DNA of 64,000 nt from an uncultured Sphingomonadales bacterium (GTDB lineage Bacteria; Pseudomonadota; Alphaproteobacteria; Sphingomonadales; Sphingomonadaceae). Positions 1 through 64,000 of the stretch are shown here, in pieces (position 1 is the stretch's first letter; each line of letters starts with the position of its first letter). The translations under genes and the position numbers were made by a program. Under the pieces are notes generated by a model. It was not told the origin of the DNA. It was given only the letters and a program-made list of their open reading frames with translations, and searched no databases. The DNA is taken from contig CAIMDB010000008.1 in NCBI GenBank assembly GCA_903839675.1, positions 112,724 to 176,723 on the forward strand, read 5' to 3'.

Positions 1-1
1 T

Positions 2-601
2 TCGCACGGGGTCGATCTGTGCATGACCTCGCTCACCAAATATTGCGGCGGGCATAGCGATCTTCTGGCGGGCGGGATCTCCGGCCGCAAGGAGCTGATC
101 GATCAGCTGAAATTGCAGCGCACGACATGGGGCAATCATCTTGACCCCTATACGTCTTGGCTCGTGCTCCGGTCGCTTGAGTCCGTTGCGGTGCGCACCG
201 AACGCGCCATGAGCAATGCGCGCGGGGTCGCCGAGTTTCTGCGCGATCACCCCAAGGTCGCTGGCGTCACTTATCTAGGTTTTCTGGAAGAAGGCACACG
301 CGGCCGCGCAGTGTACGACAAACAGTGCAAAGCGGCGGGCTCTACCTTCTCCTTCCATCTACATGGGGGCGAGGCCGAAGCCTTCCGCATGCTCGACCAG
401 CTTCAGTTGATGAAGCTGGCTGTCAGCCTTGGCGGATCAGAGACGCTGATCTGCCATTCCGCCAGCACAACGCACTATGCCGTGCCAAGTGAGCAGCGAC
501 TGGCAGGCGGAATTACCGATGGCACCATCCGCCTTTCGGTTGGGCTGGAACATATTGACGACCTGATCGCCGATTTGGCGCAGGCATTGGAGGCAGTGTA
601 A
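2..601 (+). CDS. Cys/Met-metabolism PLP-dependent lyase (methionine gamma-lyase / cystathionine gamma-lyase family), 5'-truncated by window edge
   Basis: Frame open from base 2 (SHGVDLCMTSLTKYCGGHSDLLAGG). PLP-lysine motif TKYCGGHSD and C-terminal SLGGSETLICHSASTTH...GTIRLSVGLEHIDDLIADL typical of the family. Stop overlaps next start (TAATG at 599-603). Confidence 0.85.
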   Translation, partial: SHGVDLCMTSLTKYCGGHSDLLAGGISGRKELIDQLKLQRTTWGNHLDPYTSWLVLRSLESVAVRTERAMSNARGVAEFLRDHPKVAGVTYLGFLEEGTRGRAVYDKQCKAAGSTFSFHLHGGEAEAFRMLDQLQLMKLAVSLGGSETLICHSASTTHYAVPSEQRLAGGITDGTIRLSVGLEHIDDLIADLAQALEAV

Positions 602-2064
602 TGGAACTGAACTTTACAGGTACCGATATCTGTGCCGTCAACGGCACCAGAAGCGCTCCCGAAGCCCGCTACGATGTCGTCGTGGTTGGTGCAGGGCCCA
701 GCGGCATTGCCGCCGCCGTTGAACATGCAACGGCGGGCAAGTCTGTCCTGCTGGTCGATGAGAACCCCGTGTCCGGCGCTTTGATGGGCAATGACACGCC
801 GCTCTATTTCGGCGGACGGATGACAGCTGCCACCCAGAATAGTGAGCGGATGCTCGAAGCGATCTTCATGAGCATGCCCGACCTTGAAAAGGCGATGGAC
901 GCGGGCGCGGAACTGTTGCTGGGCACCACAGCCTGGGGCGTTTACCGCAATGGCCCCGGCGTCGCGAGCTTGCCCGATCAGGTCGTTGGCCTTGCCGATG
1001 CTGAGCGCTCTTGGATGATTGGCTTTGGCACGATTGTGCTGGCAACCGGCGCCCGTGATCTGGCGATGGCCTTCCCCGGCTGGAACCAGCCCGGCGTGAT
1101 GGGCGCTGCCGCTTTGCAGATGTTGCTGACCCGTTACGATGCCTTTGCTGGGCGCCGCGTGCTGGTGCTCGGCTCACATGATCTGGCGCTGGAGACGGCC
1201 TTGGTCGCGCATGCCCGTGGCATTGAGGTCGCTGGCCTCATCGAAGTGCGCGATGCGCCGCAGGGTAGCGCTGATCTGGTCGCCCAAGTCATAGCTGCCG
1301 GCATCTCCATCTCGTGTGGCCAGACCATCGCGTCGGCCAGGGGCGGGATCGACGGCGTTGAATCTGCGACGCTGACGTCTGGTGAGACCATCACCTGCGA
1401 CACAATCTGCGTCGCTATCGGCCTTGTGCCGTCGATCGAACTGGTCGACGCCATGCACGGCCCGCGCACGCTTAACCCAACACGCGGCGGTTATATTCCC
1501 GCAGGAGAAGCCAGCGTGATCGCTGTCGGCGATTGTGCGGGGCTCACCGATAGCGGCTTTGACCATATCGCCTACCGGATGGATTGGATGCGCGCGCTAA
1601 CCGCCGTCACGACCAATGACACCATCATTTGTCAGTGCGAGGAAGTCACACGGGCGGATCTGATCGGTATCCAACCGCCAAACTATCTGCCCCGCCCCGC
1701 TGCCATGTGCGCGCGTTCACTCGAAACACTGCTGAAGGATGGCCCCGCCAACCCAGACCAGATCAAGCGCCTCACCCGCTCGGGCATGGGCGTGTGCCAA
1801 GGCCGCCGCTGCCGCGATCAGGTGGCGATGCTGCTGGCGCTGGAATCCGGCACGCCCTACGGCACCATTCCGCTGGCCAGCCACCGCGCGCCAGTCCGCC
1901 CGCTTCCGCTCAAGATTTTGGCCGAATGGGACGAGCCGGCCGAAATGGAAGCGGCCTGGGACGTCTGGTTCGGCATTCCAACACAATGGGTGCCCGTCGA
2001 AGATATCGGCACGCCTTATCAGGATGAGCACCGCGAGATGCTCTACACGGGGATGTACAAATGA
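601..2064 (+). CDS. NAD(P)/FAD-dependent oxidoreductase with BFD-like [2Fe-2S] domain, OoxA/HcnB-like alpha subunit
   Basis: VVVVGAGPSGIAAAVEHA dinucleotide fold; C-terminal CQCEEVTRADL...MGVCQGRRC Fe-S binding motif; followed directly by a DAO-family partner. Confidence 0.82.
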   Translation: MELNFTGTDICAVNGTRSAPEARYDVVVVGAGPSGIAAAVEHATAGKSVLLVDENPVSGALMGNDTPLYFGGRMTAATQNSERMLEAIFMSMPDLEKAMDAGAELLLGTTAWGVYRNGPGVASLPDQVVGLADAERSWMIGFGTIVLATGARDLAMAFPGWNQPGVMGAAALQMLLTRYDAFAGRRVLVLGSHDLALETALVAHARGIEVAGLIEVRDAPQGSADLVAQVIAAGISISCGQTIASARGGIDGVESATLTSGETITCDTICVAIGLVPSIELVDAMHGPRTLNPTRGGYIPAGEASVIAVGDCAGLTDSGFDHIAYRMDWMRALTAVTTNDTIICQCEEVTRADLIGIQPPNYLPRPAAMCARSLETLLKDGPANPDQIKRLTRSGMGVCQGRRCRDQVAMLLALESGTPYGTIPLASHRAPVRPLPLKILAEWDEPAEMEAAWDVWFGIPTQWVPVEDIGTPYQDEHREMLYTGMYK

Positions 2065-3197
2065 GCGGGTCAGAAGTTGTCATCGTTGGCGGTGGCGTCA
2101 CTGGCCTGAGCGCCGGTTGGTGGCTCGCGCGGTCGGGCGTGAAGGTCACTGTGCTCGACAAATTCATTGTCGGCTGGGAAGCCTCGGGCCGCAATGGCGG
2201 CGGCGCATCGCACTATGCGAGCCCGCTCTTCGACGAAGAACAGCGCCTTTGGCCGCAGATGGATGAACTGCTCGGCTATCCGACCGAGCACCGCAAGGGC
2301 CGCATCCTGATTGCCATGACGGAGCGCCAGTGGGAGCAATATCGCTTCATCGCAGAACGCCACAAGCGGCTCGACCACCCGGTTGAACTGCTCGACGTGA
2401 AGCAGATTCAGGAAGCGGTGCCGCTGGCCGGAGACAATTCCTTTGGCGGCATCCACTATAAGTTCGGTGGCCATGCCAACCCCCAGCGCAGTGTGCAGGC
2501 CTATGCCTGGGCGCTGCAGGATCTGGGCGGCAAGATCATCCAGCACAGCCCTGTGACTGGCTTTGAAACGGCAGGCGGCAAGGTGACGGCAGTGAAGACG
2601 GCCAATGCCACTTATGGTTGTGACTCCGTGGTCGTGGCCGCAGGGCCGCAAATCCCGCAGCTGATGGCGCAGTTGGGCGTGGATGTGCCGCTGGCCGCTG
2701 CGCGCGCGGAAATGATCATCACAGAGCCTGCGCCGATGATGCCGCTCGGCGGTGTCGATGGCCATAAAATCTATGGTCGGCAGACGCTGCGCGGTAACCT
2801 TGCTTATGGTGGTGGCCCGCATGAATGGCTGGATGTGGATGCAACTGGCCCTGCCGCGCGTCCCTCCACACCGCTGGCCCGCAATCTGGCAAAGCGTCTT
2901 GCCGAGATGCTGCCAAAGGCCGCGCATCTCAACGTTATCCGCAGCTGGGCGGGCGTGATTGAAAACTCGCCTGATGGCCGTCCGATCATCGACCAGCTGA
3001 CCAGCCCGGACAATGTCGTCGTCGCCTCTATGTCGAGCGTGGGCTTTGGCCTGTCGCCTGCATCGGGCCATGCGATCCGCGACCTTGTGATCGACGGAAA
3101 ATGCTCCTTTGCGGACATTGATCTCCTGAAGCTGTCGCGCTTTGACGGGTTGGAAAAAGACTGGCGTGAAAAGCGCGGGTGGATGCCCATTTCATGA
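2061..3197 (+). CDS. FAD-dependent amino-acid oxidoreductase (DAO family), OoxB/HcnC-like beta subunit
   Basis: VVIVGGGVTGLSAGWWLARSGVKVTVLDK N-terminal FAD fold; 4-nt ATGA overlap with upstream gene. Confidence 0.82.
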   Translation: MSGSEVVIVGGGVTGLSAGWWLARSGVKVTVLDKFIVGWEASGRNGGGASHYASPLFDEEQRLWPQMDELLGYPTEHRKGRILIAMTERQWEQYRFIAERHKRLDHPVELLDVKQIQEAVPLAGDNSFGGIHYKFGGHANPQRSVQAYAWALQDLGGKIIQHSPVTGFETAGGKVTAVKTANATYGCDSVVVAAGPQIPQLMAQLGVDVPLAAARAEMIITEPAPMMPLGGVDGHKIYGRQTLRGNLAYGGGPHEWLDVDATGPAARPSTPLARNLAKRLAEMLPKAAHLNVIRSWAGVIENSPDGRPIIDQLTSPDNVVVASMSSVGFGLSPASGHAIRDLVIDGKCSFADIDLLKLSRFDGLEKDWREKRGWMPIS

Positions 3198-4450
3198 GCC
3201 GATATTCGGCGCTTGGATTGCTGCGCGGTGCCCTGAACGGGCAAAAGCATTGGCAACCCGCTTGGCGCGATCCGGAACCCAAGTCCCATTACGACATCAT
3301 CATTATCGGTGGTGGCGGGCATGGCTTGGCGACCGCTTATTATCTGGCCAAGGTCCATGGACTGCGCAACATTGCAGTGCTGGAAAAAGGCTGGATCGGC
3401 GGCGGCAATACCGGACGCAACACAACGATTGTGCGCTCCAATTACCGATTGGAGCCTCTGCATAACCTGTTCGAATTCGGCCTGAAGCTCTGGCATGGGA
3501 TGAGCGATGAGCTGAACTACAACGTCATGTTCAGCCCGCGTGGGGCGATGTTCCTCGGCCATAGCGATGCGGACATGGTCAAGCTGGCAGAACGCGGCGA
3601 CGCCATGCGCTGCGACGGCATTGATGCAGATCTGATGACGCGCGATGAAGTCGCCAAGCTGGAGCCGCTGCTCGATATGTCGCGCGATGCCCGCTTCCCC
3701 ATTCAGGGCGGCCTGATCCAGCGGCGCGGCGGCTCTGCGCGGCATGATGCCGTTGCCTGGGGCTATGCGCGCGGGGCGGACAGCTTTGGCGTCGACATTA
3801 TCCAGAAGTGCGAAGTCACAGGCTTTGTGCGTGATGGCAATGCTGTGGTCGGCGTGGAAACGACGCGTGGCCGCATTGGTGCCGGACGCGTCGGCATTTG
3901 CGTGGCCGGTCATAGCGGCCATGTCGCGGCCATGGCGGGGCTGAAACTGCCCGTTGAATCCCAGACCCTGCAGGCGATGGTGACCGAAGGCGTGAAGCCG
4001 ATGATCAACAGCGTGATCATGTCGCAATCGCTGCATTGCTATATCAGCCAGTCAGACAAGGGCGGCATCGTCTTTGGCGGCGACCCTGACAATTGGCCCA
4101 GCTATGCCCAGCGCGGCCACCCCATGGTGATGGAAGGCGCCGTCGCGCAGGGCCTCGCCCTTGTGCCCGCCCTCTCCCGCCTGCGGATGGTCCGCACCTG
4201 GAGCGGCGTGACCGATATGAGCTTTGATGGCGCGCCCATCATCGGCGAAACGCCCGTGCCCAACCTCTATATCAATGGCGGCTGGTGCTATGGTGGCTTT
4301 AAGGCGACGCCCGCCTCCGGCTGGACCTATGCCCACACATTGGCGACGGGCAAGCCACACCCGCTCAACGCCCCCTTCTCGCTCGACCGGTTTGAACGCG
4401 GCGCAACCATTGATGAAACGGGGAGCGGCCCGATGCCGAATAGCCGCTAA
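3194..4450 (+). CDS. soxB: Sarcosine oxidase subunit beta family (set 1)
   Basis: MSRYSALGLLRGALNG start, IIIIGGGGHGLATAYYLAK, EKGWIGGGNTGRNTTIVRSNY, and RRGGSARHDAVAWGYARGA (His of the covalent-FMN region in TSOX beta subunits). Internal ATG 3194 preferred over 3179. Confidence 0.92.
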   Translation: MSRYSALGLLRGALNGQKHWQPAWRDPEPKSHYDIIIIGGGGHGLATAYYLAKVHGLRNIAVLEKGWIGGGNTGRNTTIVRSNYRLEPLHNLFEFGLKLWHGMSDELNYNVMFSPRGAMFLGHSDADMVKLAERGDAMRCDGIDADLMTRDEVAKLEPLLDMSRDARFPIQGGLIQRRGGSARHDAVAWGYARGADSFGVDIIQKCEVTGFVRDGNAVVGVETTRGRIGAGRVGICVAGHSGHVAAMAGLKLPVESQTLQAMVTEGVKPMINSVIMSQSLHCYISQSDKGGIVFGGDPDNWPSYAQRGHPMVMEGAVAQGLALVPALSRLRMVRTWSGVTDMSFDGAPIIGETPVPNLYINGGWCYGGFKATPASGWTYAHTLATGKPHPLNAPFSLDRFERGATIDETGSGPMPNSR

Positions 4451-4713
4451 TGATGCAGATCACGTGCCCGCATTGCGGCCCAAGGGCGCAATCCGAATTC
4501 ATCTATGAGCGTACGGTCGATTCCGTGGTGCCGCTGGACGCAGCGCCCGAGCAGGCGATGGCTGCCCTGTTCTCTCGCACCAACCCGCGCGGCGTGGATG
4601 AGGAAATCTGGCGCCACACTTATGGCTGCCGGGCTTGGCTGGTCATGACCCGCCACCGCGTCACCAATGAGATTTCGGCCACACGGGCTGTCGGACCGGA
4701 GGCCCTGCCATGA
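4450..4713 (+). CDS. soxD: Sarcosine oxidase subunit delta family (set 1, divergent)
   Basis: Small protein between soxB and soxA; CPHC and H-x3-C (HTYGC) zinc ligand pattern; NPRG motif. Confidence 0.85.
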   Translation: MMQITCPHCGPRAQSEFIYERTVDSVVPLDAAPEQAMAALFSRTNPRGVDEEIWRHTYGCRAWLVMTRHRVTNEISATRAVGPEALP

Positions 4714-7493
4714 GCGGCCCCACGCGCGACCCAAAAGGCGCGACCATTAGCTTCAGCTTTGACGGCAAGACCTACAAAGCACGCGCCGGCGATACGCTGG
4801 CAGCCGCGTTGCTGGCCAATGGCGTCGGCCTAGTCGGGCGCAGCTTTAAATATCACCGCCCCCGCGGCATCATGACGGCGGGCATTGAAGAGCCAAACGC
4901 GCTCGTCACGGTCGGCGAAGGCGGACGGGCAGAGCCTAATACCCGGGCGACTGATGTGTTTGTCTATGATGGGCTCATCGCCCGCAGCCAGAACCGCTGG
5001 CCCAATCTGAGCTTTGACGTGGGGGCCGTCTTCAGCCTTGCAGCGCCAATGCTTGGCGCCGGTTTTTACTACAAAACCTTTTTTGGCTCAGCCAAGCGGT
5101 GGATGTTCTACGAGTATTTCATCCGCAAGGCGGCCGGGCTCGGCAATGCGCCAACCAAGGCTGACCCGGACAGGTTCAGCCAGCGCGCGGCATTTTGCGA
5201 TGTCCTTGTCGTCGGCGCAGGCCCCGCAGGATTGCAGGCCGCGCTGGAACAAGCGGAAGCTGGCAAGCGCGTCATCCTTGTCGAACAGGACAGCATCCTC
5301 GGCGCCTCGCTGATCCGCGACCCGCAGGAACTCGACACCGCTTGGGCTGATAGCGCCGCCGCCCGCATCCGTGCAGCCGGTGGTCGCATCCTCACCCGCA
5401 CAACCGCGTCAGGCTATTGGGAGCATGATCTCGTCACGCTGACGCAGCGCTTGGCTGAACCCGGTGAAGTTCCAACCAACGGCGTGACCCAGCGGCTCTG
5501 GCACGTCCGGGCTCGTCAGGTCATTCTGGCAACGGGAAGCATCGAACGCCCCATTGCCTTTGCGCATAATGACCGCCCCGGCGTCATGCTGTCACAGGCG
5601 GCACGCACCTATGTCCGCCGCTTTGGCGTTCTGCCCGGCAAGCGCGTTGTGATCGCGACCAACAATGACGACGCCTATAAAACAGTTCAGGCCCTTAAAG
5701 AGGTGGGCGCCGAAATTGTGGCCATCCTCGATGCGCGGCCCCAGTTTTCGGCTGCCGCTGCGGGCGCTGAGTCCGCTGGCCTTCCGGTCTGGACGAACGC
5801 CGTCCCTTCCATCGTAACCGGCGCACGCCATTGCCTGTCCGGCGTGACTGCAATTGTCGACGGACAATCGAAAAACTGGAAGGCTGATCTCATCGCAGTC
5901 TCCGGCGGGTTCACACCTGTCGTCCATCTGCACATGCAGGCGGGCGGCACGCTGGACTGGAACGAAGCCGCACAGGCCTTCGTCGCCGCTGCCTCGCGCC
6001 AGAACGTCACCACGATCGGTGGTGCGGCGAACCCGGATCCCGTTTTCCCGGTCACGCCGGTTTCCAACCCGAAGAAGAGCTTCATCGATTTCCAGAACGA
6101 TGTGTCGCTCGCCGATGTCGATCTGGCATGGGCCGAAGGGTACCGGTCGGTCGAGCACCTGAAGCGCTACACGACGCTCGGCATGGCGACCGATCAGGGC
6201 AAGCTCAGCAACATGGCCGCCTTGGGTCGCCTTGCAGAAAAGCAGGGCGTCTCCATTCCTGAAGCAGGCCTAACGACCTTCCGCCCACCGTATACGCCGG
6301 TGAGCATGGGCCTTATCGCAGGGGCTGGTGCCAAGAATGCGGGCGCGCACGTCCGCCGCTTGGCGCTGTACGATGTCCACGCCGCCAAAAACCCGATCTG
6401 GCAGCCGCTTGGCTATTGGTTCCGCCCGCGCGCTTACCCCCAAGGTCAGGAGACTTTGGCACAGGCAGCCCTTCGTGAGGCAAAGGAAGTCCGAACCGGC
6501 GTCGGGATGACCGACGTGTCGACCCTCGCCAAATTTGAGGTGAGCGGCCCCGATGCCGCCGCATTCCTTGAGCTCATCTGCGCAACGACGGTCAGCAAGC
6601 TTGCTGTCGGGCGTGGCCGATACACCTTCATGCTGCGCGAAGACGGCATCGCGTTTGACGACGGCACGGTCTGGCGTCTGGACGAGAACCGCTATCTGTT
6701 GACCAGTTCAACCGGCGGCGCAGACCGGATGGCCACGCACATCTCCTATGTCCGCCAATATCTGTGCCCGCAGTTGAAGGTTTCGGCCGTCAATGTGCAG
6801 GAACATCATGCTGGGATCGCCATTGCAGGCCCCAAGGCAAAGGCGGTGATGGATGCGCTGATCAAGGCGGACAGCCCGCGCCATATGTCCACCGTTCCGG
6901 CCGAAATCGCTGGCGTTCCGGTGATCGTCCTAGCCGCGAGCTATAGCGGCGAACGCGCCTTTGAAGTCTATGTTGAGGCAAGTCACGCGGCGTCCGTCTG
7001 GGCGGCCTGTGAAGCAGAAGTGACCGCACAGGGCGGCAGTCTCTATGGCCTTGAAGCGATGGAATTCCTGCGCATTGAAAAGGGCCATCTGGTCGTCGGT
7101 GGCGAAGTGGACGGTCGCATGACCCCCATGGACTTGGCGCTGGACAAGATGCTCAACAAGGCGGGCGGATATATCGGTGCCACTGGCCTGTCCCGCCCTG
7201 CTTTGGCTGAACCCGGCCGTCGCCAGTTGGTCGGACTGGAGGCGATTGAGGGAGATATTCCCGAGGGCGCCATGCTGATTACGCACAAGGGTGGCTCACC
7301 CCACGGCCATGTCAGCGCGGCAGCCTTCAAGATTTTGGAGGGCGGGTCTGTCGCTCTTGGCCAGTTGAAGGACGGTTTTAGCCGCCACGGGGAAGAGCTG
7401 ATCGCCTCCTCCCCCACGCGCGGCCAAGAAGCCCGTGTTCGCGTGGTCCATCCGCACTTTTATGACACCGCAGGAGAGCGTTACCGTGACTGA
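4710..7493 (+). CDS. soxA: Sarcosine oxidase subunit alpha family (set 1)
   Basis: N-terminal ISFSFDGKTYKARAGDTLAAALLANGV, GRSFKYHRPRG, VVGAGPAGLQAALEQA; C-terminal GcvT-like domain (GVGMTDVSTLAKFEVSGPDAAAFLE). Confidence 0.94.
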   Translation: MSGPTRDPKGATISFSFDGKTYKARAGDTLAAALLANGVGLVGRSFKYHRPRGIMTAGIEEPNALVTVGEGGRAEPNTRATDVFVYDGLIARSQNRWPNLSFDVGAVFSLAAPMLGAGFYYKTFFGSAKRWMFYEYFIRKAAGLGNAPTKADPDRFSQRAAFCDVLVVGAGPAGLQAALEQAEAGKRVILVEQDSILGASLIRDPQELDTAWADSAAARIRAAGGRILTRTTASGYWEHDLVTLTQRLAEPGEVPTNGVTQRLWHVRARQVILATGSIERPIAFAHNDRPGVMLSQAARTYVRRFGVLPGKRVVIATNNDDAYKTVQALKEVGAEIVAILDARPQFSAAAAGAESAGLPVWTNAVPSIVTGARHCLSGVTAIVDGQSKNWKADLIAVSGGFTPVVHLHMQAGGTLDWNEAAQAFVAAASRQNVTTIGGAANPDPVFPVTPVSNPKKSFIDFQNDVSLADVDLAWAEGYRSVEHLKRYTTLGMATDQGKLSNMAALGRLAEKQGVSIPEAGLTTFRPPYTPVSMGLIAGAGAKNAGAHVRRLALYDVHAAKNPIWQPLGYWFRPRAYPQGQETLAQAALREAKEVRTGVGMTDVSTLAKFEVSGPDAAAFLELICATTVSKLAVGRGRYTFMLREDGIAFDDGTVWRLDENRYLLTSSTGGADRMATHISYVRQYLCPQLKVSAVNVQEHHAGIAIAGPKAKAVMDALIKADSPRHMSTVPAEIAGVPVIVLAASYSGERAFEVYVEASHAASVWAACEAEVTAQGGSLYGLEAMEFLRIEKGHLVVGGEVDGRMTPMDLALDKMLNKAGGYIGATGLSRPALAEPGRRQLVGLEAIEGDIPEGAMLITHKGGSPHGHVSAAAFKILEGGSVALGQLKDGFSRHGEELIASSPTRGQEARVRVVHPHFYDTAGERYRD

Positions 7494-7989
7494 TGTAACA
7501 ATGACGCTCCTGCCCGCAGCGCCGCTCCACGTGTTTGAGATTTGGAGCAACCCTGCATCTGTCGCCAAGCGTTTCAAGGCAGCGACCGGCTTTGAACTCC
7601 CTGCGACCGGCACATCCGGCGGCAGCGACGCACTCCGCTTGATCCGCTTCGAACCCACCGTGTGGCTCGTTGAAGGCGATATCAGCGCGCTAAGCGACAT
7701 TCTGGCCGACGACGGCGCACTGACCGCTATTGGCGGCGGCACGGTCCGCATACGCCTGACAGGGCCCGGCTGGCGAACCCTGCTGATGGAAGGCGGGGTC
7801 TTCAATGCGGAAGACCCGGCATTCAGCGCCGGATGCAGCGCGGCCACCATCATCGATCACGTCAATGTGCGCCTACATGTCGTCAGTGACGACGTGTGCG
7901 ACGCTTATGTCCCATTGAGCTTCAGCGCCGACCTCCTCCACTTCTGGAAAGAGGCGGCACTCAGTCTGTTTGAGGGCATCGCGCCCTGA
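7486..7989 (+). CDS. soxG: Sarcosine oxidase subunit gamma family (set 1)
   Basis: Position after soxA; GTG start at 7486 overlaps soxA stop; gamma-like EIWSNPASVAKRFKAATGFELP. Listed ORF start 7435 is an in-frame extension inside soxA. Confidence 0.78.
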   Translation: MTDVTMTLLPAAPLHVFEIWSNPASVAKRFKAATGFELPATGTSGGSDALRLIRFEPTVWLVEGDISALSDILADDGALTAIGGGTVRIRLTGPGWRTLLMEGGVFNAEDPAFSAGCSAATIIDHVNVRLHVVSDDVCDAYVPLSFSADLLHFWKEAALSLFEGIAP

Positions 7990-7992
7990 CGC

Positions 7993-8007
7993 AGCCGCTC
8001 GGCGGCT
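7993..8007. terminator. Small inverted repeat AGCCGC-TCG-GCGGCT between convergent soxG and hydrolase genes
   Basis: Perfect 6-bp stem, 3-nt loop, in the convergent gap. No U-tract, so a weak terminator candidate. Confidence 0.35.
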
Positions 8008-9335
8008 TACTCCGCCTTTTGCGGGGCGGCGGCCGGTAGATGCTGGAAGATCAGGCCACGCGCACGGCCCTGCTGGAATCCCTTCCATAGCGTGACGTCT
8101 GGCCCACCGGGGCTATAAGCGCCCCAAGACGTGCCTGGTGGTGCTTTCCAAGTGCCGACATCGGAGTCTTCGTTCGGAACGTCGAGAAAGGCCTGCTTGT
8201 CGCGCGCTCCGCGCAGATGGACGTCAAGAAATGCGGTTATGAAGTGCAGGCTGATCGCGTTGATGCGGTCTTTCCGCCAGATCGCGTCTTCAAACCAATC
8301 AATGTCCCACAACGTCGCGCGCATCCCCTCAGGCGCAGGGTTGAGCCCGATGGCATGGCCAGCCTGCTTTAAGGTCAGCAGATACCTGTCGCTGTTTATC
8401 GTTTGCGCAAAGAAGGACTTCGCGGCCTTTTGATAGCCCACCGTAGGGTCCTGATCGCCTGCAATAAGGAGCATCGGCGCCTTAATTTCCGCCAGCCCCT
8501 CATTCCCCCAGATGCTTTTTTCACCGCCGCCGGCAGGCGCCAGCGCGACAATAGCTTTCACCCCGGGCACTTTGGCAGAGGACGCGTCAGCAGCGCCCCG
8601 CGCAATCTTGTTCAGCCAACCATCGGGCACAAAATTCATAAACGGATGTGTGGGGTCTAGGCTCGCGCCACCCGCTGTGAGCACGCCAAAGCCACCCTGT
8701 GAATAGCCGATTAGCGCCACGTTCTCCGGGTCGATCTGCGACCCTAAATTGGCCCGCAATTGCGCAGCCACAAAGCTGATGTCGACCGGTCGGTTATAGG
8801 TCGGCGCCGAACTGATTACAGGGGCCACAACATAGCGGTTTGGATCGACATGGTGGATCGCAGCGACAACATATCCCTTTGACGCCAGATTTTCGGTCAG
8901 CCAGGTCATCAAGCGCGGATCATTGCCATAGCCGTGCGACAGGATCACCAATGGATGCCCGCGCCCAACAGGCTTTGCATTGGGGGCGGCCAACCCGGGT
9001 TGCGTAAAGGCGACCGGCGGAAGGGGTGGCTCACCCCATAAGGCGCCGCGATAGGTCATGCGTGCCTGCCCTTTGCGGACCTCAGCCGGATACCAGATAT
9101 CCACCTTTAAGGATCGGTCGTGCAGCGCGACGGCGCCCGATTTTGGATCAGGATGCTCCAGATCCGGCTGGGCCTTATGAACAAAAGTCACAGAGCGGAA
9201 CCCGACGCCATCTTTCCCCAAAGGCGCAAGCTCTGGCGCATCGACGCCGATGTCGGCTGGGCCCTGAAGGACCTGTCCTGCTAATGCCGGCGCAGCCAGC
9301 CCCAGCATCAGGCCCAAAAGGATGTTACGCTTCAT
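8007..9335 (-). CDS. Secreted or lipidated alpha/beta hydrolase (dienelactone hydrolase / PAF-AH-like)
   Basis: Signal-peptide-like MKRNILLGLMLGLAAPALA; VILSHGYGNDPRLM, nucleophile elbow GYSQGGFG. Confidence 0.8.
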   Translation of the reverse strand: MKRNILLGLMLGLAAPALAGQVLQGPADIGVDAPELAPLGKDGVGFRSVTFVHKAQPDLEHPDPKSGAVALHDRSLKVDIWYPAEVRKGQARMTYRGALWGEPPLPPVAFTQPGLAAPNAKPVGRGHPLVILSHGYGNDPRLMTWLTENLASKGYVVAAIHHVDPNRYVVAPVISSAPTYNRPVDISFVAAQLRANLGSQIDPENVALIGYSQGGFGVLTAGGASLDPTHPFMNFVPDGWLNKIARGAADASSAKVPGVKAIVALAPAGGGEKSIWGNEGLAEIKAPMLLIAGDQDPTVGYQKAAKSFFAQTINSDRYLLTLKQAGHAIGLNPAPEGMRATLWDIDWFEDAIWRKDRINAISLHFITAFLDVHLRGARDKQAFLDVPNEDSDVGTWKAPPGTSWGAYSPGGPDVTLWKGFQQGRARGLIFQHLPAAAPQKAE

Positions 9336-10308
9336 CGCTGCTCACCGATGCACTTGGCCATCTCAATTGTTCCTCAATCCATGGATATTCTGATGTGACG
9401 CTCGCAAACGTCTTTTCGCGCAGCACCCGCTGGCAGACGGACGCTGTCAGCTTCGGGATGTCGCCCAATTCCCCTGCCCGTGCAACGACTTGTACCTGCC
9501 TTGCGAACCGCCCGCGCGTCATCGGTTCCGGCCGCAGATGGGGGAGCAATTCGGGCACGGCGGCAAGGCATACCGGCGTCGTAATTGTCCAGCCGAGACC
9601 TGCCGCGACCAACCCCAGTTGCTGGTGCGAGGATTCCACCTCAATCAGATGAGGCACCTTCATCTTCATGCGGACAATCTGGCGCTCAATCTGCTGGCCG
9701 GTGCCTGTCAGCCGCGAAAAGCGGATGAGTGGCAGCGAGACCTTTTCGTCCGTGATGTCGATCGACCCTTGGTATCTGGCTGGGAAAACAAGGATGAAGC
9801 TCTCTTCGATGACAGGATGAAGCTCAAGCGCACCGCGGTGTTCCAGATTGAAGCTACCGGTGATGAGCAGATCAATGTCGCGCGCGAGAAACTCAGCCTG
9901 ATGCTCCATTGAGATGCCGGAGCGGATGTTCCAGCGGTCGGCACGGCCACTCAGTTCGCTCAGGATCGGTGTCGTCAGTTCATTGGCCAGACTGAATGAC
10001 ATGGCCACTGTGATGCTTGAAATAGGGAGGTTCGCGCCTTCCCGAACCTCATCATAGGTTGCTCTCGCCTGCGCGATGAGCGACTGGCCCCGCGCGAACA
10101 ACGACTTGCCACTTGCCGTCAGCCCCATGGGCCGCATCGTCCTGTCGAACAAGGGCGCGCCAATTCCCGATTCCAGCTTGGCAATGGTCTGGGAAACAGC
10201 CGACTGCGTCACCTGCAAATGCGTCGCGCATTGCGACATGCCGCCCAATTCTACAGTCATGACGAACACTTCAAGCGCGTGAAGGTCAAACTCTTGAGGC
10301 AATTTCAT
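9325..10308 (-). CDS. LysR-family transcriptional regulator
   Basis: N-terminal HTH: LHALEVFVMTVELGGMSQCATHLQVTQSAVSQTIAKLESGIGAPLFDR. Confidence 0.92.
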   Translation of the reverse strand: MKLPQEFDLHALEVFVMTVELGGMSQCATHLQVTQSAVSQTIAKLESGIGAPLFDRTMRPMGLTASGKSLFARGQSLIAQARATYDEVREGANLPISSITVAMSFSLANELTTPILSELSGRADRWNIRSGISMEHQAEFLARDIDLLITGSFNLEHRGALELHPVIEESFILVFPARYQGSIDITDEKVSLPLIRFSRLTGTGQQIERQIVRMKMKVPHLIEVESSHQQLGLVAAGLGWTITTPVCLAAVPELLPHLRPEPMTRGRFARQVQVVARAGELGDIPKLTASVCQRVLREKTFASVTSEYPWIEEQLRWPSASVSSDEA

Positions 10309-10340
10309 CCGTGCGTGCCCTGACCCGTTTCCAAAGGGAA

Positions 10341-10359
10341 CTATTACTCGCGCTAATAG
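10341..10359. promoter_or_regulatory. Candidate LysR-type operator (ATTA-N7-TAAT, T-N11-A) upstream of LysR gene
   Basis: CTATTA-CTCGCGC-TAATAG perfect dyad about 33 bp upstream of the LysR start codon. Confidence 0.6.
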
Positions 10360-10432
10360 TAGCGCAGGTCAGGTGCAGGGCGGTTATGCTTTTTCGTCAT
10401 CCCGCCTTGCAAAATCTCAGGCGTTGCAAAGA

Positions 10433-10458
10433 TGCATCGGTTCAGCCCTGCCGATGCA
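10433..10458 (-). terminator. Inverted repeat at 3' end of BCCT gene
   Basis: TGCATCGG-N10-CCGATGCA, perfect 8-bp stem straddling the BCCT stop codon; weak U-tract (TCTTTGC) on the minus strand. Confidence 0.45.
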
Positions 10459-12007
10459 AAGCCATCAACCCCTTGAACGTACCAACCGCCAGAAACAGCA
10501 GCACCGCCGCAAGCGGAAGCCCGGCCGCAATCGACCCGGCTTGAAGGGAGCTGAGCCCTCCGCTCAACAGTAGCACGACGCCAATGCCGCCCACGGCCAA
10601 AAGCCAGATGACCTTCTGGCGCAGCGGCGTATCGGTGCGGCCACCGGCTGTCATGGTATCAATCACCAGCGTGCCGGAATCCCAGCCGGTCACGAAAAAG
10701 ATCATGATCAGGCAGACCGACACGAAGGACGTGATCTGCGCCCAAGGCAGGGTCCCAAGCAGCACGAACAATTGTTGGTCGAGCGAAGCTTTGGTAAGCC
10801 CACCCGCATCTCCAGCCACGATGTGCGCGATGCTGGCATCCCCGAAGATGGTCAGCCAGAGGATCCCCAAAAGCGTGGGGGCAAGCAGCGCGCCTGCCAT
10901 AAACTCACGCACTGTGCGGCCGAGTGAAATGCGGGCCATAAACATGCCGACAAAGGGCGACCAGCTGATCCACCAGGCCCAGTAATAGACCGTCCAGTCA
11001 TGGTAGAAGCCGGCATCTCCGCGCGCGACGGGGTTGGACAAGGCGGGCAGATATTTCAGATAGGCTGCGATATTGGCGCCGAGATCTCCCAGAAGCGTCA
11101 ACGTCGCGCCCGTCGCCAGAATGAACAGCAGCAAGGCAAAGGCGACCCACATGTTGAGCTCGCTTAAAATCCGGATGCCTCGATCAATCCCGCCCCACAC
11201 CGACAGGAACGTGACGAACGCCATGATCGCGATGAGCCCGACAATGGAGAGCGCGGAACTTGGGATATCATAAAGATAGGTGATCCCAGCCATCGCCTGC
11301 TGCGCACCAAGGCCAAGCGATGTTGCTAGACCGAAGATCGTCGCGAGGACGGCCAAAATCTCTATCCCATCCCCCGCCCGACCCCAGACCGACTTTCCCA
11401 GCAAAGGATAAAAGGCAGACCGTATCGAGAGCGGCAGATTGAAATCATAGGCAAAGACCGCAAGCGCAAGACCCACCATGGCGAAGATGGCCCAAGGGTG
11501 GAGCGCCCAATCAAAGATCGTCGCGGCCATGGCGAGGCTGCGCGCCTCTGCCACATTCCCTGCCGCGCCACCGAGTGGCGCCGCTGTTCCTCCTGCCATG
11601 GAAGACATAAAGTGGGACACCGGTTCTCCCACGCCGTAAAAGACAAGGCCAATGCCCATGCCTGCGCCAAACAGCATCGAAAACCATGACAGGCGAGAAT
11701 AATCGGGCGACGCGCCCTTCCCGCCCAGCCGGATCTTCCCCAGCGGAGAGATCGCAACGGCAATGCAGAACAAGAGCACAATGTTGCCGACCGACATGAA
11801 GAACCAGTCGAAATAGGTCACAGCACCTACCCGCATGCCGGAAAACAAATCGGCGGACGCTTGTGGGGCGATCAGGCTGAACAGGATGACGGAGAGAGAC
11901 AGGATGGCGGTGGGCACGAACACCGCCGGATTGACGATCATCCCCCCCCAGTTGCGGTTGGAGGCGCCATATTCCCCACGATCAATATCGCGCGTCCAAT
12001 CGGTCAA
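10442..12007 (-). CDS. BCCT-family transporter (betaine/carnitine/choline type)
   Basis: 12-TM-like hydrophobic protein; YYWAWWISWSPFVGMFMARISLGRTVREF is the hallmark BCCT segment. Confidence 0.93.
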   Translation of the reverse strand: MTDWTRDIDRGEYGASNRNWGGMIVNPAVFVPTAILSLSVILFSLIAPQASADLFSGMRVGAVTYFDWFFMSVGNIVLLFCIAVAISPLGKIRLGGKGASPDYSRLSWFSMLFGAGMGIGLVFYGVGEPVSHFMSSMAGGTAAPLGGAAGNVAEARSLAMAATIFDWALHPWAIFAMVGLALAVFAYDFNLPLSIRSAFYPLLGKSVWGRAGDGIEILAVLATIFGLATSLGLGAQQAMAGITYLYDIPSSALSIVGLIAIMAFVTFLSVWGGIDRGIRILSELNMWVAFALLLFILATGATLTLLGDLGANIAAYLKYLPALSNPVARGDAGFYHDWTVYYWAWWISWSPFVGMFMARISLGRTVREFMAGALLAPTLLGILWLTIFGDASIAHIVAGDAGGLTKASLDQQLFVLLGTLPWAQITSFVSVCLIMIFFVTGWDSGTLVIDTMTAGGRTDTPLRQKVIWLLAVGGIGVVLLLSGGLSSLQAGSIAAGLPLAAVLLFLAVGTFKGLMALHRQG

Positions 12008-12022
12008 ATGAATTCCCCCGCC

Positions 12023-12532
12023 TTATTGGGCTGCGACTGTCACAAACGCCGTCCACAACCATGGCGCAAAGCTGCGCCAAACCTCAACATGAAACCGCTC
12101 CGCTGCTTCGCGCACAACGATGATCTCAACCGTTTCAAAGATGGTGCGCGTGGCGCGACCAACCTCAAAATGATCAAAATCAAGCGCGCAGCCTGCTGCC
12201 AGAACCGCCACCGCGCGCGGACCTTCAAGAAGGATGGCGACGTTCCGGTCGCTCACCTCTGTCACGGCGAGTGACAAGCCTGAACCATCGGCAATCTTGG
12301 TGCCGTGCGGGGCCAGCATCAGCCATTCATCAGGGCCAAGGCACATCACCCCATTTTGCATCGTGCCAATCTTTTGCGGCACGGAAACGCCGAGCAGCTT
12401 TTCCAGATCAGTGGCCTTGCGCGCCCGCAGCGAAAAGCGGGCCATCGGCGGGGCGGATGTGACCGTTACACCGTTGCCCGCAAACGGAACAGCAGGTGTT
12501 GGCTCAATTCGGGCGAGAAGCTCAGACATTGA
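12023..12532 (-). CDS. soxG: Sarcosine oxidase subunit gamma (set 2)
   Basis: Follows soxA-2; CLGPDEWLMLAPHG, LEGPRAVAVLAAGCALDF. Start MSELLARIEPTPAV at 12532. Confidence 0.85.
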   Translation of the reverse strand, partial: SMSELLARIEPTPAVPFAGNGVTVTSAPPMARFSLRARKATDLEKLLGVSVPQKIGTMQNGVMCLGPDEWLMLAPHGTKIADGSGLSLAVTEVSDRNVAILLEGPRAVAVLAAGCALDFDHFEVGRATRTIFETVEIIVVREAAERFHVEVWRSFAPWLWTAFVTVAAQ

Positions 12533-15383
12533 GACGTGCCCCTTCTGCGTCATAAAACATCATCGAGCTGACCTTTGCGACATGGGTCTTGCCCGGCATG
12601 GGAACGAAAATGTCCTGCCCCATCTTGCTATGTCCGCCTTCAACCAGCGCCATCGCGATCGACCGGCCGAGCGTTTCGCTCCAGTAGGACGAGGTCACAT
12701 GGCCGATCATTTTCATCGGCACCGGCTGGTTGGGGTCAGCGACAATCTGCGCGCCTTCTTCCAGCACCATGTTCGGATCATCGGTCAACAAGCCGACGAG
12801 CTGCTTACGGCCCGGCGCAACAATGTCCGGACGTGCGAGCGAGCGCTTGCCGACGAAATCCGCCTTCTTCTTGCCAACAGCCCAATCGAGACCTGCATCG
12901 AACGGCGTCACCGTGCCATCGGTATCCTGCCCGACGATGATGAACCCCTTTTCGGCGCGCAGTACGTGCATCGTCTCTGTGCCATAAGGCGTGATGTCAT
13001 AGCGCGCGCCTTCCGCCATGATCCGCTCCCACAGAGTGCGGCCATAAGCAGAGGGCACGTTGATCTCGTACCCGAGTTCGCCTGTGAAGCTCACCCGGAA
13101 CAGGCGGGTCGGGATGCCGCAAATCGTGCCTTCGCGGATCGCCATGTGCGGGAAGGCTTCGGCAGACAGGTCAATGCCTTCGACGAGGGGCTCCAGAACC
13201 TTGCGGGCATTTGGCCCCTGCAGCGCGATCACGGCATAGTGCTCGCTCGTGCTGGTCAGCCACACGTTCAGGTCCGGCCATTCGGTCTGGAGATAGTCCT
13301 CCATCAGGTTCAGCACGCGCGCGGCACCGCCGGTCGTCGTGGTCAGATGGAAGCGGTCCGGCGCAAGACGCGCCGACACCCCATCATCGGTGATGAAGCC
13401 ATCTTCCTTCAGCAACAGGCCATAGCGGCAGCGCCCCGGCTCCAATGCCTTCCAGGGGTTGGTGTACATCCGGTTTAGGAACTCGGCGGCATCGGGGCCA
13501 ACAACTTCGATCTTCCCCAGCGTCGACGCATCGAAAATGCCCACCGACGACCGGACCATGCGGCATTCACGATTGACCGCAGCGAGCATATCCTCGCCGG
13601 CCTTCGGGAAGTAGCGGGCCCGCCGCCACTGGGCGACCAGTTCAAAAACTGCGCCCTGTTCTTCGGCCCAGCTGTCGATGTTGGTCTTGCGGGTCGGCTG
13701 GAACAACGCCCCCTTGGCATGCCCCGCCAGCGCCCCAAAGGTTTGCGGCGTATAGGGCGGTCGGAAGGTTGTAAGCCCAATGTCTGTCACCGGCTTGTTG
13801 AGCGCGGTAGACGCAATCTGCAGGCCGTTCAGGTTCGATGTCTTGCCCTGATCGGTCGCCATGCCGTTGGTCGTATAGCGCTTGATATGCTCAATCGACC
13901 GGAACCCTTCGCGGACCGCCAGCTTGATGTCCTTGGCCGTCACATCATTCTGGAAATCGACGAAAGCCTTCAGGCGCGCAGGATCTTTCGGCGTCGGCAG
14001 AACGTCAACGACGACACCAGCACCGAAGTTCCAGGTTCCGGCACATGCACCCACGCAGCGGACGTTTTCATTCGGCACATCAGGTACGAACGCGCCGAGG
14101 TCATCGCGCCAGGCAAGACTGCCCTTGCTGTGCGACCAGAGATGCACCGTCGGCGTCCAACCACCGGCCATCAGCAGCGCATCGCAGGTGATGTCTGACA
14201 CCGCTGTCCCATCATTGCGGGCAACGGAGATGGCCTTGACGCCAAGACGTCCGCGTACACCAATCACACTATGGCCAAGGCGCACGTTAATCCCCAAGCC
14301 GTTCGCCTTGGTCAGCAGTGCCTCATTCACGACATCGCGCACATCGATGATCGCCGCGATCCCGACACCTGCGCCAGCCATGGCAAAGGCGTCGTTCCAG
14401 CCACTGTCATGCGACGCCATAAGGGCGACCGACTGACCAACAGCGACGCCATAACGCAGGGCGAAGACCTTTGCGGCAGACGCGAGCATGACACCCGGCG
14501 TGTCATTGCCTTCAAAGACCAAGGGCCGCTCAATCGCGCCTTGGGCAAGGATGACCTCTGCCGCGCGGATGCGCCATAGCTTCTCACGCGGGCCATGCGG
14601 AATGCCCGGTAGATGATCGGTGAACCGCTCAACCGCACCGATGAAGTTGTCATGGAAATAGCCAAAGGCCGTCGTGCGCGCCAGCACCTGCACGTTGGGC
14701 GAGGCCGCCAGCGCCTTCAGGCTGCGCTCCAGCCAAGGCCAAAGTGTAGGGTCTGAAAGAGCGCCACCGCCAAGCTCATCCTGCTCATCAATCAGGATGA
14801 TCCGCTTGTTCGTGGCGGCCGCTTCCAGAGCCGCATCGATGCCCGCCGGGCCCGCACCGATGATCAGGACATCACAGTGTGCATAGGTCGCGGCATAATG
14901 ATCTGGATCCACGTCAGTTGGCGCCTGACCTAGCCCGGCCATGCGCCGAATGGCGGGTTCGTAGAGCTTTTCCCAGAAGGACCGGGGCCACATGAAGGTC
15001 TTGTTGTAAAAGCCAGCCGGGAAGAACATGCCCAGCCGGTCATTGATCGCGCCAAAATCAAATTTGAGCGACGGCCAGCGGTTCTGGCTGGTGGCTTCCA
15101 TGCCCTGATAGAGATCGACATTTGTCGCCCGCAAATTGGGCGTGAACCGGCCCGGTCCGCGCGTGACGGAAATCAGTGCGTTCGGCTCTTCGCTTCCCGA
15201 CCCGACAAGGCCGCGCGGGCGGTGATATTTGAACGAACGGCCAAACAGCTTGACACCGCTCGCGAGCAAGGCCGACGCTAGTGTATCGCCTTCAAAGCCC
15301 GCAAAACTGGTCCCATCAAAGCTGAACGTCAGCGGCGCGGCGCGGTTGATCCGCCCGCCTGTTGGCAAACGATATCCCGTCAT
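12522..15383 (-). CDS. soxA: Sarcosine oxidase subunit alpha (set 2)
   Basis: LTFSFDGTSFAGFEGDTLASALLASGVKLFGRSFKYHRPRG; IIGAGPAGIDAALEAA; C-terminal GcvT-like domain (SSVGIFDASTLGKIEVVGPDAAEFLNR). Confidence 0.95.
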   Translation of the reverse strand: MTGYRLPTGGRINRAAPLTFSFDGTSFAGFEGDTLASALLASGVKLFGRSFKYHRPRGLVGSGSEEPNALISVTRGPGRFTPNLRATNVDLYQGMEATSQNRWPSLKFDFGAINDRLGMFFPAGFYNKTFMWPRSFWEKLYEPAIRRMAGLGQAPTDVDPDHYAATYAHCDVLIIGAGPAGIDAALEAAATNKRIILIDEQDELGGGALSDPTLWPWLERSLKALAASPNVQVLARTTAFGYFHDNFIGAVERFTDHLPGIPHGPREKLWRIRAAEVILAQGAIERPLVFEGNDTPGVMLASAAKVFALRYGVAVGQSVALMASHDSGWNDAFAMAGAGVGIAAIIDVRDVVNEALLTKANGLGINVRLGHSVIGVRGRLGVKAISVARNDGTAVSDITCDALLMAGGWTPTVHLWSHSKGSLAWRDDLGAFVPDVPNENVRCVGACAGTWNFGAGVVVDVLPTPKDPARLKAFVDFQNDVTAKDIKLAVREGFRSIEHIKRYTTNGMATDQGKTSNLNGLQIASTALNKPVTDIGLTTFRPPYTPQTFGALAGHAKGALFQPTRKTNIDSWAEEQGAVFELVAQWRRARYFPKAGEDMLAAVNRECRMVRSSVGIFDASTLGKIEVVGPDAAEFLNRMYTNPWKALEPGRCRYGLLLKEDGFITDDGVSARLAPDRFHLTTTTGGAARVLNLMEDYLQTEWPDLNVWLTSTSEHYAVIALQGPNARKVLEPLVEGIDLSAEAFPHMAIREGTICGIPTRLFRVSFTGELGYEINVPSAYGRTLWERIMAEGARYDITPYGTETMHVLRAEKGFIIVGQDTDGTVTPFDAGLDWAVGKKKADFVGKRSLARPDIVAPGRKQLVGLLTDDPNMVLEEGAQIVADPNQPVPMKMIGHVTSSYWSETLGRSIAMALVEGGHSKMGQDIFVPMPGKTHVAKVSSMMFYDAEGARLNV

Positions 15384-15652
15384 TTGCGGGGCTCCCCTGC
15401 CTTGTAAGTTGTTTCAAATTTGTCGGTAACAGTGTCGCGTACCGCATTGAAAAAGCGGCCACATCCATGCGCATGGCGCCAGCGTTCATGATGACGCCCG
15501 CGCGGATTGTTCCGGATGAAGAGATAGGTCTCCCACTCCTCATCACTCAGCGCTGAAGGATCGAGCGGACGGGCGATGTGCGCCTCTCCGGCATAAGCGA
15601 ATTCAAGCTCTGCGCGCTTTTCGTCGCAATAGGGGCAATGGATCAATATCAT
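15380..15652 (-). CDS. soxD: Sarcosine oxidase subunit delta (set 2, canonical)
   Basis: HCPYCDEKRAELEFAYAGEAHIARP...NNPRGRHHERWRHAHGCGRFFNAVRDTVT. Confidence 0.93.
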   Translation of the reverse strand: MILIHCPYCDEKRAELEFAYAGEAHIARPLDPSALSDEEWETYLFIRNNPRGRHHERWRHAHGCGRFFNAVRDTVTDKFETTYKAGEPRK

Positions 15653-15653
15653 A

Positions 15654-16907
15654 TCAGTGCGCCACCGCTGCTGCTGCTGCTTCGTCGATCAACCGGCCGT
15701 TGCGGAACCGGTCGAGATTGAAGGGTGCGTTGATCCGGTGTGGCTCATCCTTCGCCATCGTATAGGCCAAAAGATCACCTGCGCCCGGCGTCGCTTTGAA
15801 GCCACCGGTGCCCCAGCCACAATTCACATAAAGCCCCTGCACCGGCGTCTTGCCGAGAATGGGGGAGCGGTCTGGCGTCACATCGACGATACCGCCCCAG
15901 GTCCGCAGCATCCGCATCCGCCGAAAGATCGGGAAAATCTCGCAAATGGCGGCCAAGGTGTGCTCCACAATGTGAAGCGCACCGCGCTGGGAATAGCTGA
16001 CATATTGGTCGGTCCCTGCCCCAATGACGAGTTCACCCTTGTCGGACTGGCTCATATAGGCGTGGACGGTGTTCGACATGACAACGCATGGGAAAACAGG
16101 CTTGATCGGTTCAGACACCAGAGCCTGTAAGGGATAACTTTCCAGCGGGAAGTCTAGCCCTGCCATCTGCATGATGACCGACGTGTTGCCCGCCGCTGAC
16201 ACGCCAACGCGCTTGGACGCGATATAGCCCCGCGTCGTTTCCACGCCTTCAATCGCGCCATCTGCGCCGCGCCGGATTCCGGTGACGGCGCAATTCTGGA
16301 TGATATCGACGCCAAGGGCTGCCGCCGCACGGGCATAGCCCCAAGCGACCGTATCATGCCGTGCCGTGCCGCCCCGCCGTTGCAGGGCTGCGCCCAACAC
16401 TGGATGGCGCGCATCGGGTGAGATGTTGAGAGGCGGGCAATAGGCCTTGGCCTCTTCGGGCGTCAGCCATTCATTGTCGACGCCATTCAGCCGGTTGGCG
16501 TGGATATGGCGCTTAAAGCTCTGCACGTCGTGCACATTGTGCGCGAGCATCATCACACCGCGCTTGGAATACATGGTGTTGTAGTTGAGTTCCTGGCTCA
16601 GCCCATCCCACAGCTTAACCGCGTGATCGTAAAGATGCGCGCTTTCATCATAGAGATAGTTCGACCGAATGATGGTCGTGTTCCGGCCGGTATTTCCCCC
16701 ACCGATCCAGCCCTTTTCAATGACAGCAACGTTGGTGATGCCGTATTTTTTGGCGAGGTAATACGCCGCGCCAAGGCCGTGGCCGCCACCGCCGACGATG
16801 ATTGCATCATAAGCAGGCTTGGGCGCGGCATCCGGCCATTGCTCAGGCCAGCTTTGATGGCCGCCCAAGGCCTTGGTAAAAAGGCTCAGCGCACTAAAAC
16901 GGGTCAT
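15654..16907 (-). CDS. soxB: Sarcosine oxidase subunit beta (set 2)
   Basis: MTRFSALSLFTKALGGH, IIVGGGGHGLGAAYYLAKKYG, RRGGTARHDTVAWGYARAA. Confidence 0.95.
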   Translation of the reverse strand: MTRFSALSLFTKALGGHQSWPEQWPDAAPKPAYDAIIVGGGGHGLGAAYYLAKKYGITNVAVIEKGWIGGGNTGRNTTIIRSNYLYDESAHLYDHAVKLWDGLSQELNYNTMYSKRGVMMLAHNVHDVQSFKRHIHANRLNGVDNEWLTPEEAKAYCPPLNISPDARHPVLGAALQRRGGTARHDTVAWGYARAAAALGVDIIQNCAVTGIRRGADGAIEGVETTRGYIASKRVGVSAAGNTSVIMQMAGLDFPLESYPLQALVSEPIKPVFPCVVMSNTVHAYMSQSDKGELVIGAGTDQYVSYSQRGALHIVEHTLAAICEIFPIFRRMRMLRTWGGIVDVTPDRSPILGKTPVQGLYVNCGWGTGGFKATPGAGDLLAYTMAKDEPHRINAPFNLDRFRNGRLIDEAAAAAVAH

Positions 16908-17221
16908 GGTCTTGCCTCAACAAATGGCATGTAGGTGATCAGCATCGTGCATCCGTTCCTGCTCCCCGCGCGATGCATTGTGCCCGGCATCCGCAGAACA
17001 AAGTCCCCCGCGCCATAGCTCTCATCATCGTCGAAGAAATCGCCCTCAATTACGTATATTTGCTCGATTTTATCATGGTCGTGCAATGTGCCCAAAGGGC
17101 CAGCTTCAACCCGCATCAGCAGCGTCTGATATCCTGCATCGTCAATCAGCGTGCGGGTTTCGCCGACCGCCAGAGACGCAGCTTCAATCTTGATGGAACC
17201 CGACCGTGGCAGAGGCGTCAT
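16904..17221 (-). CDS. Cupin-domain protein
   Basis: GTLHDHDKIEQIYVIEGDFFDDDESYGAGDFVLRMPGTMHRAGS: HxH...E...H cupin pattern; 4-nt overlaps with both neighbours. Confidence 0.85.
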   Translation of the reverse strand: MTPLPRSGSIKIEAASLAVGETRTLIDDAGYQTLLMRVEAGPLGTLHDHDKIEQIYVIEGDFFDDDESYGAGDFVLRMPGTMHRAGSRNGCTMLITYMPFVEARP

Positions 17222-18468
17222 GCGCCAGCCTTCGCCAGCGCGGCCTTGGCACGGTCAACGTAGAAATCCTTGAAATCCTCGACCAACTTCTCTTCCACGG
17301 CATAGGGACCCTGCTGATAGCCGTCGGTCGAAATGCCCTGATGATTGAGCATCGAGAAATGGCCATCCTGCGTGTTGGTTGCCCGCCACAGGGCCGCAAG
17401 GTGATCAGGATCGTAATCGACGCCTTCCACGGCATCTTCATGTACAAGCCAGCTTGTCCGCAGCAGGGTCTTGCCTGCCGCGACCGGCGTCAGAGAGAAA
17501 GTGACCACATGATCGCAGCAAAAGTGATGCCAGCTATTGGGCTGCGTCCAGACCGATAGGCTGGAGGTTTCCGGCTCCGTAAACGGTCCAATCAGCTTCT
17601 TGCTGGCAAGCTTTCCGTCAATCGACTGGGTCACTGCCCCATTGGCGAGCGGAAGCCGCGCCACTCGGTGCCACCAGCCGTCGGGAAATTCGATCAGGTC
17701 ACGGAAGATGCCCATGGCCTTCCACTGGTCTCGCTTGGCATCCACCATCGCGTCAAATGCACTGTCGTCAACGACATCCGCCTCGCCATCTTCAGGCAGG
17801 CCCTTGCCGAAGCCATAGGTACCTAGAACGCTGATCAGTTCGGGGTGCCCGGCATCGCAATGATAGCATTCCCGGTTGTTCTCCATCACCAACTTCCAGT
17901 TGGCGTCTTCGATGTAATTGTCCTGTACCGCGACCTTGCAGCGTTCCAGATCATAGACGGCAATCTGGTCAACAATATCGGCCTTCACCCGATCAATCGG
18001 CGGCGGATTGTCATCCATGCAGATGAAGATGAGCCCGCCAACATTTTCCAGCGCAACAGGGGCGAGGCCGTGTTCCTTCTTGTCGAAATCCTCGGCCATA
18101 CTGCGCGCAGCGATGAGAGCGCCATCAAGGCCGTAGGTCCACTGGTGGTAGGGGCATGTCAGGCGCGGCGCGCGGCCCCGTTGCTCCTGACAAATCCGCG
18201 CCCCACGATGACGGCACGAGTTCCAAAACGCCCGCACTTCATTGTCGCGTCCACGAATGATGATGATGGAATTGTGCGCCACCTCGAACACGAAATAATC
18301 GCCCGGATTCTTCACATGCGCGACCGTGCAGGCATAGAGCCAGACCGATTTCAGCATGACCTGCGTGTCAAACTGAAAGGCCTCCTCGCTCACATACAAG
18401 TCACGCGGCAGGCTCAGGCCCTTGCGGTCCGAAGCGAGAAGTTGGGCAATGGGTTCGAAGCGGGACAT
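17218..18468 (-). CDS. Rieske ring-hydroxylating oxygenase alpha subunit, glycine-betaine-monooxygenase (GbcA)-like
   Basis: Rieske CRHRG...CPYHQW; mononuclear iron motif ENNRECYHCDAGHPEL; adjacent to DMGDH- and Sox-family genes and BCCT. Confidence 0.85.
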   Translation of the reverse strand: MSRFEPIAQLLASDRKGLSLPRDLYVSEEAFQFDTQVMLKSVWLYACTVAHVKNPGDYFVFEVAHNSIIIIRGRDNEVRAFWNSCRHRGARICQEQRGRAPRLTCPYHQWTYGLDGALIAARSMAEDFDKKEHGLAPVALENVGGLIFICMDDNPPPIDRVKADIVDQIAVYDLERCKVAVQDNYIEDANWKLVMENNRECYHCDAGHPELISVLGTYGFGKGLPEDGEADVVDDSAFDAMVDAKRDQWKAMGIFRDLIEFPDGWWHRVARLPLANGAVTQSIDGKLASKKLIGPFTEPETSSLSVWTQPNSWHHFCCDHVVTFSLTPVAAGKTLLRTSWLVHEDAVEGVDYDPDHLAALWRATNTQDGHFSMLNHQGISTDGYQQGPYAVEEKLVEDFKDFYVDRAKAALAKAGA

Positions 18469-18472
18469 GGTC

Positions 18473-20980
18473 TTAGCTCCTTAACGCGTTGTTTTCCGGA
18501 TCATATGGCGAATCCTCGATCAGCGTTGCCTTGTGAAGCTTGCCAAGGATGGCGATTTCAAACTCCGCACCGGCCACAGCAAGGTCCGGATGGATCATCG
18601 CAAGCGCAAGGCTCTTGCCGACGCGCCAGCCATAGCCGCCAGATGTCACACGCCCGACAATCTCGCCATCCTTGTAGATGGCTTCAGACCCGCGGGCGTC
18701 GGCATCGGTAATGCCGTGGACTTCCATCGTCACCAGCGTGTTGGACAGGCCCTTGTCCTTCCAGGCCAGCAGCGCGTCCTTGCCGAAGAAGCCCGGCTTT
18801 TTGAGGCTGATGAACCGGTCCAGACCGCTTTCCAGCGCGGCATATTCCACCGACAATTCGCGTGGGATCAGCTTGTAGCTCTTTTCCAGCGCCATCAGCG
18901 TCATCGCGCGGATGCCGAAGGGCTTGATGTCAAATTCTGCGCCAGCCTCCATCAGCAGATCAAAGATGTAGTTCTGCATCTCGATCGGGTGATGAATCTC
19001 CCACCCGAGTTCCCCGATGAAATTCACGCGCAGCGCCTCGACCTGAGCGAGGCCGACGCTGATCTTCTGGCCGGTCAGCCAAGGGAAAGCCGCGTTGGAC
19101 AAGTCCGCATCGGTCAGCTTCTGAAGAACGTCACGCGCGCGGGGCCCTGCGAGAACCAGAACACCCATCGACGTTGTCAGGCGTTCAAACGAAACGGAGC
19201 CATCGCGCGGCATCGCCTTTTTCAGATAGTCATGGTCGTGCCGCTCATAAGCGCCTGCCGACACGAGGTAATAGCGCTGCGGCGCGACCTTGTAGACGGT
19301 GAACTCACTGCGCACGCCGCCCTTGGATGTGAGCAGGTAGGACAGCGAAACACGCCCCTGCTTCTTGGGCACCGCGTTGGTCAACAACTGGTCGAGCCAT
19401 GCTTCGGCTCCGGGACCGGAGATTTCACACTTAGCGAAGGCGCTCATGTCCTGAAGGCCAACCTTTTCATGAACATGACGGCATTCATTGCCAACATGTT
19501 CAAAATAGTTGGAGCGGCGGAACGACCATTTTTCGCGGATCACTTCACCCGGCACGTCAGGGTGGTTGTGGTTCAACAGAACGTCCGGCTTGTCGAGATC
19601 ACCCTCCGTCAGCGCATAGCCAGCAGGCGCGAACCAGTTCGGGCGCTCCCAGCCATAAACCGAACCAAATACAGCGCCGAGCGCCTTCATCCGGTCATAG
19701 CACGGCGTGCGGCGCAGTGCCCGTCCCGCTTCGCGCTCTTCATCCGGATAGTGCACGGTGAAGACCTTGGCATAGGCTTCCTCATTCTTTTCGATGAGGA
19801 AACCGCGGCCCGCATAGTCGCCGAAGCGGCGGGGATCGACGCCCATCATGTCGATGGTCGGCTCCCCATCAACAATCCAGTGTGCCAACTGCCAGCCGGC
19901 ACCTCCGGCCGCCGTCACGCCAAAGCTATGGCCTTCATTGAGCCAGAAATTTTTGAGGCCCCATGCCGGTCCGACAATTGGCGATCCGTCAGGCGTATAG
20001 GCGATTGCGCCGTTATAAACCTTCTTGATGCCCACTTCGCCAAAGGCCGGAACGCGCTCCATGGCGGCCATGATGTATGGCTCCAGACGCTCGAGCGCGT
20101 CGGGGAAGAGTTCATATTCGCTGTTGGCGGCAGGCCCGTCGACATAGCAAGCCGGTGCGCCGACTTCATATGGTCCGAGCAGAAGGCCACCAGCCTCCTC
20201 TCGCATGTAATAGCTGGCATCGGATTCGCGCAGGACGCCCATTTCGGGCAGACCCTGCTTCTTGCGCTCCATGATCGCGGGGTGCTGTTCGGTGACGATA
20301 TACTGGTGCTCAACGGGGATGACGGGAATGTCGAGCCCAACCATGGCGCCGGTCTGGCGCGCGAAATTGCCCGAACAGGAAATCACGTGCTCGCACGTGA
20401 TGTCACCCTGATCGGTCGAGATCAGCCATTCGCCATTGGGCTGCTGCGTGATCGCATTCACAGTGGTGTTGCGATAGATGGTCGCTCCGCGCTGCCGTGC
20501 GCCTTTGGCCAGCGCCTGCGTCAGATCGGCGGGCTGGATATAGCCATCTTCAGGATGCTGGATCGCGCCGATGACGCCTTCAGTGTTGCAGAGTGGCCAG
20601 ATCTCCTTGACCTGCTCGGGCGTCAGGAAGTTCACATCGACGCCGATGGTGCGGGCAACGCCTGCATAATATTGATATTCGTCCATCCGGTCCTGCGTCG
20701 TCGCGAGCCGGATGTTGGTCACCTGCGAAAAGCCAACATTCAGCTCTGTCTCCGCCTCAAGGCTCGGGTACAGCCCGACCGAATACTGATGCAGCTTACC
20801 GACCGAATAGCTGAGGTTGAACAGCGGCAGCAGACCGGCCGCGTGCCAGGTCGAGCCCGACGTCAGTTCCTTGCGCTCCAGAAGGACGACATCGGTCCAT
20901 CCTAGCTTTGCGAGATGATAGAGCGTGCTGACGCCCACCACACCACCGCCAATGACCACTGCACGCGCTGTCGATTTCAT
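18473..20980 (-). CDS. DMGDH/sarcosine dehydrogenase-like flavoprotein (DAO + GcvT domains)
   Basis: ARAVVIGGGVVGVSTLYHLAKLGWTDVVLLERKELTSGSTWHAAG; C-terminal GcvT-like domain. Start MKSTARAV at 20980. Confidence 0.9.
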   Translation of the reverse strand: MKSTARAVVIGGGVVGVSTLYHLAKLGWTDVVLLERKELTSGSTWHAAGLLPLFNLSYSVGKLHQYSVGLYPSLEAETELNVGFSQVTNIRLATTQDRMDEYQYYAGVARTIGVDVNFLTPEQVKEIWPLCNTEGVIGAIQHPEDGYIQPADLTQALAKGARQRGATIYRNTTVNAITQQPNGEWLISTDQGDITCEHVISCSGNFARQTGAMVGLDIPVIPVEHQYIVTEQHPAIMERKKQGLPEMGVLRESDASYYMREEAGGLLLGPYEVGAPACYVDGPAANSEYELFPDALERLEPYIMAAMERVPAFGEVGIKKVYNGAIAYTPDGSPIVGPAWGLKNFWLNEGHSFGVTAAGGAGWQLAHWIVDGEPTIDMMGVDPRRFGDYAGRGFLIEKNEEAYAKVFTVHYPDEEREAGRALRRTPCYDRMKALGAVFGSVYGWERPNWFAPAGYALTEGDLDKPDVLLNHNHPDVPGEVIREKWSFRRSNYFEHVGNECRHVHEKVGLQDMSAFAKCEISGPGAEAWLDQLLTNAVPKKQGRVSLSYLLTSKGGVRSEFTVYKVAPQRYYLVSAGAYERHDHDYLKKAMPRDGSVSFERLTTSMGVLVLAGPRARDVLQKLTDADLSNAAFPWLTGQKISVGLAQVEALRVNFIGELGWEIHHPIEMQNYIFDLLMEAGAEFDIKPFGIRAMTLMALEKSYKLIPRELSVEYAALESGLDRFISLKKPGFFGKDALLAWKDKGLSNTLVTMEVHGITDADARGSEAIYKDGEIVGRVTSGGYGWRVGKSLALAMIHPDLAVAGAEFEIAILGKLHKATLIEDSPYDPENNALRS

Positions 20981-21075
20981 ACGTTTTAGCCTGACAAAAG
21001 TGAACCGAGATTTGCTCAGTTCGCTATGACAGCAGAAGAGTCGCCGCAACCGGCGCGGTATAGCAACGCCCCTGA

Positions 21076-21090
21076 ATTAGCTATTCTAAT
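21076..21090. promoter_or_regulatory. Candidate LysR-type operator (ATTA-N7-TAAT) upstream of the DMGDH/Rieske/Sox/BCCT operon
   Basis: ATTAG-CTATT-CTAAT dyad, T-N11-A, about 96 bp upstream of the 20980 start; same half-site and spacing as the box at 10341-10359. Confidence 0.55.
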
Positions 21091-21128
21091 GTAATATATC
21101 AGTGAATTTGGAGGCCTGCGCGGCGCGT

Positions 21129-23465
21129 CTAAAGGAACAGCTCCGCTGCCGCATCCATAATCGCATCGGCATCAAGCCGGTAGCGATGGTAGAGATCCGG
21201 CAGATCGCCCGTCTGGCCAAAACTGTCGATGCCAAGCGGACTGACGCGCATGCCCTTCACCCCGCCAAGCCAGGATAAGGCGCCAGGCGATCCGTCAATG
21301 ACGGTGACGAGGCCAGCTGTCGGAGACAAGACCGAGAGCAAGTCTTCCACATGGCTCTGCGGCCTTTTGCCATCGGTCCAGCGCGACGCGTGACGCGCCG
21401 ACCATTCTCGGTGCAGCAGGTCCGGCGATGTCACATTCAGCAGTCCGATCCCGGGAACATCGTCGACCAGTTGCTCCCAAGCTTGGAGCACTTCCGGCGC
21501 GATGGCTCCGGTAAAGACGATGGCCGCATCCGCATTCGGCCCCGGCTGTTTCAGCCAATAGCCGCCCTTCAGTGCATCCGCCTCCCACGCATCATCTGCG
21601 CGCGCCATCTGCGGAATAACGCGGGTGCTGAGGCGGATGTAGACCGAGCTGCCCTCCGGCTGCTGCATGTAATCAAAGGCCCACCGCATCACGAGGGCAA
21701 CCTCGTCAGCCCATGCCGGTTCAAAATAAGCGAGATTTGGCTGACCCATGCCAATGAGCGGCGTGTTGATGGACTGGTGCGCGCCGCCTTCTGGCCCAAG
21801 CGTCAGCCCAGACGGCGTCCCAACCAGCAGAAAGCGGGCATCGGAATAACAACCGTAATTCAGGGCATCGAGGCCGCGCGCAATGAACGGATCATAGACC
21901 GTCCCCACTGGGATCAACCGCGTGCCGAAATGCGGACCTGCCAGCCCCAAGGATGTCATGGCGAGGAAGAAGTTGTTCTCCGCAATACCAAGCTCAATGT
22001 GTTGCCCTGCGGCATGGCCATCCCATTTTTGGGCAGATGGAATTTTGGCCGCACGGAATACGTCGACCATCTCCGCCCGGCGAAACAGCCCGCGCTGGTT
22101 GACGAAGGCGCCAAGGTTCGTTGTCTGCGTCACGTCCGGTGCCGTGGTGACGATGCGGTCCGCCAAGGGTTCATCGGACTTGGCCAGTTCGAGCAAGACA
22201 TTGCCAAAGGCAGCCTGCGTGGACTGGGCGTCGGACGCCGGAAAGGCCAAGCGTACGGGGACCGGGATGGTCGGCGCTTCCGCCTCAGGCGCTTTGACCG
22301 CCAAGGCGCTGCTGGACACAAACTCTTTCAGGCGCGCGGCCTGATTATCCCCAAGGCCGCCATAGGGCTCCCATTCATCCCCCACCGGGATCGCGAGGCT
22401 TTGGCGCAGCTGATCAATCTGCCCCGGGTTCATCATCCCCGAATGATTGTCTTTGTGTCCGGCCAGCGGCAGGCCGTGGCCCTTCACCGTATAGGCGATG
22501 AACAATGTCGGCAGTTCATCCTGCGCACTGTCAAACGCGTCGATCAGGCTTTCCACGCAATGTCCGCCCAAATTGGTCATCAACGCGGCCAGACCGTCAT
22601 CATCAAAGCTGTCGAGCAGCGCACGGACCTTTGCGGTGCCGCCAATGTCCGCCATCAAACGCTGCCGCCACGCCGCCCCGCCCTGATAGGTCAGCGCAGC
22701 AAATTCGGCATTGGGGCAATTGTCGATCCAGTCCGCAATCGCCTGCCCGCCGGGCTGAGCGAACACTTTGCGCTGCAGCTTGCCGTGCTTCAGCGTGATG
22801 ACACGCCAGCCGCAGGTCTCGAAGATATCATCGAAACGCCGGAACATACGGTCAGCCGTCGTGCTGTCCAGCGACTGGCGGTTATAATCGACCACCCACC
22901 AGCAGTTGCGGATGTCGTGCTTATAGCCCTCGATCAGGCATTCGTAGATGTTGCCTTCATCGAGTTCCGCATCGCCCATCAGAGCAATCATGCGCCCAGA
23001 GTTCTGCTCGTCCATCTGGCCATGCGCGATCAGATAGTCCTGAACGAGGCTGGAAAAGGCGGTGATGGCGACACCGAGTCCAACAGACCCCGTCGAGAAA
23101 TCAACGGGGATCTTATCCTTGGTCCGCGAAGGATAGCTCTGCGCGCCGCCGAGCGCCCGAAAGCGCTGCAACTGTTCCAGCGACTGGTTGCCCAAAAGAT
23201 AGTGGATCGCCTGAAGGACGGGCCCGGCATGCGGTTTCACCGCAACCTTGTCCTGCGGGCGCAACGCATGGAAATAGAGCGCAGACATGATCGCCGTCAT
23301 CGACGCGCAGCTGGCCTGATGCCCGCCAACCTTCAGCCCATCACGCTTCTCACGGATGTGGTTGGCATTGTGCACCGTCCAGGAGGACAACCAGCGCAAC
23401 CGGGTATCAAGCGCCTCTAACGCAGAAACAACGTCCGTGCGGCTATCCGCAGTCAGGGTAGGCAT
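21129..23465 (-). CDS. Transketolase/homodimeric pyruvate-dehydrogenase E1 (AceE)-like enzyme, MdeB-like 2-oxoacid (2-oxobutyrate?) dehydrogenase E1
   Basis: KVGGHQASCASMTAIMSALYFHALRPQDKVAVKPHAGP, ThDP motif MGDAELDEGNIYE...VVDYNRQSLD, LGIAENNFFLAMTSLGL. Confidence 0.78.
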   Translation of the reverse strand: MPTLTADSRTDVVSALEALDTRLRWLSSWTVHNANHIREKRDGLKVGGHQASCASMTAIMSALYFHALRPQDKVAVKPHAGPVLQAIHYLLGNQSLEQLQRFRALGGAQSYPSRTKDKIPVDFSTGSVGLGVAITAFSSLVQDYLIAHGQMDEQNSGRMIALMGDAELDEGNIYECLIEGYKHDIRNCWWVVDYNRQSLDSTTADRMFRRFDDIFETCGWRVITLKHGKLQRKVFAQPGGQAIADWIDNCPNAEFAALTYQGGAAWRQRLMADIGGTAKVRALLDSFDDDGLAALMTNLGGHCVESLIDAFDSAQDELPTLFIAYTVKGHGLPLAGHKDNHSGMMNPGQIDQLRQSLAIPVGDEWEPYGGLGDNQAARLKEFVSSSALAVKAPEAEAPTIPVPVRLAFPASDAQSTQAAFGNVLLELAKSDEPLADRIVTTAPDVTQTTNLGAFVNQRGLFRRAEMVDVFRAAKIPSAQKWDGHAAGQHIELGIAENNFFLAMTSLGLAGPHFGTRLIPVGTVYDPFIARGLDALNYGCYSDARFLLVGTPSGLTLGPEGGAHQSINTPLIGMGQPNLAYFEPAWADEVALVMRWAFDYMQQPEGSSVYIRLSTRVIPQMARADDAWEADALKGGYWLKQPGPNADAAIVFTGAIAPEVLQAWEQLVDDVPGIGLLNVTSPDLLHREWSARHASRWTDGKRPQSHVEDLLSVLSPTAGLVTVIDGSPGALSWLGGVKGMRVSPLGIDSFGQTGDLPDLYHRYRLDADAIMDAAAELFL

Positions 23466-23511
23466 GGCCGGATCTCCGCATGATGGTTTTTCCCGAATAG
23501 CGCTGAAGGTC

Positions 23512-23523
23512 AGGACATGTCCT
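23512..23523. promoter_or_regulatory. 12-bp perfect palindrome AGGACATGTCCT in the mdeB-like/lrp divergent intergenic region
   Basis: Direct reading of sequence; located between divergent starts. Confidence 0.45.
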
Positions 23524-23550
23524 TGCGAATTCCGCTACCTTTCGGTACTG

Positions 23551-23602
23551 AATTGGCATACTCAGCCCAAAATAAACATATTTGGAGCATATTATGCCAA
23601 TT
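23551..23602. promoter_or_regulatory. 52-bp imperfect palindrome overlapping lrp start codon
   Basis: Outer arms AATTGGCATA / TATGCCAATT are a perfect 10-bp inverted repeat; inner AAATA half-sites also pair; 19 of 26 mirrored positions match; the second arm contains ATG 23594. Confidence 0.55.
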
Positions 23603-24070
23603 TTTTCTCCAGACCCGATTGATATCAAAATTCTGGAGGCCCTTCAGGCAAATGGGCGGATCACCAATCAGGAACTGGCAGATCAGGTCGGCCTCTCGCC
23701 CAGCCCATGCCTACGTCGCGTCCGGCATCTCGAAAGCGAAGGCGTCATCTCACGCTATGTCGCTCTGGTGGACCCTGAGGCGCTTGACCTGAATGTGACG
23801 GCCTTCGTCCGTGTCCGGCTCGACCAGCAGGATGACCGCCACCTCGAAGCCTTTGAGTTGGCCATCGCCGGATTTCCCGAAGTCATGGAATGCTATTTGA
23901 TGACCGGCGAGTCCGACTATCAATTGCGCGTTCTCGTCCGGTCATTGACCCGCTTTGAGGAGTTTCTGCGTAACAGCCTGACACGCGTCCCCGGCGTGGC
24001 CAATGTCACGACAAGTTTTGCCCTGCGTCCCGTCATTTACAAAACGGCGCTGCCAACGCTAGACACCTAG
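23594..24070 (+). CDS. Lrp/AsnC-family transcriptional regulator (MdeR-like by context)
   Basis: DIKILEALQANGRITNQELADQVGLSPSPCLRRVRHLESEGVISRYVALVD. Alternative start at 23582 in same frame. Confidence 0.92.
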   Translation: MPIFSPDPIDIKILEALQANGRITNQELADQVGLSPSPCLRRVRHLESEGVISRYVALVDPEALDLNVTAFVRVRLDQQDDRHLEAFELAIAGFPEVMECYLMTGESDYQLRVLVRSLTRFEEFLRNSLTRVPGVANVTTSFALRPVIYKTALPTLDT

Positions 24071-24092
24071 AAAGGGAAACAGGGGATAAAAC

Positions 24093-25490
24093 ATGTCTGA
24101 GGCGAGTCTGGTTGGATCGGTGCCACCCGCACCCAAGAACGAACTGAGCCGGACACTCAAATCCCGCCATGTTTCCATGATCACCTTTGGCGGCATCATC
24201 GGCGCTGGGCTTTTCGTAGGTTCCTCGACCGCCATCAGCACCATCGGCCCTGCCGCTGTCCTGAGCTACGCCTTGGCCGGCTTCCTCGTCCTGCTGGTCA
24301 TGCGGATGATCTCTGAAATGGCGATGGCCATGCCGGGGGTTCAAACCTTCCCGGAATTTGCCCGCGTGGGCGTGGGCAATTGGGCCGGCTTTCTGGTCGG
24401 CTGGCTCTATTGGTATTTCTGGGTTGTTGTCATCGCGATTGAGGCGATTGCCGGTGCGAAGATCATCAACGGCTGGTTCCCGCAATTTGAAGTCTGGGAA
24501 ATTGGCGTCGTCCTGATGGCGCTGTTGACCGCCGTCAATCTGATGTCCGCCAAATCCTATGGCGAGTTTGAATTTTGGTTTGCCTCGACCAAGGTCGTCG
24601 CCATCATCGTCTTCATTCTGGTGGCCGCCGCTTACGCGACGGGCGTCACCTCACCCTCCGGCCCTGTTTTCGGCAATCTGACCGCACATGGCGGCTTTGC
24701 CCCAGCTGGCATCGCTGCCATCTTTGCAGGTGTGGCCACCACGATCTTCTCGCTATGTGGCGCAGAAATCGCGACCTTGGCCGCTGCCGAATCTGAAGCA
24801 GGTGCAAAAACCATCGCCCGCATGACAATCTCTGTGTCTGTCCGCATCCTGATCTTCTTCGTGCTTTCCATATTCCTGATCGTCTCGGTTGTGCCCTGGA
24901 CGGAAATCCAGCCCGGCATCTCGCCCTTCGCGCAAGCCCTTAGCAAGATGGGCTATCCCTCAGCAGACCTGATCATGAACGCCATCGTTTTGGTCGCGGT
25001 GCTCTCCTGCCTGAATTCGGGCATCTACATCACCTCGCGCGCTATGTTCGGGCTCGCCAAGAATGGAGATGCGCCGCAGTCCTGCGTCCAGTTGAGCCGG
25101 TCAAAGGTCCCTGCCCGCGCAATCCTGATCGCCAGCCTGTTCAGCTATGCCGCGCTCGCCACATCCGTGCTGTCACCCGACCGCGTGTTCAACTTTCTCG
25201 TCAATTCCTCCGGCGCGATCATGCTGTTCATCTATATGATGATCGCATGGGCCCAATTGCGGCTGCGCGCGCAGATTGAGGCGGAAGACCCCACGCGCCT
25301 GCAGGTGAAAATGTGGCTTTTCCCTTATGCTACATGGGCCACGATTGCGGGCATGGCCGCAATTCTGGTGCTGATGGGTCTAGCCGAGCGCACCGCGCTT
25401 GAGCTTGGCGCCAGCGTGTTGGTGACGCTGGCCTTCCTCATCGGCTATTGGGCGAAGACACGGGTGCAAGCGAAGGCGCAGACGGCCTGA
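24093..25490 (+). CDS. APC-superfamily amino acid permease (GabP/MmuP-type)
   Basis: LKSRHVSMITFGGIIGAGLFVGSSTAIS; multiple hydrophobic segments. Confidence 0.92.
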   Translation: MSEASLVGSVPPAPKNELSRTLKSRHVSMITFGGIIGAGLFVGSSTAISTIGPAAVLSYALAGFLVLLVMRMISEMAMAMPGVQTFPEFARVGVGNWAGFLVGWLYWYFWVVVIAIEAIAGAKIINGWFPQFEVWEIGVVLMALLTAVNLMSAKSYGEFEFWFASTKVVAIIVFILVAAAYATGVTSPSGPVFGNLTAHGGFAPAGIAAIFAGVATTIFSLCGAEIATLAAAESEAGAKTIARMTISVSVRILIFFVLSIFLIVSVVPWTEIQPGISPFAQALSKMGYPSADLIMNAIVLVAVLSCLNSGIYITSRAMFGLAKNGDAPQSCVQLSRSKVPARAILIASLFSYAALATSVLSPDRVFNFLVNSSGAIMLFIYMMIAWAQLRLRAQIEAEDPTRLQVKMWLFPYATWATIAGMAAILVLMGLAERTALELGASVLVTLAFLIGYWAKTRVQAKAQTA

Positions 25491-25590
25491 TCGCGGACGA
25501 GAATTTTCCGATCGCAACATTCTTTTCAATCGCGACCAACCCGCCGCGCGTTGCATAAGCCTTAAAACGACTGACGCTGGAGCCTGAAAA

Positions 25591-26907
25591 ATGACCCTTC
25601 AAAACGATCCGCTTGCCGCTTTGTGGATGCCCTTTACGGCAAACCGCGCCTTCAAGGCGACACCGCGCCAGCTGAAGTCGGCAAAGGACATGCACTATAC
25701 CAGCGATGATGGCCGCCAGATCTTGGACGGCACCGCAGGTTTGTGGGCCGTCAACGCCGGGCACTGCCGCCCCTCTATCGTTGCGGCGATCCAGAAGACA
25801 GCGGCGGAGCTGGACTATGCGCCGCCCTTCCAATTGGGTCACCCGCTGTCCTTCGAACTGGCGACACGTATCGCCGATTTGATGCCGAACGGTTTGGACC
25901 GGATTTTCTTCACCAACTCCGGTTCTGAATCGGTCGATACCGCGCTCAAGATCGCGCTCGCCTATCAGCGCGCCCGCGGACAGGGCACTCGCACCCGCCT
26001 GATCGGCCGCGAGCGCGGCTACAGTGGCGTCGGCTTTGGTGGCATTTCCGTGGGCGGTATCGTCAACAACCGCCGCCAGTTCGGCACGTTGCTCACCGGT
26101 GTGGATCACCTGCCCCATACCCATAATCTGGAACACAACGCCTTTACAAAGGGCCGCCCGCACTGGGGTGCGCATCTTGCCGACAACCTGGAAGCCATCG
26201 TTGCGTTGCATGGTGCGGAAACCATCGCCGCCGTCATTGTCGAGCCCATGGCGGGCTCCACCGGTGTTCTGGTGCCGCCACAGGGCTATCTGGAAAAGCT
26301 TCGTGAAATCACGACCAAGCACGGCATTCTGCTGATCTTTGATGAAGTCATCACGGGCTTTGGCCGAGTGGGCGGAGCCACCGCGTCTGGCACGCTGGGC
26401 GTCACGCCGGACATAATCACCATGGCTAAGGGCCTGACGAACGCAGCGGTGCCAATGGGCGCAGTTGCTGTCAGCCGCCATGTCCATGATGGCGTTGTCG
26501 AAGGCGCTGCCGACGGGATCGAACTGTTCCACGGCTACACCTATTCCGGCCACCCGCTGGCGGCAGCGGCAGGCCTTGCCACGCTGGACCTCTACAAGTC
26601 TGAAGGCATTTTTGAACATGCCGCGTCGCTGCACAGCTATTGGGAAGATGCGGTCCACAGCCTGAAGGGCAAGCGCCACATCATCGACGTGCGCAACATG
26701 GGCATCGTCGCCGGGATCGAGCTTGAGCCCCGCCCCGGTGCGCCGACCAAACGCGCGACCGAGCTTTTCCACAAATGCTTCGACAATGGCCTGCTGGTTC
26801 GCGCAACCGGCGATATCGTCGCACTGTCGCCGCCGCTGATCTTGCAAAAGGCGCATATCGACGAAATGGTCGGACGGATTGCCGAGTTGGTCGAAACGAT
26901 CGACTAA
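25591..26907 (+). CDS. Class III aminotransferase (omega-amino acid:pyruvate type)
   Basis: DGTAGLWAVNAGHCRPSI, FFTNSGSESVDTALKIALAYQRARG, LLIFDEVITGFGRVG, TMAKGLTNAAVPMGAV (PLP lysine). Confidence 0.93.
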   Translation: MTLQNDPLAALWMPFTANRAFKATPRQLKSAKDMHYTSDDGRQILDGTAGLWAVNAGHCRPSIVAAIQKTAAELDYAPPFQLGHPLSFELATRIADLMPNGLDRIFFTNSGSESVDTALKIALAYQRARGQGTRTRLIGRERGYSGVGFGGISVGGIVNNRRQFGTLLTGVDHLPHTHNLEHNAFTKGRPHWGAHLADNLEAIVALHGAETIAAVIVEPMAGSTGVLVPPQGYLEKLREITTKHGILLIFDEVITGFGRVGGATASGTLGVTPDIITMAKGLTNAAVPMGAVAVSRHVHDGVVEGAADGIELFHGYTYSGHPLAAAAGLATLDLYKSEGIFEHAASLHSYWEDAVHSLKGKRHIIDVRNMGIVAGIELEPRPGAPTKRATELFHKCFDNGLLVRATGDIVALSPPLILQKAHIDEMVGRIAELVETID

Positions 26908-26917
26908 GGAGAGCTTT

Positions 26918-27796
26918 ATGAGCGTGACGATATTGGATGGCGGCATAAGCCGTGAACTGCAAAAGCTCGGCGCGCCGTTCCGCCAGCCAGAATGGTCCGC
27001 GCTCGCCCTCATTGAAACACCTGAGCTTGTTGGTGCCGCGCATGATCTCTTCGCGACAGCCGGTGCCAATGTCATCACGACCAACAGCTATGCGATTGTG
27101 CCCTTTCATTTGGGCGCAGAACGCTTTGCATCGGACGGAGCACGTCTGGCGGCGCTTTGCGGGCAACTCGCACGCACCGTCGCGGACACGCGCGGCGTTA
27201 AAGTTGCCGCGTCCCTTCCGCCGGTGCTGGGATCATACCGACCCGACCTCTTCAACGCGGACGAAGCCCGCGCGATCCTCGACATCCTGATTGCCGGTCT
27301 GTCCCCTTATGGCGACATCTGGCTGGCGGAAACGTTGAGCACATTGGCCGAGGCGCGCTTGATTGCGGAGATGTTGGCAGACGACGTCCGGCCACTTTGG
27401 CTGTCCTTCACCCTCGATGATGCAGGCATTGCGACATTGCGTTCCGGCGAGCGTGTTCAGGATGCCGCAGCCCTTGCCAAAGAGGTTGGCGCAGAAGCCC
27501 TTCTGTTCAATTGCAGCCGCCCCGAGGTCATGGACGCTGCCGTTCGTGAGGCCAAGGCTGTGCTCGACGGCACAGGCATCTCCATCGGCGTCTATGCCAA
27601 CGGCTTCGGTCAAGAAGATGCGGGTGCTGCGAACGAAGTCATCCGCGCCATCCGTGCCGATCTTGATCCCCCACGCTATCTTGGTTGGGCACAGACTTGG
27701 GTGGCCTCCGGCGCGACGATAGTTGGCGGATGTTGCGGGATTGGGCCGAACCACATTGCGGCCATGGCGGGTGCTTTAAACGACCCTGACGCGTGA
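26918..27796 (+). CDS. Homocysteine S-methyltransferase (MmuM/BHMT family)
   Basis: LDGGISRELQKLG, zinc-thiolate C-terminal IVGGCCGIGPNHIAAM and LLFNCSRPE. ATG 26918 is 10 nt after the aminotransferase stop. Confidence 0.88.
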   Translation: MSVTILDGGISRELQKLGAPFRQPEWSALALIETPELVGAAHDLFATAGANVITTNSYAIVPFHLGAERFASDGARLAALCGQLARTVADTRGVKVAASLPPVLGSYRPDLFNADEARAILDILIAGLSPYGDIWLAETLSTLAEARLIAEMLADDVRPLWLSFTLDDAGIATLRSGERVQDAAALAKEVGAEALLFNCSRPEVMDAAVREAKAVLDGTGISIGVYANGFGQEDAGAANEVIRAIRADLDPPRYLGWAQTWVASGATIVGGCCGIGPNHIAAMAGALNDPDA

Positions 27797-27822
27797 GGCG
27801 CGATATCGTCGCCCTGTCGCCG

Positions 27823-27852
27823 TTGGTCGTAAAGCTTGTATCTTTACACCAA
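27823..27852. promoter_or_regulatory. Imperfect hairpin upstream of sterol-desaturase-like gene
   Basis: TTGGT-cg-TAAAG-cttgtat-CTTTA-c-ACCAA; 10 paired bases, 7-nt loop, 21 bp upstream of ATG 27874. Confidence 0.4.
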
Positions 27853-27873
27853 ACCCTTGAATAGGATGGTTTT

Positions 27874-28815
27874 ATGACCGCCTCTGATTTCATCCAAAGC
27901 AACATCGGCCTCTATTCGGCGCTGTTCTTCTTCTTGTTGCTCGGGATTGAACTGGCGGCGATCAAGCTTTGGCGCGCCCGCGGGAAAATGCCCGCCAAGG
28001 ATGCTTTGACCGGCATTGCAACGGGCTTGCTGAGTGATCCCATCAACGGCTTTTCAGCGTTCATCACGCTGGGCATATTGGCAATGGCGGCACCGTTTCA
28101 GGTCTACAGCCTGCCTGTCACCGCTGGCACGTTCATCTTGTGCTTCTTTCTCGATGACCTGCGCTTTTATTGCCACCACCGCGTCGCCCACCGGGTCCGT
28201 TGGGTCTGGGCGATGCATGTCGTGCACCATTCCAGTGAGGAGTATAATCTTGCGGTCGCCCTGCGGCAGGGATGGACGAAGCATTTCACGGGCACGATGC
28301 TGTTCAAGATACCGTTGGTGCTTGTCGGCTTTGATCCGGTCATGGTCACGTTCTGCGGCGTCCTCAACGCCACTTACCAGTTCATGCTGCATACTGAGAC
28401 CGTCAACAAATTCCCCCGCTGGGTTGAGTTCCTCTTCAACACGCCATCGCATCACCGCGTCCACCACGCCAATAATCCGCGCTATCTGGATGCCAATTAC
28501 GCCGGGACGTTCATCATCTGGGACCGCCTGTTCGGCAGCTTCGTTGCGGAAGATGACAGCGAAAAGCCCGTCTATGGTCTGGTCAAGAATCTGAAGACCT
28601 TCAACATTTTGAAGGTGATCAGCCACGAATATATCGGCATCGCCAAGGACGCGACCACGCCCGGCATCACGCTTTGGCAGCGGTTTTGCTATGTGTTTGC
28701 GCCGCCGGGGTGGAGCCATGATGGATCCCGACAGACATCGGAAGATATCAGGCGGGAAGCAGGCCTCGGCCCGCAGGCCTTAGCGGTCGCCCCCGCCACA
28801 AACCCCGTTCGATAA
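27874..28815 (+). CDS. Sterol desaturase / fatty-acid hydroxylase superfamily membrane protein (alkylglycerol-monooxygenase-like)
   Basis: Histidine clusters RFYCHHRVAH, MHVVHHSSEEYN, HHRVHHANNPRYLD(A)NYAG. Confidence 0.88.
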   Translation: MTASDFIQSNIGLYSALFFFLLLGIELAAIKLWRARGKMPAKDALTGIATGLLSDPINGFSAFITLGILAMAAPFQVYSLPVTAGTFILCFFLDDLRFYCHHRVAHRVRWVWAMHVVHHSSEEYNLAVALRQGWTKHFTGTMLFKIPLVLVGFDPVMVTFCGVLNATYQFMLHTETVNKFPRWVEFLFNTPSHHRVHHANNPRYLDANYAGTFIIWDRLFGSFVAEDDSEKPVYGLVKNLKTFNILKVISHEYIGIAKDATTPGITLWQRFCYVFAPPGWSHDGSRQTSEDIRREAGLGPQALAVAPATNPVR

Positions 28816-29372
28816 TGCCGCTCCACTACGCGCTCACCGACGCGCTGGTCGCGCTTGTCGCGGGCTGGGGCGCCCTGATGTTGTGGCGCACAGGGCGACC
28901 TCTAGTAGCACTGGGCCTTAGCCTGTTCGGCCTTGCCGGGGTGATAGGGACCATACGGATAACAAGCGGCCTGATTGAACCTTTGGCGATGCTCCACAAA
29001 AGCGTGTCGCAATTGGGGGGTATTGCCGGGCTCGCCTTGCTGCTCGCCCAAATCCTGCGCGACAAAGGCCTTAGACTTCGCACCGGCGTTGTCCTGGGCG
29101 TCGCAATTGCCCTGGCGGCCTTGGCTGCGACACTGCCTGCCATCGGCGCTGTCGTCTTTGTCCTGATGCTCGTCGCGGCCATCGCGCTGTGCTTGCAAAC
29201 CAGCAATCAATTAGGCGCTGCGGGCTTTGCCGTGATGCTGCTGAACGTCACCCTCGTGCGGCAATCCGACTATATGGGCGCTGACCTGAGTTGGCACCTC
29301 TATCACCTGCTTGTCGCAACATGGTTGCTTTGCGTGACATATGGTTTTGCAAAAGCGCCCCGCACAGCCTGA
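28815..29372 (+). CDS. Small hydrophobic multi-spanning membrane protein of unknown function
   Basis: Mostly hydrophobic translation; start overlaps stop of upstream desaturase (TAATG). Confidence 0.65.
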   Translation: MPLHYALTDALVALVAGWGALMLWRTGRPLVALGLSLFGLAGVIGTIRITSGLIEPLAMLHKSVSQLGGIAGLALLLAQILRDKGLRLRTGVVLGVAIALAALAATLPAIGAVVFVLMLVAAIALCLQTSNQLGAAGFAVMLLNVTLVRQSDYMGADLSWHLYHLLVATWLLCVTYGFAKAPRTA

Positions 29373-29376
29373 CCCG

Positions 29377-30447
29377 CTATCCGGCGAGGACGAACTTACC
29401 GACATGGCGTTTGGTCAAGAACGCCTCCTGCGCCTTGACGATGTCGGACAGCGGGAAGGTCGCCGCGATGCAGGGTTTGATCTCCCCGCGCTCGATATAG
29501 CCGATAAGATTGGAAAACACCTCTGGCTCCAGCACCGTGCAGCCGAACAGGCGAAGATCTTTTAGGTAGAGCGTACGAAGGTCGAGATCGACGATTGGGC
29601 CGGAGATTGCGCCCGACACCCCATAACGCCCGCCGCGCTTGAGGGTGTTCAGAATGGCATCAAACTGCGCTCCACCCACAACATCGACGGCGGCGTCAAA
29701 ATGGTCATGGCCAAAATGTGCTTCCAGATCGGCATCGCGCGGTACGATCTGGTCTGCGCCTAAGGCGCGCACGGCATCGGCCTTGTCACCGCCGACCATC
29801 GCCACGACCTCCGCCCCGCGCCGCTTGGCGAGTTGGACAGCAGCAGACCCCACGCCACCGGAGGCGCCGGTAATCAGCACCCGCTCCCCTGCTGCAAGCG
29901 CAATCCGCGTCAGGATGTTCTCCGCTGCCGAATAGGCACAAGGGAAGCTGGCGAGTTCAATATCGCTCAGGTCGCACTCAATGCGGTGCGCGTAGTCAGC
30001 AGGAACACAGGCATAGTCGGCAAAAGCGCCGTCAACCTCAGACCCGAAATAGCGGACATCAAATCGATCCGACCCGCGAAACACCGGCTCAACCAGAACG
30101 CGTTCCCCGATGCGGGATGTGTCTACACCCGGCCCGACCGCGACGATCCGGCCACAAGCATCCGCCCCCTGAATACGGGGGAAGTGAAAGGCTTCGCCCG
30201 ACCAGCCATCGTCGCCGGCGCCGGCCATCCCGCTCGCCGCACCCACGTCTGTGGCCTCGGCCACGGTCTTGGAGTACCAGCCGATCCGCGTGTTGATATC
30301 GGTATTATTGACCCCCGCCGCACCGACGCGGATCAGGACGTCCCCTGCCCCGGGCTGCGGGACAGGGACATCGTCCCGCAGATCAAGGCAATCAAACCCG
30401 CCATGCCGGGTCAGCAAGACCGCGCGCATGGTGGCGGGGATGGTCAT
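29377..30447 (-). CDS. MDR-family zinc-type alcohol dehydrogenase / quinone oxidoreductase
   Basis: GAAGVNNTDINTRIGWY, VLITGASGGVGSAAVQLAKRRGAEVVAMVG. Start at 30447 (ATGA overlap) preferred. Confidence 0.88.
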   Translation of the reverse strand: MTIPATMRAVLLTRHGGFDCLDLRDDVPVPQPGAGDVLIRVGAAGVNNTDINTRIGWYSKTVAEATDVGAASGMAGAGDDGWSGEAFHFPRIQGADACGRIVAVGPGVDTSRIGERVLVEPVFRGSDRFDVRYFGSEVDGAFADYACVPADYAHRIECDLSDIELASFPCAYSAAENILTRIALAAGERVLITGASGGVGSAAVQLAKRRGAEVVAMVGGDKADAVRALGADQIVPRDADLEAHFGHDHFDAAVDVVGGAQFDAILNTLKRGGRYGVSGAISGPIVDLDLRTLYLKDLRLFGCTVLEPEVFSNLIGYIERGEIKPCIAATFPLSDIVKAQEAFLTKRHVGKFVLAG

Positions 30448-31694
30448 TCCGCCCGCGCCAACCCGAACTGGTTGAGGTACCATTTCTGGAAATTGATCAC
30501 GCTGCCTTCCTGATCGGAATAGCGGCCCGGACGATAACGGCTGGACATGATGCCGGCCTGATTATTCTCGGTGATCACCTTATCCTGCGTCGTCGTGGCG
30601 TGATACCCCCAGATCATCTTGTCGATATCGACCTGATCTTCGGTGGCGCGGCCATCGACCAGCCAGATCATCTCCACATCCGTTTCGAGCGCCCCGCGCG
30701 GGGTGAACTGGAATAGGATCACGAAATGGTCATCGGCTACAATCTGGCTGAACGGGCTGAAGCTCAAATGCATCCGGCCGCCATCAGCCTTTGTGCGCTT
30801 ACCCATCAAAGGCGACGGCGCCGTGCCATCCTGCGTCTCGGCGGCAAAACCTTCCTTGTTCATCCGCTGCATCAAGAGGCGTAGATGGCTAGTATCGGCG
30901 GCCTCGTCGATATTGCCAATCGGGCGCCCTGCAGCGGCGGCGCTGTCTTCCCAAGCCTTCAGCTTTGGCGTGAAGCCCGCAATTGCGTCTGCCGGACCAG
31001 ACCTTGGCCCCGCGCCGACTGCCACCAGAGTTTCCGCCGCATGCATGGAGCAGAATTCGGGGTGCGACGGCACGCAGTGGTAACATTCAAAGAAGTTTTC
31101 CACGACCAGCTTCCAGTTGGCCGTCGTGGGATAACTTCCCGCGTGCGCGATGCGCGCATCCGCCATGCCATGATAGTCAAGGATCGGGCCCATATCGCCA
31201 AAGGTCGCGTCGAAATCGACGGGCTCGTCTTCGCTCATATTGATGAAGATAAGGCCGTGGAACACCCGGATATGGCAGGCAATCAGGCTGTTTTCCGCCT
31301 TGTTGAAATCCTCCGGCATAAGGCGCGCGGATATCAGCCGACCGTCCAACCCGAATGTCCAAGCGTGATAGGGGCAGACGAGACGTGGCGCATTGCCGCT
31401 TTCGGCTGAACAGATGGTCGACCCACGATGACGGCAGACATTGAAGAAAGCGCGGACGCTGTCTTCATTCTCCCGGATGACGATGATCTGTTCCGACCCG
31501 ATCTTGAACAGGAAATAGTCGCCCTTCTTGGGGATGCGCGACACATGGCCCGCAACGATCCATTTCTGGCTGATCACCTGATCGAAGTCGGCCTTGAACA
31601 CCGCGTCGCTCGCGTAAAATTCCTGATCAAAACTATAGCCGACCCGCGTGTTGGCAGCGAGACGGTGCATCAATTGGTTCTGGGTTTCAGACAT
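30444..31694 (-). CDS. Rieske ring-hydroxylating oxygenase alpha subunit (second, divergent)
   Basis: CRHRG...CPYHAWTFGLDG; VENFFECYHCVPSHPEF iron site. Confidence 0.88.
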   Translation of the reverse strand: MSETQNQLMHRLAANTRVGYSFDQEFYASDAVFKADFDQVISQKWIVAGHVSRIPKKGDYFLFKIGSEQIIVIRENEDSVRAFFNVCRHRGSTICSAESGNAPRLVCPYHAWTFGLDGRLISARLMPEDFNKAENSLIACHIRVFHGLIFINMSEDEPVDFDATFGDMGPILDYHGMADARIAHAGSYPTTANWKLVVENFFECYHCVPSHPEFCSMHAAETLVAVGAGPRSGPADAIAGFTPKLKAWEDSAAAAGRPIGNIDEAADTSHLRLLMQRMNKEGFAAETQDGTAPSPLMGKRTKADGGRMHLSFSPFSQIVADDHFVILFQFTPRGALETDVEMIWLVDGRATEDQVDIDKMIWGYHATTTQDKVITENNQAGIMSSRYRPGRYSDQEGSVINFQKWYLNQFGLARAE

Positions 31695-34138
31695 CAGATT
31701 TTGATCCGTGCGTTTGTGGGGTCATACATAGGCTTAAGCGAGGCTGTCGCGGGATATCGGACACCGGCGATTTCGATTTCAAAATCATCCGCGCCAATCG
31801 GACCAACGACACCACCGTCTGCGGCTGTCACATAGCCAAGGCCACAGGCCCCGCCGAGCATCTGGGCATACATGCCCGAGCGGATGTAACCGGCAATCCG
31901 ATCCCCCTGCCAGATGGGCTCATTGTGATAGAGCATTGGCTCAGGCGATTTGAGCAGGAACTGGACGAGCTTTTGCTTCAGCCCCTCTTCCTTCTGCTTC
32001 AACAGCGCGTCGCGTCCGATAAAGCCGCCGGGCTTGTCCATCTTCACCGCAAAACCAAGGCCGGCTTCCAGCGGGGTGTCTTCATCGGTGATGTCATGGC
32101 CCCAGTGGCGGTAGCCCTTTTCCATGCGCAGCGCGTTGAGCGCGTGATAGCCGCAATGCTTGAGGCCAAAGGCAGCACCCGCCGCGACGATCTCATCATA
32201 AACGCCGGTCATGAACTCGGTCGGGATATACAGCTCCCAACCCAGTTCACCGACATAGGTGATCCGCGAGGCGCGCACGATCGCATAGCCAAGCTCAATC
32301 TCTTGGCTTGTCGCAAAGGGGAAGGCCTCGTGCGACAGATCATTGGGGCAGATCGACTGGAGCAGCGCGCGCGCATTCGGGCCCATGATCGAAATGACGC
32401 CCATGGCGGACGACACGTTGGTGAGAATGGCGTGGGCGTCGTCCGGGATATGCCGGCTCAGCCAGTTGAAGTCCTTCACCTCGGTCTCAGCGCCCGTGAC
32501 AATCAGATAGGCCGTCTGCGAAAGGCGGGTGACGGTCAGGTCGGCCTCGATGCCGCCCTTCTCATTCAGCCACTGGGTGTAGATGAGCTTGCCCGGTGCC
32601 ACGTCGACATCATTCGCGCAGACCCGGTTGAGCACGGCACAGGCGTCGCGGCCTTCGAGGCGGAATTTGGCGAAGGAGCTTTGGTCGAACAGGCCAACAG
32701 CTTCGCGCACCGCCTTGCACTCGGCCGCGTTCGCTTCAAACCAGTTCTGGCGGCCATAGCTATATTCATATTTTGGCGTGGTGCCCGGTTCTGCATACCA
32801 ATTGGGACGCTCCCAACCGAAGGCCTCCCCATGGCAGGCCCCTGCCGCGACCAGCCGGTCATGGATGGCAGACCGGCGAACGCCGCGGGCGGTTTCATAT
32901 TGCTTAAACGGATAATGCGTCGCGTAGAGCAGGCCGAGGCTTTCCGTCACACGCTCGCGCAGATACTTCCGGTTGATCTGGAACGGCATGTTGCGTCGGA
33001 TGTCGACCGTCCAGAGGTCGGCGGGCGGAATGCCGTCACGGATCCAGTCCGCCATCACCTTGCCGACGCCACCAGCCGATTGCAGGCCAATAGAGTTCAG
33101 CCCGGCCGCGACAAAGCAGCCCTTCAATTCCGCACTCTCACCCAGATGATAGCGCACGTCTGGTGTGAAGCTTTCCGGGCCACAGAAGAACTTCTGGATG
33201 CCCGCTTTCTCCAGCGCAGGCACGCGCCGCATGGCGTCCATCAACAGCGGTTCGAAATGCTCAAAGCTGCCGGCGATTTCATCGAAGCAGAAGTCTTCGG
33301 AAATGCCGTCCATGCCCCAAGGCCGGGCATTGGGTTCAAACGCGCCAACCAGCAGCTTGCCCGCGTCATATTTGTAATAGCCGCAATAATCATAGTCACG
33401 CAGCACCGGCAGGGTCGGGTCAATGCCTTCCACGCCTTCGAACAGCACATAGTAATGCTCGCATGCATGGAGCGGCGCGGCAACGCCGATGCTGGCCGCC
33501 AGATCACGCGTCCACATGCCGCCGCAGATGACCACATAATCCGCGTCGATGGAGCCATCATCGGTGTCGACGCCTGTCACACGGTCGCCATTGTGGCGGA
33601 TTTTGGTGACCTTGGTGTTTTCAAAAATCTGTGCGCCACCGGTGCGGGCACCCTTGGCCAGCGCCTGCGTGATGTCGACCGCGTTCGCATAGCCATCGCT
33701 CGGGATGTGGATGCCGCCCACGACATCATCGACATTCACAATGTGCGCGAGGTCTTTGATTTCCTGCGGCGTCACGACATGGACGGGAAGGTCAAACACC
33801 TTCGCCATAGAGGCGCTGCGCTTCAGCTCTTCAAAACGTTCTGCATTGGTCGCCATCGAGATGGAACCGCACTGCCGGTACCCCGTCGCCTGCCCGGTTT
33901 CCGCTTCCAGCCCGCGATAGAGTTCGCCTGTATATTTGGCGAGCTTCGTCATGTTGATCGACGGGCGCAATTGCCCGACGAGCCCGGCCGCATGCCAGGT
34001 CGTGCCGCTGGTCAGCTGCTTGCGTTCCAGCAGGACGACATCGTCCCAACCAATCTTGGTCAGGTGATAGGCAATCGAGCATCCAATCACACCACCGCCG
34101 ACGATGACGACACGCGCCTTTTTGGGAAGTTCAGCCAC
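31694..34138 (-). CDS. DMGDH/sarcosine dehydrogenase-like flavoprotein (DAO + GcvT)
   Basis: ARVVIVGGGVIGCSIAYHLTKIGWDDVVLLERKQLTSGTTWHAAG; C-terminal YVGELGWELYIPTEF...GHDITDEDTPLEAGLGFAVK. Confidence 0.9.
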   Translation of the reverse strand: MAELPKKARVVIVGGGVIGCSIAYHLTKIGWDDVVLLERKQLTSGTTWHAAGLVGQLRPSINMTKLAKYTGELYRGLEAETGQATGYRQCGSISMATNAERFEELKRSASMAKVFDLPVHVVTPQEIKDLAHIVNVDDVVGGIHIPSDGYANAVDITQALAKGARTGGAQIFENTKVTKIRHNGDRVTGVDTDDGSIDADYVVICGGMWTRDLAASIGVAAPLHACEHYYVLFEGVEGIDPTLPVLRDYDYCGYYKYDAGKLLVGAFEPNARPWGMDGISEDFCFDEIAGSFEHFEPLLMDAMRRVPALEKAGIQKFFCGPESFTPDVRYHLGESAELKGCFVAAGLNSIGLQSAGGVGKVMADWIRDGIPPADLWTVDIRRNMPFQINRKYLRERVTESLGLLYATHYPFKQYETARGVRRSAIHDRLVAAGACHGEAFGWERPNWYAEPGTTPKYEYSYGRQNWFEANAAECKAVREAVGLFDQSSFAKFRLEGRDACAVLNRVCANDVDVAPGKLIYTQWLNEKGGIEADLTVTRLSQTAYLIVTGAETEVKDFNWLSRHIPDDAHAILTNVSSAMGVISIMGPNARALLQSICPNDLSHEAFPFATSQEIELGYAIVRASRITYVGELGWELYIPTEFMTGVYDEIVAAGAAFGLKHCGYHALNALRMEKGYRHWGHDITDEDTPLEAGLGFAVKMDKPGGFIGRDALLKQKEEGLKQKLVQFLLKSPEPMLYHNEPIWQGDRIAGYIRSGMYAQMLGGACGLGYVTAADGGVVGPIGADDFEIEIAGVRYPATASLKPMYDPTNARIKI

Positions 34139-34141
34139 CGA

Positions 34142-36559
34142 TCAAACCTTCATCTTTGAATTGTCAGGGTCATAAGCAGGGTCCGCCAATACGACGGCTG
34201 CGCGTCGTTCCCCTTGGAGATAGATATCGAATGTCGAGCCCGGCGCCGCGTTCTCGATAGGCACGCAGGCGAAGAACAGGCTCTTGCCCACGCGGTGGCC
34301 ATAGCCGCCCGAGGTGGTGAGCCCGATGCACGTATCACCGACCAAGCATGGCTCTGCCCCGCGCACATCAACATTCGTGGCAGCGACCTCACCATAGACA
34401 ATGCGGAAGCGGTCTGGCGCGTCGAGCGTCGCCTGCTTGCCGACAAAGTCGTCCTTCTTGAAGTTGATGAAGCGCGGCATGTCCGCCTCGATCATCGTCA
34501 GTTCGTTGGTCAGCTCAGACCCCCAGGCTTTGTAGCCCTTTTCCATCCGCATCGTGTTGGCTGCATAGAGGCCGTAATTGGCGATGCCGAATTCCTGCCC
34601 GGCGTCCCACACGGCGTGATAAAGTGCGGCAAGGTCGTCCATTGCCGGGTGCAGTTCCCAGCCCAGCTCCCCTGCATAAGACACACGAAGCGCGCGCAGC
34701 TTGATGCCGGCGACAGAAATCTCCTGACCGCTCAACCAGCGGAAGCCGTCATTGCTCAGGTCTGTCTCGGTCAGCTTGGCCAGCACATCGCGGGCACGTG
34801 GGCCGTTAAGGACGAGCACACCCAAATCCATGGTGATGTTGCGGATCGTTACATCTTCATCGGGGCGCTTGCTTTGCATCAGCAGGTCCCAATCGCGCTG
34901 TTCAGCAGCAGCGGCGGACAGACAGTAGAAATGATCATCGGCAAAGCGCGTGACGGTCATTTCCCCATAGATGCGGCCTTGCACCGACAGCGGATGGACG
35001 AGGCCAATCCCGCCCAGTTTCTTGGGCATGCGGTTCGCGCAAATGCGGTTGAGGAACGCTTCGGCATCCGGGCCAGTGACGTCGTATTTGGCAAAGCCCG
35101 ACAGATCTAGAACCCCGACGCGTTGCGACACAGCCGCGACTTCCTTGGCCACCGCGTCAAACGTGTTGGTGCGATGATAGCCACCTTCTTCCTCGGCGCC
35201 ATCCAGCGAAAACCATTTCGGCCGCTCCCAGCCATAGGTCTCTCCGTACACAGCGCCTGCGTCCTTCAGCGGCTCATAAAGCGGGCTCGTCTTCTGCGGA
35301 CGGCCATCGGGCTCTTCTTCGCCCGGAAGCCGCGTCGTGAAGGTCATGCGGTAATCAAGGAACACCTTGTCGCGGCTGTAATCCTCATCCGCATAGGGGC
35401 CGTAACGACGCGGATCGAACTCATTCATGTTGATGTCGGCATCGCCGAACACCATCCACTGGGCCATATATTTGCCAGCGCCACCGCCTTGCGCAATGCC
35501 GAAGCTGGTGCCGCAACAATGCCAGAAATTGCGGAGGCCAACGGCCGGCCCAAGCAAGGGGCCACCATCGGGCGTGTGCGGGATCGCGCCATTGACGAAA
35601 CGGCGCAGGCCGACTTCGCCGAAGACCGGCATGCGCTCAATGGCGCGCTCCAGCCATGGGTAGATGCGTTCCAGATCTTCGGGGAACAACTCGCTGGTCG
35701 AATTCCACTCAGGATGGCCACCGCGCGGCGCCCATGCCTCGGCGAGACCGGTGTTTTCATAAACGCCGATCAGCCCGCTCTTTTGCTCCTGCCGGAAATA
35801 GCCCGACACATGGGGGCAGCGCATGACCGGAATTTCTTCGTCGCGCTCCATGAACGCGGGGATCGGGTCGGTGACGACATAATGGTGTTCCATGTTGGTC
35901 ACCGGAATGTCGATGCCCGCCATCTGCGCCACCTGCCGCGCATAGCAGCCGGCGGCGTTCACGACGATTTCGGCGCGGACCGTGCCCTTTTCCGTCGCTA
36001 CATCCCATTCGCCCGAGGGCAGCTGGGTGAGGCCGGTGACGCGGTTCTTGCGCACGATCTTTGCGCCCATGTTCTTCGCGCCAATGGCCAGCGCGTTGCA
36101 GATACCCGACGGATCGGCATGGCCGTCTTCCGTGGTCCGCGCGCCCGCGATCACGCCGTCCAGCGTCATGAACGGATTGTGCCGCAGGATTTCTTCGGGC
36201 GGAATGATCTCCATTTCGAACCCGATGATCTTGGAGAAGCCCTGAATATAGCGCATCCACGCCAGTTCGCGCTCATTGGTCGCGAGCCGGATACCGCCCG
36301 ATTTGTGCCAGCTGACATATTGCCCCGTCAGCCCTTCAAGCTGCGGATAGAGCTCATTTGAATAAGCATGCATCTTGGCCAGATTAAAGCTGCCGGTGAT
36401 GTTGGGGCACTGGCCCGCGGCATGCCAGGTCGAGCCTGAAGTCAGCTCATCCTTTTCGATCAGCAGGCAGTCGGTCCAGCCGAGTTCGGCCAGATGGTAG
36501 AGCAAGGATGCCCCCATGATTCCGCCGCCGATAATCACAACCCGTGCCGATGTTTGCAT
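34142..36559 (-). CDS. DMGDH/sarcosine dehydrogenase-like flavoprotein (DAO + GcvT), tandem paralogue
   Basis: ARVVIIGGGIMGASLLYHLAELGWTDCLLIEKDELTSGSTWHAAG; YAGELGWELHPAMDD. Start MQTSARV at 36559. Confidence 0.9.
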   Translation of the reverse strand: MQTSARVVIIGGGIMGASLLYHLAELGWTDCLLIEKDELTSGSTWHAAGQCPNITGSFNLAKMHAYSNELYPQLEGLTGQYVSWHKSGGIRLATNERELAWMRYIQGFSKIIGFEMEIIPPEEILRHNPFMTLDGVIAGARTTEDGHADPSGICNALAIGAKNMGAKIVRKNRVTGLTQLPSGEWDVATEKGTVRAEIVVNAAGCYARQVAQMAGIDIPVTNMEHHYVVTDPIPAFMERDEEIPVMRCPHVSGYFRQEQKSGLIGVYENTGLAEAWAPRGGHPEWNSTSELFPEDLERIYPWLERAIERMPVFGEVGLRRFVNGAIPHTPDGGPLLGPAVGLRNFWHCCGTSFGIAQGGGAGKYMAQWMVFGDADINMNEFDPRRYGPYADEDYSRDKVFLDYRMTFTTRLPGEEEPDGRPQKTSPLYEPLKDAGAVYGETYGWERPKWFSLDGAEEEGGYHRTNTFDAVAKEVAAVSQRVGVLDLSGFAKYDVTGPDAEAFLNRICANRMPKKLGGIGLVHPLSVQGRIYGEMTVTRFADDHFYCLSAAAAEQRDWDLLMQSKRPDEDVTIRNITMDLGVLVLNGPRARDVLAKLTETDLSNDGFRWLSGQEISVAGIKLRALRVSYAGELGWELHPAMDDLAALYHAVWDAGQEFGIANYGLYAANTMRMEKGYKAWGSELTNELTMIEADMPRFINFKKDDFVGKQATLDAPDRFRIVYGEVAATNVDVRGAEPCLVGDTCIGLTTSGGYGHRVGKSLFFACVPIENAAPGSTFDIYLQGERRAAVVLADPAYDPDNSKMKV

Positions 36560-36633
36560 GGAAAGCCCGCTCCTCATGGGATATTTTGGCGCTGACAATA
36601 GGCCGCTCTATCCGCTTGCGACAAATGGCCATT

Positions 36634-36643
36634 ATGCGCGCAT
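36634..36643. promoter_or_regulatory. Palindrome ATGCGCGCAT in divergent promoter region
   Basis: Perfect 10-bp palindrome between divergent starts 36559(-) and 36724(+). Confidence 0.35.
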
Positions 36644-36723
36644 TGGTTCAAAAAATTTTCGGGTTACAATTTGCCCGACTTCGCTAGGGGACGCCTGACA
36701 TATTTATCAACGGGATCCAAAAT

Positions 36724-37488
36724 ATGAAAACAGCTGTTGTCACAGGCGCCGCTCAGGGCGTTGGCCTCGCAACCTCCAAGTTGCTGGCGCAGCACGGCTA
36801 TCATGTGGTGATGACAGATGTTCAGCCGCTTGAGGCCCAAGAAGCAGCCCTGACCGCGCAAGGCCTTGCAGTGTCCTCACTATCCGGCGATGTCTCATCC
36901 GAGGCATTTACAACTGACCTTGCCGCCCACCTGTTGGCGCAACATGGTGGCGCGGATGTACTGGTGAACAACGCCGGGATCAGCCTGATCTGCCCGGCCG
37001 AAGAGACGAGCCTTGATCAGTGGCAGCGCGTCATGTCGATCAACCTTGCAGGCCCCTTCCTGCTCTGCCGCGCGCTTGGGCAGCAGATGCTACAGAAAGG
37101 CGAAGGCAGCATCATCAATGTTGCTTCGATCGCTGGCCTGCACGGCGTTATCCACCGCGCCGCCTATAACGCATCAAAGCACGGCCTGATTGGCCTGACG
37201 CGCACTCTCGCTGCGGAATGGGGCGGGCGTGGCGTGCGGGTCAACGCGGTTTGCCCGGGCTGGATCAAAACGGAAATGGACGTCGCCGATCAAGGCTCCG
37301 GCGCTTATGGCGATGATGACATCATCAATCGCGTGCCGATGGCGAAGTTCGCGACACCGGAAGATGTGGCGAGAACGATTGCGTTTTTGGCCGGTGACGG
37401 CAGCTTCATCAATGGCGTCAGCCTCCCCGTGGATGGCGGATGGACCGCCGATGCGAGTTGGGACGCTTTGCGTTTAAAAGCCAGATAA
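36724..37488 (+). CDS. Short-chain dehydrogenase/reductase (SDR)
   Basis: VVTGAAQGVGLATSKLLAQ, NNAGIS, YNASKHG, VCPGWIKTEM. Confidence 0.93.
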   Translation: MKTAVVTGAAQGVGLATSKLLAQHGYHVVMTDVQPLEAQEAALTAQGLAVSSLSGDVSSEAFTTDLAAHLLAQHGGADVLVNNAGISLICPAEETSLDQWQRVMSINLAGPFLLCRALGQQMLQKGEGSIINVASIAGLHGVIHRAAYNASKHGLIGLTRTLAAEWGGRGVRVNAVCPGWIKTEMDVADQGSGAYGDDDIINRVPMAKFATPEDVARTIAFLAGDGSFINGVSLPVDGGWTADASWDALRLKAR

Positions 37489-37539
37489 TGTCAGGATGTA
37501 GTGGATATCTGCGTCCAATGCTCTAGATGTCGTGCCAGT

Positions 37540-37571
37540 GTCACATTTGTCGGGGATTAGGGTCACATTGG
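37540..37571. promoter_or_regulatory. Direct repeat GTCACATT(T/G)G, 22-bp period, upstream of plsC-like gene
   Basis: GTCACATTTG at 37540 and GTCACATTGG at 37562. Confidence 0.35.
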
Positions 37572-37599
37572 TTAACCTCGCAGCACATCGAGTTCAAAA

Positions 37600-38382
37600 T
37601 TGACGATACTCTCTGTCGCCATCCCGAAAGCTGAACCGCAGGCCTATCTGCTGTGCGCGGTGCGTGTCCTTTTGATTGCACTGCCGCTTCCAGTGTTGCT
37701 GCCATTGCATCTTCTTTGGCAGCTGCTCATGCTGCCCTCGCCTTGGGCCATGCTCTACCTGCGTATTGTATCGCGGGTGATGGGCGCGCGCGTTAAAGTC
37801 CATGGGCAGCGGCTGCGCAAAGACGTTTTCTTCGTCGCCAACCATCTGTCTTGGCATGACATCCCCATTCTCGGCGGCGTGACGGGAACCGCCTTTGTGG
37901 CGCAGGATGGCGTTCGCAAATGGCCCATCATCGGCTGGCTCGCGACACAGAACCGAACCATCTTTGTCAACCGCGCTGGCAAGCAGCAGGTCGCAAGCCA
38001 AATCAATGTGCTGCGCGAAGCCATTGCCGAAAACTGGTCCGTCACGCTGTTTCCCGAAGGTACGACATCCGACGGGCTGGGCCTGTTGCCGTTCAAGCCA
38101 TCACTTTTTGAAACGCTTGCGCCGCCGCCTAGGCCGATCATGATCCAACCGGTGCTGCTCGACTTTGGGGATGTCGGCCCCGACATCGCTTGGCTGGGTG
38201 AAGAAACCGGCGGAGAAAGCGCTTGGCGCGCCTTTACCCGCAAGGGCAGCTACGAAGTCGGCGTCCACTTCCTTGAGCCATTTGATCCCAGCCTTTTGGC
38301 GGACCGCAAAGAAGTCTGCGCCCGCGCGCGGGCCGGCATCGCAGACGCCTTGTCAGAGCGCTTGGGATACGTCGTCCGTTAA
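37600..38382 (+). CDS. 1-acyl-sn-glycerol-3-phosphate acyltransferase family (PlsC-like)
   Basis: NHLSWHDIPIL (HX4D motif), LFPEGTTSDG. TTG start as given by ORF track; exact start uncertain. Confidence 0.88.
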   Translation: MTILSVAIPKAEPQAYLLCAVRVLLIALPLPVLLPLHLLWQLLMLPSPWAMLYLRIVSRVMGARVKVHGQRLRKDVFFVANHLSWHDIPILGGVTGTAFVAQDGVRKWPIIGWLATQNRTIFVNRAGKQQVASQINVLREAIAENWSVTLFPEGTTSDGLGLLPFKPSLFETLAPPPRPIMIQPVLLDFGDVGPDIAWLGEETGGESAWRAFTRKGSYEVGVHFLEPFDPSLLADRKEVCARARAGIADALSERLGYVVR

Positions 38383-38437
38383 GGATTTCCAGCGGAAGTT
38401 GGTTGCCACGCGCGTCTGCAAAAAATTTCATCCCTGC

Positions 38438-38478
38438 CCCCAAATTTTTCAATTGTGGGGAAGCCGTAGCGGCGGCTT
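38438..38478. terminator. Two consecutive hairpins downstream of plsC-like gene
   Basis: CCCCA-AATT-ttttc-AATT-g-TGGGG (38438-38460) directly followed by AAGCCG-tagcgg-CGGCTT (38461-38478). Confidence 0.35.
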
Positions 38479-38579
38479 AACGTCGGCTCCCTTATAACGA
38501 TGGCGAAGCCGTTTCCCTGTTCGTAAAATCGCGCATGGCAAAAACGATCGTCTGAATGAGCATGGTTGGGCGCGCAGTT

Positions 38580-39533
38580 ATGAAAATCGGTTTTATCGGC
38601 CTTGGAAATGTCGGCGGAAAGCTCGCTGGAAGCTTGATCCGCAACGGTCATGACGTGACGGTGCGTGATCTCGATGCCGCACTGGTTGCCGAATATGTGG
38701 GTCGCGGCGCCAAGGAAGCGGCAAGCCCCGCTGCACTAGGCGAAGCGGTTGATGTCATCATCACCTGCCTGCCCTCACCCGCTGCCAGCGCCGCTGTCGC
38801 CGAAGGCGAAGACGGGTTCCTCGCCGTCATGCGCCCCGGCCAAGTGTGGATGGAAATGAGCACCACCGACTATGCCGAAGTTCTGCGCCTCGGCCCATTG
38901 GTCGAAGCCCGCGGCGGCCTCTTCATGGAATGCCCTGTCTCGGGCGGCTGCCACCGCGCCGATACCGGCAACATCTCGATCTTTGCCGCCGGCCCGCGCG
39001 AAGGCTTTGAACGCGTGCTTCCGGTGCTCACCACACTCGGCCGTCGCGTGCTGCACACGGGCGATTGGGGTACGGCCTCGCAGCTCAAGGTTATGACGAA
39101 CTTCCTGTGCACCGCACACCTTGTCGCGCTCGCCGAAGCGCTCACCGTGTGCAAGGCCATGGGGCTCGACATGAACACGACCTATGAAGCGATCCGCATT
39201 TCCTCGGGCAACAGCTTCGTGCACGAGACCGAAAGCCAGGTCATCCTCAACGGCAGCCGCGACATCAACTTCACAATGGACCTCGTCTCCAAGGACGTCG
39301 GCCTGTTCGACAAGATCGCGAAGGAAACCGGTGTTCCGGTCGAAATGTCGCCGTTGATCGTGCGCCTGTTCAAGGAAGGCGAAGCCACCTACGGATCGCG
39401 GGAGTTTTCGCCCAACATCATCCGCCGTTATGAAGAACCGGTTGGCATCAAGGTGCTCGGCACGGGCTTCCCCGACCAGATGGTTGATGATGAGCCCGAA
39501 GAACGGGGCTATGAAGTGGTGCCGAAGCGCTAA
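38580..39533 (+). CDS. NAD(P)-dependent beta-hydroxyacid dehydrogenase (3-hydroxyisobutyrate dehydrogenase family)
   Basis: MKIGFIGLGNVGGKLAGSLIRNGHDVTVRD; MECPVSGGCHRADTG; GTASQLKVMTNFL. Confidence 0.9.
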   Translation: MKIGFIGLGNVGGKLAGSLIRNGHDVTVRDLDAALVAEYVGRGAKEAASPAALGEAVDVIITCLPSPAASAAVAEGEDGFLAVMRPGQVWMEMSTTDYAEVLRLGPLVEARGGLFMECPVSGGCHRADTGNISIFAAGPREGFERVLPVLTTLGRRVLHTGDWGTASQLKVMTNFLCTAHLVALAEALTVCKAMGLDMNTTYEAIRISSGNSFVHETESQVILNGSRDINFTMDLVSKDVGLFDKIAKETGVPVEMSPLIVRLFKEGEATYGSREFSPNIIRRYEEPVGIKVLGTGFPDQMVDDEPEERGYEVVPKR

Positions 39534-39550
39534 AGCCAGAAAGGCAAAGA

Positions 39551-41059
39551 ATGACGATGGGCACGCCAGCAGATCACGCCGGATGGGTAGCGCGCGCCAG
39601 TGCGCTGAAGATCAACGCAGGGCTGTTCATCGACGGCGCGTCGTGTGACGCGGCCAGCGGCGCTGTGATCGATGCGATCAACCCGGCGACTGGTGCCCTT
39701 ATCACCCAAATGGCGTGTGGCGGGGCCGAAGACATTGACCGCGCCGTCGCCTCCGCCAAACGCGCATGGGACGACCGGCGATGGCGTGATCTCACACCGC
39801 GCACCCGCATGGATATCTTCCGGCGTTGGGCGGATCTGGTGGAGCGTGACGCCGCTGACCTCGCGATCATGGAAACGCTCAGCATGGGCAAGCCCGTGAT
39901 GGATGCGCTCACCATTGATCTGCCGGAATCGATCGTCACCATCCGCTATTTCGGCGAAGCCATTGATAAGGCGGCGGGCGCTGTCTCCAACAGCCCCAGC
40001 AACGCCGTCCACATGGTGTCGCGTGAACCTTTGGGCGTCATCGGCGCCATCTCTCCCTGGAATTACCCGCTGCTCCTGGCGGCTTGGAAAGTCGCCCCTG
40101 CGCTGGCAGCCGGCAATTGTGTGGTCCTGAAGCCTTCGGAAAAGGCCGCATTGTCCTGCATCAAGCTCGCGCATCTGTTCGTAGAGGCCGGCGGCCCGCC
40201 CGGCGTGTTCAACGTCGTCACCGGCTATGGGCAGGATGCCGGCAAACGACTGGCCTTGCACCCAGACGTCGCCAAAATCAGCTTCACCGGATCAACAGGG
40301 GTCGGCAAGCAGGTGATGATCTATGCCGGTGAGTCCAATCTGAAGCGGGTCGCGCTTGAAACGGGCGGGAAGAGCCCGCAGATTTTCATGCCCGATCTGG
40401 CAGATATGGACGCCGCGGTTGACCGCGCCATCATGGGCATTTTCGACAATGCCGGGCAGGTCTGCAACGCAGGGTCGCGACTGCTGGTCCATGCGGACAT
40501 TCATGATGAATTCGTCGCGCGCTTCGTGAAACGCGCGGGGGAACTGTACACGACCGGCGACCCGATGGACCCCACCACCAGCCTTGGCCCCGTTGTCAGC
40601 CACGGGCATCAAGCGTCCGTCTTGTCCTGCATCGAGCAGGGCATGAAGGACGGCGCGACTGTCGCGCTGGGCGGCGGCACGGATGCTGTCCGTCCGGATG
40701 GCGCTTATGTCACGCCGACCCTGTTCACGGGTGTGACACCGGCCATGACTGTTGGTCGTGATGAGATTTTCGGGCCGGTTGCGGCCCTCTTCAAATTCCA
40801 TAGCGAGGCAGAGGCCATCGCGCTTGCCAATGACTCGATCTACGGCCTTGCCGCGAGCGTCTGGACCTCAGACGTGAAGCGCGCCCACCGCATGGTGAAG
40901 GCGCTGGAAGCCGGTGTGATCTGGGTCAATTGCTTTGGGGATGGCGACATGACCCAACCCTTTGGCGGGTATAAGCAGTCCGGAAACACGCGCGACAAGT
41001 CGATGGAATGTCTTGCCGGCTACATGCAATCAAAGTCCGCTTGGTTCAGCCTCGACTAG
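39551..41059 (+). CDS. NAD(P)-dependent aldehyde dehydrogenase (betaine/aminoaldehyde dehydrogenase-like)
   Basis: ISPWNYPLLLAAWKVAPALAAGN, FTGSTGVGKQV, LETGGKSPQI, NAGQVCNAGSR. Confidence 0.92.
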   Translation: MTMGTPADHAGWVARASALKINAGLFIDGASCDAASGAVIDAINPATGALITQMACGGAEDIDRAVASAKRAWDDRRWRDLTPRTRMDIFRRWADLVERDAADLAIMETLSMGKPVMDALTIDLPESIVTIRYFGEAIDKAAGAVSNSPSNAVHMVSREPLGVIGAISPWNYPLLLAAWKVAPALAAGNCVVLKPSEKAALSCIKLAHLFVEAGGPPGVFNVVTGYGQDAGKRLALHPDVAKISFTGSTGVGKQVMIYAGESNLKRVALETGGKSPQIFMPDLADMDAAVDRAIMGIFDNAGQVCNAGSRLLVHADIHDEFVARFVKRAGELYTTGDPMDPTTSLGPVVSHGHQASVLSCIEQGMKDGATVALGGGTDAVRPDGAYVTPTLFTGVTPAMTVGRDEIFGPVAALFKFHSEAEAIALANDSIYGLAASVWTSDVKRAHRMVKALEAGVIWVNCFGDGDMTQPFGGYKQSGNTRDKSMECLAGYMQSKSAWFSLD

Positions 41060-41983
41060 ATTGCCCGACGCCGCAACGTTGTTCGCAACCCAATCCATGA
41101 AGGTGCGGATACGGAGATTCTCACGCATTTCGTTCCGACAGATCAATCCCCATGATCCCGGGCACACCGCCTTGTGATCGATGGGTCGGACCAACCGGCC
41201 TGATGCGAGATCCTGATCCACGAACGGGCCATTGACGAGGGCAATCCCCTCCCCATTCAGCGCCATTTCCAGCGCGACAGCCAAGGTATCCACCATCAGG
41301 AAGGGAACTGACGGTTGGAAGTCCGCGCCTGCGGATGTTGCCCAAGCTTCCCAATTCTGCACCTCAGTGTAGATGGCGACCAGTGGGTGCGTCATCAGCG
41401 CCTCAACAGTCACCGGCTTGCCGATCTTCTCCAGAAAGGCAGGGCTGCACACGGGGTAGAGGGCATATTCAAACAGCGGGACCCAATGATATTTCTTGGG
41501 ATTGGGCACTTCTTCGCAATAGACCAGCCCGACATCGGCATGGACATCATCAAACGCCCAATCGACCGCACAGGTGCTCAATGTCAGGTGCACTTCGGGA
41601 TGGTCGTGCAGGAATTGCGGAACCCGCTTGGCCAGCCAGCGGATCGACGCGGTGACATAGGTCTGCACGCGCAGCGGCTTATCGAGCGCATTGCGGTGAA
41701 CAGCTTCCACGCCTTCTAGAAGCGATTCAAAGGCCGCGCGGACATAAGGGTATAGCACCCGCCCCTCATCGGTGGAGACAATGTGCCGCCCTTCCTGTGC
41801 AAACAGGGTGACACCCAAAGCCTCTTCAATCAGTTGAACCTGATGGCTGACCGCCGGGTGGGTGAGGCAAAGCTCATCGGCGGCGTCGCGGATACTCTGG
41901 TGGCGGGTCGCAGCCTCAAATCCGCGCAACGCTTTGAGCGGCGGCAGCTTCCTCAACTCGATCTTATTTTGCATTCTTGCCAA
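41030..41983 (-). CDS. LysR-family regulator (GcvA-like)
   Basis: LPPLKALRGFEAATRHQSIRDAADELCLTHPAVSHQVQLIEEALGVTLF. Confidence 0.93.
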   Translation of the reverse strand: MARMQNKIELRKLPPLKALRGFEAATRHQSIRDAADELCLTHPAVSHQVQLIEEALGVTLFAQEGRHIVSTDEGRVLYPYVRAAFESLLEGVEAVHRNALDKPLRVQTYVTASIRWLAKRVPQFLHDHPEVHLTLSTCAVDWAFDDVHADVGLVYCEEVPNPKKYHWVPLFEYALYPVCSPAFLEKIGKPVTVEALMTHPLVAIYTEVQNWEAWATSAGADFQPSVPFLMVDTLAVALEMALNGEGIALVNGPFVDQDLASGRLVRPIDHKAVCPGSWGLICRNEMRENLRIRTFMDWVANNVAASGNLVEAEPSGL

Positions 41984-42023
41984 TCCCGTCCCGATTCCCG
42001 GAACTTAGCCGACGAGAACCGAC

Positions 42024-42039
42024 CGGTAAATTAAATTAA
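42024..42039. promoter_or_regulatory. Shared motif CGGTAAATTAAATTAA (copy 1), at betA-like stop / upstream of lysR
   Basis: Exact 16-bp match to 52575-52590; contains T-N11-A. Confidence 0.45.
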
Positions 42040-43665
42040 CGCGTGCGACGCACGGTCCTCTAGGATCATAGCGGCGCCTTTTTCCGCGACCATCACCGTC
42101 GGCGCGTTGATGTTGCCGGATGTGATCGTCGGGAACACCGACGCATCCACAACGCGCAGGCCCTGAACGCCATGAACGCGCAGTCGCGCATCCACTACCG
42201 ACGTTGCCGGGTCTGGCCCCATCATGCAGGTGCAAGACGGGTGGTAGACGGTATCCGCGCGGTTGCGGAAGTCTTCCAACAGCGCCTCATCGCCTTGAAG
42301 ATGGGCGCCGGGGACGAGTTCTTCGGTAATGATGTCGCTGAGCGGCGCCGTGTTGGCAATCGAGCGCAGCATCCGATTTCCGGCGATCGCTTCATCAATA
42401 TCAAGCTGCGTCGACAGATAGTTGGGCTGGATCGACGGATACTCAAATGGGTCCGCCGATGTGATCTGCAAATGGCCCCGGCTGGTCGGCCGACAGCTGT
42501 TGAACGACAGCAGGAAGGCCGAAAACGGATCGGGGTTGAGGAGCTTGCGTTCCGAAAGCGGCGTCTGCGTGTAACTGACCGGGCTGAAATAGAGCTGCAG
42601 GTTGACGCGCGGCGCATCCGGCCCGCTGCGGACAAAGCCTCCGCCCTGATTAACACTCATCGACAGCGGACCGCCGCGATTCCACGCATAGTGCAGCCCA
42701 GCTTTGATCTTGCCCCAAAGCGGCCGCAGCTCATCATTCAGCGTCGGCACACGCGTCTTGTAGAAGTAGCTAATAGCCAGATGATCCTGCAGATTGCGGC
42801 CCACAGCCTTTGCATCCACCAAAACGTCAATGCCAAGCGGCTTCAGCACCGCCGCATCGCCGATGCCGGACAGGCTGAGCAGTTGCGGAGAATTGATCGA
42901 ACCACCGGACAGGATCACTTCACGCGTTGCTCGTGCTTCAAACGTTTTGCCGCCCCGCTGATAGGCGATGCCCGTCGCCCGCGTACCTTCAAACAAGATG
43001 CGCGTTGCATGCGATTTGGTGCGCAACGTTACCCCGCCTTTGCGCAGTGCGGGCCGCAAATATTCATTGGCGGTCGAGGCGCGTCTGCCATGGCGTGTGT
43101 TGATCTGATAAATGCCGACGCCCTCACCATTCGGACTGTTCAAGTCCGCGGCGAACGGCAGGCCAAGGGCCTTGCCTGTCTCGATGAAAGTCCGGCTGAG
43201 CGGATGCGCCTTCGCGCTGATTTCTGTGACGTGTTGGGGACCGCCCGCGCCATGATAGCGGCCTTCGCCCAAATCATGGTCCTCGGCCTTCACGAAATAG
43301 GGCAAGACGTCGTCCCAGCCCCAACCTTGGTTGCCTAGTGCCGCCCAGTCTTCAAAGTCGTGCGGTTGCCCGCGCACATGTACCATCGCGTTGATGGAGC
43401 CAGACCCACCGATCACCTTACCGCGTGGCCAATAACTCTCGCGCCCACCAAGTCCGGGGACAGGCTGGGTGTCGTACATCCAGTTGATCTGCCGATCAAA
43501 GAAGGTCCGGCCATAGCCGATGGGCAATTGGATCCATACGATCTGGTCAGACCCACCGGCCTCCAGCAGGAGGACGCGTGTCTTCCCATCCGCCGAAAGC
43601 CGATTGGCCAAGACGCAGCCTGCCGTGCCTGCGCCGACAATTACATAATCAAATTCTTCGGTCAT
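42031..43665 (-). CDS. GMC oxidoreductase, choline dehydrogenase (BetA)-like
   Basis: FDYVIVGAGTAGCVLANRLSADGKTRVLLLEAGG; VIGGSGSINAMVHVRG; C-terminal VYHPSCTCMMGPD...LRVVDASVFPTITSGNINAPTVMVAEKGA. Confidence 0.92.
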   Translation of the reverse strand: MTEEFDYVIVGAGTAGCVLANRLSADGKTRVLLLEAGGSDQIVWIQLPIGYGRTFFDRQINWMYDTQPVPGLGGRESYWPRGKVIGGSGSINAMVHVRGQPHDFEDWAALGNQGWGWDDVLPYFVKAEDHDLGEGRYHGAGGPQHVTEISAKAHPLSRTFIETGKALGLPFAADLNSPNGEGVGIYQINTRHGRRASTANEYLRPALRKGGVTLRTKSHATRILFEGTRATGIAYQRGGKTFEARATREVILSGGSINSPQLLSLSGIGDAAVLKPLGIDVLVDAKAVGRNLQDHLAISYFYKTRVPTLNDELRPLWGKIKAGLHYAWNRGGPLSMSVNQGGGFVRSGPDAPRVNLQLYFSPVSYTQTPLSERKLLNPDPFSAFLLSFNSCRPTSRGHLQITSADPFEYPSIQPNYLSTQLDIDEAIAGNRMLRSIANTAPLSDIITEELVPGAHLQGDEALLEDFRNRADTVYHPSCTCMMGPDPATSVVDARLRVHGVQGLRVVDASVFPTITSGNINAPTVMVAEKGAAMILEDRASHALI

Positions 43666-44849
43666 TGAACGGGGTGCTGAGTCATCTCGAGATGCAGCAT
43701 CGTGCCGGTATAGGGATTGGCGCGTGCAACGTCTTCATTCAGCTCCACGCCAAGCCCCGGCGCGGTCGGCGGGATCACATGGCCCTCTTCGAACTGGATA
43801 GGCGCCTTCAAGATCTCGCTATGGAATCCGCCCCAAGTCTCAATGCTCTCAAGGATCAGGAAGTTCGGGGAACAGGTCGCGATCTGGATATTGGCCGCAC
43901 CGACAATCGGGCCGCAATAGAGATGCGGTGCGATCTGGGCGTGATGCACCTCTGCCATGCCCGCGATCTTCTTCGCTTCCAATATGCCGCCGACACGCCC
44001 CAGATTCATCTGGAGGATGGCCGCCGACCCTGCGTTCAGCAACCGGGCAAAATCATATTTCGTGGCCAGCCGTTCGCCCGTCGCAATGGGAATGCTGGTC
44101 GCACGCGCAACCTTGGCCATTTCCTCGGGCGCATCCGGCGGCACCGGTTCTTCCAGCCACAGCGGGTCGGCAGGCTCCAAGCGTTTGGCCAGGCGGATCG
44201 CCCCTGCCGCTGTCATCTGTCCGTGCGTGCCAAAGAGCAGATCGGCCTTCGTGCCCACAGCTTCGCGCAATGTGCGAGCAAAGCGCTCACAGAGGTCCAG
44301 CGCCTCAAGAGAAAGCTGACGTCCGTCAAAGGCTGAATAAGGCCCTGCCGGATCAAACTTCAGCGCAGTGAACCCTTGCGCGAGATATTCAACCGAGCGT
44401 TCCGCCGCCAGATCGGGATCGTGATAGACGTCGGTCTGATCACCGGGGCGCGGATAGATGTAGGTGTACGCGCGCAGCCGCTCATGCACCTGTCCGCCCA
44501 AGAGCTTGTAGACGGGCTGATTGGCTTCCTTGCCGACAATGTCCCAGCAGGCCATTTCAAGGGCCGAGAGAACGCCCATCAGCGTCAGATCAGGATGCTG
44601 CGTGAAGCCGCTGGAATAAACGCGCCGCCAGATGCTCTCAATATCATGAGGGTCCTGCCCGGCTACATAGCGGGCGAACACATCCTCGATCATCTTCGCA
44701 ACGAGATGCGGTTCAAACGGGACGCAATAGGCCTCCCCAATGCCGGAGACACCGCCATCGGTCGTCAGCTTCACAAAGACGAAGTAGCGCCCGCCGAAAT
44801 GCGGGGGTGGATTGCCGACCACAAAGGTCTCAATATCAACAAGCTTCAT
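43662..44849 (-). CDS. Enolase-superfamily (mandelate racemase/muconate lactonizing) sugar-acid dehydratase or epimerase
   Basis: ALEMACWDIVGKEANQPVYKLLGGQ, FTALKFDPAGPY, LLFGTHGQMT, APHLYCGPIV. Confidence 0.9.
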   Translation of the reverse strand: MKLVDIETFVVGNPPPHFGGRYFVFVKLTTDGGVSGIGEAYCVPFEPHLVAKMIEDVFARYVAGQDPHDIESIWRRVYSSGFTQHPDLTLMGVLSALEMACWDIVGKEANQPVYKLLGGQVHERLRAYTYIYPRPGDQTDVYHDPDLAAERSVEYLAQGFTALKFDPAGPYSAFDGRQLSLEALDLCERFARTLREAVGTKADLLFGTHGQMTAAGAIRLAKRLEPADPLWLEEPVPPDAPEEMAKVARATSIPIATGERLATKYDFARLLNAGSAAILQMNLGRVGGILEAKKIAGMAEVHHAQIAPHLYCGPIVGAANIQIATCSPNFLILESIETWGGFHSEILKAPIQFEEGHVIPPTAPGLGVELNEDVARANPYTGTMLHLEMTQHPVQ

Positions 44850-46285
44850 GCGGGATAAAATCCATTGATGACTTTGACTTCTAGGAAGTCATGCAGGCCA
44901 AAAGCGCCCCATTCGCGGCCATTGCCGGACTGCTTATACCCGCCAAAGGGGGAGCAATAATCCTGACCATTTCCGTTGAGGTAGACGCTGCCCGCCCGAA
45001 CCTTTCGCGCGACACGACGGGCGCGCTCAAGGTCTCCGGACTGGATGTAACCGGCCAAGCCATAAGGCGTGTCATTGGCGATGCGGATCGCATCGGCCTC
45101 ATCCTTGAACGGGATCATAACCAGCACCGGGCCGAAGATTTCTTCGCGCGCGATGGTCATGTCGTTGTGGACACCGGCAAAGACCGTTGGCTTCACATAG
45201 TAACCGCGGTCGAACCCATCCGCGCGGCCAACGCCGCCGGCGACGACGCGTGCGCCTTCATCAATGCCGACTTGGATCAGGCCCTGAATCTTGTCGAACT
45301 GCGCCTTGCTGACCACCGGGCCGAGATGTGGGCCCTTGTCCATGGGGTCCCCCAGCGTAACAGACTGCGCAACCTTGGTGGCAATCGCGACTGCCTCTTC
45401 ATAAACAGATGCCTCGACGAGCATCCGCGTCGGCGCATTGCAGGATTGGCCCGTATTACCAAAACAGTGCAGCACACCGCGCGTGACGGCGGCCTCCAAA
45501 CCTGAATCCGCAAAGACGATATTGGCCGATTTTCCGCCCAGTTCCTGAGAAACGCGCTTCACGGTTTCTGCCGCCGATTTCGCAATCTGGATGCCCGCGC
45601 GGGTAGAGCCAGTGAAGGACACCATATCCACATCGGGATGGCCTGTGAGTGCCTCTCCGATCATCGCACCGGTGCCATGGACCATGTTGAACACGCCGGT
45701 CGGGAAGCCAGCTTCATCAATAAACTCAGCAAAAAGCTGTGCTGAGAGCGGCGACACTTCGCTCGGCTTCAGGACCATCGTGCAACCCGCGATCAGCGCA
45801 GGGCCAACCTTGGCCGCAAGCTGGTTCATCGGCCAGTTCCATGGGGTGATGAGCACACAGACACCCACCGCTTCATAGGTCAGATCACCTGTCGACCCGA
45901 TGGGGCTGTCCCACGCCATGGCGCGCGCGGCCTTGATCGTTTCCTTCAAATGCCCCGGGCCACATTCGGCCTGAGAATTAAACGACAGATCATAGGGCGC
46001 GCCCATTTCTGTCGAAATCGCGGCCACCATCTCATCATAGCGGCGTTCAAAAACCGCGATGAGTTTCTCGGTGAGCGCAATCCGCTCCTCAAGCGAGGTG
46101 GACGCATAGCCATCAAAGGCAGCTCGAGCCGCCGCCACAGCCTGATCAACGTCGTCAGGCCCGCACAGCGCGATGGTCGCACAAACCTCTTCGGTTGCCG
46201 GATTTATGGCATCTAGCATTGCCGTCGAAGAATGGGGGGCGACCCACTTGCCCCCGATGTAAGACTTGAGCGGCATATCAAACAT
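44846..46285 (-). CDS. NAD(P)-dependent aldehyde dehydrogenase
   Basis: YIGGKWV, TPWNWPMNQLAAKVGPALIAGCTMVLKPSEV, FTGSTRAGIQIAKSAAETVKRVSQELGGKSANIVF. Internal start 46285 (or 46276) preferred over ORF start 46561. Confidence 0.9.
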   Translation of the reverse strand: MFDMPLKSYIGGKWVAPHSSTAMLDAINPATEEVCATIALCGPDDVDQAVAAARAAFDGYASTSLEERIALTEKLIAVFERRYDEMVAAISTEMGAPYDLSFNSQAECGPGHLKETIKAARAMAWDSPIGSTGDLTYEAVGVCVLITPWNWPMNQLAAKVGPALIAGCTMVLKPSEVSPLSAQLFAEFIDEAGFPTGVFNMVHGTGAMIGEALTGHPDVDMVSFTGSTRAGIQIAKSAAETVKRVSQELGGKSANIVFADSGLEAAVTRGVLHCFGNTGQSCNAPTRMLVEASVYEEAVAIATKVAQSVTLGDPMDKGPHLGPVVSKAQFDKIQGLIQVGIDEGARVVAGGVGRADGFDRGYYVKPTVFAGVHNDMTIAREEIFGPVLVMIPFKDEADAIRIANDTPYGLAGYIQSGDLERARRVARKVRAGSVYLNGNGQDYCSPFGGYKQSGNGREWGAFGLHDFLEVKVINGFYPA

Positions 46286-47576
46286 AGCCAACGGCGCGCT
46301 TCTGGTCTTCGATGATGTACTTGCTTGCACGCCAATAGTGCCAGGCCGCCCAAAGCCCGCTGGGTGCGAGCACAAGCTGCGCGAGGCGCAGTGATTCCGC
46401 ACCAGCAGGCTGTGACCCTGCAAAATAGTCACTAAGGCCCCCAACGATGGCCGGCGCAACAATGAGATTGAGCAGGTTGGCAATGATGAGCGAAATGGCA
46501 ATTGCCATGCCGCGCATCTTGGGGGCAGCGAGGTTCTGGCAAAGCGCCATCGCTGGGCCAATGTAGAAGTAAATGGCCGGGATGAAGATCCACCACATCA
46601 GCTTGGCGACGCCCAAATCATAGGTCCAATAGGCAAGGAAGGATGGAATTGTCGCAACTGCGGTGACGACGGCCAACAAATTCGAGATTTTGCGCGGGTC
46701 AGTGAAACTCGGCCGTGCCACGACATAGGCCGTCACCAATGACGCGCCGATACCGCCAACAAGATAGATCTCGCCAAGCAATCCGCCCGCAGCGCCTTCA
46801 TCCATGCCATAGGTCCGCTGGAGGAACAGCGGGGTAAACCACATCAGGCCCCAGCCCCAAAAGGCGGAGAGTCCTGCACCCATCATCGCATGGACAGCTG
46901 CTTTTTGAGACCAAAGGAACCGCAACGTCTCCATCACGCTGGGCGCCTTGTCTTCCACCACAGCATCAAGGCGTCCGCGCGTGGGCTCCTTGATTGTGAC
47001 CATGATGATGACCGCGAGGATGATGCCCGGAACGCCAAGGACAAGAAATGCCGCGCGCCAGCCGTGCAGGTTGGAGATATAACCGGCAAGGTCCGACCCA
47101 AGCCAAGCACCAATTGGCGCCCCGAGCGCAAAAATGGTCATAGCCATGGAGCGGCGGTCTGCCGGAAAATAGTCCGCGATGATCGAGTTGCAGGCTGGCG
47201 TTCCACCCGCTTCGCCAACTCCCACGCCGATGCGCGCCAGCAGAAGATCATAATAGCCACGCGTATAGCCTGTCAGCGCCGTCATTAGTGACCAAACCGC
47301 AACGCATGCCACCAAGAGCGTCCGCCGATTTGATCTGTCACAGAGCCAAGACAGCGGAATACCCATAAGCACATAGAAGAGCGCCAGCGGAATACCGAGC
47401 GAGGCCGCACCGATATCGCTGAGATTCAGTTCCTTGCTGATGGGTCCAAGCAGCGTCGACAGGACATATCGGTCCGCGATGCTGATGGTGTAGACCAGCA
47501 TCATGATGAACAGGACATACCAACGCTGTCCGAGCGTCGATACCTCGTCCGCGTTGGCCGGTGCTTTACTCGCCAT
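46278..47576 (-). CDS. MFS transporter (spinster-like)
   Basis: SIADRYVLSTLLGPISKELNLSDIGAASLGIPLALFYVLMGIPLSWLCDRSNRRTLL; RIGVGVGEAGGTPACNSIIADYFP. Confidence 0.92.
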   Translation of the reverse strand: MASKAPANADEVSTLGQRWYVLFIMMLVYTISIADRYVLSTLLGPISKELNLSDIGAASLGIPLALFYVLMGIPLSWLCDRSNRRTLLVACVAVWSLMTALTGYTRGYYDLLLARIGVGVGEAGGTPACNSIIADYFPADRRSMAMTIFALGAPIGAWLGSDLAGYISNLHGWRAAFLVLGVPGIILAVIIMVTIKEPTRGRLDAVVEDKAPSVMETLRFLWSQKAAVHAMMGAGLSAFWGWGLMWFTPLFLQRTYGMDEGAAGGLLGEIYLVGGIGASLVTAYVVARPSFTDPRKISNLLAVVTAVATIPSFLAYWTYDLGVAKLMWWIFIPAIYFYIGPAMALCQNLAAPKMRGMAIAISLIIANLLNLIVAPAIVGGLSDYFAGSQPAGAESLRLAQLVLAPSGLWAAWHYWRASKYIIEDQKRAVGYV

Positions 47577-47587
47577 GTCTCATCCCC

Positions 47588-49654
47588 TCACAATTTGACC
47601 AATTCAGGCCCCAAAGCCGTCCGCAACGGCTCAAGCCAAGGCTCAAAATTCTTCCACTGGTCCAGCCCATCACGGAAAATCGGTTGGCGGACCTGCTCGG
47701 AGCTCGGCGTCCGCACGCTGCGCTTGGTCTTGTGGTATTCCACGCAAGCTTCCTCAAACGGGAGGCCGCAATAGTCCAGAATGCGGCGGACACTGCCTTC
47801 GAGATCGTCAATGACATCCTCATGCTGAACACGCAGCACGCGCCCGGGCAGCACCGCATCCCAATGGTCCATAAGCTCGACGTAAGTGCGGTAATAACGG
47901 GCGATATCTTCGATCCCGTAAGTGAATTCCTGCCCCTGCGCGAAGAGCTGCTTAAAGTTGCTGAAGCAACAGGCCATTGGCTCGCGCCGCGCATCGATGA
48001 TCCGGGCATTTGGCAGGATCAGGTGGATCAAGCCTACATGCCTGAAATTATTGGGCATCTTGTCGATGAAATAGGGGCGACCCAAAGCCCGGTTGGGCAT
48101 GGTGTCAGCGATGTACTGCGCGCCAAAGGCATGGATAGCGGCTGCATCAAGCTCGGGCAGAATGCCGGGATAACGCGGTTCATCAAAATTGAGTTCGCGG
48201 CCCTGCAATTCATGCACGATACGCTGGACATCGGGCAATTCCTGCGTACCTTCAACCATGCTGTGTGAGGCGAGGATCTGCTCAATCAACGTTGACCCTG
48301 ATCGCGGCAGGCCAAGCACGAAAATCGGCGAAGGGTCATCTAAGCCCCAGCCTGCGCGTTCGGCAAAGAATGGCGCTGTACACACGCGCTTTTGTTCGCG
48401 GGTGTTCGTCTCAAAAAAGTCAGGGATGTAGCCGTTGCTCGCGCGATGCATGGCGTTGCCCCGCTCATAAGCAGCCCAAGACGCGGCGTAATCACTTTTA
48501 TCCTCAAGCGCTTTGCCCAGCGCAAACGCGATGTGGATCCGGTCAGTTTCGGCAGTGGCGACGTCATCGAGGCGTTCACGCATGATGGCGATGGATGCAT
48601 CCGTGAAGCGATAGGTCTTGAGGTTGGCGAGGCTCCACCAGGCATCGCCGAAATCGGGTCGGTCGGCAGTGGCGGCCATATAGGCGTCGATTGCCTCATC
48701 AGTCCGCCCCTCGGTCTTGAGCGCATGGCCGAGCCACAGGTTGAGGTCGGCACGGCGCACCCGCGCCATCGGCGAGTCCCCGGGGATCTCACCCAACATC
48801 TCACGATAGGCCGGGATCACCCCTTCAAAATCCCCAAGACCGACTTGAATGGTCGCCGCCTGAATGCGGTGGGGATGGGCGGCAGGATCAATCTTGAGCA
48901 GCGGTTCAAGGGCGTCGCGCGCCTGGGGGAATTTGTGCCGCGCAATCAGCACCTGCACATATTCACGGCGCGCATCGTGATGTTCCGGCACCATGGCCAG
49001 CACACCGGCATAAAGCGTTTCGGCATCATCGAACACATTGCGCAAATGTCCGATCTGCGCGAGCAGACGCATCGCTTCTGGATGATCGCCGAATTCGAGC
49101 AGGAACCGGCGGATTTGCATTTCCGCTTCATCCACTTCGCCATCGCCAAACAGGACCTTCGCGTGGACGATCGGTGGCGGAACGCTGGTGAGATGCGCAA
49201 CATGCTTAGCGGCGACCGCCGCACTGGTTGGGTCACCCGTCATCCGGTAGAGCCCGTCGAGCATGTGCCAGCCCATTGTCAGGGCGGAATTGACCATGAC
49301 CGCAGTCCGCAGGTCGGCAATTGCAGCAGGCGCATCACGCCGTGCGACATGGCAAAGGCCGCGTTCTAGGAACAATTGGCTAAAATGAGGATGATGCTGT
49401 TCTAGCCTGGCGAGCATGGCGAACGCGGCTTCAGTCTGCTGGGTCATCCGCAGTGAATGTGACGCGATCAGGAGCAGGTCCCGGTTTGTCGGCTCGACCT
49501 CAAGCAGGCGGCTTGCGCCAGACACGGCGCCTGCATGGTCACCATTGGCTTGCAGTGCACGCAAACCGTTGATCTCTGCAGACAGCGGAGACGCGGAAAC
49601 GGACGGCGTTGGCCGGGCAGTATCAGAAATCGGAAGGTCGTTTTGTGTGGCCAT
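47588..49654 (-). CDS. TPR-repeat sulfotransferase
   Basis: N-terminal TPR-like helices; C-terminal PAPS-binding IFVLGLPRSGSTLIEQILASH and PNARIIDARREPMACCFSNFKQLF. Confidence 0.9.
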   Translation of the reverse strand: MATQNDLPISDTARPTPSVSASPLSAEINGLRALQANGDHAGAVSGASRLLEVEPTNRDLLLIASHSLRMTQQTEAAFAMLARLEQHHPHFSQLFLERGLCHVARRDAPAAIADLRTAVMVNSALTMGWHMLDGLYRMTGDPTSAAVAAKHVAHLTSVPPPIVHAKVLFGDGEVDEAEMQIRRFLLEFGDHPEAMRLLAQIGHLRNVFDDAETLYAGVLAMVPEHHDARREYVQVLIARHKFPQARDALEPLLKIDPAAHPHRIQAATIQVGLGDFEGVIPAYREMLGEIPGDSPMARVRRADLNLWLGHALKTEGRTDEAIDAYMAATADRPDFGDAWWSLANLKTYRFTDASIAIMRERLDDVATAETDRIHIAFALGKALEDKSDYAASWAAYERGNAMHRASNGYIPDFFETNTREQKRVCTAPFFAERAGWGLDDPSPIFVLGLPRSGSTLIEQILASHSMVEGTQELPDVQRIVHELQGRELNFDEPRYPGILPELDAAAIHAFGAQYIADTMPNRALGRPYFIDKMPNNFRHVGLIHLILPNARIIDARREPMACCFSNFKQLFAQGQEFTYGIEDIARYYRTYVELMDHWDAVLPGRVLRVQHEDVIDDLEGSVRRILDYCGLPFEEACVEYHKTKRSVRTPSSEQVRQPIFRDGLDQWKNFEPWLEPLRTALGPELVKL

Positions 49655-49702
49655 GATGCCCTAATGTGTCGGCAATCGCCGGACGCTTGTCAAACTTGCG
49701 GC

Positions 49703-49743
49703 GCCCTAAAAAAGCAAGGGGCGATGCCTATGGCACCGCCCCT
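49703..49743 (-). terminator. Intrinsic terminator of TonB-receptor gene
   Basis: Minus strand: AGGGGCGGTGCC-ATA-GGCATCGCCCCT followed by TGCTTTTTTAG; ~12-bp stem including one G-U, plus T-run. Confidence 0.8.
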
Positions 49744-49769
49744 GCCTATCACTTCATCGTGGCACGAGA

Positions 49770-52457
49770 TCAGAACTTGGTGCTGATCTTGAGGCCATAA
49801 GTGCGCGGACGCACGATCGTCGAGGTCTTGATGTACTGCGACGAGTTGGTGAACGTCGAAGCATCGCTGTTGAACAGGTTGTCGCCGAAGACCGTCACGG
49901 TCCAATCGTCACGCGTGAAGCCGACCTGCGCATCAGTCAGGGCATAGCCTGGCATCTTGTAGCGCAGAACGGTCGTTGCGGGAACGATGATCCCGTTTGG
50001 ACCAAGCACGCTGCCGTTACCGGCAACATCGCCCGACGGATAGGTCGCCGGCTGGTTGTACATCGAGCTTGTGTAGTTCACGCCACCAGCAACAAACCAC
50101 TGCGCGTCAGCTGGACCGTCAAACTCGTAACGAACACGGATGTTGCCCTGGAAGTGCGGGCTGAACGGCGTGATGCCGCCAACGTTGCCAAACGGGCTCT
50201 GAACAGGAAGCACGGAACTGCCCACGCGGACCTGCGTGATGCACTTACCGAAGGACGAAGCAGCCGGGTTGTTGGCAATGAAGCACGGCGCGTTGGCCTG
50301 CTTGCTGTCGTTGTACGTCGCTGAACCCTGGATCGTCAGACCACCGGTCGGACGTGCCACGATCTGCGCTTCCACGCCCTTGATGTGGTAGGTTGGGCCG
50401 TTGGTTCCAAACGCGGTGTTGCCGAAGCCGGCAGCCGGGTTGAAGAAGCCAATCTGCGTATCTTTCCATTCCATGTAATAGGCAGATGCGTTAAACGTAA
50501 CCTTCCGATCAAACAGATCGGTCTTCAGACCCATTTCGTAGTTGATTAGGTTATCTGGTGCATATGCTGCCGGAACGAGCAACTGCTTAACGCCAACGTT
50601 GATCGGATCGTTAACACGCGCCGAAGGGCCACGGTTGAACGCGCCGGGACGGAAGCCTTCGCTAAACGTGGCGTAGACCATCGTGCCGTCTTTGGGCTTC
50701 CAGGTGATCGTGGCCTTGCTCTTAAAGCCCGTATACTTGGACTTGAGGTTAAGGGCATCAAGGTTGGAACCCGTCACGCACACTGGGACCTGGTAGCAGC
50801 CACCGTTGAACGAGGAGTAGACGGAGCCCGTCTCATAGTTCTGGTAGTTGTAGTAACGCGTGCCGGCAGTGATCGTCAGGTTCGGCAAGATGTCGAAATC
50901 AACCGAGCCGAATGCTGCATACTGCTTGTAACCGCGCTGGATGTCCTGACCAAGGGCGATAGCTGGACCACGCGGACCCGCCACGTTCAGCGTAGCAGCA
51001 GGGTTTGGAGCAACGAGACCGAGGCAAACAGAGCCCGCAGCGCGGATCTGAGCTGCCGTCAGCGCAGGATCGCACGATGGAATGGTCTTGTAATGCCAAT
51101 CCATGTTGTCCTCAATCGCGAACTCTTCGTAATAGGCACCCGCGATGGCGCGGAACCGGCCAGTATCAGGCGTGCTGATACGGAATTCATGGGTCTGGTG
51201 CGTATTGCGGACCTTGTCCTTCCAGAAGCTGTTCGGCTCATGGCAGAACGGTGCGAGGCCAGCGCCGAAGTAATAGTTGGCACCGCCTGTGCACTGATAA
51301 AAGATGCCGTACGTTGCGCGCGCATAGTTGGTGTAGTCACCCTGCTGCGAGATGTTACGGGTCAGATAGGCACCGGTGTAGATCAACCTGAAATCGTTGA
51401 CGTTGCCGTTGATGGTCCAAGCCGTGTTCGAATACGAATCCTTGTTAAACTGCGGCGAAAACAGCGTTGCCGAATTGCCCGTCAAAGGTGCGTAGTCGTA
51501 GGTGTAGGTCTGGGTGGCGAAGGTGCCCTTCGACTGCAGGCTCTGATAAGCTTGAGTCAGCAGCACATCCCAATCGGGCGAGACTTTCCAGGCGAGCGCG
51601 ACACGACCACCGGTATAGTCCACCGGGTTGAAGTTGTCTTCCACAAGCGGGTTGTTGTTGTACTTGCCGTCGTTGGTCTGCTGGGCAGGTGTCAAACGGT
51701 TGCCGTTGCCCTGATAGGCCAGATAGTAGGCCCCAAGATCGGTCGGCTGGCGCGTGAAGGTGGAGAACTGGTTGTCGATGTAGCCGCCATGGTGATCGGT
51801 GTAAATCACAGCACGGATCGCCAACTTGTCTTCGATGATCGGAACGTTGACCATCGCATTGAACGAAGCATTTGCCGCGCCGCCGGAAGTGCCGCCGAAG
51901 CTGCCTTCCATGCGACCTTCAAACTTGTCGAGCTTGGGCTTGTTGGTGATGTAGCGAACCACACCAGCCTGCGCGCCGCCGCCGAACAGCGTCCCCTGCG
52001 GACCTTCGAGAACTTCGACGCGCTCAATGTCAGCGACATAAACGTCGGCGTTACGGGCTGGGAACTGCATCGACTGGTCGTCGAGGTAAAGCGCAACGTT
52101 CGGGAAGCCGCCAATCGTGGCCGACGACTGCTGACCGGCAAAGCCAGCCGACAGGCCGCGCATGAAGATCGCGCCGCCGCCCGGGCCGTTGCTGCCGAAA
52201 GTCACGTTTGGCGTGTACTTTAGAAGGTCGGTGAGTGTCGTGACGTTCAGCTTGCTCAGCGTGTCCGTGCTGAACGCTTGCAGTGTCATCGGCACGTCCT
52301 GCAGCGATTCATCGCGACGGTTGGCCGTCACAACGATGTCAGCGACACCGCCAGCATCGTTCGACGCGCCCGTGTCCTGAGCAAATGCCGGACCGCTGCC
52401 AGCACCGAGCGCTGCGATAACAAGCGCAGCCGTCGTGAGTTTTAGAGATGATTTCAA
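49770..52457 (-). CDS. TonB-dependent outer membrane receptor
   Basis: Signal peptide; VTANRRDESLQDVPMTLQAFS plug; ADIERVEVLEGPQGTLFGGGAQAGVVRYIT; C-terminal aromatic YGLKISTKF. Confidence 0.95.
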   Translation of the reverse strand: MKSSLKLTTAALVIAALGAGSGPAFAQDTGASNDAGGVADIVVTANRRDESLQDVPMTLQAFSTDTLSKLNVTTLTDLLKYTPNVTFGSNGPGGGAIFMRGLSAGFAGQQSSATIGGFPNVALYLDDQSMQFPARNADVYVADIERVEVLEGPQGTLFGGGAQAGVVRYITNKPKLDKFEGRMEGSFGGTSGGAANASFNAMVNVPIIEDKLAIRAVIYTDHHGGYIDNQFSTFTRQPTDLGAYYLAYQGNGNRLTPAQQTNDGKYNNNPLVEDNFNPVDYTGGRVALAWKVSPDWDVLLTQAYQSLQSKGTFATQTYTYDYAPLTGNSATLFSPQFNKDSYSNTAWTINGNVNDFRLIYTGAYLTRNISQQGDYTNYARATYGIFYQCTGGANYYFGAGLAPFCHEPNSFWKDKVRNTHQTHEFRISTPDTGRFRAIAGAYYEEFAIEDNMDWHYKTIPSCDPALTAAQIRAAGSVCLGLVAPNPAATLNVAGPRGPAIALGQDIQRGYKQYAAFGSVDFDILPNLTITAGTRYYNYQNYETGSVYSSFNGGCYQVPVCVTGSNLDALNLKSKYTGFKSKATITWKPKDGTMVYATFSEGFRPGAFNRGPSARVNDPINVGVKQLLVPAAYAPDNLINYEMGLKTDLFDRKVTFNASAYYMEWKDTQIGFFNPAAGFGNTAFGTNGPTYHIKGVEAQIVARPTGGLTIQGSATYNDSKQANAPCFIANNPAASSFGKCITQVRVGSSVLPVQSPFGNVGGITPFSPHFQGNIRVRYEFDGPADAQWFVAGGVNYTSSMYNQPATYPSGDVAGNGSVLGPNGIIVPATTVLRYKMPGYALTDAQVGFTRDDWTVTVFGDNLFNSDASTFTNSSQYIKTSTIVRPRTYGLKISTKF

Positions 52458-52475
52458 AGGTATTCTCCCCGGTTT

Positions 52476-52503
52476 TGGTTCGTTTGCTCATGGCTGAGAA
52501 CCA
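52476..52503 (-). promoter_or_regulatory. Bulged hairpin in TonB-receptor 5' leader
   Basis: TGGTT-cgtttg-CTCA-tggc-TGAG-AACCA; 9 paired bases. Confidence 0.3.
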
Positions 52504-52574
52504 GATTTTTTATAAAATTCTGAAGCACGATGGATTCCTGCCCCTTTTGTCACAAATGAGCAAATTTTCTGAAA

Positions 52575-52590
52575 CGGTAAATTAAATTAA
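52575..52590. promoter_or_regulatory. Shared motif CGGTAAATTAAATTAA (copy 2), TonB-receptor/purU divergent region
   Basis: Exact match to 42024-42039. Confidence 0.5.
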
Positions 52591-52712
52591 TCGCCCAATC
52601 ACAACATCTACATCGCCGAATTAGAACGCCTTATGTAGGCAGCCCCCAGTTGGAAAGTGCATCAAGGCGCCGCTAGGCGCAACAAAATTCAATATTGCCG
52701 GGGTAGAAAAAC

Positions 52713-53570
52713 GTGAAGCAAGCTGCCGATTTTGTCCTGCTCATTGCCAGTGTGGACCGCAAAGGGATCGTCGCGGCGGTCTCGAATTCGATTGTCAGCC
52801 AAGACTGCAATATCGTGGAAAGCGCGCAATTCCGTGATTGTGATAACGGTCGGTTCTTCATGCGCATCGCCATCGCCAGCCCGGCGGACATGACAGCAGA
52901 ACGTTTTAGCCTAGCGTTCGCACCCGTTGCAGCCACGTTCGAACTCGACTGGAGCATCCAAAATCTGAAGCGCAAGCTGCGGGCCATGATCATGATAAGC
53001 CAGGGCGGCCACTGCCTGAACGACCTGCTTTACCGCACATCAACCCAGCGACTGCCAATTGATGTCACCAGCGTCGTTTCCAACCATACAACCTGGCAGC
53101 GCCGCGTGGAGCATGATGGTATTGCCTTCCATCACATGCCCATCACGCCGGAAAACAAAGCCGAGCAGGAAGCCAAGCTGCTAGAGATGGTGGAAGACCA
53201 GCAGGTCGATCTCATCATCCTCGCCCGTTACATGCAGGTTCTGTCCGACAAGCTTTGCCAAAAGCTGGATGGCCGCGTGATCAATATTCATCACAGCTTC
53301 TTGCCAGGGTTCAAGGGTGCCAAGCCCTATCATCGCGCCCATGAGCGCGGTGTCAAAATGGTCGGCGCCACAGCACATTATGTGACGGCAGACCTTGATG
53401 AAGGGCCGATCATCACGCAAGACGTATCCATTGTTGATCATTCCGATACCGTCGAAGACCTGATCGCACAGGGGCAAGACACCGAAAGCCGTGTCCTCGC
53501 CCGCGCAGTCAAGCTCCACAGCGAACATCGCGTGATGCTCAACGGCAATCGCACGGTCGTCTTCAAATAG
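52713..53570 (+). CDS. purU: Formyltetrahydrofolate deformylase
   Basis: N-terminal ACT-like FVLLIASVDRKGIVAAVSN; FHHMPIT, ILARYMQVLSDKL, INIHHSFLPGFKGAKPYHRAHERGVKMVGATAHYVTADLDEGPII. Confidence 0.95.
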   Translation: MKQAADFVLLIASVDRKGIVAAVSNSIVSQDCNIVESAQFRDCDNGRFFMRIAIASPADMTAERFSLAFAPVAATFELDWSIQNLKRKLRAMIMISQGGHCLNDLLYRTSTQRLPIDVTSVVSNHTTWQRRVEHDGIAFHHMPITPENKAEQEAKLLEMVEDQQVDLIILARYMQVLSDKLCQKLDGRVINIHHSFLPGFKGAKPYHRAHERGVKMVGATAHYVTADLDEGPIITQDVSIVDHSDTVEDLIAQGQDTESRVLARAVKLHSEHRVMLNGNRTVVFK

Positions 53571-53648
53571 CGTCAGAAAATCGGAGCGCTGATTTACAAT
53601 GTATCGTTCTAGTCCCTCAGTTCCAGCACGATGCATTGCGGGTCCGCT

Positions 53649-55127
53649 ATGACCGGTGATCCCACGACGTATGATATTGCCGTCATCGGCGGCGGGGTGA
53701 ACGGGTCTGGGATTGCCCGCGATGCAGCCGGCCGTGGCGCGCGCGCCTTGCTCCTTGAAGCGGCGGATTTGGCCAGTGGAACGTCTTCGGCGTCCACCAA
53801 GCTGATCCATGGCGGACTGCGTTACCTTGAACATTACGAATTCGCCCTTGTCCGGGAAGCTCTGAGCGAAAGAGAGCGCCTCTGGTCCATCGCCCCGCAC
53901 ATCATTTGGCCGATGCGCTTCGTGCTGCCTCATGTGGCAGGGCTTCGTCCCCGCTGGCTGCTGCGGCTGGGCTTGTTCCTCTACGATCACATTGGCGGCC
54001 GAAAAAAGCTGGCGCCTACCAAAAGCATTGATTTGCGCCAGCACGAGGCTGGCAAAGCTCTGAAGCCACAGTTCAAAAATGGCTTCGCCTATTCTGATTG
54101 CTGGGTGGATGATGCGCGGCTTGTCGTGCTGAACGCCCGGGATGCGGCAGACCGTGGCGCAGACGTTCGGACGCGCTGCAAAGTGGAGCAGCTTGTGCGC
54201 AAGGACGGTGTGTGGGAGATCACCACAGCTGTGGGCACGTTCACCGCGCGTGCTGTGGTCAATGCAGCTGGCCCATCGGTGATGAACTTGCTGGATCGCT
54301 CAGAGGCACGGAGCTCCGGCCGCATCCGCCTTGTCCGCGGATCGCACATCGTTGTGTCCCGGTTGTTTGACCATGAGTTCTCTTACTTCTTCCAGTTGCC
54401 GGACGGACGCATCTTCTTTGCCATTCCCTATGAGCAAGATTTCACGTTGGTAGGCACAACCGACCGCGATCATGAAGCGGGACCGGACAAGGTGCAGGCC
54501 AGCGAAGAGGAAATCGCCTATCTTTGTGACGGCGTGAACTTCTATTTCGAAAAGCCAATCTCTCCCAGTGACGTGATATGGACATTCTCCGGTGTTCGCC
54601 CCCTGTTTGACGATGGTTCGGAGAAGCCAGAAGCGGCCACGCGCGGGTATCGTCTGGACATGACACCCGAGGCAGACGGCGCACCAATGTTGTCGATCTT
54701 CGGCGGCAAGATTACCACATATCGTCATCTCGCGCAGGAAGCCGTGGATCTGCTGGCACCGCGCCTGTCGCATTTGTCAGCGGCGCACTGGACGGACACA
54801 GAGGCGCTTCCCGGGGGAGACTTCCCAATCGATGGCGCGGCGCAGCTGGTCGATGAAATTGTCAGGCTTTATCCGTTCCTTGAACATGCCTGGGCGGCCC
54901 GCTTGGTCCGCAGTTACGGCACACTCACCACGCACATTCTCGGCGGCGCAAAATCGCTCTCCGATTGCGGACATCATTTCGGCCATGGCCTGACCGAACG
55001 GGAAGTCCGGTATCTCATTGATCGCGAATGGGCGCAGTCGGCAGAAGATATCTTGTGGCGCCGCAGCAAGCTGGGCCTGCACTTCACAGCAGAGCAGTCT
55101 GCGGTATTAGAACGGTTCCTCGCCTAA
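53649..55127 (+). CDS. glpD: Aerobic glycerol-3-phosphate dehydrogenase family
   Basis: YDIAVIGGGVNGSGIARDAAGRG, SSASTKLIHGGLRYLEHYEF, FFAIPYEQDFTLVGTTDRD, IFGGKITTYRHLAQEAV. Confidence 0.93.
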   Translation: MTGDPTTYDIAVIGGGVNGSGIARDAAGRGARALLLEAADLASGTSSASTKLIHGGLRYLEHYEFALVREALSERERLWSIAPHIIWPMRFVLPHVAGLRPRWLLRLGLFLYDHIGGRKKLAPTKSIDLRQHEAGKALKPQFKNGFAYSDCWVDDARLVVLNARDAADRGADVRTRCKVEQLVRKDGVWEITTAVGTFTARAVVNAAGPSVMNLLDRSEARSSGRIRLVRGSHIVVSRLFDHEFSYFFQLPDGRIFFAIPYEQDFTLVGTTDRDHEAGPDKVQASEEEIAYLCDGVNFYFEKPISPSDVIWTFSGVRPLFDDGSEKPEAATRGYRLDMTPEADGAPMLSIFGGKITTYRHLAQEAVDLLAPRLSHLSAAHWTDTEALPGGDFPIDGAAQLVDEIVRLYPFLEHAWAARLVRSYGTLTTHILGGAKSLSDCGHHFGHGLTEREVRYLIDREWAQSAEDILWRRSKLGLHFTAEQSAVLERFLA

Positions 55128-55155
55128 TCGGCCGCCATTGTCTTCAGGACTATTT

Positions 55156-55195
55156 CGACCAGCCTTTTGGTCGACCGAGACAAGTCGACTGGTCG
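55156..55195. repeat. Cluster of inverted GGTCG/CGACC elements downstream of glpD-like gene
   Basis: CGACCA-gccttt-TGGTCG stem, palindromes GGTCGACC and AGTCGACT, and a further GGTCG within 40 bp. Confidence 0.4.
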
Positions 55196-55304
55196 GGACT
55201 CTCCACCAAAAGCTCTCTCAATGGACAGATGAATCGCACTTAGGGTTCAAGTCTTTATCCCTCTTGCGCAAGCCACCCCCAGCGCTAAGACCATGATATC
55301 CGCT

Positions 55305-55318
55305 CATCGCGTGCGATG
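55305..55318. promoter_or_regulatory. Palindrome CATCGC-GT-GCGATG upstream of POT transporter
   Basis: Perfect 6-2-6 dyad ~100 bp before ATG 55420. Confidence 0.35.
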
Positions 55319-55419
55319 GGAGAATGCCCGATTGCCTGACACCTTTCCGAACGACATTCGGTCTGGACGTCTTGCAGAAATGTGCGGGCACGGAACATAG
55401 GGCACGTTGGGGGATACAG

Positions 55420-56778
55420 ATGGACAGCGCAGCACAGCATTCTGAAAAGGTCGGCGGCCATCCCAAGGGTGTCTACTATCTGGCTTTCACCGAGACATGG
55501 GAACGCTTTTCCTTCTACGGAATGTCGGCGCTTCTGACGCTCTACATGGTCAAAGATCTGCTGCCGAAACATGCGGCTGAAGTCGTCGGACTTTCGACAC
55601 TCAGAGGTCTGATCGGGTTCAACGGCACCATGTCCGACGTGGCCTTCGCCTCCATCGTCTATGGCTGGTATGCAGGGCTCGTCTATTTCACGCCGCTTCT
55701 CGGCGGATGGGTGGCTGACCGGATTTTGGGGGCAAAGCGCACCGTCATGATCGGCGTGCTGCTCATGAGTGCAGGCCATCTGGCGATGTCGTTTTATTCG
55801 ACCTTCCTGCTCGCGCTCTTATTGCTCATCCTCGGTTCCGGGTTTCTCAAAGGCAATATTTCGGCGCAAGTCGGATCGCTTTATCCGCGCGATGATGATT
55901 CCATGCGGTCGCGTGGCTACACCATTTTTTCAACCGGCATCAACATTGGAGCCGCCAGCGGCCCCCTCGTCACCGGGCTGGTCGCGGCTATTTATGGCTG
56001 GCACACGGGCTTTGCCGTTGCGGCAGCGTTGATGCTTCTTGCTTTGGTCAGCTACATGCTTGGCCAAAAGCACTTGCCAGACGACCGGCCGGTCCGGCGC
56101 GAACGTGAGAAGGCCGCGCCCTTGACCGCAAGTGAGCGCAAGCGCGTTCTTTTCCTTCTCTTGGTGATCGCACTCACTATTCCGGCGGAAATCACCTATC
56201 CAATGGTGTGGAGCATCGGCATCCTTTGGGTGGATCAATATGTGAACCTTGCCACCCCACTGGGCGTAATGCCCTCCAGCTGGTTTGCGTCGATGGACTC
56301 GCTAGGGTCTATTCTGTTTGCACCTGTCTTGGTGGTACTCTGGAGTTGGCAATCGAAGCGGGGCAATGAACCGGCCAGCGTGACCAAGCAAGGGATCGGC
56401 ACCGCCATCGTCGCCTTTGCAGCCTTGCTGTTTGCCTATGGCAATTGGGGTCTCACCGAACCGGACAGTGTCCACGCGGGCTGGGCGATTGCGGGATGGC
56501 TGATCATGGGGCTAGGCTGGATGTATTATTGGCCGACGACCATGGCCATTGTCAGCAAGGCAGCCCCGCCGCGCATGGCCTCGACATTGATGGGCGTCGC
56601 CTTCCTCTCGCCATTTGTTGCCCATGTGATGGCGGGATGGGTCGGCAGCTACTTTGACCAGATGACGCCTTCGGCCTTTTGGGCAATGGATGCCGCCATT
56701 GGCGCGGTGGGCGCCACGCTCATTCTGCTGTTGCGCAAGCCTTTGCAGCGGGGCCTTGAAACCGGCCTCAACCCCTGA
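55420..56778 (+). CDS. POT/PTR-family (proton-dependent oligopeptide) transporter
   Basis: FTETWERFSFYGMSALLTLYMVKDLL (PTR signature); 12-TM-like. Confidence 0.92.
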   Translation: MDSAAQHSEKVGGHPKGVYYLAFTETWERFSFYGMSALLTLYMVKDLLPKHAAEVVGLSTLRGLIGFNGTMSDVAFASIVYGWYAGLVYFTPLLGGWVADRILGAKRTVMIGVLLMSAGHLAMSFYSTFLLALLLLILGSGFLKGNISAQVGSLYPRDDDSMRSRGYTIFSTGINIGAASGPLVTGLVAAIYGWHTGFAVAAALMLLALVSYMLGQKHLPDDRPVRREREKAAPLTASERKRVLFLLLVIALTIPAEITYPMVWSIGILWVDQYVNLATPLGVMPSSWFASMDSLGSILFAPVLVVLWSWQSKRGNEPASVTKQGIGTAIVAFAALLFAYGNWGLTEPDSVHAGWAIAGWLIMGLGWMYYWPTTMAIVSKAAPPRMASTLMGVAFLSPFVAHVMAGWVGSYFDQMTPSAFWAMDAAIGAVGATLILLLRKPLQRGLETGLNP

Positions 56779-57533
56779 TGACGTTGGGGGGCTGTGATGC
56801 CACCGAATGGCAGGCACGCGTAGATCTGGCAGCAGCCCACCGGCTCGCCGTGCATTACGGCTATCATGAGGGCATCGACAACCACTTCACCGTGCTTGTG
56901 CCGGGACATATGGACCGCTTCCTGCTCGCACCTTTCGGCCTGCACTGGTCTGAAATCCGCGCGCGTGATTTCCTTGTGGTTGATTTTGCGGGCAATGTGC
57001 TTTCAGGCGAAGGGCCGGTGGAGGACACGGCCTTTCACATCCACGCGCCGATACATGCCGCCCGGCCCGATGTGGCCTGTGTTATGCACACCCATATGCC
57101 CTATGCGACGGCGCTGAGCTTATTGGAGGCGCCGGAGCTCCTGATGGCGAGCCAAAACGCGATCGGCTTTGCCGGGCTGATGGCCTGCTGTGACTATTCC
57201 GGATTTGCGCTCGACAGTGGCGAAGGCAGGCGCATGGCCGCCGCGCTTGGCGACAAATCCGTGTTGCTGCTACGTAACCACGGTGTGGCAGTCACCGGAG
57301 TGAGCATCGCCGATGCGTTCAACACGCTCTATTTCTTTGAGCGCGCCGCGATGACTCAAATCCTCGCGCAATCCAGCGGCCAGAAGCTGCGCCTTGTGCC
57401 CGAACCCACTTTGAGTCTGACGGTCGAGCAATATACGACGTCCGCCAAGGTCGAGGGTCTAGACCGCATTGACCTCCATTTCGCGGCGCTGAAGCGCATG
57501 CTGGACCGGCAGGGATCTGACTATGCAGAGTGA
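56778..57533 (+). CDS. Class II aldolase/adducin family protein
   Basis: GYHEGIDNHFTVLVPG, VMHTHMPYATALS, LLLRNHGVAVTGVSIADAFNTLYFFERA. Confidence 0.9.
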   Translation: MTLGGCDATEWQARVDLAAAHRLAVHYGYHEGIDNHFTVLVPGHMDRFLLAPFGLHWSEIRARDFLVVDFAGNVLSGEGPVEDTAFHIHAPIHAARPDVACVMHTHMPYATALSLLEAPELLMASQNAIGFAGLMACCDYSGFALDSGEGRRMAAALGDKSVLLLRNHGVAVTGVSIADAFNTLYFFERAAMTQILAQSSGQKLRLVPEPTLSLTVEQYTTSAKVEGLDRIDLHFAALKRMLDRQGSDYAE

Positions 57534-58758
57534 GGCGCGATCACCCCGCACGACAGGGGCGATCGTCCTCGTCGGGCTGATGGCGCTGAGCCTGTTCATC
57601 AATTACATCGACCGCGGCAATCTTGCGACCGGCGCGACGCAAATCCGGGCGGATCTCAATCTCTCGGCCACAGCCTATGGCGCGCTCGCGGCGGCGTTCT
57701 ATTTTGCTTATGCGTTCTGCCAGCTTCCGGCGGGTGCCCTGTCGGACCGGATCGGTGGCAAGCTCGTGCTCGGCCTTGGCGCGCTGTTGTGGTCGCTCTC
57801 CACACTCCTCACCGGCTTTGTCGAAGGCTTCATGGGCCTGTTCGTCCTGCGCTTGATGCTGGGCATGGGCGAGAGCGTGGCGTTCACAACGACCTCCAAG
57901 ATCATCGCCACCAATGTTCCACGCACGCAGATGGGCCTGGCCAACGGAGTGATCGGGTTCGGCTATCTGGTCGGGCCTGCTGTGGGCACGCTGCTCGGCG
58001 GCTTCATGATGGCCCAATGGGGCTGGCGCGCGACATTCTTCATTTTCGGCGCAATCTCGCTGCTCTGGTTGATCCCCTGGAGCCGGGTGCGGATTAACGA
58101 AGCGAAGCCCGTTGATGCCCTGAGCGAGCAACCGGTCACGATGCGCCAGATCCTCGGCAAGCGGGCTTTGTGGGGGGCCTCGCTCGGCCACTTTGCGGGC
58201 AACTGGAACTGGTATTTCATTCTCGGCTATCTGCCAATGTACCTCGAAATGCAGCGCGGCTTTTCGAAGGAGGATATGGCGGCGGTGGTTTCGAGCGCCT
58301 ACCTCGTGAATGCGCTGGCCGCTCTGTTTGCCGGCTGGGCCATCGACAAGGCGATAGCGCGCGGATGGTCCCCTTCGCTCACGCTCAAGGGACCCCTGGC
58401 CCTCGCGCATCTGGCGGGCTTGGTGTGCATGCTCGCCATGCCAGCCATGCCAATCTATTGGTGCATCGCGCTTCTGTTCGTTTACGAAATCGCGCTTGGC
58501 CTTTCTTGCCCCGCCTATTTCATCATCCCGCAGATCATGGCCGGCCCCTCCGCCGCCGCACGCTGGGTGGGGGTGCAGAATATGATGGGCAATATGCCGG
58601 GGATCATCGGCGTGTTTTTCGCCGGTGTGCTGATTGATGCGGGCGGAGGCTCTTACAGCACCGCGTTCCTGCTGGCGGGCCTCGTCAATATTCTGGGGCT
58701 CATCGGCTGGCTCGGCATCTTGCCCAAGGTTGAACCTGTGGATTGGAAAGCGGCCTAG
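57523..58758 (+). CDS. MFS transporter (anion:cation symporter-like)
   Basis: [59 protein letters not shown]. Confidence 0.92.
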
Positions 58759-59534
58759 CGCCCTTTCCACTCAGGTACGCGACCTTCTGCAAAGGCGCGC
58801 GGGCCTTCGAGGACATCGTCAGAAGCGAGCATCGCGCGATAAGAGGGGATCGCCCCGCTGCGCATCAGCGTATAGCCCTCTTCCACCTCCACACCCTCGG
58901 TCGCACGCAGAATGTCCCGTGCGGCGGTGACGGCGAGCGGCGCGGCGCGGGCGATTGCTTCGGCCAACTCCGTCGCGCTGTCGAGCAGCGCCTCGGGCTC
59001 TACAACGCGGTTCACGAGGTTCAGCGCGAGCGCCTCATCTGCCTCAAGCCGCCGTCCGGTGAGGATCATCTCGCGCGCCAGCCGTGCCGGGATGGCCTTG
59101 GGCAGGCGCAGCAACCCGCCTGAATCCGGGAGCATGCCAAGCTGCGCCTCGGGCAGCCAAAAGCGCGCAGCGGTGCTGGCGACGATCAGGTCGGCGGCCA
59201 GTGCCAGCTCAAACCCTCCACCCACCGCGAGACCATTGACAGCCGCAATTACGGGCTTGGTCAGGGTGAAATACTCGGTAAGACCGGCAAAGCCGCCGGG
59301 GCCATGATCGGCGTCGACTGTCTCCCCTTCGTTGGCCGCGCCAAGGTCCCATCCCGCGGAGAAGAAACGGCCTGTGCCGGTGATGATGCCGACCCTGAGC
59401 GCCGGATCATCGTTCAACGTCGTGAACGCCGCATAGAGTTCGAGGCTCGTCGCCACGTCAATGGCGTTGGCCTTGGGCCGGTCGAGCGTGATGATCAGCA
59501 CATTGGCGCGGCGTTCAAGCGTGACGGCACTCAT
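58755..59534 (-). CDS. caiD: Enoyl-CoA hydratase family, crotonobetainyl-CoA hydratase (CaiD)-like
   Basis: [64 protein letters not shown]; extensive resemblance to recalled CaiD sequence. Confidence 0.85.
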
Positions 59535-61618
59535 TATGAAGGCTCCCTCATTCGGATCAACGCATCCACCGCAACGGCACCTTGGGGCAAGGCGAGCAGC
59601 GGATTGACGTCGAGTTCTTCCAGCCCTTCGCCATGCACCATGGCAAAGGCGGCAACGGCTTCAATGGCATCGATGAGTGCTGGCATATCGCATCCCGCAC
59701 GGCCGCGATAACCGACAAGCACGCTGTGCAGCGGCAACCGCGCCAGAGCCGCCTCAATCTCCGCGCGGCTGGCGGGCAGCAGCACCTGCTCAACCTGTTT
59801 GAGCAACTCGACGAAAATGCCGCCCGCGCCAATCGTCATGAACAGGCCGAACTGGGGATCGCGGCCAACCCCGACGATCAGTTCAGCGACCGTCCCGCCG
59901 ACCATCTCCTCAATCAGATAGGTGCCGCAAAGTCCGGCCATGCGGCGTGCGGCCGCGAGCAGGTCTGCGCGGCTGGAGAGCCCGAGCGCCACACCGCCAA
60001 GCTCCGTCTTGTGAGCCAGATCGGCCCCCACGGCCTTGAGTACGAGCGGAAAGGGCGCCGGCAGCGGCGCGGCGTCATCAATGCACAGAGCTTCCAGTTC
60101 GGCCAATGTCAGCAAGCGCCCGCGCGGCACCGGCACACCGTGCGTGGACAGGGACGCCTTGCTGCGCACTTCATCCCAAGTTTTCGGTTCGATCGAAAAA
60201 AGCGGCGGCGACTCAGGCAGAGCCGCAGGTGCAGAGCGAGACCAGGCCTCGCCAATTCCGGCAGCGGCGGCGACCGCTTGCAACGCTTCAGACAATCCAC
60301 ATGCGGGCAGGATCCCTTCAGCGATCAACTGCATGGAGACGGCTTCGGGCAGATTCTCGGCAAGGGAACTCGCCACGATACGCACCGTGCCGTTTGGTGC
60401 CGGGCGCGCCCGTACCGCTGCGAGATAGGCCGCGATGGTTACATCCCAATCTGCAGCCGTGCACCGGTCTGCGCGAGGGAAATCAAGGATGAGCAACGAC
60501 GCTTCGAAATCGGCCCCCAGCATGCCGGCAAAGCACGCCGTCTGTGCGGCGAGATCGCCCCAGATATAGGTGTGATAGTCGAGCGGATTGGCGACGTTCA
60601 CGCGTGGGCCAAGCACCGCTTCAAGCTCGGCCTGTGTCGCGGGTGGGAAGTCCGGTGTCTCAAGCCCTGCCCGCTCAGCCAAGTCAGCGGTGAGCGAGGC
60701 TTCACCACCCGAACAGCTAGCGCTGGTGATCCGCCGTCCGCGCAAAGGACCAGCCACGTGCAGCAGCTTGAGTGTCTCTAGGAAACTCGCCGGATCATGC
60801 GCCCGGGCCACGCCATAGCGCGCGAACAAAGCGTCGCACAGCGCATCGGCACCCGCGAGCGAACTGGTGTGCGACAGCGTCAACGCCGCGCCCTTGGCCG
60901 ACGCCCCGGTCTTGAGCGCCACCAACGGCACGCCGGCTGCACGCGCGGCTAGGCACGCTTCGGAAAACCGCGCGACCGAACCCAGGCCTTCCAGATGCAG
61001 GCCAATGGCGCTGACCCGCTCGTCCTTGATGAGGGCTTCGATCAAGTCAGCCGGGGTGACATCCGCGCAATTACCGACCGAGATGACATAGCCAATCGGC
61101 AGGCCCCGCGTCTGCATCGTGAAGTTGAGCGCGAGGTTACCGCTCTGGCTGATGATGGCGACGCCCTTTCCGGAAGCGATGGGCAGGCAGCCATGCTGGT
61201 CCGGCCACAGCGCCACACGGTCAAACAGGTTGAGCATACCATAGCAATTTGGGCCGATCAGCGGCACGCCATTGGCAGCGGCGATCAGTTCGGCCTGTCT
61301 CCCCTGCCCGTGTTCTCCGCTCTCGGCAAAGTCCGCCGCGTAGCAGATGGCACCGCCTGTTCCCGTCAACTCCCCCGCCAGCGCAATTGTCGCGGGAGCG
61401 GGAGCGGCGATGAACACGGCGTCAGGCGCTTCAGGCAGCGCCGCCATATCGGCAAAGCAGGCCAGCCCGCCCATTTCCGCGCGATTTGGGTTGACCGGCC
61501 AGATTGGGCCCGCAAACCCCAATGCACGGCATTGACGCACAGCTTCCTCGGCTGCCTTGCCGCCCACAATCGCCAGACTGCGCGGGCGCAGTAGGCGGGC
61601 CAATCTGTCTGCGCTCAT
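59534..61618 (-). CDS. NDP-forming acyl-CoA synthetase (CoA-binding + ligase + ATP-grasp domains)
   Basis: [92 protein letters not shown]. Confidence 0.9.
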
Positions 61619-62763
61619 ACTTCCAGCGGACGCAGCAGCGCGCGGCTGATGATGTGGCGCTGGATTTCGCTGGTGCCGTCCCAGATACGCTCAACGCGTG
61701 CGTCGCGCCAGAAACGCTCGATGGGAAGCTCATCCATCAGCCCCATGCCGCCAAAGATCTGCAGCGCATTGTCGGTTACGCGGGCGAGTGCTTCGGAGGC
61801 GAACAGCTTAGCCATGGCCGCATCGGTATCGGTCATCATGCCCTGATCGTCTTTCCAGGCCGCGCGGAGGGTCAGGAGTTCGGCCGCTTCCAGTTCGGTC
61901 TTCATGTCGGCCAGCTTGAAGCCGGTGCCCTGAAACTTGCCGATGGCCTGTCCGAATTGTTTGCGCGTCGCGGCCCACTGGGTCGCCATTTCGAGCACGC
62001 GGTGGCCACGCCCGACCGACGTCGTGGCGACCTGCAGGCGGGTGGAACCCAGCCACTGCCCCATCAGATCAAAGCCCTTGTCGAGTTCGCCAAGCAAGCT
62101 GGTGGCAGGCACGCGGCAATCCTCAAAGATCAGCTCGCACTGGTGGTAGCCCCGGTGTGATACGCATTTGGGGCCGCGCCTGCGGGTGAGGCCGGGGGTG
62201 TCGAAATCGACAAGGAAGCAGCTGATTGTCTTCCTGCCGCCTGCCTCGCCTGTAGCTGCGCAGAGGATCACGAAGTCCGCGACATCGGCATGGCTGATGA
62301 AATGCTTGGAGCCGTTGATGACAAAGTCGCTGCCATCGCGCCGCGCAAAGGTGCGCATGGAGCGGACGTCGGATCCGGCATCAGGCTCGGTCATGGCGAG
62401 ACAATCGTGCCGCTCCCCCCGGATCGTGGGGAGGAGGTAGTCCTCGATCTGGCTGCCCTCGCACCCGCGCAGGATATTGCTCGGCCGCGCGATCATCATC
62501 TGTAGCCCATAGCTGGCGCGGCCGAGTTCGCGCTCCATCAGCGTCGTGTCGAACGTCCCAAGGCCGCCACCGCCCAGCTCTGCGGGCATATTCACGGCAT
62601 AGAGGCCGAGGGCCTGCGACTTGGCCTGGATTTCGGCAGCAAGCTCTGCCGGCACGTCATCGGTCTCTTCGACCATTTTCTCATGGGGATAGAGCTCGGT
62701 CTCGACAAAGCGCCGCACGGTTTCGACCAGCATCTGCTGTTCGGAGGAGAGTTCAAAATGCAT
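61615..62763 (-). CDS. Acyl-CoA dehydrogenase
   Basis: CLAMTEPDAGSDVRSMRTFARRDG, NGSKHFISHADVADF, RKQFGQAIGKFQGTGFKLADM, QIFGGMGLMDELPIERFWRDARVERIWDGTSEIQRHIISRALL. Confidence 0.94.
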   Translation of the reverse strand: MHFELSSEQQMLVETVRRFVETELYPHEKMVEETDDVPAELAAEIQAKSQALGLYAVNMPAELGGGGLGTFDTTLMERELGRASYGLQMMIARPSNILRGCEGSQIEDYLLPTIRGERHDCLAMTEPDAGSDVRSMRTFARRDGSDFVINGSKHFISHADVADFVILCAATGEAGGRKTISCFLVDFDTPGLTRRRGPKCVSHRGYHQCELIFEDCRVPATSLLGELDKGFDLMGQWLGSTRLQVATTSVGRGHRVLEMATQWAATRKQFGQAIGKFQGTGFKLADMKTELEAAELLTLRAAWKDDQGMMTDTDAAMAKLFASEALARVTDNALQIFGGMGLMDELPIERFWRDARVERIWDGTSEIQRHIISRALLRPLEV

Positions 62764-63335
62764 CAGTTTGGATTCCGTTTGATAGCGATATTGCGCCCGG
62801 CTTGAGCAGGGCGCGGAAGGTCCGCATGGGCGGCAAGCACGGCCTGCACGCGCGCGTTGAGGTCTGCCGGCATCGGTGTGCTGCGTCCGGCCGCCATGTC
62901 GACATGCACCAGCATTTGCTCGCCGGTCGCGAGGAGTTCGCCCGTCTCTGCGTTGTGCATGGCGTGGAAGATGTGCAGCCGCTTCTCGTCCGCATCGATC
63001 AACTGGAGCGACATATCCAGCCGATCACCAAGATGTGCCTCGGCGAGATTGAAGATCATCGTCTGCACAGTGAACAGCGAATACCCGACCGCGCGATAAG
63101 CCTCATCAATCCCGATCATTCGAAAGAATGCGTCCGACTGATCCCCGAAGGCGAGGAGGTAGCAGGACTCGCTCATATGCCCGTTATAGTCGACCCACTC
63201 TCGCGGCACGGTCGGGCTGATCAGGTGCAAGGGCGCCGCAATCGGCTCACCCGGCGTGAGTGGCTTGGCAGCCACGCCCTCCAGCGGCGTGCGCAGACCG
63301 TGGCCGGACTCTTCAAAATCACTTTGCGGCGTCAT
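62763..63335 (-). CDS. Hotdog thioesterase, betainyl-CoA thioesterase (CdhB)-like
   Basis: VPREWVDYNGHMSESCYLLAFGDQSDAFFRMIGID; context next to CaiD-like gene. Start MTPQSDFEESG at 63335. Confidence 0.8.
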   Translation of the reverse strand: MTPQSDFEESGHGLRTPLEGVAAKPLTPGEPIAAPLHLISPTVPREWVDYNGHMSESCYLLAFGDQSDAFFRMIGIDEAYRAVGYSLFTVQTMIFNLAEAHLGDRLDMSLQLIDADEKRLHIFHAMHNAETGELLATGEQMLVHVDMAAGRSTPMPADLNARVQAVLAAHADLPRPAQAGRNIAIKRNPN

Positions 63336-64000
63336 GATAGGGCCCTTTCCTGTGTCCGGCCTGCCAGGCACAGATGCCAAGTGTCGCACCCTTGGTCAGT
63401 TGGGCTGGCGCGACGAGCCCGGCCACCAGCCGGGCGCGACCACGTCCGCAGACCAGCGTGTGGTCGCCCCGCCCTGCGACATCGAGCAATAGCTGATCCC
63501 AGTGGCGGTACTGCACATCATGGCCTTCGCCGGGATATCGGCGGAAGGTTACTTTGCCCGCCACTTTACCGGCCCAATAGTCACCCTGATCTGGCGGGAC
63601 GAGCGCGTCGGCCTCACCATAATAGAAAAAGGCTGGCGCCGGGAACGCCGCGACCGGTGCGGGTGCGTCACAGAACCGGCGATATTCGCGTGCGACACCG
63701 CGCGCATCGCCGCGCTGCCCGGCGATGAAATAGGCATGTGCGCCTTCATCTGCCGCGCGGTCGATGAAGCCGGGGACTTTACCCGCGACGCCATCCTTGG
63801 GCATGGCCCAGAACTGACGCGGGGCGCCGACCTGTTGTGCAAGCCCCGCCTCCAGCGTGGCCTGATCGGCAGCGCAGACAGGGCTCGTTGGCGGGGCTGA
63901 AGCAATGGCGGCGAGCATGTGCCAGGTTGTCACCCGGTCGGGCATGGCAGCGGCAATATGCCCTGCATAAGCGCCACCGCCCGAGATCGCGACAAGCGCA
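63319..64000 (-). CDS. Alpha/beta hydrolase, 5'-truncated by window edge
   Basis: Frame continues open to window end (ALVAISGGGAYAGHIAAAMPDRVTTW); GEADALVPPDQGDYW...GEGHDVQY. Confidence 0.75.
   Translation of the reverse strand, partial: ALVAISGGGAYAGHIAAAMPDRVTTWHMLAAIASAPPTSPVCAADQATLEAGLAQQVGAPRQFWAMPKDGVAGKVPGFIDRAADEGAHAYFIAGQRGDARGVAREYRRFCDAPAPVAAFPAPAFFYYGEADALVPPDQGDYWAGKVAGKVTFRRYPGEGHDVQYRHWDQLLLDVAGRGDHTLVCGRGRARLVAGLVAPAQLTKGATLGICAWQAGHRKGPYHDAAK

Follow-up and report, generated by a model that had tools for sequence, protein, structure and literature searches.

The 52-bp palindrome at positions 23551-23602 of the window (the whole stretch of 64,000 nucleotides analysed here) is real, yet it is made up of two copies of a putative 17-bp DNA-binding site that lie three helical turns apart. 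We put at roughly 0.8 the probability that these two helically phased sites are the autoregulatory operator of the Lrp/AsnC-family local regulator encoded downstream of them. At the paired sites the regulator would very probably switch off its own gene, and the divergent E1-like gene is a likely second target. A sequence-only reading of the region had already offered an Lrp operator as one of its options, and that option is well supported by conservation, although the anatomy given for it, nested arms four turns apart, gives way to two 17-bp sites spaced by 31 bp.

Anatomy of the palindrome

Much of the original description of this element stands. The 10-bp inverted repeat formed by AATTGGCATA (23551-23560) and TATGCCAATT (23593-23602) is perfect, 19 of the 26 mirrored positions of the 52-bp palindrome match, 42 bp separate the arm centres, and the second arm does hold the lrp start, with ATG at 23594 as the likely start codon and GGAG at 23584-23587 as the ribosome-binding site. 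What does not stand is the inner CCAAAATA/TATTTGG dyad on which the arms were said to be centred, as it is imperfect, requires a bulge for pairing and is not conserved in Sphingomonadaceae orthologues. Arms of 10 bp are in themselves unremarkable in 64 kb, because perfect 10-bp inverted repeats with loops of up to 60 number 6 in the window and a similar 6.8 in shuffles. When such arms are combined with at least 73% mirroring over at least 20 half-positions, a single case is found in the window and none in 30 shuffles, and any perfect 10-bp repeat at all is held by 0.7% of local 170-bp shuffles. The full palindrome pattern occurs once in the 64-kb window, and the relaxed outer-half pattern TTRGCA-N36-TGCCAA is met at this locus only in the 2.9-Mb genome.

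Comparison with relatives, which comprised named genomes together with relatives of this genome, shows where the symmetry is kept. Mirroring across eight same-genus loci is 82.5% for the outer ten pairs and 30.5% for the inner sixteen, where about 28% is expected, and it is 32% for the inner CCAAAATA/TATTTGG pairs outside the genus; that dyad is therefore nearly private to this genome. A single nested 52-bp dyad was rejected, its inner part being without conservation in relatives. What Sphingomonadaceae orthologues do keep are two 17-bp sites matching TTGGCAtAatATGCCAA, whose centres, at -33 and -2 relative to the lrp ATG, are 31 bp, or three turns, apart. Putative operator site 1, TTGGCATACTCAGCCCA, spans 23553-23569 (centre 23561, at -33) in a conserved block from -42 to -27, and putative operator site 2, GGAGCATATTATGCCAA, spans 23584-23600 (centre 23592, at -2) in a conserved block from -8 to +8 and holds both the ribosome-binding site and the start codon. 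Both are copies of one imperfect palindrome with the consensus TTGGCATAATATGCCAA, whose symmetric matrix is almost all A/T at the central position. The two arms first described pair with each other because they are the outer halves of two copies of this palindrome, and the element at 23551-23602, unstranded like the sites themselves, consists of the outer half-sites of sites 1 and 2 with the spacer between them.

Conservation and spacing of the sites

When 25 Sphingomonadaceae upstream regions are lined up on the start codon and compared without gaps, three conserved blocks stand out, namely GTCCTTGCGAA at -75 to -63, ATTGGCAtAaaa.TgTC at about -42 to -27 and GGCAgATtATGCCAA at -8 to +8, with the stretch between the blocks at the two sites poorly conserved. 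The inner halves of the sites are kept outside the genus, as GGCAGA in site 2 and TGTC in site 1; the inner half of site 1 is weak within the genus of the window, where its self-dyad of 31% is near chance, and is clearer outside it. These observations bear on whether the element is one long dyad read by a single protein complex, with 42 bp, or four turns, between its outer half-sites. In the genus of the window the best conserved part is indeed the outer halves (the 82.5% mirroring given above), as such a dyad would have it. Against it stand the inner halves conserved outside the genus, and locus L106, which carries a single site that matches perfectly at 17 of 17 positions without any second arm. 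Moreover, in 83 more distant homologue loci a spacing of 31 bp is commoner than one of 41-42 bp (32 versus 13), and we consider the long dyad very improbable.

Further evidence for the site pair comes from two test matrices. The first was built solely from site 2 of out-of-genus loci and run on the upstream regions, where 16 of 25 loci had their best second site at exactly -33, compared with at most 4 at any position in 500 shuffles. The second, built from both sites of 17 out-of-genus loci, ranked site 2 first and site 1 ninth among the 63,984 positions of the window, in which the pair is the top-scoring 31-bp tandem in 64 kb (24.9 versus 12.1 for the next). In the 83 distant loci, which were outside the input of the matrix and most of whose proteins are about 40-60% identical to the window regulator, a distance of exactly 31 bp separates the best two sites in 32, whereas shuffles gave a mean of 2.0 and a maximum of 7, with the reservation that orthologue counts of this kind share descent and are not independent events. 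Palindromes that are imperfect, about 13-17 bp long and AT-rich at the centre, at a whole-turn spacing that recurs from the window to the distant loci, are what is expected of an Lrp-type operator array. Dimers of Lrp-like proteins recognise imperfect palindromes whose centres are AT-rich, with neighbouring sites lined up on the same helix face at intervals of two or three turns (PMC2995911); a periodicity of 30-31 bp has been noted for the family (PMC8707732).

A regulon search with a single 17-mer and up to two mismatches was uninformative, with nine matches at seven places (four in the reversed control), none of them at the lrp locus, and a paired search of relatives that included the inner half of site 2 returned unrelated places only, its pattern probably being out of register.

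The regulator gene and its neighbours

The gene that begins in site 2 (23594-24070, forward strand) encodes a protein of 158 aa with HTH_AsnC-type and AsnC_trans_reg domains, which scores above the family cut-offs (66.1 bits for PF13404, cut-off 27; 84.8 bits for PF01037, cut-off 25) and whose closest relatives of solved structure are 2p5v and E. coli Lrp (2gqq). With the NCBIfam equivalog model for the E. coli-type global Lrp, NF008370, it reaches 121.8 bits against a cut-off of 233, and the regulator is therefore a member of the family and not an Lrp orthologue. Divergent to it, on the reverse strand at 21129-23465, lies the gene for a 778-aa homodimeric 2-oxoacid dehydrogenase E1-like protein of the transketolase superfamily, whose similarity to homodimeric pyruvate dehydrogenase E1 is weak yet full-length. 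Nearly all orthologous loci, from members of the same genus out to distant Proteobacteria, have a gene of the E1 family divergent to the regulator, and at the Pseudomonas locus L023 the sequence reads as a long AceE-type E1 followed by a lipoyl-domain (E2-like) protein. The genes downstream of lrp, which encode an amino-acid permease, an AptA-type omega-aminotransferase and a homocysteine S-methyltransferase family protein, are not constant neighbours across these loci. A conserved divergent gene as putative target is the arrangement of divergent local regulators of the BkdR, MdeR and PutR mode. An identity with MdeR itself was rejected, as no mdeA was found among 14 genes scanned between 15654 and 37488, which are part of the genes there.

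In principle the lrp-E1 pair could be under another transcription factor, to which the sites would then belong, and further Lrp-like proteins are encoded in the genome. Against this, the sites accompany this particular regulator gene across several proteobacterial classes and the outer-half pattern is found nowhere else in the genome, and we regard a foreign regulator as a poor candidate for the operator.

Several other features of the region were observed. Two gene clusters resembling those for glycine betaine, dimethylglycine and sarcosine catabolism, with GbcA-like Rieske oxygenases, fused DAO-GcvT proteins and a SoxB-like oxidase, flank the regulator region at 15654-21049 and 30444-34138 of the window. 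Two more Lrp/AsnC genes stand in tandem about 34 kb upstream in the same genome, beyond the window (G000:C8:102249-103150). Locus L003 is a paralogous Lrp-like gene, 41% identical and in the same genome, which has an upstream palindrome of its own, TTGCAATTTTTTGCAA, at about -56 from its inferred start and close to the Ss-LrpB consensus.

Promoters

The block upstream of site 1 appears to hold two overlapping promoter elements. On the forward strand a candidate -35 of lrp, TTGCGA (23523-23528), falls within GTCCTTGCGAA, and its spacing places a weak candidate -10 region at 23546-23553, abutting site 1. Such a -10-like stretch follows the -35 by 17-19 bp and is at its best in L009, as TTGCGA-18-TATAAT; TATAAT, TATAAA or TAATAAT stands immediately 5' of TTGGCA in L009, L105 and L106. 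The aggregate -10 signal on this side is modest (3.7 versus 3.2 of 6). The lrp transcript would probably start at about 23558-23561, inside both site 1 and the first arm. On the reverse strand the candidate -35 of the E1-like gene, AGGACA (23518-23523), overlaps that of lrp, and TATTCG or GCTATT at 23494-23501 is the candidate -10. AGGAC is present in 23 of 24 anchored orthologues, a count in which part of AGGAC is fixed by construction through the anchor itself, and a -10-like hexamer follows 16-18 bp on, with 3.5 of 6 positions matched versus 2.1 at other offsets, a clear signal that is independent of the anchor. An alternative lrp promoter, TTGGCA-18-CATATT, in which the first arm would be the -35, is not favoured, as its start would fall near the ATG. 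With either lrp promoter candidate, arm 1 would not be wholly contained in the mRNA.

The conservation of TGTCCTTGCGA (23518-23528) across Sphingomonadaceae is stronger than is usual for a -35 element, which may reflect the overlap of two divergent -35 elements or else a weak third regulator site. A candidate for such a site in phase with the other two scores weakly at both -64 (-0.5 in the genus and -8.4 outside it) and -74 (5.0 and -4.1), and the overlapping -35 elements explain the block better.

The start codon and the hairpin

The motif is not tied to the position of the start codon. The 31-bp spacing is kept despite a shifted register to the annotated start at loci L009 (linear offsets +5/-26), L017 and L021 (both +1/-30), L030 (-8/-39) and L066 (-17/-48). 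At L026 the site reads GGCAGGTTCTGCCAATG and the start codon is displaced outside it, and at L101, L105 and L106 the degenerate motif is matched at 17 of 17 positions just before the ribosome-binding site, with the ATG about 10 bp further on. Of 15 Sphingomonadaceae loci whose start does lie within the site, 13 have CCA as codon 2, compared with a CCA share of 21% among proline codons elsewhere in the same genes (p = 4e-7), an excess best explained by selection on the DNA sequence and not on the peptide. The start codon inside a putative operator copy is a minor curiosity, the main unusual feature of an otherwise ordinary control element.

The sequence-only reading had also suggested that the arms form an mRNA hairpin that hides the start codon and controls lrp translation. 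The 52-nt RNA of this genome does fold well (-16.7 kcal/mol, z = -4.2 versus dinucleotide shuffles). However, the suggestion finds no support among relatives, in which the inner stem is unpaired and the outer stem is broken at its central pair, -39/+5, in 3 of 8 same-genus sequences, where a G-to-A change leaves A-C with no compensating change in the core. Folds of the full leader are ordinary in most relatives, with z-scores from +0.4 to -1.6 and only L090 and L010 near -2.4, and the homologues at L026, L101, L105 and L106 retain the motif with the start codon elsewhere. A transcription start inside the palindrome had been named as the finding that would dispose of the hairpin; the predicted start of lrp falls in arm 1 and, if correct, would exclude one. 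As the main mechanism we judge the hairpin to have very little chance of being right.

Proposed mode of action

For the autoregulatory operator we propose that each 17-bp imperfect palindrome takes one regulator dimer, so placed that site 1 would abut the -10 and cover the predicted transcription start while site 2 takes in the ribosome-binding site and the start codon, and that occupancy of the two would therefore block the promoter of the regulator itself. Relative to the predicted start of the E1-like gene, the same complex would stand upstream at distances of about 73 and 104 bp, and the promoter of that gene might be activated or held according to an amino-acid or 2-oxoacid ligand.

A more far-reaching version of this is conceivable and, in our estimation, unlikely. 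The locus would then belong to an undescribed local regulon that several proteobacterial classes have kept. Fusion of the operator with the translation start (ATGCCA) would put a single 17-bp sequence under simultaneous selection for four roles, those of operator, ribosome-binding site, start codon and second codon, and the regulator would block transcription initiation and, in genomes like this one, possibly also translation through a residual hairpin.

Comparison with known systems

We found no paper describing this regulator-E1 pair in the open-access literature searched. What the analysis adds is a precise putative operator, with its motif, positions and 31-bp phase, for a regulator-enzyme pair that is conserved across several proteobacterial classes. 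It also illustrates how two phased protein-binding sites can give rise, as a by-product, to what looks in a single genome like a 'hairpin over the start codon', an ambiguity that is settled once relatives are compared.

Regulators that are divergent from a catabolic or biosynthetic target, as here, include BkdR and MdeR of Pseudomonas putida, PutR of Alphaproteobacteria and AsnC of E. coli (PMC8707732), and BkdR has the further likeness that it controls a 2-oxoacid dehydrogenase operon. The present locus differs from these four in that its divergent gene encodes the 778-aa homodimeric E1-like protein and that neither mdeA nor putA is among the neighbours scanned. Similar to the sites described here, those of BarR, an Lrp-type regulator of Sulfolobales, are semi-palindromic and regularly spaced in a divergent intergenic region, at two or three turns from one another (PMC10201364). 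The targets of BarR include a divergent aminotransferase, whereas the omega-aminotransferase gene here is downstream of lrp and does not accompany it at every locus.

Ss-LrpB of Sulfolobus solfataricus, which binds its own control region at several sites in phase and is an activator of the neighbouring pyruvate oxidoreductase operon (PMC4046817), shares several traits with the system described here. It too is an Lrp-like regulator, its 15-bp palindrome TTGCAAAATTTGCAA resembles TTGGCATAATATGCCAA (PMC4046817, PMC2995911), and it combines phased sites in its own control region with a neighbouring 2-oxoacid (pyruvate) oxidoreductase operon as target. However, Ss-LrpB is archaeal and acts at three sites, with cooperative binding and DNA wrapping established by experiment, whereas here there are two clear sites at a predicted bacterial promoter, with the start codon inside one of them, identified from sequence. 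Autoregulatory arrays of this type are thus already known, and the putative lrp-E1 operator is a new example.
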